32,965 nucleotides of DNA. Origin: Clostridia bacterium (GTDB lineage Bacteria > Bacillota > Clostridia > Christensenellales > Aristaeellaceae). Location: assembly GCA_024404245.1 (NCBI GenBank), contig JAKSQH010000001.1, positions 99,556 to 132,520 on the forward strand, in the 5' to 3' direction. A program made the translations under genes and the position numbers. Of this stretch, positions 1 through 32,965 are shown in pieces. The notes under the pieces were generated by a model, which was not told the origin of the DNA, did not search any database, and saw only the letters and a list, made by a program, of their open reading frames with translations. Every line of letters begins with the position of its first letter. Within the stretch, counting starts at the first letter, position 1.

Positions 1-1098
1 ATGCCTTTCTCGGACTATAAGCTACCAGATGAGGATGGAATGGCGGACATCCTGTTCACCACAGGTACAACAGGTAATTCCAAAGGTGTCATAATCAGTC
101 ATCAGAGCATTTCCGCTGTATCGGAAAACATTGTGGACGCAATCGGTCTGAACAGTGAAAGCAGGTATCTCATCCCGATGCCCGTCAATCACGCATTTGG
201 GCTCAGAAGAACATACTCAACTCTTTTTGCCGGCGGTACAGTGGTTTACTGCAACGGCGTTTTCCCTCCCGCAGCTTTCTTCGGCCTGTTGGAGAAAACC
301 GGCGCGGAGCACATCATGCTTGTACCTTCCGCCTTGGCGTTGATCCTGAAAATCGGGGCAAAACACCTCGCAGAATTCAGGGATCAGATCATCTCCCTGG
401 AAGTCAGCTCCGCACCTCTTTCTCCCACGACGCGCAGGGAATTCATGGCACTTATGCCGAAAACGCATTTCTGGAACACATACGGTGCAACAGAGTTCCC
501 GGGGGCTTGTTCTTACGATTATCTGGAAAATGGGGAACTCAGTGACTGCATCGGCTATGCAACCAAAAACTCCGTCATTGAAATTCTTGATGAGAACGGA
601 GATGTCATGGCGGAAAGCAGCCGCGCCAATCCCGGCCTCATCGCGGTTCGCGGTCCTATGAACATGTCCGGATACTGGAGAAGTCCGGATGCGACACGCG
701 GAGTAATGCGCGACGGTCGTGTTATGTCGAAGGATCTCGGATTCCGCGGGGATGACGGCCGGTATTATGTGATCGGCCGTGCGGATGATGTTATCAATAT
801 CGGCGGATTCAAAGTCTCTCCGGTGGAAATAGAAGATATACTCAATAAGTATCCCGGAATCAAAGACTGTGCCTGTGTCGCCGTCAACGAGGATTTGATC
901 GGCAAAAGCATTTGCCTTTACATTGTACTCGCTGATCCCGAAAACTGGGATGAATACGCCTTCTCCGCTTTCATGCGGAAACATCTTGAAGCCCAGCAGA
1001 CCCCGAAGTATATCGTACCGATCAACGAGATTCCAAGAACATATAACGGCAAAATCCAGCGTAATTTGCTCAGAGAAATGAAGGAGGCAAAACAATGA
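1..1098 (+). CDS. Acyl-CoA ligase-like AMP-forming enzyme, 5' end missing
   Basis: This is the C-terminal 365 residues of an adenylate-forming (ANL superfamily) enzyme, which activates a carboxylic acid as acyl-AMP and usually transfers it to CoA or a carrier. Visible motifs are the A3 phosphate loop TTGTTGNSKG (20-29), YGATE (161-165), the ribose-binding Asp245 and Arg260 (GRADD), the hinge region IGGFKVSPVE, and the A10 catalytic Lys351 in NGKIQR. Family members usually have about 130-180 residues before A3, so the ATG at base 1 is probably internal and the gene is cut by the window edge. The stop overlaps the start of the permease gene (ATGA), and AAGGAGG lies inside this gene's last codons, so the two are translationally coupled. 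This suggests uptake followed by activation of the same acid, but the substrate cannot be read from the sequence. Confidence 0.85.
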   Translation: MPFSDYKLPDEDGMADILFTTGTTGNSKGVIISHQSISAVSENIVDAIGLNSESRYLIPMPVNHAFGLRRTYSTLFAGGTVVYCNGVFPPAAFFGLLEKTGAEHIMLVPSALALILKIGAKHLAEFRDQIISLEVSSAPLSPTTRREFMALMPKTHFWNTYGATEFPGACSYDYLENGELSDCIGYATKNSVIEILDENGDVMAESSRANPGLIAVRGPMNMSGYWRSPDATRGVMRDGRVMSKDLGFRGDDGRYYVIGRADDVINIGGFKVSPVEIEDILNKYPGIKDCACVAVNEDLIGKSICLYIVLADPENWDEYAFSAFMRKHLEAQQTPKYIVPINEIPRTYNGKIQRNLLREMKEAKQ

Positions 1099-2486
1099 AG
1101 AACAAAAAACTGATCGGGGTTCTTATCGGTCCGGTACTTTTCCTGCTGTGCTTTCTGCTGCCGGATACCATGTTCTCCGATAAAGGCCGTATCGCCGTGG
1201 CAACCGTCGTATGGATGTCTGCCTGGTGGATCACAATGCCTGTCTCGCCCGCGGTTACAGCTTTCCTGCCGATAGCGGTTAATGCGCTGTTTTCTGTCTG
1301 CCCGATGGCGGATATTATCAAACAGTATGCAGCCGAACTGGTAATACTGCTACTCGGCGCGAATATGATTACAATATCATGGGAGAAGACAGGGCTTGAC
1401 AAACGTCTTGCGCTGAGAGCACTCAATCTGATCGGTCCCTCCGTGCGTCAGCAGATGGTCGTATGGTTGCTGATATCCACAGTAATGTCATCGATTCTTC
1501 CGAACGCGGTAGTTGTAGCCGTGCTTACACCAATCGCGGTATCAATGTTGCGGTATATCGGATACGGTGAAATCGACAAACACAAGTCCTCATCGCTGAT
1601 TCTGCTGGCAATCGCCTGGGGTGCGAACAACGGCGGTATGGCAAGTCCGTTGGGCGGTTCAATGAATCTGGTCGCGCTGGAATCCATTGAGAACTTTCTC
1701 GGCCATGAATTTATCTATGCGGACTGGGTCGTTAAGATGCTTCCGTTTACACTTGCGATCACAGTGCTGAGTTGCCTGTTCATCTTCTTCCAGAAGGCTG
1801 AAGTCAAAACACTTGAGGGAAGTAAAGAATACTTCCGCAATTTGCAGAAGAGTCAACCTCCGATGACGCGTGCCGAATTGATCAGTCTGATCCTGTTTCT
1901 TACCGCAGTAGTCATCTCCTTTACCCGTGAGCTGTATGCGAGCATTCTGCCTGATCTGAAGCCCGCGTACGCGTTCTTGATCTGCGGTCTTCTGACATTT
2001 ATCATCTCCGCCGACGGCAAGCCACTGCTCACATGGAAAGAATCCGAAAAGAGCATCATGTGGGAAATGATCTATATCTTCGCGGGCGGTACAGCGTTGG
2101 GCACGTTGGTAAACAACAGCGGTGCGGCAAAAGAGATCGCATCTCTGCTAACCGGAAGCGGCATCGGCAACGGTTTCCTGACAATTTTTATTGTTGTTGC
2201 TTTCATCATTATTCTATCGGATGTCGTTAACAATGTGTCCGCGGCAGCGATATCCATCCCGATTATCATCGCGCTGGCACAGGCGTTGAATTATGATGTG
2301 ATCGCATTCACCATGATCGGCTGCGCGGCATACAATGTTTCCTACACTCTGCCTACTTCGATCCGCGCGGTACCTGTCGGTTATGGCTTGAAACCCGATT
2401 TCATGATGAAACGTGGAATCGGTTTGTCCGTGCTTGTTATTATCGCGGTCTCCGTGATCGGCTGGATCACCCTCGGTTGTCCGTAA
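1095..2486 (+). CDS. SLC13/DASS-family anion (carboxylate) permease
   Basis: This 463-residue polytopic membrane protein of the divalent anion:sodium symporter family would import dicarboxylates or related organic anions. It has about a dozen hydrophobic segments and an inverted-repeat layout. The two places where family members carry SNT hairpin motifs read LPNAVVVAV (Asn137) and VVNNVSAAA (Asn379/380). The Asn is kept but the Ser and Thr are changed, so sodium or substrate contacts may differ from characterised INDY proteins. The C-terminus (YTLPTSIRAVPVGYGL) is typical of the family. The start is set by AAGGAGG at 1081-1087 with 7-nt spacing and by the ATGA overlap with the ligase gene. 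It is followed by a strong terminator at 2565-2609, so it ends the operon. The exact substrate is unknown. Confidence 0.85.
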   Translation: MKNKKLIGVLIGPVLFLLCFLLPDTMFSDKGRIAVATVVWMSAWWITMPVSPAVTAFLPIAVNALFSVCPMADIIKQYAAELVILLLGANMITISWEKTGLDKRLALRALNLIGPSVRQQMVVWLLISTVMSSILPNAVVVAVLTPIAVSMLRYIGYGEIDKHKSSSLILLAIAWGANNGGMASPLGGSMNLVALESIENFLGHEFIYADWVVKMLPFTLAITVLSCLFIFFQKAEVKTLEGSKEYFRNLQKSQPPMTRAELISLILFLTAVVISFTRELYASILPDLKPAYAFLICGLLTFIISADGKPLLTWKESEKSIMWEMIYIFAGGTALGTLVNNSGAAKEIASLLTGSGIGNGFLTIFIVVAFIIILSDVVNNVSAAAISIPIIIALAQALNYDVIAFTMIGCAAYNVSYTLPTSIRAVPVGYGLKPDFMMKRGIGLSVLVIIAVSVIGWITLGCP

Positions 2487-2564
2487 CAAGGTCTTCCGGT
2501 ATTCAGGCTTAATATATCCGTAATGATCAACCCTGCATATCACAACAAGTCCGTATTCACATCA

Positions 2565-2609
2565 ATCGGGTGCTTCTCACCCTGCGAGAGGCATCCGATT
2601 TTGCTTTTG
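2565..2609 (+). terminator. Rho-independent terminator of the ligase-permease operon
   Basis: A 14-bp stem (2565-2578 with 2586-2599, two G-U pairs) closes a 7-nt loop and is followed by TTTTGCTTTT. It lies 79 nt after the permease stop. Confidence 0.85.
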
Positions 2610-2611
2610 TC

Positions 2612-2657
2612 AATGAAAAATGCCGCGATATAGCGAAGTACAATATATCGCGGCATT
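2612..2657 (-). terminator. Rho-independent terminator of alaS
   Basis: A perfect 14-bp stem (2619-2632 with 2644-2657) and 11-nt loop are followed on the minus strand by TTTTT (complement of 2616-2620). It sits 70 nt beyond the alaS stop. Together with the plus-strand terminator at 2565 it insulates the convergent genes. Confidence 0.85.
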
Positions 2658-2726
2658 ATGCATATCAAAAACATTCAATTAATATTGGCATTCACACGGC
2701 TGGCAAATCGTATGTCAGGATCGGAA

Positions 2727-4550
2727 TCAGTCCAGCACAGCCTTGATGCGGCGCACACCCGCGGAAGAAGCTTCCTCCTTGGCAATGCGGAAATGATGCA
2801 GTTCCCCAGTATGGGCGGCATGCGGTCCGCCGCAGATTTCCTTGCTGTATTTGCCGATGGTGTATACCTTGACCTCGTCACCGTACTTGTCGGTAAACAC
2901 GCCGATCGCGCCGGCAGCCTTCGCCTGATCGTAGGTCATGGTTTCCAGCGTCACTTCAACATCCGCGGCAATGGCTTCGTTCACCCATGCTTCAACGGCA
3001 GCGAGTTCCTCGGCGGTCAGCTTGCGCTCAAAGTTAAAGTCAAAGCGGAGACGTTCGGTCGTGATATTGGAGCCTTTCTGGTTGATACTGCTGTCATTCA
3101 GCACGCTCTTAAGCGCGGCGTTGAGCAGATGTGTCGCGGTGTGCAGGCGCGCGGTGATTTCGTTCTGTTCCGCCAGGCCGCCTTTGAAGGTGCCCTCCTG
3201 CTTGCTCTTCTGCTGATGCTCCTTAAACGCCTCGGCAAACCCGGCCGCGTCCACGGTAAGGCCCTGTTCAGCCGCGAGTTCCTCTGTCAGCTCCAGCGGG
3301 AAACCGTAGGTATCATACAGGCGGAAAGCCTGCTTACCGCTGATTTCGGTTTCGGGTACATAGGCGGGGTCCTTCTGGCTCATGAACTCATTCTTGCGCT
3401 GAATACCGGAGATACATTTGGTGAACTCCTTCATGCCGGTAACCAGCGTCGCTTCGAAGCGGGCAACTTCCTTCATGATCTCGTCAATAATATACTCTTC
3501 CTTTTCCACCAGCAGCGGATAGGCTTCATCATAGATCTTCTCAATATAGATGCGGCTCACATCAGCCAGCGCGGACGTATCAATACCCAGCTGGCGGGTG
3601 TAGCGGATCGCGCGGCGCAGCAGACGGCGCAGGATGTAGCCGGCACCGACATTGGAGGGCAGAATTCCCTTCACATCGCCGATCAGCATGGTGGAGGTGC
3701 GCATATGATCCGCCACGATACGCATAGCCTTGCGGGCTTCCTCATTATCATCGTAGCTCAGGCCGCTCTTCTCTTCCAGATAGCTGATCACAGGCGCGAA
3801 CAGGTCGGTCTTATAACCGTCGGTCAGGCCGTTCAGGAACGCCAGCAGGCGGTCCAGACCGAAGCCGGTATCCACGTTCTTACTGGACAGCGCGTTATAG
3901 CCGTCAGCCGTCTTCACATACTGCATATAGACATCATTGCCGATCTCAACATAACGGCCGCAACCGCAGGCAGGACCGCAATCCGGTCCGCAGGGCTTGT
4001 TGTGACGCGGATAGAACCATTCGTTATCAGGCCCGCAAGGGGTTCCGGTAGTGCCTTCCAGCTCCCACCAGTTGTCTTCCTTGGGCAGATAGAAGATATG
4101 CTCCGGCCTGATGCCGATATCCCGCAGCAGGGACGCGGTTTCCTCATCACGCGGGGCGGCGTCATTGCCTTCAAACACGGTGGAGCAGATCTCGTCGCCG
4201 TTCAGGCCGAACACTTTCGTCAGCAGGTCATAGCTCCAGCGGGTCTTTTCCTGCTTGAAATAATCACCCAGGGACCAGTTGCCCATCATTTCAAAGAAAG
4301 TAAAATGGGTCGGGTCGCCGACGCTCTCGATATCCACGGTACGGACACAGCCCTGCACATTGCACAGGCGGGTCTTTCCCGAAGGATGAGGCGCGCCCAG
4401 CAGGTAAGGCATCAGGGACTGCATGCCGGCCACATTGAACATGACACCGGTGCTTCCGTCACCGATCAGTGAAACGGCGCCGATATTGAGATGGCCCCGT
4501 TCTTCATAAAACTTAATCCACGCGTTGCGCAGTTCCTTGGATGTAATCAT
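2727..4550 (-). CDS. alaS: Alanine--tRNA ligase, short form without C-Ala domain
   Basis: This class II synthetase charges tRNA-Ala and should edit mischarged Ser/Gly-tRNA-Ala. The 607 residues hold the aminoacylation core: motif 2 around DPTHFTFFEMMGNW (79-92), motif 3 GFGLDRLL (229-236) and the central helical domain. They also hold the editing domain with metal ligands HTATH (His470, His474) and CGGPH (Cys573, His577). The protein ends about 30 residues after CGGPH. The coiled coil and DHHA1-like C-Ala domain of the usual ~870-residue enzyme are therefore absent, with no frameshift or remnant before the terminator. A Cys-rich insert (C187, C191, C195, C197) follows the TPCGP segment. I chose the ATG at 4550 over one 31 codons upstream because AGGAG lies 10 nt before it and the promoter TATAAT (4591-4596) falls inside the longer version. 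Confidence 0.9.
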   Translation of the reverse strand: MITSKELRNAWIKFYEERGHLNIGAVSLIGDGSTGVMFNVAGMQSLMPYLLGAPHPSGKTRLCNVQGCVRTVDIESVGDPTHFTFFEMMGNWSLGDYFKQEKTRWSYDLLTKVFGLNGDEICSTVFEGNDAAPRDEETASLLRDIGIRPEHIFYLPKEDNWWELEGTTGTPCGPDNEWFYPRHNKPCGPDCGPACGCGRYVEIGNDVYMQYVKTADGYNALSSKNVDTGFGLDRLLAFLNGLTDGYKTDLFAPVISYLEEKSGLSYDDNEEARKAMRIVADHMRTSTMLIGDVKGILPSNVGAGYILRRLLRRAIRYTRQLGIDTSALADVSRIYIEKIYDEAYPLLVEKEEYIIDEIMKEVARFEATLVTGMKEFTKCISGIQRKNEFMSQKDPAYVPETEISGKQAFRLYDTYGFPLELTEELAAEQGLTVDAAGFAEAFKEHQQKSKQEGTFKGGLAEQNEITARLHTATHLLNAALKSVLNDSSINQKGSNITTERLRFDFNFERKLTAEELAAVEAWVNEAIAADVEVTLETMTYDQAKAAGAIGVFTDKYGDEVKVYTIGKYSKEICGGPHAAHTGELHHFRIAKEEASSAGVRRIKAVLD

Positions 4551-4590
4551 AATAACATCGCTCCTGTCGTTGATTTTCAACCGATTAATG

Positions 4591-4596
4591 ATTATA
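4591..4596 (-). promoter_or_regulatory. Extended -10 promoter of alaS
   Basis: The minus strand reads TGCTATAAT, a perfect -10 with an extended TGn element, about 40 nt before the alaS ATG. I see no good -35 at the expected distance. I find no T-box specifier hairpin in the short leader. Confidence 0.6.
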
Positions 4597-4719
4597 GCAC
4601 ACCGCCGCGCCGATTGGTAGATGCAATTTTCTGTGTTTTTCATGCTGTGCGGCAGACAATAATAAAGGAAGCGGAGAAAAAGCGCCGCTCTCTCTCCGTC
4701 CGTTTACGCGTCAGCCGCG

Positions 4720-5304
4720 TTATACGGTCTTCCGTTCGTTTACATTCAGCAGATATCCAAGCGTTCCGCCGACCGCTCCGCCGAGGATATGCGCGCCGTA
4801 CGCAATATTCCCGCCGGCTGTGAACATGCTGATCACCTCGCGTCCGATATAAAGAACCGCGACCAGAATAAAGGTCACCGGAATCGTGTCCTTCCGGAAC
4901 TCGGTGAAGGAGCTCATCAGGATCATCGCGAACACAATTCCGCTCGCGCCCAGCAAACGGGTATTCGGGAAAAGCAGTGCTGAGAAAACACCCGTGATAA
5001 ACGCGGCGGCAGCCATCAGCAGAATCATGGCGCCCTTTCCGTGTTTTTCCTCCAGCATCGGTCCGAGCAGCAGGATATACAGCATGTTTCCAAGCAGATG
5101 ATCCGCATCCGCGTGACCGAACACATGTGTAAAGAGGCGGATGTATGTCAGGGGATCACTGAGCGGAGAACCGTAGACGCTGAACAGCTTATCCCGCGCC
5201 CCGTGACCGAAAATCAGATCCGTCAGGTACGCGGCAAAGCAGATCAGCACAAAGGTCAGCGTAACAGGCGCGTTGTAGGACAGTTTTTTCAGTTTGATTG
5301 TCAA
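4720..5304 (-). CDS. Rhomboid-family intramembrane serine protease
   Basis: This 194-residue membrane protease would cleave transmembrane substrates within the bilayer. With the start used here, the catalytic Ser121 lies in GASG, the catalytic His172 in AYGAHILGG, and the oxyanion pair His69/Asn73 in HLLGN. Six hydrophobic segments match the minimal bacterial rhomboid core. The start is inferred to be TTG at 5304, because AAGGAG sits 9 nt upstream. The open frame continues back to an ATG at 5385, but that would overlap the preceding gene by 43 nt and add a charged non-hydrophobic extension. The gene follows the 316-aa hypothetical gene after 38 nt and is probably co-transcribed with it from 6325-6354. 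Substrates are unknown. Confidence 0.85.
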   Translation of the reverse strand: MTIKLKKLSYNAPVTLTFVLICFAAYLTDLIFGHGARDKLFSVYGSPLSDPLTYIRLFTHVFGHADADHLLGNMLYILLLGPMLEEKHGKGAMILLMAAAAFITGVFSALLFPNTRLLGASGIVFAMILMSSFTEFRKDTIPVTFILVAVLYIGREVISMFTAGGNIAYGAHILGGAVGGTLGYLLNVNERKTV

Positions 5305-5342
5305 ATGGCACGACTCCTTTTTGATGCCGCTCAGGGCACGTG

Positions 5343-6293
5343 TCAGGCGTTGATTCCCCGGCGCGCGCCAAGCATGCACGCGCACCTCAGCACAAGCTTC
5401 TGTTCCGTTTCAGTCATGGTGTTCCACATATTCTGTATGTCCGCGTTTTCCAGGAAGGTACCGAGCGGTTTGGAAATCCTGTCTTTCCTGTCTTTCACCA
5501 GACGGTGTGCTTCATCCCCGATCTCGTTCATATCCAGCAACATGTTCCGTTCAAGGAAAGCATATACCCCTCTGTCCGCCCCGGCGAACACTTCTTCATC
5601 CCTTACCGTCTCAACGGCGGCATACAGCGCGGCGTAATACGCGGTTTCCGTCGCTCTCGCGCCGTCTTCACCGAACTCCGCCATGATTCTCTTAACAAAT
5701 TCCTTCCGGTTTTCGCGCATCATCCGCAAGGCCGGATGCTCCGTATTCCCGTCAAGGCCGTATTTCTTCAGCGTTTTCTTATATACCCGGCGGATCGCTT
5801 CTTCATCACCGGTTTCCGTGCTGTCAGGCTCGTCCGTTTCCTCTTCTTCTCCGGAAAGCGGATCCTCATCCGTCGCCACGCTCACGGAGCCGATGCCGTC
5901 CCATTCCGCGGATTCCGCAGCCGGCTGTTCACCGTCTGTTTCAACCGGCGGCTCAATCACAGACAGCGCGTACGCGCACACTGTCTCCTCCTGCCCGCCG
6001 CACAGCTTGCGGTAGCGCCGGCGCAGATCGGAAGCTATGTCCGTTTTCGCCTTATCGTTCATCACTCTGCCGACATATGTCTCGCTGTACAGGTTCAGGA
6101 TTTCCTCATACTTGCCGGCCCCGCAGTTTTCAAGGTCAATACCGAGAATTCCCGCCAGATCCGTAATGATTCCGCCCGCCTGCTCCACACCGCCCGGAAA
6201 CAGACGGTCCACAATCTCCTCACGGTAGGATTCATAGGCATACCGCGTCTTTTCCGCGTGCGTCATACGTTTTTTTCCGGTAAACAGGCCCAT
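5343..6293 (-). CDS. Hypothetical acidic protein, 316 aa
   Basis: I do not recognise a family. The protein has no signal peptide or membrane segment. The N-terminal ~105 residues are helical and charged. Roughly residues 108-155 form a low-complexity, very acidic Ser/Thr/Glu/Asp-rich linker. The C-terminal ~150 residues are again predicted helical (KKTLKKYGLDG, then YYAALYAAVETV, ending LGARRGINA). Two soluble helical domains joined by a flexible acidic tether are a reasonable reading. The start ATG has only a weak GCGGGG upstream, but a strong promoter (TTGCAA-18-TATAAT) lies about 30 nt before it. It is the first gene of a two-gene unit with the rhomboid protease, so it might be a partner or substrate handler, though this is only positional. 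Confidence 0.75.
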   Translation of the reverse strand: MGLFTGKKRMTHAEKTRYAYESYREEIVDRLFPGGVEQAGGIITDLAGILGIDLENCGAGKYEEILNLYSETYVGRVMNDKAKTDIASDLRRRYRKLCGGQEETVCAYALSVIEPPVETDGEQPAAESAEWDGIGSVSVATDEDPLSGEEEETDEPDSTETGDEEAIRRVYKKTLKKYGLDGNTEHPALRMMRENRKEFVKRIMAEFGEDGARATETAYYAALYAAVETVRDEEVFAGADRGVYAFLERNMLLDMNEIGDEAHRLVKDRKDRISKPLGTFLENADIQNMWNTMTETEQKLVLRCACMLGARRGINA

Positions 6294-6324
6294 GCAAAAA
6301 CCCCGCTTTCATTTGTTCGCGTAT

Positions 6325-6354
6325 ATTATACTCCGTGACGCGCGGCAATTGCAA
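6325..6354 (-). promoter_or_regulatory. Promoter of the 316-aa gene/rhomboid unit
   Basis: The -35 TTGCAA (6349-6354) and a perfect -10 TATAAT (6325-6330) are separated by 18 nt. TTGCAA is its own reverse complement, and the same six bases serve as the -35 of the plus-strand promoter of the GTPase gene. Confidence 0.65.
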
Positions 6355-6377
6355 CATCGCCGGTATTCGGGTACAAT
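6349..6377 (+). promoter_or_regulatory. Promoter of the ribosomal GTPase gene
   Basis: The -35 TTGCAA (6349-6354), 17-nt spacer and -10 TACAAT (6372-6377) lie about 58 nt before the GTG start. The -35 is shared with the divergent minus-strand promoter. Confidence 0.65.
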
Positions 6378-6435
6378 AGCACTGTAAAGCCGTCAGCGTG
6401 CCGGGTTACGCACGCGAAAAAAGGAGGAACGCGCC

Positions 6436-8400
6436 GTGGCACTTACATTCGGTATCTTCGCGCATGTGGATGCCGGAAAGACAACCCTTTCCGAGCAGTT
6501 GCTGTACCGCGCCGGCGTTCTTCGCGGCGGTCCCGGCCGCGTGGATCACGGTAACACGCTGCTCGACTCCGACGCGCTGGAAAAAGACCGCGGCATCACA
6601 ATCTACTCCGGTCAGGCCGGATTTACGTACAACGGGGCATCCTTCACGCTGATCGATACACCCGGGCATGTGGATTTCGCCGCTGACGCGGAGCGAAGCA
6701 TGATGCCGCTGGATCTGGCGATTCTGCTGGCGGACGGTTCCGGGGATATTCGCGCGCATACGGCCGCGCTGTACCGGATGCTGGATGACGCCCGTATTCC
6801 GGTTATCATTTTCGTAAACAAATGTGACCTTGTATCCTTTGACCGCGAGCGTACGGAAAGCGGCATCCGCCGCAGGCTCACAGACCGCGCGGTATCCGTA
6901 AACGGTCAAACAGCGGACCCCGAAGCTTTATCCATGCTGGATGACGCTTTCTGTGAACAGTATCTTTCCGGAACCGCCGATTCCGGCAGCGCGCTGGACA
7001 CGCTTGCCGCGCTTACCCTTGAGCGGCGGGCCGTGCCGGTGTTTTCCGGGGCCGCGCTGAACGGCACCGGAGTGGATGATCTGCTGTGTTTTCTGCACAG
7101 GGTCGCGGTCCGCTGGTCCTTCCCGGCGGATCTGTCCGCGGATGTACTCGCGCGGGTGTACCGGATAAAGCACGATGACAGCGGAAACCGGGTAACCTAT
7201 CTCAGGATACTGCAGGGCACACTGCGTCCCCGCGCGCAGTTCCGTTTCGGTGAGGTCGCGGAAAAAGTCAACCGGATTCTTCTGCCGAAAGGCGTCTCCT
7301 ATGAGCCGGCCGAAACTGCTTTCCCGGGTGATGCCGTTGCCGTAACCGGTCTGACTGTACCCCGTTGCGGGGATCTGATCAGCCCGGACGGCATCACGGA
7401 TACTTTCCGGGCAAAGGTCACGCCCGTGCTCCTCGCGCGCGTAACACCGGTGAACGGCGTCACTCCGCAGGTTCTGCTTGAAAAGTTACGTATTCTGGAG
7501 GATGAGGAGCCCGCGCTCGGCATCGTATGGGACGCAGCGCACAGCGCGGTAAACGTACGGATCATGGGTACCGTACAGTCCGCCGTTCTTACCGAGGTGC
7601 TGAAGCGCCGCTTCGGGATAGAGGCTCGGCTTGAAAAGCCCGAGGTGCTGTATGAGGAAACCGTCCGTTCGGAAGTAACGGGCTGCGGGCACTATGAACC
7701 GCTGCGGCACTATGCCGAGGCTCACCTGCGTCTTGAACCCGGCCCTCGCGGTTCCGGCATCACATTTGCTTCCGAATGCAGTCCGGATGATCTGACCGTG
7801 AACTACCAGTCCCTGATCCGGACGCATGTTTTCGAGAAAACACACCGCGGCGTACTGACCGGCGCGCCGCTCACAGATGTCCGTGTTACCCTGCTGTCCG
7901 GACGCGCGCATCTGAAGCATACTGAGGGCGGCGATTTTCGCGAGGCGGTATACCGTGCCGTCCGTCAGGCACTGATGAAAGCCGGATGTACACTGCTGGA
8001 GCCGTATTACCGGTTTGAAATCACCGTTCCGTCAGCGTCGTTCGGACGCGTGATGACAGACCTGACCGGGCGGAACGCTGAATGCGATTCGCCCGTAATG
8101 GATGAGGACACGGTGACATTGACCGGGCGCGCGCCCGTTGCCGCGCTGATGGACTACCCGACGTTGCTGCGTTCCTCCACCCACGGCAGCGGCGATATTC
8201 GCCTGTCCCCGGACGGCTACGATTTGTGTCACAACGCGGATGAGGTTATTGAAAAAGCGGGATACGATCCGATGGCGGACACGGAGAACCCTCCCGGCAG
8301 CGTTTTCTGTTCACACGGGGCGGGATACTATGTCGCGTGGTACAAGGCGGATGAATTCATGCATTTGCCGGTGGAGCCTGCCGGCAAAACGCGGGGTTGA
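6436..8400 (+). CDS. Tet(M)/EF-G-like translation factor GTPase
   Basis: This 654-residue translational GTPase belongs to the ribosomal protection protein lineage that acts at the ribosomal A site. G motifs are AHVDAGKTT (9-17), RGIT (52-55), DTPGH (74-78), NKCD (128-131) and FSGAALNGTGVDDLL (203-217), the last resembling Tet(M) YHGSAKNNIGIDNL. A domain II barrel follows, then a domain IV-like region from about 418 (GHYEPLRHYAEAHL). The C-terminal tail, HGAGYYVAWYKADEFMHL, differs from the Tet(M) ending. Tet-type enzymes are about 640 residues, so length fits. I do not call it a tetracycline-resistance gene: domain IV and the tail differ strongly, and nothing mobile surrounds it. The start is GTG with AAGGAGG 8 nt upstream, and several upstream codons are not in frame with any ATG. 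Confidence 0.85.
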   Translation: MALTFGIFAHVDAGKTTLSEQLLYRAGVLRGGPGRVDHGNTLLDSDALEKDRGITIYSGQAGFTYNGASFTLIDTPGHVDFAADAERSMMPLDLAILLADGSGDIRAHTAALYRMLDDARIPVIIFVNKCDLVSFDRERTESGIRRRLTDRAVSVNGQTADPEALSMLDDAFCEQYLSGTADSGSALDTLAALTLERRAVPVFSGAALNGTGVDDLLCFLHRVAVRWSFPADLSADVLARVYRIKHDDSGNRVTYLRILQGTLRPRAQFRFGEVAEKVNRILLPKGVSYEPAETAFPGDAVAVTGLTVPRCGDLISPDGITDTFRAKVTPVLLARVTPVNGVTPQVLLEKLRILEDEEPALGIVWDAAHSAVNVRIMGTVQSAVLTEVLKRRFGIEARLEKPEVLYEETVRSEVTGCGHYEPLRHYAEAHLRLEPGPRGSGITFASECSPDDLTVNYQSLIRTHVFEKTHRGVLTGAPLTDVRVTLLSGRAHLKHTEGGDFREAVYRAVRQALMKAGCTLLEPYYRFEITVPSASFGRVMTDLTGRNAECDSPVMDEDTVTLTGRAPVAALMDYPTLLRSSTHGSGDIRLSPDGYDLCHNADEVIEKAGYDPMADTENPPGSVFCSHGAGYYVAWYKADEFMHLPVEPAGKTRG

Positions 8401-8473
8401 GTTTTCCCGTTCCGTATGATAAAGTTGCATAGAATCGGCGCGGACATATTCCGCGCTTACCCGGAGGAAAATC

Positions 8474-9211
8474 ATGAGCAGACTCGGAGATCTGATCCGC
8501 ACGGAGCGGATCCGTCAAAAAATGACACCGAAGCAGGTGGCGAAAAAATGCGGCGTCGCCGAAAGCTTTATCGTCGCGGTTGAGGCCGGCACCCGGATCA
8601 TCGGGGATGATCAGGCCCGCCGCATTCTGCGCACAATCGGCCTGAAGCAGCAGAACGAGGCCGAATTCACCCTGGATGACATCGCCGCCACCGTGGACCT
8701 GCTGCAGGTCCGTCCCGCGCCCGTAGCCCAACCTGTACAGAAGCCGAAGCCGAAAGAAGCTGAAATTGTCGCTTCCACAGAGGAAACAAAAGATGAAGGC
8801 GTAGCCGGCAGCGTATGGCTGGACGCGCTGCAGAGCGTGCTTAAGCGCGTGCCTGTTATGAATGCCGTTATGAAACCCGTATCCTATCAGCTGGTCCCGA
8901 TTGAAAACGGCCGCATTGAGGGTGCCAACCCGGACAAGGTTTTCTTCTACCTCGCGCCGGATGACAGCATGCGCGGTTTCCGCATCTGCCGCGGCGATAC
9001 GGTGCTCACCGTACCCGCGCAAAGCCCCGTGGACGGCGCCGTAATGCTGATGAACCACAACGAGCACCGCTATCTGCGCAAGGTTAAGGTGCTGGATGAC
9101 AGCCGCGTGCTTCTGCAGTCCTATGATAAGGAATATGAAGCCGAGACCGTGTATATGAATGAAATCGGCTTTATCGCCCGCTGCGTGAAGGTCACCTTTG
9201 ATCTGCAGTAA
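8474..9211 (+). CDS. XRE-type HTH regulator with S24/LexA-like C-terminal domain
   Basis: This 245-residue protein would bind DNA through an N-terminal XRE helix-turn-helix (about 3-56; TPKQVAKKCGVAESFIVAVEAG). A Pro/Glu/Lys-rich linker (about 78-108) follows. The C-terminal beta domain resembles the LexA/CI autocleavage fold, with Ser165 in DDSM and RGDTVLTVPAQSPVDGAVML. In LexA the general-base Lys lies in VKRL; here the matching stretch is HRYLRKVK (198-205), and Leu201 takes that position by my hand alignment, with Lys203 nearby. Ala111-Gly112 in the linker end (VAGS) resembles a cleavage bond but lies 54 residues from Ser165, farther than in LexA. GGAGG lies 7 nt before the ATG. It follows the GTPase gene by 73 nt and may be co-transcribed. 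Confidence 0.8.
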   Translation: MSRLGDLIRTERIRQKMTPKQVAKKCGVAESFIVAVEAGTRIIGDDQARRILRTIGLKQQNEAEFTLDDIAATVDLLQVRPAPVAQPVQKPKPKEAEIVASTEETKDEGVAGSVWLDALQSVLKRVPVMNAVMKPVSYQLVPIENGRIEGANPDKVFFYLAPDDSMRGFRICRGDTVLTVPAQSPVDGAVMLMNHNEHRYLRKVKVLDDSRVLLQSYDKEYEAETVYMNEIGFIARCVKVTFDLQ

Positions 9212-9215
9212 CATC

Positions 9216-9245
9216 AAAAGCGCCGGAATGTACTTTTTCCGGCGC
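9216..9245 (-). terminator. Terminator of the MacB-like gene
   Basis: A 9-bp stem (9220-9228 with 9237-9245) is followed on the minus strand by TTTT. It faces the MacB-like gene, which ends at 9289. Confidence 0.65.
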
Positions 9246-9254
9246 GGTAAACAG

Positions 9255-9290
9255 CGCGTGCCGGAATAGTCTTCCGGCACGCGTTTTCTT
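9255..9290 (+). terminator. Terminator of the XRE/S24 gene
   Basis: A perfect 12-bp G+C-rich stem (9255-9266 with 9272-9283), 5-nt loop and TTTTCTT follow. The T-tract runs into the last codon of the convergent ABC gene. It could also weakly stop minus-strand transcription. Confidence 0.8.
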
Positions 9291-12261
9291 ATTCTGTTCT
9301 GAGGGCGACCACAGGGTCTTTCTTCGCCGCGCTTCGGCTCGGGATAATGCCCGCGATCAGCGTCAGCAGCATACTGATCACAACCAGAATCGCGGCCGTC
9401 AGCGGGTCAAGATACGCCGACAGGTTGGAAATACCTGTAAGGCTGTGCAGGATCGCGTTGATCGGGATGCACAGGAGCCATGTGATACATACACCCAGCA
9501 AACCGGAAGCGAAACCGATCAGCACCGTTTCCGCGTTGAACATGGCTGAAACGTTCTTCTTGCTCGCGCCGAGTGAACGCAGGATACCGATTTCCTTCGT
9601 CCGTTCCTGCACGGAGATCAGCGTAATCACGCCGATCATGATGGAGGATACAATCAGCGATATCGCGACAAACGCGATCAGCACATAGCTGATGGCATTG
9701 ATAATCGTCGTCACGGAACTCAGCAGCAGGCTGATATAATCCACATAGGTAATCTCCGACATCGGATCCACGGTCTTGTTGTACAGGGCAATCTGTTCAC
9801 TGATTCTGTCCTTGTCCTCAAAGGACGAGGCATACAGATTAATGGACGAGGGAGCGTCCGGATCCAGATAGCCCAGTTTATTCAGGTTGCTCTCATAATC
9901 CGCGTCCGAGAACTGCAGCACGGTAGCATAGCATTCGGCGCAGTAAGCCTCCGTGAAATCCGGCAGTTCCTTATCAAACGCGGCCGCGAGTTCCTCATCC
10001 GTTGATCCTTCAAGCATGCGGGCAGCTTCTGCCGCGGCTTCCGCGCGGAATTGCTCAAGCATCGCGTCACGCAGCAGCCCGGCAACCGTCGCGTCATCCA
10101 TGTTTTTCAGATACGCGGACACAATAGCTTCCGACATTCCCATCTGCTCCACCGCCGCCGGCAGCATAATACTTTCCATCTGTGCCCGGTCCATCGCGGC
10201 AAGCGCAGCATCGGTCTTTTCGGCAACCGCCGCCTCATCCGGTACGGATTTCAGTTTACGGTACGCCTCCGCTTTCGCCGCGTCATCCATCGCGCCCGCG
10301 TACCGGCGGAAGGTCTCGGCCTTGTCGGCATCCGTCAGAGCGGATGAATTGCGGAAAGGCAGACCTTCAATCACGTCAAACGCCGGTTGTTCCGTCTGCG
10401 CTTTGACGGCCGGGGAATTGTTGTTTTTGTCCATTACATATTCAGTCAGCAGCGATGTATAAGCCACGCCGTCCTTCAGCATCGTGGAGGCAGAGTCCCC
10501 GTTTGGCTTCAGAATACCGGCGATGTGCAGCTGCAGACCGTTGTCATACAGATACCGCATACCGGTCGCGCTGCCGCGCAGATCCCTGTATGTTCCGGTT
10601 GCGGGATCCGCCTCAAAGCAGTCAGCCTCGAGAATGACGCGGAAATCCAGCCCGCAGATTTCCTCATAGGTCCAGTGATGGGGCGTAAAGTCCACCTGCT
10701 GTTTGCTGGCCGCGGCGTTCATCAGGTCAACCATATCCTCTTTGGACATCAGCCCCAGCGCGTACAGTGACAAATCGCCGATCTCGCCCTTCTCGTCCAC
10801 AATCAGCATCACTTCATCGAATTTTTCGGGCCAGTGACCGTAAGCCAGCTCATATTCCTGCCGGAACAGCGGGCTGATGATCTGCCCGTCATCCCCGGGC
10901 AGCATTTCCTGCCACAGACGGCTGTAGGATTCCATCATACCGTAGCTGCTGCTCATCACGGAGCCTGTCGCCATGCTCGTAAGCATGGACGTATCCATGT
11001 GCCAGAAATTCGCGATCAGCTCCGTCATCAGCTCATTCAGATCGGAACGGATGATTTCATCATCAACTGTTTTTGTGTACACAGACAGACCGCGGCTGTA
11101 GGTATACTGCACCGCGCTTACCGCGGAATGCAGTTCACTGTTTTCATCGGCCCGTTCCTTTTCCAGAAACGCCTTGAAGGATTTCAGGTCATTCTTCTTC
11201 TCCTCCATGGAGTTCATGGCGTTTGTCAGCTCAAAGATCACGCCCTTCTGATAAATGCCGTCATCGTCATGATCGGAAAGTGACTTCGCCTTACCCATGA
11301 AAGTGGAGATGAATGAGGATGTATCAAGGCTTCTGCCTTCCAGCGTCAGCGGGTAGGAAGACAGCGTTTCCTCCTGCACGCGGTCAATATACCCGGTCAT
11401 GCCGTTGGAAACGGCGTAAATCAGCGCGATACCGATAATACCGATTGATCCGGCAAAGCTGGTCAGAATCGTGCGGCCCTTCTTGGTGAACAGGTTCTTC
11501 AGGCTCAGGCCGAACCCGGTCCGCAGGGACATGGACGCCCTTTTTCCGCTTTTCGTTTTCACTTCCGCGGCGACGGGCGCGGTCTCCGCGCGTCCGCTGT
11601 CACTGGTAATCTTACCGTCCAGCATGCGCACAATGCGTGTGGAATACTTTTCCGCCAGTTCCGGGTTATGGGTTACCATGATCACCAGCCGGTCTTTTGA
11701 GATATCCTTCAGGATATCCATCACCTGCACGCTCGTTTCGGTATCCAGCGCGCCGGTCGGCTCATCGGCCAGAATAATATCCGGATCGTTCACGATGGCG
11801 CGCGCGATCGCGACGCGCTGCATCTGTCCGCCGCTCATTTCCGCCGGACGCTTCCGCAGCTGATTTTCCAGCCCGACGCGTTTCAGCGCTTCCGTCGCGC
11901 GTTTCCGTCTTTCAATTTTACCGACACCGCTCAGGCTGAGCGCCAGTTCCACGTTCTGCAGTACCGTCTGGTGCGGAATCAGATTGTAGCTCTGAAAAAC
12001 AAAGCCGATGGAATGATTCCGGTAGCTGTCCCAGTCCCTGTCCTTATACTCAGCCGTGCTGCGCCCGTTGATCAGCAGTTCGCCGCCGGTATACCGGTCC
12101 AGGCCGCCGATGATGTTCAGCAGCGTCGTTTTGCCGCAGCCGGAAGGGCCGAGAACCGACACGAACTCGCTTTCGCCGAACGTCAGCGAAATTCCCCGCA
12201 GCGCCTCCACAGGTTCGCCGGCTCCGTCATATGTTTTGGTGATATTTCTCAGTTCAAGCAT
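9289..12261 (-). CDS. MacB-like ABC transporter, ATPase fused to FtsX-type permease
   Basis: This 990-residue single-chain ABC protein has an N-terminal ATPase with Walker A GPSGCGKTT (38-46), signature MSGGQMQR, Walker B IILADEPTGALD and the H-loop VTHN, all intact and of the LolD/MacB type. A permease follows with one TM at about 265-290. A very large extracellular region comes next (about 295-855) with helical, Asp/Ala-rich repeats such as YRKLKSVPDEAAVAEKTD. Three C-terminal TMs form the FtsX module. The ending ISMLLTLIAGIIPSRSAAKKDPVVALRTE region contains the PSRSAAKKDPVVALR box typical of the class. Such proteins act in mechanotransmission, extruding peptides or lipoproteins, or in antimicrobial-peptide resistance. 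No dedicated sensor kinase is nearby. GGAGG lies 7 nt before the ATG. The substrate is unknown. Confidence 0.9.
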   Translation of the reverse strand: MLELRNITKTYDGAGEPVEALRGISLTFGESEFVSVLGPSGCGKTTLLNIIGGLDRYTGGELLINGRSTAEYKDRDWDSYRNHSIGFVFQSYNLIPHQTVLQNVELALSLSGVGKIERRKRATEALKRVGLENQLRKRPAEMSGGQMQRVAIARAIVNDPDIILADEPTGALDTETSVQVMDILKDISKDRLVIMVTHNPELAEKYSTRIVRMLDGKITSDSGRAETAPVAAEVKTKSGKRASMSLRTGFGLSLKNLFTKKGRTILTSFAGSIGIIGIALIYAVSNGMTGYIDRVQEETLSSYPLTLEGRSLDTSSFISTFMGKAKSLSDHDDDGIYQKGVIFELTNAMNSMEEKKNDLKSFKAFLEKERADENSELHSAVSAVQYTYSRGLSVYTKTVDDEIIRSDLNELMTELIANFWHMDTSMLTSMATGSVMSSSYGMMESYSRLWQEMLPGDDGQIISPLFRQEYELAYGHWPEKFDEVMLIVDEKGEIGDLSLYALGLMSKEDMVDLMNAAASKQQVDFTPHHWTYEEICGLDFRVILEADCFEADPATGTYRDLRGSATGMRYLYDNGLQLHIAGILKPNGDSASTMLKDGVAYTSLLTEYVMDKNNNSPAVKAQTEQPAFDVIEGLPFRNSSALTDADKAETFRRYAGAMDDAAKAEAYRKLKSVPDEAAVAEKTDAALAAMDRAQMESIMLPAAVEQMGMSEAIVSAYLKNMDDATVAGLLRDAMLEQFRAEAAAEAARMLEGSTDEELAAAFDKELPDFTEAYCAECYATVLQFSDADYESNLNKLGYLDPDAPSSINLYASSFEDKDRISEQIALYNKTVDPMSEITYVDYISLLLSSVTTIINAISYVLIAFVAISLIVSSIMIGVITLISVQERTKEIGILRSLGASKKNVSAMFNAETVLIGFASGLLGVCITWLLCIPINAILHSLTGISNLSAYLDPLTAAILVVISMLLTLIAGIIPSRSAAKKDPVVALRTE

Positions 12262-12288
12262 TACCGCACCTCCAATATATACGCGTAA

Positions 12289-12317
12289 ACATTACAACCG
12301 CGAAAGAATAATGTCAA
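12289..12317 (-). promoter_or_regulatory. Promoter of the MacB-like gene
   Basis: There is a perfect -35 TTGACA (12312-12317), a 17-nt spacer and a poor -10 TAATGT (12289-12294), about 28 nt before the ATG. The weak -10 with a perfect -35 would suit an activated promoter. Confidence 0.45.
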
Positions 12318-12351
12318 TTCATTCCGTGATATTTCAGACAAAATTCACGCG

Positions 12352-12367
12352 GGAACCATCCGGTTCC
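12352..12367. repeat. Inverted repeat GGAACC-N4-GGTTCC
   Basis: A perfect 6-bp dyad with 4-bp spacer lies 35 bp upstream of the -35 box of the MacB-like gene. It could be a regulator site; nothing else supports this. Confidence 0.3.
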
Positions 12368-12497
12368 GTCACTTTCCGCTACGGCTGTTTTCGGTCAATC
12401 GTTCCCGTTTATGCACACGATGTTCACACGCTTATCATATCCGTAAGGTAAGATACCTGTGCAGTGAAGGTTGCCCCCCCTTCCTTCATATAAACCA

Positions 12498-12547
12498 CTG
12501 TCCCGCCGCAATCCGGATGAAACATGTGCCGGAAAGCAGCGGGACAG
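12498..12547 (-). terminator. Possible weak terminator of the ABC exporter pair
   Basis: A 9-bp stem (12498-12506 with 12539-12547) encloses a smaller CCGG/CCGG hairpin. It lies 16 nt beyond the exporter stop. No T-tract follows, so termination here is uncertain and readthrough into the MacB-like gene is possible. Confidence 0.35.
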
Positions 12548-12562
12548 ACTATTATGCGGTTT

Positions 12563-14380
12563 TTACGCGTTCAGCAGGGAGCCGGTCGCTTCGTCCTCAT
12601 ACTGACGCGTATACAGGCGGTAATAATACCCTTTCGCGTTCAGCAGGTCCTTATGCGTGCCCTGTTCCACAATTTTTCCGTCATTCACCACCAGAATCAG
12701 GTCCGCGTTCTTCACGGTGCTCAGGCGATGAGCGATCACAAGGCTTGTGCGACCCTTTATGATAGTATCAATCGCGTTCTGAATCTTCTGTTCGGTCAGG
12801 GTATCCACACTGGCGGTCGCTTCATCCAGCACCAGAATGCGCGGATCCGCGAGAATGGCCCGGGCAAAGCTCAGCAGCTGCTTTTCGCCCGTGGAGAGCA
12901 TGTCACCGCCCTCGCCGACATCGGAATCGATGCCCTTGTCCATTCGCTCAACTACTTCCTTCGTGGATACCAGTTCCAGCGCGCGGTCAATCTCCTCCTG
13001 AGAGGCGCCCGGATTGCCGTAAAGCAGGTTTTCCCTTACCGTACCGCTGAACAGATGCGGTGTCTGCAGCACATAACCGATGGCGCTGTGGAGCCACAGC
13101 TGACTGCGTTCGCGCGCGTCACGGCCGTCAATCAGCACACGGCCCTCCGTGGGTTCAAAGAACCGGCATACAAGGTTCACCAGCGTACTCTTGCCGGCAC
13201 CTGTTTCGCCCACAATGGCAATATTGCTGCCGAAGGGAATCTTCAGGTTAAAATGCTCCAGCACATACTCGTCCCCGTCCGGGTAACGGAAGCTGACATC
13301 CTCGAACTCGATATCGCCGCTGATCGGTTCCCAGTTTTCCTTTTTCGGATCGAAGCTGTCACCGTACTTTTCAATCACCTCCGGCGTGTCCGTCACGTCG
13401 CTCTTTGTTCCGAGCAGGCGGGTCAGGCGTTCAATGTTTACCTGCGTGGTAATAACATCACTGATGGCGTCTATAATCCAGCGAACCGGTTCCATCATAC
13501 CCTGAGCGTAGCTCATGAACATGCTGAAGGTTCCGACTTCGCTCTCGGCGATATAGCCTCCGCGCCACAGTACGATCGCCAGCGCAGCACTGGATGCCAG
13601 GTTCATAGTGGCGGAAAACAGACCGCGCAACCGTGCGGCGCGGATACTCTTCTGCCGTATTTCATGTGTATCCTTCATGAAATCCCCGGCCATTTTCTTT
13701 TCAATTACCAGCGTCTTAATTGTCTTCGCGCCGGTAATGCCCTCGTTGAAATCACCGGTAATTCTGCTGTTCAGCTCACGAATCTGGCGGTTCGCGCGAA
13801 TCAGGCCCTTCTGGAATACGCTGAACAGAATCACAATCAGCGGCAGAATGGTAATTACCAGCAGTGCCAGTTTCGCGTTCACCAGCAGCATCACGACAAC
13901 GGACCCGGCCAGATAGCTCAGGTGCCATACGCTGTCCATCAGTGTCCAGGACACCAGACCGCCGATGCGTGAAGTATCGCTCATCACACGGGAGTGAATA
14001 TAGCCGACACTGTTCTGGTTGAAATAGCTGAAGCTCAGCGTCTGCAGATGATTGAACGCCGCGTTCCGGAGATCGCGGTTCACGCTCACCTCAACGGTCA
14101 TCGCGCCGGAGCAGCTGATATAGTTGCATATCGCGCCGAAGATCACGATCGCCGCGTAAATCGCGATATATACAGGCAGCGTATCCAGCGTGTGATCTCC
14201 GATAAAGTGGTTCAGGGCATAGCGTTGCAGCAGCGGCATCGCGATATCCACACCCGTTCCGGCCAGACCGCAGATCACCATCACGGTCAGCATTTTGCGG
14301 TACTTCTTCATAAAGGGGATCAGTCTCGGGATCCCGAAAAACGGCAGGGAAACCTGCTTTTCTTCTTTTTTCTCTTCCAT
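12563..14380 (-). CDS. ABC exporter half-transporter with canonical Walker B and degenerate signature
   Basis: This 605-residue half-transporter of the multidrug/lipid exporter type has six TMs (about 30-310) and a C-terminal ATPase. Walker A is GETGAGKST and the catalytic Glu520 lies in ILVLDEATASVD. The signature, however, reads LSTGEKQ (about 494-500) rather than LSGGQ. That pattern marks the protomer which carries the catalytic Glu but donates the imperfect signature in a heterodimer such as BmrCD or TM287/288. Its ATG overlaps the stop of the upstream half-transporter by one base (TAATG), with GGAGG and GGTGGAGG upstream, which argues for coupled translation and 1:1 assembly. It would export hydrophobic drugs, lipids or peptides. 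The substrate is unknown. Confidence 0.9.
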   Translation of the reverse strand: MEEKKEEKQVSLPFFGIPRLIPFMKKYRKMLTVMVICGLAGTGVDIAMPLLQRYALNHFIGDHTLDTLPVYIAIYAAIVIFGAICNYISCSGAMTVEVSVNRDLRNAAFNHLQTLSFSYFNQNSVGYIHSRVMSDTSRIGGLVSWTLMDSVWHLSYLAGSVVVMLLVNAKLALLVITILPLIVILFSVFQKGLIRANRQIRELNSRITGDFNEGITGAKTIKTLVIEKKMAGDFMKDTHEIRQKSIRAARLRGLFSATMNLASSAALAIVLWRGGYIAESEVGTFSMFMSYAQGMMEPVRWIIDAISDVITTQVNIERLTRLLGTKSDVTDTPEVIEKYGDSFDPKKENWEPISGDIEFEDVSFRYPDGDEYVLEHFNLKIPFGSNIAIVGETGAGKSTLVNLVCRFFEPTEGRVLIDGRDARERSQLWLHSAIGYVLQTPHLFSGTVRENLLYGNPGASQEEIDRALELVSTKEVVERMDKGIDSDVGEGGDMLSTGEKQLLSFARAILADPRILVLDEATASVDTLTEQKIQNAIDTIIKGRTSLVIAHRLSTVKNADLILVVNDGKIVEQGTHKDLLNAKGYYYRLYTRQYEDEATGSLLNA

Positions 14381-16218
14381 TACGCCTCCACCTCCTCCGC
14401 GGAAAGGCTCTGAATATCATAAATCTGCCGGTACAGACCGGGCTGTTGTTTCAGTTCATCCGGCGTACCCATCTGGCTGATCCGTCCGTGATCCAGCACG
14501 AGAACCTGATCGGCCTTGCTCAATGTTGTGATACGGTGTGAAATCAGAATAATCGTCGCGGAACCGAAGCGTTTTTCAAGCGCGGTACGGATCTTCGCGT
14601 CCGTTTCCGTATCCACGGCACTCAGTGAATCATCAAAAATCATGATCGGTGTTTTCTGTGTCAGCATCCGGGCAATCGCCGCGCGCTGCTTCTGTCCGCC
14701 GGACAGCGTTACACCGCGTTCGCCGACGAACGTCTCATAGCCCTTTGTGAATCCCGCGATTGTTTCATCCAGACATGCCGCGCGTGCCGCGTCGTCCAGA
14801 TCATCCTGCGTCAGCCCGGCGGATGTAATACCGAGGTTTTCGCGCAGCGTACGGCTGAACAGGAACGGTTCCTGCAGCACAATGCCGATATTGCTTCTCA
14901 GGTGTGCCAGGCGGATTTTCGCGATGTCACGTCCGCCGATGGTGATCCGGCCGTTTTCGGGTCCAAGGGGATACAGCCGGTCCAGCAGATACATCAGCGT
15001 ACTCTTGCCGCTGCCCGTGCCGCCCAGAATGCCGAGTGTCGTGCCCGCGGGGATCGTCAGGTTGATATCGTGCAGCAGTTCCTGCGCGCCGTCATAGCCG
15101 AAGTTCACATGCTCGAAGCGGATATCGCCGGTCATGTCGGCGTCTTCCGCGTCAGGCGCGTCCTTTTCCTCTTCAGCGTCCATAATATAGCCCACGCGGT
15201 CAATCGCCACGCCGGCTTTACTCATTTCACTGATCATTCTGCCCAGCATACGCACAGGCCATATAAGCATGCCGTTGTAGCTGAGGAAAGCGATATACTC
15301 GCCGCTGGTCAGCCTGCCGTTCAGCACGAACACCGCGCCGAAAACCACAATCAGCATGATCTGAAGGCCGGAAAGCACATCACTGGTACTCCAGAAGCGC
15401 GCCATGATCTTCGCCATTCTCTTCCACAGGCCGGTATAGTAGTCATTATGCTTCTCGAACCGGTCACGTTCGTAACGTTCACGGCCGAAAGCGCGCACTA
15501 CGCGTACACCGGTCAGGTTTTCCTGTGCCATGGCGCTGAGCTTACCCTCATTCTCGTCACACTTTTCAAACGCGTCACCGATCGTATGATGGAACCGGTA
15601 GCTGTAAAGCATAATCACAGGCAGCGGGATGATCGCGATCAGCGTCAGCAGCGGATCCATACCCACCATAAAAATAACGCTCAGAATCAGCAGGATGGAA
15701 ATCCGTATCAGATTTGTCATCTGTTCGGACACGAAATTCCGCGCCGTATCAATATCGCTTGTACAACGCTGGATGATATCCCCGGTATGATTCTGCATAT
15801 GCCACCGGAAAGGCAGATGCTCAATGTGATCATACAGAGTATCGCGCATATTCTTGACCATGGTCTCACTGCCGCGTGTATTGCTTACACGGAAACCGTA
15901 CTGGCAGATCACCTTCGCGAAAGAGACAATCATGATTCCCACAGCCATGATCCACAGGTTCCGGCGCAGGTTTTCAGTTCCGCCGAACAGGTCAATGATA
16001 TTCCTGACCAAAGCGCTCAGCGAGTCCGTCGGTTGCCCGCCCAGCACATTGTCCACCGCCACACGGATGATCTGCGGGTTTATCATATCCGCGAGGGCGC
16101 TGATCGCGGCACAGATCATGCACAGTGTGAACATGAACTTGCTGCCTTTCAGGAAGCTCCAGATGAGCTTCGCCCTGCCGGGCCGTTTTTCTTTCTTTTC
16201 TTCAGTCTGTTTTTCCAT
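14380..16218 (-). CDS. ABC exporter half-transporter with Asp in place of catalytic Glu
   Basis: This 612-residue partner half-transporter has an N-terminal membrane domain (about 20-320) and an ATPase with Walker A GGTGSGKST and a canonical signature LSGGQKQRAAIARM. Walker B reads IMIFDDSLSAVD, so Asp530 replaces the catalytic Glu. With its neighbour this predicts one working site (this signature plus the partner Walker motifs) and one degenerate site (these Walker motifs plus the partner LSTGE). The start at 16218 is chosen because AAGGAG lies 5 nt upstream. An ATG eight codons earlier lacks a ribosome binding site of its own. It is the first exporter gene after the leader ORF and terminator at 16243-16369. 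Confidence 0.9.
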   Translation of the reverse strand: MEKQTEEKKEKRPGRAKLIWSFLKGSKFMFTLCMICAAISALADMINPQIIRVAVDNVLGGQPTDSLSALVRNIIDLFGGTENLRRNLWIMAVGIMIVSFAKVICQYGFRVSNTRGSETMVKNMRDTLYDHIEHLPFRWHMQNHTGDIIQRCTSDIDTARNFVSEQMTNLIRISILLILSVIFMVGMDPLLTLIAIIPLPVIMLYSYRFHHTIGDAFEKCDENEGKLSAMAQENLTGVRVVRAFGRERYERDRFEKHNDYYTGLWKRMAKIMARFWSTSDVLSGLQIMLIVVFGAVFVLNGRLTSGEYIAFLSYNGMLIWPVRMLGRMISEMSKAGVAIDRVGYIMDAEEEKDAPDAEDADMTGDIRFEHVNFGYDGAQELLHDINLTIPAGTTLGILGGTGSGKSTLMYLLDRLYPLGPENGRITIGGRDIAKIRLAHLRSNIGIVLQEPFLFSRTLRENLGITSAGLTQDDLDDAARAACLDETIAGFTKGYETFVGERGVTLSGGQKQRAAIARMLTQKTPIMIFDDSLSAVDTETDAKIRTALEKRFGSATIILISHRITTLSKADQVLVLDHGRISQMGTPDELKQQPGLYRQIYDIQSLSAEEVEA

Positions 16219-16242
16219 ACTTTCTCCTTCTCCGTCTTCCAC

Positions 16243-16273
16243 AAAAAAAGCTTGCCTGCGGACACAGGCAAGC
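16243..16273 (-). terminator. Leader terminator (putative attenuator) before the ABC exporter pair
   Basis: A perfect 9-bp stem (16250-16258 with 16265-16273) with 6-nt loop is followed on the minus strand by seven Ts. It lies 27 nt after the leader ORF stop and 24 nt before the first exporter ATG. A complete terminator between a gene's promoter and its start codon implies conditional readthrough. Confidence 0.8.
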
Positions 16274-16300
16274 GATTACATCATACGCCGACAACCGTAC

Positions 16301-16369
16301 TTACGGCAGAAAGGCATACCCGTATACCGCGTTACCCGCGTTCTCCATTTTTCCCGAACGGCTGCGCAT
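16301..16369 (-). CDS. Putative 22-aa leader peptide upstream of the ABC exporter
   Basis: The ORF starts MRSRSGKMENAG and ends YGYAFLP before TAA. AAAGGAGGAGG lies about 5 nt before its ATG, the best Shine-Dalgarno in the region, although the peptide has no recognisable domain. A short, very well translated ORF directly before an intrinsic terminator and a drug-type exporter matches ribosome-controlled attenuation leaders such as bmrB upstream of bmrCD. I do not recognise a known stalling motif. By eye I find only a weak alternative pairing (about 5-6 bp between the last codons and the terminator arms). The frame is open further upstream to 16501 with other ATGs, but those precede or overlap the likely promoter. 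Confidence 0.55.
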   Translation of the reverse strand: MRSRSGKMENAGNAVYGYAFLP

Positions 16370-16411
16370 ATGCCCTCCTCCTTTCATTCGGTTTCGTTCC
16401 GGTACCCGGAT

Positions 16412-16440
16412 AAGGTAACATATATCTTTCTGTATTTCAA
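16412..16440 (-). promoter_or_regulatory. Probable promoter of leader ORF and ABC exporter operon
   Basis: The -35 TTGAAA (16435-16440), 17-nt spacer and a weak -10 TACCTT (16412-16417) preceded by an extended TGn are read on the minus strand. The transcript would begin near 16405, about 36 nt before the leader ATG. Confidence 0.45.
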
Positions 16441-16534
16441 CTGTTTTTTGGAAAAACCGCGAATGTTCGGAAAAACGCAGGGTGTTTCGCCCCATATTCA
16501 TTGTTCATAAACCGCGGATTCGGTCCCGTCCGTC

Positions 16535-16563
16535 TTTACAGGAGCGGCGCCGGCTGATAGAAT
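16535..16563 (+). promoter_or_regulatory. Promoter of the acyltransferase gene
   Basis: The -35 TTTACA (16535-16540), 17-nt spacer and -10 TAGAAT (16558-16563) each match consensus at five of six bases. They lie about 55 nt before the ATG. Confidence 0.65.
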
Positions 16564-16617
16564 AGCAGAAGTATACAGCAGTTAATATCACAGCCGCGGA
16601 GCAGGAGGTGTCCGGTT

Positions 16618-17640
16618 ATGACAGCAGGCAGCGGAAATCAGCCGCGCGAGCACTGGCTGGATTCAGCCCGCGGGTTTGCCATGCTGTGCGTTATGCTCGG
16701 TCATGCCGTCGAACGGATGACCACCGCGCTCAGCCTGCCGATGACCGGATGGCTGTGGAATCTGCGCACATTTGTCTATTCGTTCCATGTGCCGCTTTTC
16801 TTCGCGGTCGCTGGCTGGCTGTATGCCGCGCGGGGCGCGGAAGAAACACCCGGCCGCTACATCCGGAAGCGGACGCTCGGTCTGCTTGTTCCCTACCTGT
16901 TCTTTTCACTCGTTGTATGGGCCGGCAAAGTCCTCTTTCCCGATTATGTGAATGTGCAGACAACGCCGGATGACCTGCTGTCTGTGTTCACGGCACCCTT
17001 TACCTATCTGTGGTTCATTTATGTGCTGTATCTGATCTCGGTTGCCGTACGCCTGCTGGAGAACGCTGTTAAGCGCCGTCCGCCGCTGCTGATCTGCGCG
17101 CTGGCGGCCGGTGTTCTTTCATGTGTCTTTCCCACACCGGTGGACGCGCTCAACAAAGTGCTGCTCTATCTTCCCGTCTATCTGCTCGGCGCCGTTCTGC
17201 ATGACGCGGATGACCGATTCCGCCGTACAGCCGGCGCCGTCTGCGCGGTTCTCTTTGTCGCTTCTCTTCCGTTCTATTGGAAAGCGCCGGCATACTCCGC
17301 GTGGTGGCTGGTTGCCGGCTTCACTTCCGCGGCTGCCCTGCTGTGGGTTTTCCGTTCCTTTGAGAAAGGCCGCTGCCGCCCGTTACGTGTTCCCGGCTGT
17401 TCCACCTTGTATATTTACATTCTGCATCCGGTCATCATGAACGCCGTGCGGATGATACTCATGCGTCTTCATGTCGGCAGCCGGCCCGTATGGATGGCTT
17501 CCCTGCTGGTGGTTTCACTTTTCCTGTCCATGCTTTACGCCGCGTGCGCCGTTCGCTATCCGCTTCTGGCGCTGCCGTTCGAGCCGGAACGTGCGCTGCG
17601 GCACCGCGGCACGCGGCGGCACAGCGCGCGGAATCCGTAA
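16618..17640 (+). CDS. Acyltransferase-3 family membrane protein
   Basis: This 340-residue integral membrane protein of the AT3 family would transfer acetyl or other acyl groups to cell-surface sugars, such as exopolysaccharide, teichoic acid or peptidoglycan decorations. The family Arg-X10-His motif is present: Arg18 in DSARG and His29 in MLGHA. About ten hydrophobic segments follow, including the late LYIYILHPVIM helix seen in many members. There is no C-terminal SGNH domain, so it is the stand-alone form. GGAGG lies 9 nt before the ATG. It has its own promoter and is divergent from the ABC exporter leader; no polysaccharide cluster is adjacent. The acceptor cannot be told from the sequence. 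Confidence 0.85.
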   Translation: MTAGSGNQPREHWLDSARGFAMLCVMLGHAVERMTTALSLPMTGWLWNLRTFVYSFHVPLFFAVAGWLYAARGAEETPGRYIRKRTLGLLVPYLFFSLVVWAGKVLFPDYVNVQTTPDDLLSVFTAPFTYLWFIYVLYLISVAVRLLENAVKRRPPLLICALAAGVLSCVFPTPVDALNKVLLYLPVYLLGAVLHDADDRFRRTAGAVCAVLFVASLPFYWKAPAYSAWWLVAGFTSAAALLWVFRSFEKGRCRPLRVPGCSTLYIYILHPVIMNAVRMILMRLHVGSRPVWMASLLVVSLFLSMLYAACAVRYPLLALPFEPERALRHRGTRRHSARNP

Positions 17641-17683
17641 AGTTCCGGGTACATCCTCCGGTTGAAAACTCATATACAACCGA

Positions 17684-17711
17684 CAAAAAAGCCGTCCCGG
17701 CGGGACGGCTT
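17684..17711 (-). terminator. Terminator of the liv operon
   Basis: An 8-bp G+C-only-rich stem (GCCGTCCC with GGGACGGC, 17691-17709) with 3-nt loop is followed on the minus strand by at least six Ts. It lies just beyond the livF stop. On the plus strand it may also slow transcription from the acyltransferase gene. Confidence 0.8.
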
Positions 17712-17717
17712 GATCTG

Positions 17718-18437
17718 TTATTGGCTCTTTTTCCCCAGATACGCTTCCTGAATTGCTTCACTCGCGAGCAGCTCCTCGCCTGTTCCGCGCATCGTGATCC
17801 GTCCGGTTTCCATAACGTAGGCGTAATCACAGGTATGCAGCGCGGCGTTCGCGTTCTGTTCAATCAGCAGCACGGTCATGCCGGTATCCTTCAGCGTGCG
17901 GATGATCCGGAAAATATCCTTCACAACCAGCGGAGCCAGACCCAGGCTGGGCTCATCCATCATAATCAGCTTCGGGCGCGTCATCATCGCGCGGCCGACC
18001 GCCAGCATCTGCTGTTCACCGCCGCTGAGCGTGCCGGCAAGCTGCCAGGAACGCTCCCGCAGGCGGGGGAACAGGTCATACACATATTCGATATCTTCCT
18101 CAATGACATCCTTATCCTTGCGGAGATAGGCGCCGATGCGCAAATTTTCGAGCACCGTCAGATTGGGGAAAACACGGCGGCCTTCCGGCACCATCGCGAT
18201 TCCTGTTTCCACAATCTTCTGGGTATCATAATCGGTAATATCACGGCCCTCGAAATAGACACGGCCGTCCGCGGCCTTTACAAGGCCGGAAATCGTGCGC
18301 AGCGTTGTGCTCTTGCCCGCACCGTTGGCGCCGATCAGCGTCACGATCTGGCCCTGCTCCACTTCAAAATCAATGCCTTTCAGAGCCTCGATGCCGCCGT
18401 AGCTGACCACAAGATCCGTTACCTTCAGCAGACTCAT
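17718..18437 (-). CDS. livF: Branched-chain amino acid ABC transporter ATPase LivF
   Basis: This is one of the two cytoplasmic ATPases of a high-affinity LIV-type importer (leucine/isoleucine/valine or related amino acids). Its 239 residues are standard for LivF. Motifs are Walker A GANGAGKST, signature LSGGEQQMLAVGRAMM, Walker B KLIMMDEPSLGLAP and the H-loop region VLLIEQNAN. The GGxEALKGIDFEVEQG opening and C-terminal YLGKKSQ are typical. The start overlaps the livG stop (ATGA), so translation is coupled. It is the last gene of the operon and is followed by a strong terminator. Confidence 0.92.
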   Translation of the reverse strand: MSLLKVTDLVVSYGGIEALKGIDFEVEQGQIVTLIGANGAGKSTTLRTISGLVKAADGRVYFEGRDITDYDTQKIVETGIAMVPEGRRVFPNLTVLENLRIGAYLRKDKDVIEEDIEYVYDLFPRLRERSWQLAGTLSGGEQQMLAVGRAMMTRPKLIMMDEPSLGLAPLVVKDIFRIIRTLKDTGMTVLLIEQNANAALHTCDYAYVMETGRITMRGTGEELLASEAIQEAYLGKKSQ

Positions 18438-19282
18438 TCTTCTTCATCCTCCCCCAGATAGGCGGCAATAACAACGGGATTCTTCTGAATCTCGGCGGGT
18501 GTGCCTTCCGCGATCTGTTTGCCGAAGTCAAGCACATAAATCCTGTCGGAAATATCCATAACCAGATTCATATGGTGCTCGATCAGCAGGATTGTGAGAC
18601 CGAACTGTTCGCGGATCTTCAGAATGAACCGGCTCAGTTCAATGGTTTCCTGCGGGTTCATGCCGGCAGCCGGCTCATCCAGCAGCAGTAATTCGGGATC
18701 AGTCGCCAGCGCGCGGGCAATCTCCAGATAGCGCTGTTTTCCGTAAGGCAGGGACGCGGCATTCTCGTTAATCACATCACCGAGCCCAAGCAGGTTCAGC
18801 AGCGCTATGGATTCCTCACAGACGCGTTTTTCCTCAGCTCCGGTCAGATGCAGTGTGGATGTCAGCAGATTGTTCTTCATGCGCATATGGTGCGCCACAA
18901 GCACATTTTCCAGCACCGTCATGTTCTTGAACAGGCGGATATTCTGAAAGGTACGCGCCACACCGAGATACGCGATCCTGTCCGGGGATGTGGTTATCAG
19001 TTTCTTATACTCGCCGTTGTGCGCGCCGGCGTACATCCGTTTCATCTTTCCGTTGGGATAGCTCTCGGCAATCACCTTGTCCTTAAAGGAGACGCGGCCG
19101 TTGGTCGGCGTATAGACACCGGTTATTACATTGAAGGCAGTGGTTTTGCCGGCACCGTTCGGGCCGATCAACGCCACGATTTCACCGTTGTCCACATGCA
19201 TGGAGAGGCTGTCCACGGCCACAACGCCGCCGAACTGCATGGTGACATTCTCAAGATCGAGCATTCTTATCTTTTCCATCAT
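18434..19282 (-). CDS. livG: Branched-chain amino acid ABC transporter ATPase LivG
   Basis: This is the second ATPase of the LIV-type importer, 282 residues. Walker A is GPNGAGKTT and Walker B LLLLDEPAAGMNP. The signature is the LivG-type LPYGKQRYLEIARAL, degenerate relative to LSGGQ as is usual in this family. The C-terminal ~30 residues (DFGKQIAEGTPAEIQKNP, ending YLGEDEEE) form the LivG tail. A ~20-residue insert with KMKRMYAGAHNGEYKKL occurs before the Q-loop. The ATG follows GGGAGG with 6-nt spacing and overlaps the livM stop by ATGA. A second ATG is adjacent, so the start may differ by one codon. Confidence 0.92.
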   Translation of the reverse strand: MMEKIRMLDLENVTMQFGGVVAVDSLSMHVDNGEIVALIGPNGAGKTTAFNVITGVYTPTNGRVSFKDKVIAESYPNGKMKRMYAGAHNGEYKKLITTSPDRIAYLGVARTFQNIRLFKNMTVLENVLVAHHMRMKNNLLTSTLHLTGAEEKRVCEESIALLNLLGLGDVINENAASLPYGKQRYLEIARALATDPELLLLDEPAAGMNPQETIELSRFILKIREQFGLTILLIEHHMNLVMDISDRIYVLDFGKQIAEGTPAEIQKNPVVIAAYLGEDEEE

Positions 19283-20406
19283 GCCTTGCCTCCCTTCGCT
19301 GCTTTTGCTTTCTTCGGATGCTTCCGGAACAGATCAGGCAACTCACGGGTACCCATGATACCCTGACGGAAGAACAGCACAACAATCATGATAATTACGG
19401 AGAAAACCACCAGACGGAAGCCGTTCCGCAGCAGCGGCACTTCGAAATCACCGATCATCTGCTTCTGGTCCAGGAAACGCAGCCACCACTCGGAGCAGGC
19501 TACAAACAGGAAGGAGCTGATGCAACTGCCTGTAACGGAGCCGATGCCGCCGATAACCACAATCAGCAGGATCTCATAGGTCATGGCTGAGGTAAAGCTC
19601 TTCGCCTGCACACTGGCGGTATACATAGCCAGCATCGCGCCGCCGATTCCGGCGAAGAAGGAAGATGTGCAGAAAGCCATCTGCTTATGTCTGGACAGGT
19701 TAATGCCCATCGCCTCCGCGGCGATTTCATCATCGCGGATCGCCATGAACGCGCGTCCGTGGCTGGAGTGCAGCAGCAGCACGATCAGGCCGATGCACAC
19801 ACCCGCGATCAGGAACGGAACCAGCGTGGACAGGTACAGCTTCACGGTCCCGTCCGCAGCTCTGATATTGAAATCCTCGAATGTGGGGAAAGCACGCAGC
19901 AGGTTGGAGCCGTTGGTCAGGGCACCGATATTCTTCCACTGGAACACAGCGCGGATGATTTCGGCAAAGCCGAGCGTCGCGATCGCGAGATAGTCGCTCT
20001 TCAGGCGCAGAACCGGCAGACCGATCAGGAACGCGAAAATCGCCGCGATCAGGCCGGCACAGATCAGCGCGGGTATCACGGGCATGGTGAACTGCACCAG
20101 ACCGCCGTCAAAATACTGATAGACAGCAGGACGCTGAGCGACGGGAATCGTCAGAATCGCGTAGGTATAGGCACCGACGAGCATAAAGCCCGCCTGGCCC
20201 AGAGAAAACAAGCCGGTAAAGCCGTTCAGCAGGTTCATGGAGACCGCGACCAGCGCGTAGGTCGCGCCCTTCTTAAGCACGGTGAAAAGCATATGGGTGG
20301 GCGGAAGCAGCTGCTCCGCGACAAATACCGCCACGTAGATCAGCGCGACAATGCCAATGGAAATCCAGGTTGCTGCGTCTGCCTTCTTTTTCCTGATAAT
20401 CGTCAT
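19279..20406 (-). CDS. livM: Branched-chain amino acid ABC transporter permease LivM
   Basis: This 375-residue inner permease has about ten hydrophobic segments. It shows the LivM signatures NLLNGFTGLFSLGQAGFMLVGAY and the EAA-like loop around AIRDDEIAAEAMGINLSRHK, which contacts the ATPases. The C-terminus carries a short Lys/Ala-rich tail (KHPKKAKAAKGGKA). It pairs with LivH to form the membrane channel. GGTGGAG lies a few bases before the ATG, and the stop overlaps livG. Expression follows livH after only 15 nt. Confidence 0.9.
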   Translation of the reverse strand: MTIIRKKKADAATWISIGIVALIYVAVFVAEQLLPPTHMLFTVLKKGATYALVAVSMNLLNGFTGLFSLGQAGFMLVGAYTYAILTIPVAQRPAVYQYFDGGLVQFTMPVIPALICAGLIAAIFAFLIGLPVLRLKSDYLAIATLGFAEIIRAVFQWKNIGALTNGSNLLRAFPTFEDFNIRAADGTVKLYLSTLVPFLIAGVCIGLIVLLLHSSHGRAFMAIRDDEIAAEAMGINLSRHKQMAFCTSSFFAGIGGAMLAMYTASVQAKSFTSAMTYEILLIVVIGGIGSVTGSCISSFLFVACSEWWLRFLDQKQMIGDFEVPLLRNGFRLVVFSVIIMIVVLFFRQGIMGTRELPDLFRKHPKKAKAAKGGKA

Positions 20407-20421
20407 GTTCTCTCCACCCCC

Positions 20422-21345
20422 TTACACCTTGTCCGTAATCTTCTCGCCGAACAGGCCGGTCGGCTTGGCGATCAGAATCACGATCAGCAGAGCGAAGGTG
20501 AACGCGTCCGAGAAGGTGGCAAGACCCAGCATCTGCTTTGTCAGACCCGCTTTCATCAGTATAACATCCAGGCCTTTGATGATGCTCTCGCAGATACCGA
20601 TAATAAAGGCACCCACCACAGCCCCGGGAATGGATCCGATGCCGCCGAACACCGCCGCCACGAAAGCCTTCAGGCCGGGCATCGCGCCGGAGGTCTGAAT
20701 AACCGTCGTATAGTTGGAGAAATACAGGATGGATCCGACGCCGGCCAGGAAGGAACCGATCACAAACGTTACGGAAATAACGTTGTTGATCTTGATACCC
20801 ATCAGCTGACTGGTTTCAAAATCCTTGCTGACCGCGCGCATCGCCATGCCAATCTTCGTATGGTTGATCAGCAGTACAAGCGCCACTACCAGCACAATCG
20901 TCAGAATCGGGGTGATCACAGTCACCATCTTGGTTGTCGCGCCGAAGATAGTCACGGAATCCGAGATAAAGGGAATCTTCGGATAGAACTGATTCAGACC
21001 GCCGGTGATGTACAGCACCAGATTCTGCAGGGTATAGCTGACACCGATGGCGGAAATCATAATTGACATACGCGGTGCCGAACGCAGCGGCTTATACGCG
21101 ACACGCTCAATCACAAAACCGATCAGCGCCGTCAGAATCAATACCACGGGAATGGATACATACAGCGGCGCCCCGCTCGCGACGATATACACCATCAGAA
21201 TGCCGGCCACCATAAACACATCGCCGTGAGCAAAGTTGATCAGGCGCAGGATACCGTACACCATGGTGTATCCGATAGCGATCAGCGCGTACTGACCGCC
21301 GACGGATATACCCGTCAGCAGATAAGGGAATATGGTCTGAAACAT
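20422..21345 (-). CDS. livH: Branched-chain amino acid ABC transporter permease LivH
   Basis: This 307-residue permease has the typical LivH opening GISVGGQYALIAIGYTMVYGILRLINFAHGD and the EAA-like loop MRAVSKDFETSQLMGIKIN, plus about eight hydrophobic segments. I start at the ATG at 21345, which has AGGAG 9 nt upstream and gives the normal N-terminus MFQTIFPYLLTG. The open frame extends 18 codons further, into the livJ-livH hairpin, and that extension looks non-coding. It follows livJ after 80 nt containing that hairpin. Confidence 0.9.
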   Translation of the reverse strand: MFQTIFPYLLTGISVGGQYALIAIGYTMVYGILRLINFAHGDVFMVAGILMVYIVASGAPLYVSIPVVLILTALIGFVIERVAYKPLRSAPRMSIMISAIGVSYTLQNLVLYITGGLNQFYPKIPFISDSVTIFGATTKMVTVITPILTIVLVVALVLLINHTKIGMAMRAVSKDFETSQLMGIKINNVISVTFVIGSFLAGVGSILYFSNYTTVIQTSGAMPGLKAFVAAVFGGIGSIPGAVVGAFIIGICESIIKGLDVILMKAGLTKQMLGLATFSDAFTFALLIVILIAKPTGLFGEKITDKV

Positions 21346-21373
21346 GCGGAGACACTCCTCTTCACAGAAGGAT

Positions 21374-21400
21374 AGTGGCGTGGGCGAAGCCCACGCCACT
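21374..21400 (-). promoter_or_regulatory. Strong hairpin between livJ and livH
   Basis: A perfect 12-bp, G+C-rich stem (21374-21385 with 21389-21400) with a 3-nt loop lies 25 nt after the livJ stop. There is no T-tract, so it looks like an mRNA-stabilising or partial-termination element rather than a full terminator. It would favour excess LivJ over the permease and ATPase subunits. Confidence 0.65.
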
Positions 21401-21425
21401 TAATGATTCAGGTTACCGGAAACAA

Positions 21426-22583
21426 TCAGTTGACGCTCTGTTCGCAAACAAAGGCCCACACGCCGTTCGCGGTATCAGCCTGCTTGATGAAAGCGGTGTC
21501 ACGGTTCGCGTCGCCGATTTCGTTGAAGGTGATCTTGCCGGACACGCCGGTGAAATCAACGTTCCACAGAGCTTCCATGATAGCCTTGGAATCAGCGCTG
21601 CCGGCCAGCTTGATAGCTTCCAGAGCGGTGAAGTAGGCATCATAACCCATGGCGCTCACAGCAGCGATCATGTCATTGCCGCCGTTGTTGGTCATGGCTT
21701 CGGCATCCTCGTTCAGCCAGGCCTTGAAGCCCGCGTCAAACTCGGCGTTGCCGCCTTCCTGATAGAAGGTGCTGACCAGGATGTTCAGGTTGCTGCCCTG
21801 CGCGGACTCGATCACTTTGTTGCTGTCCCAGGTGTCGCCGCCCATCAGCGCGAAGTCAACGCCCTTGCCGGCAGCCTGGTCGATAATCTGAGTGGAATAG
21901 GCAATGGAAACGGGAGCGAAGAACACGCCGGCGCCCAGTGCCGCGGCATTGTCCAGATAGCTGGTGAAGTCAGCCGTGTTGGTCGGGAAGGTTTCGTCAA
22001 TCACGAAGCCGCCCAGACGTTCGAATTCCTGCTTGAAGTAGTACACCAGACCGACGTCATAGTCATTGCCCAGTTCAGCCAGGCAGTACGCGGTCTGAAC
22101 ACCCAGGGTGTTGAAGGCGTAGTTGGCGAGCACGGTGCCCTGGAAGGGATCCAGGAAGCAGATACGGAAGTAGTGGTTGTTGCCCGCGGTTACCTGCGGA
22201 TTGGTGCAGGAGATGCCGATCGCGGGGATGCCGGCTTCGGCAAACTTGGGAGAACCGGCAATGGATACGCCGGAACCGTAGGAACCCAGAACAACGCTCA
22301 CACCGGCGCTGACCAGTTCAGCGGCGGCAGAGGGGCCCTTATCGGCAGAGGAGCCGTTATCGGCATTCACAAGCTGGATGGTATAGGTCTCGCCGCCGAT
22401 TTCGATGGTGGGCTGGACCTTGTTGGCGTACTGAACGCCCAGAGTCTCCTGCTTTCCGCCGGCGCCGCTGTCACCGGAAGCGGGCTCATAGATACCGATT
22501 TTGATGACATTGTCAGCAGCAGCCGTGCCGACCATCGCGAGCAACATGACAGCCGCGATCAACAGGGAAACGATCTTCTTCAT
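21426..22583 (-). CDS. livJ: Branched-chain amino acid ABC transporter substrate-binding protein LivJ
   Basis: This 385-residue extracytoplasmic receptor delivers the amino acid to LivHM. Residues 1 to about 23 (MKKIVSLLIAAVMLLAMVGTAAA) form a signal peptide. The mature part opens VIKIGIYEPASGDSGAGG, and the ligand-binding stretches GSYGSGVS and GISCTNPQ fit the periplasmic-binding-protein type 1 (Peripla_BP_6) fold. There is no lipobox Cys around the cleavage site, unlike most Gram-positive homologues. The ATG at 22583 is preferred over one five codons upstream because GGAGG lies 8 nt before it. It is the first and probably the most expressed gene of livJHMGF, driven by the promoter at 22627-22656. 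Confidence 0.92.
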   Translation of the reverse strand: MKKIVSLLIAAVMLLAMVGTAAADNVIKIGIYEPASGDSGAGGKQETLGVQYANKVQPTIEIGGETYTIQLVNADNGSSADKGPSAAAELVSAGVSVVLGSYGSGVSIAGSPKFAEAGIPAIGISCTNPQVTAGNNHYFRICFLDPFQGTVLANYAFNTLGVQTAYCLAELGNDYDVGLVYYFKQEFERLGGFVIDETFPTNTADFTSYLDNAAALGAGVFFAPVSIAYSTQIIDQAAGKGVDFALMGGDTWDSNKVIESAQGSNLNILVSTFYQEGGNAEFDAGFKAWLNEDAEAMTNNGGNDMIAAVSAMGYDAYFTALEAIKLAGSADSKAIMEALWNVDFTGVSGKITFNEIGDANRDTAFIKQADTANGVWAFVCEQSVN

Positions 22584-22626
22584 GATGTTAACCTCCATTT
22601 GTTTGTTTTCGGTTAAGGGTAATGTG

Positions 22627-22656
22627 AGTATAACCCCGAATGTTCGGCTTTTTCAA
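22627..22656 (-). promoter_or_regulatory. Promoter of the liv operon with internal palindrome
   Basis: The -35 TTGAAA (22651-22656), 18-nt spacer and -10 TATACT (22627-22632) lie about 45 nt before livJ. The spacer contains the perfect dyad CCGAATGTTCGG (22636-22647), well placed for a repressor. Confidence 0.65.
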
Positions 22657-22680
22657 CTGAAAAACAAAACAAGTACATTA

Positions 22681-22711
22681 TAAAAACGGGCACCCTTATC
22701 CGGGTACCCGT
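22681..22711 (-). terminator. Terminator after the FakA-like gene
   Basis: A 10-bp stem with one mismatch (22686-22695 with 22702-22711) is followed on the minus strand by TTTTTA. It separates the polA unit from the liv promoter. Confidence 0.75.
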
Positions 22712-22728
22712 CCGCAAAGTCACGTTTT

Positions 22729-22986
22729 TCAACCCTGCAGGCCATTTTCCTGCCGTTCCATGTTTTCCACAACAATATCATAAATTTCGCCGAGGGACGC
22801 ACAATACTCCAGAACCTTCCACGGTTCGTTGGTATGAAAATGGATCTTGATCAGGTCCTCATCACCCACGGCCAGCAGGCAGTCTCCCTTCAGGTTCTGC
22901 GTAAAATAGTCATTGATGACATCTTCATCCAGCCCTTTTCCCTCAATCAGCAGCTGTGTGTCAAACTTGAATTCCAGCATCTGCAT
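22729..22986 (-). CDS. Small FakA/YloV middle-domain-like protein
   Basis: This protein of about 85 residues resembles the segment of fatty-acid kinase FakA (DAK2-fused, formerly YloV) that lies after the kinase domain. The matching stretch covers FKFDTQLLIEGKGLD, LLAVGDEDLIKIHFHTNEP and WKVLEYCASLGEIYDI, with the conserved HFHT element. The kinase DAK2 domain and the DegV-like partner are both absent. Several ATGs are possible (22986, 22980 and 23007). GGGGAG lies 4 nt before 22986 and 10 nt before 22980, so the start is uncertain by a few codons. It follows polA by 67 nt on the same strand and ends at a terminator. Function is unknown: it could be a regulatory or ligand-binding relic of the FakA architecture. 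Confidence 0.7.
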   Translation of the reverse strand: MQMLEFKFDTQLLIEGKGLDEDVINDYFTQNLKGDCLLAVGDEDLIKIHFHTNEPWKVLEYCASLGEIYDIVVENMERQENGLQG

Positions 22987-23053
22987 ACCGCTCCCCGTTG
23001 TATTCATTCCTTTGGAACGACTTACTGTACCATCGGCGCGCGGAATTGTCAAC

Positions 23054-25636
23054 TTATTTTGCTTCAGCCCATGTCGCGCCGGTATGAATCTCCGCCTCCA
23101 GCGGCACTTTCAGCGCGATCGCGCCTTCCATGGCTGCCTTCAGCAGCTCCGCGGCCTTACCGGCTTCCTCCGGCGGGCATTCCAGGATCAGTTCATCGTG
23201 CACCTGCAGGATCAGCCGTGAGCGCATGTTGTTTTCCCGCAGCGCCCGGTCGACGCGGACCATCGCCAGCTTGATGATATCCGCCGCGGTACCCTGAATC
23301 GGGGTGTTCATCGCTGCGCGCTTTCCGAATTCGCGCACCGTCGCCTTCGTATCCTTCAGTTCCGGCAGATACCGGCGGCGGCCCATCAGCGTAACGGCGT
23401 AACCGTTTTTGATACCGGCTTCACAGGCGTCATCCATGAAGCGTTTCGCGCCGGGATACTTCTCGAAGTACCGGTCAATAAACTCCGCGGCTTCCTTCCG
23501 GGTAACGCCGGTATTCCGGCTCAGGCCGAATCCGCTGATCCCGTAAATCAGGCCGAAGTTCACCGCCTTGGCGCGTGAACGCAGCTCCGGCGTCACATTT
23601 TCCGGCGCGACATCGAAAATCTCGGACGCGGTGCGCGCGTGCACGTCCTGCCCTTTCATAAACGCGTCCGTCATCGCGGGGTCACCGGAAAAGTGCGCCA
23701 TCAGCCGCAGCTCAATCTGGCTGTAGTCCGCGTCCACAAGCACCCATCCGTCTTCCGGCACAAACGCTCTGCGGATCTCCCTGCCCTCCTCCGTTCGCAC
23801 GGGGATATTCTGCAGGTTCGGTTCCGAGGAGGAAAGTCTGCCCGTGGCCGTGGATGTCTGGTCAAACCAGGAATGAACCCGTCCGGCACGATCCGTCAGC
23901 GGAAGCACACCTTCCACATAGGTTCCGTTCAGTTTGGTCAGCTGGCGGTACCGCAGCAGCGGCTCAATCACATCGGGCGCGGTGTAACGCAGGCCTTCCA
24001 GTACCTCCGCGGAAGTTGAATAACCTTTGGAGGTCTTTTTCCCGTGCGGTAGGCCGAGCTTGTCAAACAGCACTTCCCCCAGCTGCTGCGTACTGTTCAG
24101 GTTGAAAGGCGGCGTTCCGCATGCCGCGAAAATCTCGTCCTTCAGCCGTGCCGTTTCTTTTATATACCTGTCACCCAGCTCACGCAGAAAAGCCGTATCC
24201 ACCCGGAAGCCGCAATCCTCCATCCGGAAAAGCACGCCGGAAAGCGGCAGCTCCACTTCCAGCATCAGCTTTTCCATCCCCTCACGGCGCACGCGGCTCT
24301 GCTGGCGCAGATACAGCCGGTATACGGCACGCGCGTCCGCGGGTTCATCCGGCGCGAGCGCCTGCAGGCGGTAGCTCTTCTGCTGCGGATCCAGCAGATA
24401 GGCACCGAGCATGGTATCCCATTCAAAAGCTTCCGGCAGTTCCGCGTCCGCTTTTTTCAGCGCGTGCAGCAGGGACTTCCCGTCATGCACTGCCGCCGGG
24501 CGACGTGAAATGTAAGGTGCGAGCACGCGCAGCACTTCGCCCGGATCCATGCCCGGGTTCAGAAGATCCCCACCCAGCGTGATCAGTGCGAAGCGTCCGC
24601 TGCCGGCCGCCAGCGATATGGCAGTCTCCTCCGCGTATACCGCAAGCGGCAGATCCTCATCCCGCAGGGCGGCAAGCCAGGCGGATACCTCATCTTCCGA
24701 AAAGAGCTGCTCCGCGGCGGCAAATTCCGGCATCTGTATATTTTCCTCATGATCCGCTTCAGCGGCAGCGCCTTCCGGCGCGTCCTCAGCGCCAAGGCGG
24801 CGGATAATGCTCTGCAGCTTCAGCTTCTGCAGCATCGGGATTCCCTGCTTCAGGTCCGGCAGTGCGCAATCAATCAGGCGGAAATCAACCGGTGCGTCAC
24901 GCCGGATCGTCGCCAGTTCCTTACAGAAACGCGCCTGATCCGCCCACGCGGTCAGCTTTTCGCCGAGTTTTCCCTTTACCTCGGAAGCGTGTGCAAGCAC
25001 ATTTTCCAGTGTCTTGTATTCAGCCAGCAGCTTCACGGCTGTCTTGTCGCCCACGCCCGGAACACCCGGAATATTGTCGCTGCTGTCGCCCGCCAGACCT
25101 TTCCAGTCAGTTACCTGCCCCGGGCCGAAGCCGTATTCCTCAAAAACCTTTTCAGGGGTAAAGCGGATCGTTTCGGAAATGCCTTTCCGGGTAAAAAGCA
25201 GTTCCGTCGGGCCGCCCACAAGCTGCAGCGCGTCACGGTCTCCTGTCAGCAGCAACGGCGTCACGCCGGCTTCCCCGCCCTTCAGGCTCAGCGTGCCGAG
25301 CAGGTCATCCGCTTCCCATCCTGCCAGTGAGAACCTGCGAATGCCCATGGCGTCCAGCACATCCATGATCGTAACAAACTGCTGGCGCAGCTCCGGCGGC
25401 GTCTCGTTCCTGCCGGCCTTGTAATCCGCGTATACGGTGTGCCGGAAAGTCGGCCCGTGCTCATCAAAGCAGATTGCCAGATACTGCGCGTTCTCCTCAC
25501 GGATCACTTTCAGCAGCATGGACAGAAATCCGTAAATCGCGTTGGTAAAAACGCCGTCCGCGTCCATCAGCGGCAGCGCGTGAAAAGCGCGGTGCATCAG
25601 ACTGTTGCCGTCAACGATCAGAAAAAGATCTTTCAT
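23054..25636 (-). CDS. polA: DNA polymerase I
   Basis: This 860-residue family A polymerase serves repair and Okazaki-fragment maturation. The N-terminal ~300 residues form the 5'-3' exonuclease (VDGNSLMHRAFHALP, TGDRDALQL, GVGDKTAVKLL). The middle domain occupies the 3'-5' exonuclease position, but the motif usually written DxE reads YAEETA, so the metal-binding Asp is lost and proofreading is probably absent, as in Taq and Bst. Polymerase motifs are intact: A VDADYSQIELR (Asp637), B RAKAVNFGLIYG and C QVHDELILE (Asp814). The ATG has only a weak GAGA upstream and no clear Shine-Dalgarno, which suggests modest translation. It is divergent from the C_GCAxxG_C_C gene. Confidence 0.95.
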   Translation of the reverse strand: MKDLFLIVDGNSLMHRAFHALPLMDADGVFTNAIYGFLSMLLKVIREENAQYLAICFDEHGPTFRHTVYADYKAGRNETPPELRQQFVTIMDVLDAMGIRRFSLAGWEADDLLGTLSLKGGEAGVTPLLLTGDRDALQLVGGPTELLFTRKGISETIRFTPEKVFEEYGFGPGQVTDWKGLAGDSSDNIPGVPGVGDKTAVKLLAEYKTLENVLAHASEVKGKLGEKLTAWADQARFCKELATIRRDAPVDFRLIDCALPDLKQGIPMLQKLKLQSIIRRLGAEDAPEGAAAEADHEENIQMPEFAAAEQLFSEDEVSAWLAALRDEDLPLAVYAEETAISLAAGSGRFALITLGGDLLNPGMDPGEVLRVLAPYISRRPAAVHDGKSLLHALKKADAELPEAFEWDTMLGAYLLDPQQKSYRLQALAPDEPADARAVYRLYLRQQSRVRREGMEKLMLEVELPLSGVLFRMEDCGFRVDTAFLRELGDRYIKETARLKDEIFAACGTPPFNLNSTQQLGEVLFDKLGLPHGKKTSKGYSTSAEVLEGLRYTAPDVIEPLLRYRQLTKLNGTYVEGVLPLTDRAGRVHSWFDQTSTATGRLSSSEPNLQNIPVRTEEGREIRRAFVPEDGWVLVDADYSQIELRLMAHFSGDPAMTDAFMKGQDVHARTASEIFDVAPENVTPELRSRAKAVNFGLIYGISGFGLSRNTGVTRKEAAEFIDRYFEKYPGAKRFMDDACEAGIKNGYAVTLMGRRRYLPELKDTKATVREFGKRAAMNTPIQGTAADIIKLAMVRVDRALRENNMRSRLILQVHDELILECPPEEAGKAAELLKAAMEGAIALKVPLEAEIHTGATWAEAK

Positions 25637-25703
25637 TTCTCATACCGTCCGTTTCACATAATCGGGAAACCGAATTGCATCTTCAACGAAGCATTATCTG
25701 ATA

Positions 25704-25732
25704 ATATACCATGCATTTCGCCCGATGTCGAT
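25704..25732 (-). promoter_or_regulatory. Promoter of polA
   Basis: The -35 TCGACA (25727-25732), 17-nt spacer and -10 TATATT (25704-25709) with an extended TGG lie about 68 nt before the polA ATG. Confidence 0.55.
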
Positions 25733-25784
25733 ATACTCAGCTGAAACACACCGGTTTATGCCCGCGGAAATACCGGGTTACGGT

Positions 25785-25812
25785 TTGACTATTTCAGTTC
25801 CGGTGTTACAAT
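25785..25812 (+). promoter_or_regulatory. Promoter of the C_GCAxxG_C_C gene
   Basis: The -35 TTGACT (25785-25790), 16-nt spacer and -10 TACAAT (25807-25812) with an extended TGT lie about 32 nt before the ATG. Confidence 0.7.
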
Positions 25813-25844
25813 AGGATCCGAAAACTACATCGGGAGTGATCAAC

Positions 25845-26333
25845 ATGGCAGTTTACGGAACAAAGAGCAATCTGAACCCCGAGGAGATCATCGTGAAAGC
25901 CGGACAGCTGTCCGTTGAATATAAGCGGAAAGGCTACCACTGTCCGGAAGCCACCATCCGCGCCATACCGGAAGCACTCGGCTTTCCCGTATCCGCGGAT
26001 GTAATCCGCAGTGCCTGCGGCTTCTTCGGCGGCGGCGGCGGAACGGGAGACCGCTGCGGTATCGTTGAAGCGGGAATTATGTTGATTTCATACCTCTACG
26101 CGCGGATGTATCCTCTGCAATCCGAGCAGAATGTCCGTACGCTGGTTTCGGAGTGGATCCGCCGTTTTCAGGAGGAAACGGGATTCATTTACTGTCGGAA
26201 TATCAAGCCGCCGGAGGTCGAAAAGTACGGCGCGGCCGTCGGCTGTGAGGATATCTACCGTCGCGGCGCGATGACCCTCGCCCGCCTGCTGCTGGAGGCG
26301 GACGCGATTCTCGCCGGGGAAACCGGAAACTGA
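25845..26333 (+). CDS. C_GCAxxG_C_C family protein
   Basis: This 162-residue protein belongs to the C_GCAxxG_C_C family, small proteins of anaerobes thought to be redox-active or metal-binding through spaced cysteines. The five cysteines visible are C33 (YHCPEA), C58 (ACGFFGGGGG), C71 (DRCG), C117 (YCR) and C134 (VGCED). The usual GCAxxG element is here replaced by the CGFFGGGGGTGDRCG stretch. There is no signal peptide, so it should be cytoplasmic. I start at the ATG with GGGAG 8 nt upstream, rather than at a GTG three codons earlier whose own G overlaps that ribosome binding site. A strong promoter precedes it and a terminator follows, so it is monocistronic. Confidence 0.8.
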   Translation: MAVYGTKSNLNPEEIIVKAGQLSVEYKRKGYHCPEATIRAIPEALGFPVSADVIRSACGFFGGGGGTGDRCGIVEAGIMLISYLYARMYPLQSEQNVRTLVSEWIRRFQEETGFIYCRNIKPPEVEKYGAAVGCEDIYRRGAMTLARLLLEADAILAGETGN

Positions 26334-26338
26334 AAAAG

Positions 26339-26380
26339 CCGGGGGACGGTGCACACGTTGCACGCGGACCCCGGTTTTTA
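26339..26380 (+). terminator. Terminator of the C_GCAxxG_C_C gene
   Basis: An outer CCGGGG/CCCCGG stem (26339-26344 with 26369-26374) holds an inner GTGCA/TGCAC hairpin. Five Ts follow. The stem starts 5 nt after the stop codon. Confidence 0.75.
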
Positions 26381-26439
26381 TACGGACCGCATTATCCGGC
26401 AGCAGATCCGGACAAAAGAGTTTTCTGCAGGAAAAGCAA

Positions 26440-26462
26440 CTTCCGCGGAAGAAGGATATACT
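26440..26462 (+). promoter_or_regulatory. Possible -10 and palindrome before the AraC gene
   Basis: TATACT (26457-26462) would start transcription near 26469, consistent with the chosen ATG at 26507. The palindrome CTTCCGCGGAAG (26440-26451) sits just upstream. I find no -35, and this palindrome also occurs by chance in coding sequence here. Confidence 0.3.
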
Positions 26463-26506
26463 GCTTCATGTCAGCAGAACCGGAACAAACGGAGGATGAA
26501 AAAGCG

Positions 26507-27391
26507 ATGGAATGGCTCACCTGTCTGAAGGAATCGGTAGACTTTATGGAAACACGTCTGACAGAAATCCGCAGCCCGCAGGAAGTGGCGGATCATGTGC
26601 ACATGTCCGTCATGTACCTGCAGCGCGGTTTTCAGATCATGACCGGTTACACACTGGGAGAGTATATCCGGAACAGGAGGCTCTATCTGGCGGCAACCGA
26701 GCTCATCCATACCGATACACCCGTAGTCGATCTTGCCCTTAAATACGGCTATGACAGTCAGGCGGGCTTTGATAAGGCGTTCGTCCGGTTCCACGGAATA
26801 ACGCCCCTTGATGTCCGGAAGTCAGGAGGCAGAATCCGTACGTTCAGCAGGCTGAATATCATTGTCACAGTCGAGGGAGGAGAAAGCATGAAGTTCAGTA
26901 TTGAAAAAAAAGAAAAGTTCAGTGTGGTCGGTTTCACCCGTATCTTCTCAGAATCGGATTCCTATGAAATGATTCCGAAATTCTGGGATGAAACCATTGA
27001 AAAGTACGCTTCCCACCTGATGAAGGGCGAAGCACCCGAAGGAGAAGCCGAAAAGTATGTCGCCGCCCACCATATCGGTGAATTCGGCATCTGCATTGAC
27101 AATATGCCGGAATCGGACCGCTTCCGCTACATGATCGCGGGCTGCTATACCGGAGGCAGTGTGTTCGAAGGCATGGATGTTCAGGAAATCGACGCCGGAG
27201 ACTGGGCTGTGTTTGACTGCACGATGAAAACGTTGCAGCAGACCAACACCGCAATCTGGAAGGAGTGGCTGCCCGGCAACCTCGAGTATGAAATCGCCGG
27301 CAACTGCACTGTCGAATGGTATTCTCCGGAAGGCACTCCGGGCCCGGATCAGAAATGTCAGATCCGGATCCCGGTTAAAAGACGCGCATGA
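26507..27391 (+). CDS. AraC-family regulator with GyrI-like effector domain
   Basis: This 294-residue transcription regulator has an N-terminal AraC/HTH_18 double helix-turn-helix (about 1-105). Its second helix pair carries VVDLALKYGYDSQAGFDKAFVRFHGITPLDVRK, close to the family pattern. The C-terminal ~155 residues are a GyrI/SOUL-like effector-binding domain (KEKFSVVGFTRIF, then FEGMDVQEIDAGDWAVFDC and the end QIRIPV), as in the Rob/BltR-type drug-sensing regulators. I choose the ATG at 26507 because the protein then begins MEWLTCLKESVDFMETRL, the typical start of this subfamily, with GGAGG 11 nt upstream. A frame 13 codons longer is possible. The target genes are unknown; no exporter is adjacent on this strand. 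Confidence 0.82.
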   Translation: MEWLTCLKESVDFMETRLTEIRSPQEVADHVHMSVMYLQRGFQIMTGYTLGEYIRNRRLYLAATELIHTDTPVVDLALKYGYDSQAGFDKAFVRFHGITPLDVRKSGGRIRTFSRLNIIVTVEGGESMKFSIEKKEKFSVVGFTRIFSESDSYEMIPKFWDETIEKYASHLMKGEAPEGEAEKYVAAHHIGEFGICIDNMPESDRFRYMIAGCYTGGSVFEGMDVQEIDAGDWAVFDCTMKTLQQTNTAIWKEWLPGNLEYEIAGNCTVEWYSPEGTPGPDQKCQIRIPVKRRA

Positions 27392-27399
27392 TAAAAATA

Positions 27400-27428
27400 C
27401 CGGCGGGAGCAAAATCCCGTCGGTTATC
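27400..27428 (+). terminator. Weak terminator of the AraC gene
   Basis: A 9-bp stem with one G-U pair (27400-27408 with 27415-27423) is followed only by a short TTAT. It lies 8 nt after the stop. Confidence 0.45.
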
Positions 27429-27468
27429 AGTATCCGCGCTTTCTGTTTGTTAACATCCGTTTCCCGTG

Positions 27469-27496
27469 TTGACATTTTATGTCCTTAACATATACT
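27469..27496 (+). promoter_or_regulatory. Promoter of the glycoside hydrolase gene
   Basis: There is a perfect -35 TTGACA (27469-27474), a 16-nt spacer and -10 TATACT (27491-27496), about 42 nt before the ATG. Confidence 0.75.
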
Positions 27497-27538
27497 AAAG
27501 CATAAGGGATATCAAGAATTTCGTTCGGAGGGATCACA

Positions 27539-29080
27539 ATGGAAAGAGCACTGTCCGGCTGCTCATATCCCGCGGTCTGCGAACGCTGGGGGCTTTTTGA
27601 AATCACTTTACACGGCCCCGCGGAAGGCAATCCGTTCACGGAGCAGTCCGTCTCCGCGGTCTTTACCGGTGCGGGGCAGTCTGTATCCGTTTGCGGATTC
27701 TATGACGGCGGCGGCCTTTACCGTATCCGCTTCATGCCTTCCGCGGAAGGTACGCACACATTCCGGATCACCGCGAGTTTCCCGGTTCCGGAACCGGAAG
27801 GTTCTTTCTACGTCGCCCCGGCGTCCCGAAGCAATCACGGTCCTGTCCGGGTCAAAAACACTTTTCACTTCGCTTATGAGGATGGCACCGCGTACTATCC
27901 CGTCGGGACCACCTGCTATGTCTGGGCATTGCAGAGCGATGACCTCATCCGTCAGACGCTGGAATCCCTGAAGGTTTCCGGTTTCAACAAGATCCGGTTC
28001 TGCATTTTCCCCAAGCATTACCTCTATAACCTGCATGACCCGCGTTCCTTCCCGTATGAAGGAACGCCCATGGACTGCACTCTTCTGACTGAAGATAACT
28101 TCAATGACTTCAACGGTGCGGCTTCCGGCAACAACTGGGATTTCACCCGGTTCAACCCGGATTACTTCCGGCATATCGAAAATTGTATTCTGCGTCTGCA
28201 GGAGCTCGGCGTTGAAGCCGACCTCATCATCATGCACCCCTATGACCGGTGGGGTTTTTCCCGCATGACACAGAAGCAGAATGACCTGTACTGGCATTAT
28301 CTGACCGCCCGCCTGTCCGCGTTCCGGAATATCTGGTGGTCGCTTGCTAACGAATATGATCTGATGCCCTCCATGAAAACAGAAGACTGGGAACGCCTGG
28401 CCGGCATACTGTGCAATGAGGATCCGTATGGGCACCTGCGTTCCATCCATAACTGCGTCCCGTTCTATGACTATACCCGCCCGTGGATCACCCACTGCTG
28501 CATTCAGCGCCAGGACCTGTACCGGACCGCGGAATACACCGACGAATGGCGCGGACAGTTCGGAAAGCCGGTTGTGCCGGATGAAATTGCCTATGAAGGT
28601 GATATTCCCTGCGGCTGGGGTAATATTACCGGCGAGGAGATGGTCCGGCGGTTCTGGGAATGCGCGGTTCGCGGCGGCTATCCCGGTCACGGTGAAACCC
28701 TGCCGGAGAGCGGAAACATTCTCTGGTGGTCCCACGGCGGTCCGCTCCGGGGTGAAAGCTGGAAACGGGTCCGTTTTCTGCGCCGTATCCTGTCCGAAAC
28801 GCCGGGAACCGGACTGGCGCCTGTCCGGAGTGAATGGGATGATGTATCGGCGGTTCCGGAAGAAAAAGATCTCGCGGAAAAAACCGGTTACCGGATTTAC
28901 TATTACAGCTTTATGCGTCCTTCCTCGCGTGAATTCCGGTTTGAGGATAACCGTGCCCGTCGGGTGGAGATCATCGACACATGGAATATGACAGTGGAGG
29001 ACGCGGGCGTCCACGCCGGACATTTCCGGATTCCGTTGCCGTCAAGGCCGTATATGGCCATCCGGATGTGTTTCGGGTAA
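27539..29080 (+). CDS. DUF5060/DUF4038-type (apiosidase-like) glycoside hydrolase
   Basis: This 513-residue protein has three parts. An N-terminal beta-sandwich (about 1-95) resembles DUF5060 (CERWGLFEITLHGP, GLYRIRFMPSAEGTHTFRI). A central TIM-barrel glycosidase domain (about 105-425) resembles DUF4038/GH140-type enzymes, opening YYPVGTTCYVWALQ. A C-terminal beta domain (about 430-513) resembles DUF5605. Likely catalytic carboxylates are Glu272 in WWSLANEYD and Glu349 or Glu353 in VVPDEIAYEGD. There is no signal peptide, so it probably acts in the cytoplasm on imported oligosaccharides, such as plant pectin or rhamnogalacturonan fragments. That substrate is inferred from the family only. GGAGG lies 7 nt before the ATG. 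It is convergent with a GH3 gene. Confidence 0.82.
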   Translation: MERALSGCSYPAVCERWGLFEITLHGPAEGNPFTEQSVSAVFTGAGQSVSVCGFYDGGGLYRIRFMPSAEGTHTFRITASFPVPEPEGSFYVAPASRSNHGPVRVKNTFHFAYEDGTAYYPVGTTCYVWALQSDDLIRQTLESLKVSGFNKIRFCIFPKHYLYNLHDPRSFPYEGTPMDCTLLTEDNFNDFNGAASGNNWDFTRFNPDYFRHIENCILRLQELGVEADLIIMHPYDRWGFSRMTQKQNDLYWHYLTARLSAFRNIWWSLANEYDLMPSMKTEDWERLAGILCNEDPYGHLRSIHNCVPFYDYTRPWITHCCIQRQDLYRTAEYTDEWRGQFGKPVVPDEIAYEGDIPCGWGNITGEEMVRRFWECAVRGGYPGHGETLPESGNILWWSHGGPLRGESWKRVRFLRRILSETPGTGLAPVRSEWDDVSAVPEEKDLAEKTGYRIYYYSFMRPSSREFRFEDNRARRVEIIDTWNMTVEDAGVHAGHFRIPLPSRPYMAIRMCFG

Positions 29081-29160
29081 TCGTGCCCGATACGGTATTT
29101 ACCGGCATCACAAAAACAATCCGCACCGGTCTGTATCAAAACGGAATATTTGATTTTATC

Positions 29161-29195
29161 CGCTTCCGGCAGCTTATTCAGTCGCTGCCGGAAGC
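29161..29195. terminator. Shared hairpin between convergent glycosidase genes
   Basis: A near-perfect 13-bp inverted repeat (CGCTTCCGGCAGC with GCTGCCGGAAGCG) with a 9-10-nt loop overlaps the GH3 stop codon. GGTTT follows on the plus strand and there is no T-tract on the minus strand. It may act mainly for the plus-strand gene or as an mRNA-end stabiliser. Confidence 0.55.
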
Positions 29196-31457
29196 GGTTT
29201 CAAACGCGTAGCCTGCAGGCCAGCGGTAACTGTCCGTACCGATCTCATCAACAGTACGATACCACGGTGACGGAAGATGACCGCAAAAGGGCACCTCACC
29301 GCACAGCACCCGTGCGACGCCGGTACCTTCTGAGCCGGGCAGATAACACATTACAGCACTGTTCCAGCCTGCCAGGTCCGCGTCATTCAACAGTATCTGC
29401 CGTCCCGCGACAATCAGCGTTACAACGGGTTTACCCGTATTCACCGCTGCTTCAACCGCTTCTTTGTTGCCTGTCAGGCCGTGCGGGCCGTAAAGGGAAG
29501 GATCCGGCGTGTCTCCAAGCCATTCGGCATAAGGCTTCTCACCCACACACAGAATAATCAGATCCGCCTCCGCGGGATCGGTCGACACACAAATTCCGTG
29601 TTCCGCGCATACCTGCTTCAGACCGTTCTCAATTGTTGTGACACCGGGAACAGTATCGGATTGCGCGCCGTTCCAGTCCACCGTCCAACCGCCGCACTGT
29701 GCCTGCGGATTGTCAGCCGCCGGGCCGGTCACATAAACCGTCATTCCCTCCCTCAGCGGCAGCAGTCCGTTATCGTTTTTCAACAAAACCAGGCTTTTCT
29801 CCACCAGTTGCTCCGCGAGCGCGCGGTATTCCGCGTTACCGACATCCTCGTACACCGTTTCGCGGCTTCCGAAAAACGGATCATTCAGTAAGCCGGCCTG
29901 TTGTTTGACATACAGAATACGCTTCACAGCATCATCCACACGTGCCTCGGAAACTCTGCCGGTTTTCACAGCCTGCACAATGACCGCGGCCGCGTCATCG
30001 GCGTTGTCAACTTCCATCAGCATATCAATACCGGCATTGACCGCGCGAATGACTTTATCCCGATAGTCACTTCCGGGAATATTCTGTACAGCGTTCCAGT
30101 CGCTGACCGCGAAACCGCGGAACCCTGTTTCCTCTTTCAGTTTCAGTATGTATTCACCGTTCTCATGCATCTTGACACCGTTCAATGAGGAATGGCTGAT
30201 CATCACCGTCAGCGCGCCGCTTTCGATCAGTTCACGGTAGATATTCATTTCCGCTTCAATCTCTTCATCGGTCAGAACAGCGTTTCCGCGGTCGATCCGT
30301 CTGTCTCCCTCACCGGTTCCGTATACCACATCACCGTCACCCAGAAAATGCTTGGCGCAGGCGATAGCGCCGCCTTCCGTCAGGCCCCGCGTATATGCGC
30401 TGCCAAGGCGGGTAATCAGTGCCGTATCTGACCCGTAGCATTCATAGGTCCGGCCCCAGCGCGGATCGACGGAACGGGCAACACACGGAGCAAAGTTCCA
30501 CGGCATATGGCAAAGCAGTGCCTCCTTCGCGACAGCTGTACCCATCTGCCGGGTCAGTTCCGGATCGTCCGCCGCGCCGATACCGATATTATGCGGAAAA
30601 ATGACCGCGTTCAGGCAATAGTTCACGCCATGCACATCATCATTACCGTAAAGGTACGGAATCCCGGTTTCCGACCGGAGTGCTTCCGTCTGAAAACGGT
30701 CCGTCAGTTCCTGCCAGTACATCAGTGAATAGGCTGTTTTCTGGGAAAGCAGACTGCCATAGCAATTCTGCCGCATTTTCAGCGGGCTTACGTTATAGGA
30801 CGCGGGTTGCACCATCTGATAAGCCTTTTGCTGTAAAGTCATTTTCGCAATCAGTTGTTCAGGTGAACAGCCGGATAATTCATTAATCCGTGCCTCCGAT
30901 GAAACCTCTGCCTTGCCGGACGGAATAATACGGTCCGCGGTGCTGCGAATCATTTTCTCGCAGGCAGCCGTGTCATAAAAGCCCGTATTCTCATGTATCG
31001 AGATCAGAAAAACCGCCGGATCTCCCTCCACATAATAGCGACATTCAGGCTGTTCCGGATCCTCCATATTATAACCGCGTGCCATGTGCACCCCGTTCGG
31101 ATTCACATACAGCTCCAGATTCTCCAGCCAGCCGCAGGATGCGATTACTTCCTCAGCGGTACCGAAGAGCTGAGCCTCCGGTCCCTTGATGTTCGCGTCA
31201 AAGAACAACGGCGATACTTTCTGATCCGTTCCGTTATATTTCCATACGGAATAATTCGCGTTGCCGTAGGTGCATGTATAGCCGTCCGGCAAAGTAATAT
31301 TCATTCCGTTCATCGTCAGATCCGATGTTCCGGGTACAGATAACTTAATCACAAAATAAAGCATCAGTGCCGCGCACAGCAGCGACATGACTGTCGGCGC
31401 GATGTTTTTTCTTTCTTTCGGCGCTTTCAGCTTCTTTTTCGGCTTCGCGTCCCGCAT
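29178..31457 (-). CDS. Membrane-anchored GH3-family beta-glycosidase
   Basis: This 759-residue protein has a Lys/Arg-rich cytoplasmic start (1-18) and one TM segment (about 19-42) that predicts an outside, membrane-tethered enzyme. Residues about 45-190 are an N-terminal domain I cannot assign. The GH3 (alpha/beta) barrel follows from about 210, opening QLIAKMTLQQKAYQMVQP and holding KHFLGDG. Its nucleophile is Asp453 in FAVSDWNAV. The second domain carries the likely acid/base Glu645 in KPYAEWLGD. No C-terminal fibronectin-like domain is seen. Beta-glucosidase or beta-xylosidase activity is plausible, but specificity cannot be read. GGGGAGG lies 7 nt before the ATG, and a perfect TATAAT promoter lies upstream. 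It is convergent with the cytoplasmic hydrolase, so both may handle plant glycans. Confidence 0.9.
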   Translation of the reverse strand: MRDAKPKKKLKAPKERKNIAPTVMSLLCAALMLYFVIKLSVPGTSDLTMNGMNITLPDGYTCTYGNANYSVWKYNGTDQKVSPLFFDANIKGPEAQLFGTAEEVIASCGWLENLELYVNPNGVHMARGYNMEDPEQPECRYYVEGDPAVFLISIHENTGFYDTAACEKMIRSTADRIIPSGKAEVSSEARINELSGCSPEQLIAKMTLQQKAYQMVQPASYNVSPLKMRQNCYGSLLSQKTAYSLMYWQELTDRFQTEALRSETGIPYLYGNDDVHGVNYCLNAVIFPHNIGIGAADDPELTRQMGTAVAKEALLCHMPWNFAPCVARSVDPRWGRTYECYGSDTALITRLGSAYTRGLTEGGAIACAKHFLGDGDVVYGTGEGDRRIDRGNAVLTDEEIEAEMNIYRELIESGALTVMISHSSLNGVKMHENGEYILKLKEETGFRGFAVSDWNAVQNIPGSDYRDKVIRAVNAGIDMLMEVDNADDAAAVIVQAVKTGRVSEARVDDAVKRILYVKQQAGLLNDPFFGSRETVYEDVGNAEYRALAEQLVEKSLVLLKNDNGLLPLREGMTVYVTGPAADNPQAQCGGWTVDWNGAQSDTVPGVTTIENGLKQVCAEHGICVSTDPAEADLIILCVGEKPYAEWLGDTPDPSLYGPHGLTGNKEAVEAAVNTGKPVVTLIVAGRQILLNDADLAGWNSAVMCYLPGSEGTGVARVLCGEVPFCGHLPSPWYRTVDEIGTDSYRWPAGYAFETASGSD

Positions 31458-31486
31458 GCAATAACCTCCCCGGAAATGATCAGCCG

Positions 31487-31515
31487 ATTATACCATACGC
31501 GCCGCCGAATTTCGA
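31487..31515 (-). promoter_or_regulatory. Promoter of the GH3 gene
   Basis: There is a perfect extended -10 (TGGTATAAT, 31487-31492 for the hexamer) and a -35-like TCGAAA (31510-31515) with 17-nt spacing. They lie about 30 nt before the ATG. Confidence 0.65.
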
Positions 31516-31572
31516 CAGCGCGGCAAGCCGTACGAAAAAAGAAACAGCGAAAACGCGTCCACGGATCCCCGA

Positions 31573-31615
31573 ACAAAAAAGCGCGGTTCCGGTCTTCCCG
31601 GCCGGAACCGCGCTT
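31573..31615 (-). terminator. Terminator of the TPR/DUF6273 gene
   Basis: A 12-14-bp stem (31579-31592 with 31602-31615) with a 9-nt loop is followed on the minus strand by TTTTTTG. It lies 22 nt after the stop, before the GH3 promoter. Confidence 0.85.
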
Positions 31616-31637
31616 CATGCTATTATTATAGACCGGA

Positions 31638-32965
31638 TCAGAATCCGCTGCCTTCGGCATCCAGATCCACCCATACCGCGGGTCGGACACACCTGGTCAG
31701 TGAACGGGCGAAATACCAGTTAAAGTTGCCCACGGAACTGACATAGAGACCGTAATGCTCGTTCCGGATCGTCTGCGACCGGACCCAGTAATAACAGCAG
31801 CCGTTCGGCGCGGTCCACGCGCCGTTCGCCACGGCATAGGGGGTCGGTTCGGCTTTGCGGAACTTTTTGGTATACAGGGTATGCTCGTTTTTGGACAATA
31901 TGAAAACCTTATCATTTGTCAGGTGCCCTTCGGGATAAGTCACTCCCTTGAGCACGATCCGCCGGTCATGGATCTGAGTATCCAGCAAACAGTTCTGTTC
32001 CGCCCCGGTGAACGCCGTATCCATAAATTCTCCGTTCAGCCACGCGCGTACGCTCGATGTCTCCCATGTGCTGAACACTTCTGAACTTCTGTAAGGCATT
32101 GTATCGATCGCGTACCGCGTCATGAGAAGCGCCTTATCACCGTCACGGCGAAGTACGATCCATTCCAGCGGTTCCAGTCCGTTTTCCGTATCGTTGTCCT
32201 GTTCATAGCTGCCGAAGATTGCCGCGGCACCCACGGTGTATTTCGCATCCAGCAGGCCTTTGCGGGCCGATACCGTTCTGCGGTCCGTCGCATCCTTATA
32301 GTCGGTCAGTTCGGCAAAGAGTGTTTCCGCCTCATCAAACCGGCGGGCAGAGAACGCAGTGTCCGCTCTGGCATATAGTTCCTGCTGAAGCGCGTCCCGT
32401 TTTTCCGCCGCCTCACCGTCATCGATGATCGCGCCGTAAGCCGCGATGGCTTTCGCGTAATCCGTGTTCCCGATATAGTAATCCGCCGCGGTCTGCAGAT
32501 CGGCACGGCTTTCCGGCAAATCCCCGACTCTGGCGCATACGGCAGTCGCGGTATCCATATCGCCTTCAGTCAGATAATCATGTCCGATTTCGGCGATCGT
32601 ATTCCGCGCTTCACCCCAGTCATTCAATCCTTCAAGGATATCAACCGCTTCCATTCGTTTGCCATTTTTCCGTAAAGCTTCCGCCTTGGCGTAGGTCGTC
32701 GCGGAAATCTGCTCCTTCGCGTCCGCGTAGTCACCGAGCTCCGTGAAAATGCTGACCGCCTCATCATAGGACCCGGCTGCGGCCAAAGCATTCGCTTTAC
32801 TGTAAGTCACCTCGGAAACCTTGTCCTTCGCGTCGCCGTACGCGCCAAGCGATCCGAAGATCGCGACGGCCTCGTCATACGATCCGGCAGCGGCTAGTTC
32901 CTCCGCCTGTCGATACTTTTCCTTGTAGCCTTCCGCGTTTGTCTGATAGTTTTCGCCCAGAGCCG
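31638..32965 (-). CDS. TPR-like repeat protein with C-terminal DUF6273 domain, 5' end missing
   Basis: The frame is open to the right edge, so this is the C-terminal ~442 residues. The N-terminal part of what is seen consists of TPR/Sel1-like helical repeats of about 37-40 residues: AAAGSYDEAVAIFGSLGAYGDAKDK, then AAAGSYDEAVSIFTELGDYADAKEQ and at least four more diverged copies. The C-terminal ~190 residues form a DUF6273-type domain (EPLEWIVLRRDGDKALLM, TWETSSVRAWLNGEF, YWVRSQ, CVRPAVWVDL) common in gut Clostridia. A GTG in frame at 32810 could start a shorter version, but the repeat continues upstream unbroken, so it is internal. Such proteins are usually membrane-bound or secreted with an N-terminal helix outside this window. 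Function is unknown. Confidence 0.8.
   Translation of the reverse strand, partial: ALGENYQTNAEGYKEKYRQAEELAAAGSYDEAVAIFGSLGAYGDAKDKVSEVTYSKANALAAAGSYDEAVSIFTELGDYADAKEQISATTYAKAEALRKNGKRMEAVDILEGLNDWGEARNTIAEIGHDYLTEGDMDTATAVCARVGDLPESRADLQTAADYYIGNTDYAKAIAAYGAIIDDGEAAEKRDALQQELYARADTAFSARRFDEAETLFAELTDYKDATDRRTVSARKGLLDAKYTVGAAAIFGSYEQDNDTENGLEPLEWIVLRRDGDKALLMTRYAIDTMPYRSSEVFSTWETSSVRAWLNGEFMDTAFTGAEQNCLLDTQIHDRRIVLKGVTYPEGHLTNDKVFILSKNEHTLYTKKFRKAEPTPYAVANGAWTAPNGCCYYWVRSQTIRNEHYGLYVSSVGNFNWYFARSLTRCVRPAVWVDLDAEGSGF

Follow-up and report, generated by a model that had tools for sequence, protein, structure and literature searches.

The exporter locus and its neighbors

The window, i.e., the whole stretch of 32,965 nt analyzed here, lies on contig JAKSQH010000001.1 of a Clostridia bacterium (GCA_024404245.1), an assembly of 1.98 Mb that is 65% complete; many of the related public contigs derive from ruminant rumen and gut metagenomes. 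On its minus strand we find two adjacent genes encoding ABC exporter halves of 612 (half 1, positions 14380..16218) and 605 amino acids (half 2, 12563..14380), with the start codon of half 2 overlapping the stop codon of half 1 (TAATG). Half 1 possesses a degenerate Walker B motif (IMIFDD) and the signature LSGGQ, half 2 a catalytic Walker B motif (ILVLDE) and a degenerate signature (LSTGE). In BmrCD-type heterodimers (the BmrCD and TM287/288 kind), two neighboring half-transporters characteristically combine a degenerate with a consensus ATP site, and the two protein sequences show this pattern. This asymmetry, together with the similarity to solved bacterial heterodimers, bears out the heterodimeric exporter proposed in an earlier note on this DNA. 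Among the best 60 of 165 matches, half 1 resembled 5mkk_B (294.6 bits), YheI (283.6-286.2) and TM_0288 (260.4-261.9); among the best 60 of 163, half 2 resembled TM_0288 (314.9-318.5 bits), YheH (305.4-305.6) and 5mkk_A (277.7). We take YheI and YheH to be BmrC and BmrD. Because eukaryotic ABCB full transporters outscored the bacterial heterodimers within these best 60 of 165 and 163 matches, respectively, no subfamily name was assigned. Export of drugs by the pair is putative.

Next after the exporter pair follows a gene for a MacB-like ABC ATPase/permease of 990 amino acids (9289-12261, minus strand) with a promoter-like TTGACA, at which no leader ORF with terminator was seen by eye. The exporter pair flanks this gene on one side, and on the opposite side lies a gene for a GTPase with EF-G domains (6436-8400, plus strand) resembling tetracycline ribosomal protection proteins, with a score of 369 bits against NF012153, under the cut-off of 775. 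A counterpart of the region upstream of the exporter was found at JAUNQH010000058.1 (L032), whose exporter is 94% identical. At both loci the exporter is located behind a livF-type gene; an acyltransferase gene lies between the two in the window and is absent in L032.

Anatomy of the leader

The region ahead of half 1 has the parts of an attenuator, all on the minus strand. Direct reading revealed a promoter-like pair TTGAAA-17-TACCTT with a TGn extension (16412..16440) and hexamers at 16440-16435 and 16417-16412, a weak match with 8 of 12 consensus bases that was missed by a promoter scan with a threshold of 9/12. It is followed by a Shine-Dalgarno (SD) sequence, AAAGGAGGAGG (16373..16383), identical in L032, and by a 22-codon ORF (16301..16369) encoding MRSRSGKMENAGNAVYGYAFLP, with RSR at codons 2-4. 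Read upstream, its frame stays open as far as an ATG at 16501, but the resulting 66-codon version is disfavored since the strong SD immediately precedes the ATG at 16369. In L032, the ORF encodes MRSRSGKMTHTGNAVYGYAFLP and the promoter hexamers are TTGAAA and TACTTT, positioned as in the window. An ORF with a strong SD ahead of the terminator occurred in 3/100 dinucleotide-shuffled versions of the upstream DNA for the window and in 8/100 for L032.

The ORF stop codon is separated by 27 nt from an intrinsic terminator (16243..16273), detected by a terminator scan. Its stem (16273-16250) comprises ten pairs, six of them G-C, with a 4-nt loop followed by seven Ts, and it is kept in L032 with one of the ten pairs changed yet kept (U-A to U-G). 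Over 1001 bases the scan yielded four terminator-like sites against 1.1 expected; two were versions of the leader hairpin, which has the most pairs among the four. The ATG of the exporter (16218-16216), preceded by the SD AGGAG, lies 24 nt from the T-run, so that a second promoter cannot fit in between and a transcript initiated upstream must cross the terminator. No Rfam family matched at gathering score in the window, and just two weak sub-threshold matches were obtained. The promoter-like pair, the ORF with its SD, the hairpin with seven Ts and the spacing to the exporter had all been listed in the earlier note, and all were recovered, the hairpin now counted as ten pairs. The presence and order of these parts and their retention in one relative are directly supported, as is the point that no second promoter fits before the exporter.

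Predicted alternative folds

In silico, three competing structures are predicted for the leader RNA. Folded up to the T-run, its minimum free energy (MFE) structure in the window (-60.1 kcal/mol; -54.3 in L032) combines the terminator with a hairpin (16305..16381) in which the SD and start region (16381-16365) is predicted to pair with 16322-16305, from the last base of the Tyr16 codon to the second base of the Pro22 codon. This predicted anti-antiterminator (AAT) sequesters the SD of the leader ORF itself. When the transcript is truncated in the terminator loop, the MFE structure (-50.5 kcal/mol; -47.5 in L032) is instead a predicted antiterminator of 31 pairs (16262..16341), in which 16341-16303, mainly codons 10-22, pairs with 16298-16262 and captures the 5′ arm of the terminator. 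The earlier note had found only weak antiterminator pairing; this does not hold for a 31-pair MFE structure that is the same in L032, although up to about one in ten synonymous controls match it.

L032, folded separately, gave the same two structures as the window. The 16 pairs of the AAT core are all unchanged, whereas additional pairs in its base and interior are partly broken. In the antiterminator, 28 of 31 pairs are unchanged, two are changed but kept and one end pair is broken. A comparison of homologous leaders for conserved peptide ends and covarying stems had been suggested in the earlier note. At the peptide end, codons 12-22 differ by one synonymous change; covariation is nearly absent because the leader is carried by two genomes only, which are 87% identical.

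Controls for the folds varied with the measure. The gain in pairing at the 5′ arm of the terminator was matched by 54/500 synonymous versions and 102/500 dinucleotide shuffles of the window (42/500 and 32/500 for L032), the energy of the truncated transcript by 56/500 synonymous versions and 11/300 shuffles (69/500 and 104/300 for L032).

Modeled dependence on ribosome position

We then blocked the bases covered by a ribosome codon by codon and subtracted the energy of the best terminator-free fold from that of the best terminator-containing fold. For the ribosome-free window the gap was -8.1 kcal/mol; it came to -2.2 to -4.6 with the ribosome on codons 1-5, -7.3 on codon 6, -12.4 to -14.6 on codons 7-18, -12.1 to -7.6 on codons 19-22 and -4.4 on the stop codon. 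L032 behaved in the same way (-6.8 without a ribosome; -0.5 to -3.4 on codons 1-5, -6.0 on codon 6, -12.0 to -15.0 on codons 7-18, -14.0 to -8.4 on codons 19-22 and -6.5 on the stop codon). Ensemble energies, computed in 12 settings (three footprints, two 5′ ends, two genomes), placed the most antiterminator-friendly codon between 2 and 5 in 12/12; with the ribosome on the stop codon they ranged from -4.8 to -11.0. The terminator was favored at equilibrium in nearly all modeled ribosome states, and with a ribosome on codon 3 and the full T-run it was the MFE structure in the window and not in L032.

The codon-3 value was matched in 7/150 synonymous versions and 0/150 codon-order permutations in each genome. 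For the contrast between codons 3 and 12 the synonymous counts were 8/150 (window) and 3/150 (L032), with 0/150 permutations each, and for the gain of codon 3 over the ribosome-free state 27% and 22% of 150 synonymous versions matched, compared with 0 and 3% of permutations. The support that these controls lend to the antiterminator and its ribosome dependence is moderate at best, and window and L032 are non-independent.

In growing transcripts with a ribosome modeled on codon 3, the antiterminator began to grow about 10-14 nt beyond the stop codon in the window and 18 nt beyond it in L032, lengthening stepwise; the MFE structure of the window changed to the terminator at +54, while L032 retained the antiterminator through the whole T-run. 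In the ribosome-free case, the SD hairpin was best up to +34 and gave way to the antiterminator between +38 and +46; from +50 the best fold was the SD hairpin plus terminator. Since the antiterminator is thus briefly the MFE structure even without a ribosome, the model requires kinetic persistence of the SD hairpin. Likewise, an antiterminator once formed would also have to resist the terminator, and RNA polymerase pausing could influence the outcome.

Because modeled antitermination is best with ribosomes at codons 1-5 and worst at codons 7-18, an early stall, at MRSR, is preferred over one in the C-terminal YGYAFLP. The ribosome-controlled attenuation put forward in the earlier note agrees well with the anatomy, with its stall site moved to codons 1-5 (MRSRS) and a stronger antiterminator; its suggestion that stalling at YGYAFLP allows readthrough is disfavored by the modeled ribosomes at codons 7-22, which oppose the antiterminator, the stop codon being less clear-cut. 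We nevertheless weighed a version of the same attenuator in which stalling takes place close to the C-terminus (at YGYAFLP or Pro-stop) and the terminator is held open directly or via coupling to RNA polymerase. The near-invariance of codons 12-22 would agree with it, as would the stop-codon ribosome, which in the window is about as favorable as one on codon 5, and tlrB, whose ribosomes are described as stalling at the peptide C-terminus in the part of the source available (PMC6851288). We consider it unlikely, given that the antiterminator is disfavored by 12-15 kcal/mol at codons 7-18 and by about 8-14 at codons 19-22, that 27 nt lie between ORF stop and terminator stem, and that the conserved codons pair in the antiterminator and, from Tyr16, also in the AAT, so that RNA structure can explain their conservation.

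The leader peptide

Between window and L032, codons 1-8 of the leader ORF show two synonymous changes, leaving the amino acids MRSRSGKM unchanged, codons 9-11 three amino acid changes and codons 12-22 the single synonymous one. Exporter half 1, compared over 613 codons, has 413 identical ones, 166 with a synonymous and 34 with a non-synonymous difference. With 3/22 non-synonymous codons in the leader against 34/613 in half 1, conservation of the peptide as such is unsupported; the quiet 3′ half of the ORF fits the RNA pairing.

The only R/K-x-R/K in the peptide is R-S-R at codons 2-4, where its chance occurrence is about 1%; it was noticed post hoc, once the modeling had called for an early stall. 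R/K-x-R/K is described as a macrolide or ketolide arrest motif in the available parts of two sources (PMC8298421, PMC6851288), and short MRLR peptides are reported in the first of these to cause arrest (PMC8298421). The tlrB-type arrangement, R/K-x-R/K at the peptide C-terminus, is not found here.

These data also bear on the idea of a leader that responds to ribosome loading as such, under initiation stress, starvation or cold, rather than to a drug-specific stall on the peptide, with a ribosome at the start codon opening the AAT and causing antitermination. The modeled value for the window is identical for P-site codons 1, 2 and 3, and vmlR, in the portion of its description available, tolerates changes in its tripeptide and responds to drugs that stall initiation (PMC9226507). 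Against this, the preservation of MRSRSGKM with two synonymous changes only weakly favors a role of the peptide, and we regard general sensing as rather unlikely.

A ribosome-mediated attenuator as the preferred reading

We therefore favor, at a probability of roughly 0.6, that the leader is a vmlR/bmrB-like ribosome-mediated transcription attenuator of the BmrCD-type heterodimeric exporter, in which an antibiotic jamming ribosomes at the start of the tiny ORF would probably switch the pump on. As modeled, transcription would start near 16405. If no ribosome is loaded, the AAT would form first and occupy the 5′ strand of the antiterminator, leaving the terminator to form and the exporter off. 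During free translation of the ORF, the ribosome would cross codons 7-22 and disrupt the antiterminator, again leading to termination. A drug-bound ribosome stalled at about codons 1-5 would cover the SD and leave codons 10-22 free. The stall would occur at initiation, or on MRSR when Ser3 occupies the P site and Arg4 the A site. The antiterminator could then zip up as the RNA emerges and capture the 5′ arm of the terminator, and RNA polymerase would reach the exporter genes. Candidate inducers would be macrolides and ketolides via R-S-R, or lincosamides and pleuromutilins via initiation, and we infer that the inducing drugs may be among those exported.

Distribution of the leader

Near-complete leader DNA was found in 2 of 45 genomes of the genus; in a third, G226, the match is limited to 23 nt. 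The second carrier, G218, is identical to L032 across the 430 nt compared around the leader. The peptide-end pattern occurred in 2/308 genomes of the family, and the pattern from SD to stop in 1/396 genomes of the order, namely the window's own, in a sample that excluded G218. We also considered a mobile or widespread leader; this was rejected, with 0 matches in 72,556 plasmid and 50,697 phage records and the single match among the 396 order genomes. None of the upstream regions compared clustered with the window leader except L032.

Within the genus, 39 exporter loci were examined. In 31, gapA lies just upstream, identified from its C-terminal sequence (plus its start in two loci) without a family search, and in two the window-type leader. 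At these gapA-linked loci, e.g., L003 and L102, a terminator precedes the exporter match by 16-185 nt. Homology of the gapA-linked terminators to that of the window was rejected, as no resemblance was seen at the 31 same-genus exporters.

Leaders at orthologous exporter loci

To place the leader among its counterparts, we scanned 85 distinct exporter upstream regions, after removal of those with an exporter match starting after residue 30, those with <200 nt upstream and duplicates by the last 180 nt. A terminator was not detected in 34 of them; the script misses long ones, and L012, L017, L018, L021, L022, L026, L053 (structured RNA, see below) and L066 were scored as having none. L005 was scored as non-gapA despite a gapA gene 302 nt upstream. 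At the 30 gapA-linked loci with a terminator, the terminator is never preceded by an ORF of 6-45 codons with a strong SD. Among the 21 non-gapA loci with a terminator, such an ORF is present in ten, window and L032 included, and absent in 11, compared with 54/2100 (2.6%) dinucleotide shuffles of the same 21 loci. The ten are non-independent (groups of two and four belong together), and binomial values are rough.

Terminators without such an ORF at homologous loci had been named in the earlier note as evidence against ribosome control, and they exist (30 gapA-linked and 11 others of the 85). We judge them non-decisive because the gapA-linked hairpin is unlike the window terminator and most likely ends gapA. 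The same loci, the rarity of the leader (2/308 and 2/45 genomes) and the modest support of the antiterminator by controls would suit a chance or decaying arrangement, in which the terminator merely lowers basal expression, the ORF is untranslated and exporter expression results from constant readthrough. We find this quite improbable: SD, ORF, terminator and folds are all kept in L032, and the frequency of 10/21 stands against 54/2100 in the shuffles.

The ten ORFs belong to six types: the window type (2), MYNKxFAxG.../MSVMNF... (4), MIISILWEGHSR, and MLLKGFVLQI, MLMKVRSTIEDFN and MRQNEQRMSAAVRP at a single locus each. The MYNK... ORF, found in a sister genus, differs in length by entire codons (25 to 27), consistent with a translated ORF. 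Its SD is likewise predicted to be paired inside the ORF, and the SD-pairing hairpin and the terminator are present in 4/4 loci examined; as a fold capturing the terminator arm was obtained in 1/4 only (L010), we rejected this leader as the same switch. MLLKGFVLQI, an unrelated 10-residue ORF with a strong SD and a terminator, lies upstream of an exporter of the window's own genus (L106). At L066 and L067, which carry MIISILWEGHSR, the SD and start region folds onto the 5′ arm of the terminator in the truncated transcript; in this model, initiation at the upstream ORF (uORF) might by itself keep the antiterminator from forming, which would invert the logic.

Eleven loci (L012, L017, L018, L019, L021, L022, L023, L026, L053, L099, L100) possess a structured RNA without a conserved ORF, which is preceded by a sigma-70-like promoter and followed by the exporter. 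In most copies it reads CATCGGAGGG ... GGATAAGATGTCAGG ... CCTGATGCTTGTCCGGC-Tn, and it has a terminator at its end. It had no Rfam match at gathering score at the loci other than L099 and L100, and none near the threshold in L053. In an alignment of eight sequences, two-sided changes affect 4 of 16 predicted pairs, but 6 of the 16 are disrupted in one sequence or more and the covariation term is small (-0.33). It may be a new riboswitch-like element.

From these six ORF types and the structured RNA we tentatively propose that one exporter lineage, in this family of rumen and gut Clostridia and in its relatives, could have repeatedly acquired unrelated ribosome-sensing leaders as interchangeable drug sensors, the window leader being one with an early R-x-R stall and an antiterminator within the ORF codons.

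Comparison with known attenuators

The comparisons below follow the parts of the cited sources that were available. The nearest counterpart is vmlR of Bacillus subtilis, where the uORF lies inside an AAT and a stalled ribosome prevents the AAT and frees the antiterminator (PMC9226507). Shared with the window leader are the intrinsic terminator and, as predicted here, the uORF-containing AAT, the antiterminator and readthrough upon a stall at or near initiation. The two differ in that vmlR encodes an ABC-F factor and has a uORF of three codons (MIN), compared with 22 codons and a transporter pair in the window, and in that the SD of the vmlR uORF is single-stranded before the AAT, whereas that of the window is predicted to lie inside it. 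As another difference, a further hairpin is described as covering the vmlR SD (all vmlR details PMC9226507).

In architecture, the leader resembles bmrB-bmrCD of B. subtilis, which is described as having a small ORF, three alternative stem-loops, a terminator and a two-gene ABC exporter; bmrB controls BmrCD through ribosome-mediated attenuation that requires translation of the ORF, but the terminator is located inside bmrB, compared with 27 nt beyond the ORF in the window (PMC4191407). A short R-x-R leader ORF with a terminator between leader and gene is shared with tlrB (yxjB) of B. subtilis, where a 9-residue peptide carries the motif C-terminally rather than at codons 2-4 and for which the available account identifies no overlapping antiterminator, in contrast to the one predicted here (PMC6851288). 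By description only, the leader can be likened to the transcriptional attenuators before the heterodimeric ABC exporter genes patAB of Streptococcus pneumoniae (PMC4319486) and before the macrolide efflux operon mef/mel (PMC4335068). Among the matches listed in the open-licence literature on leader peptides, ABC transporters and attenuation, neither the window leader nor any leader of this kind from the lineage was found to be described. By its anatomy it joins the ribosome-mediated attenuators, with the antiterminator function and the drug response being predicted.

If this reading is true, the range of drug-sensing attenuators would widen beyond the Bacillus and Streptococcus models to include a gut lineage represented here mostly by metagenome assemblies. 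The leader yields a concrete prediction, an early stall at MRSR, with a C-terminal stall not expected. Furthermore, the unrelated leaders before one exporter lineage could reveal how evolution swaps ribosome sensors.
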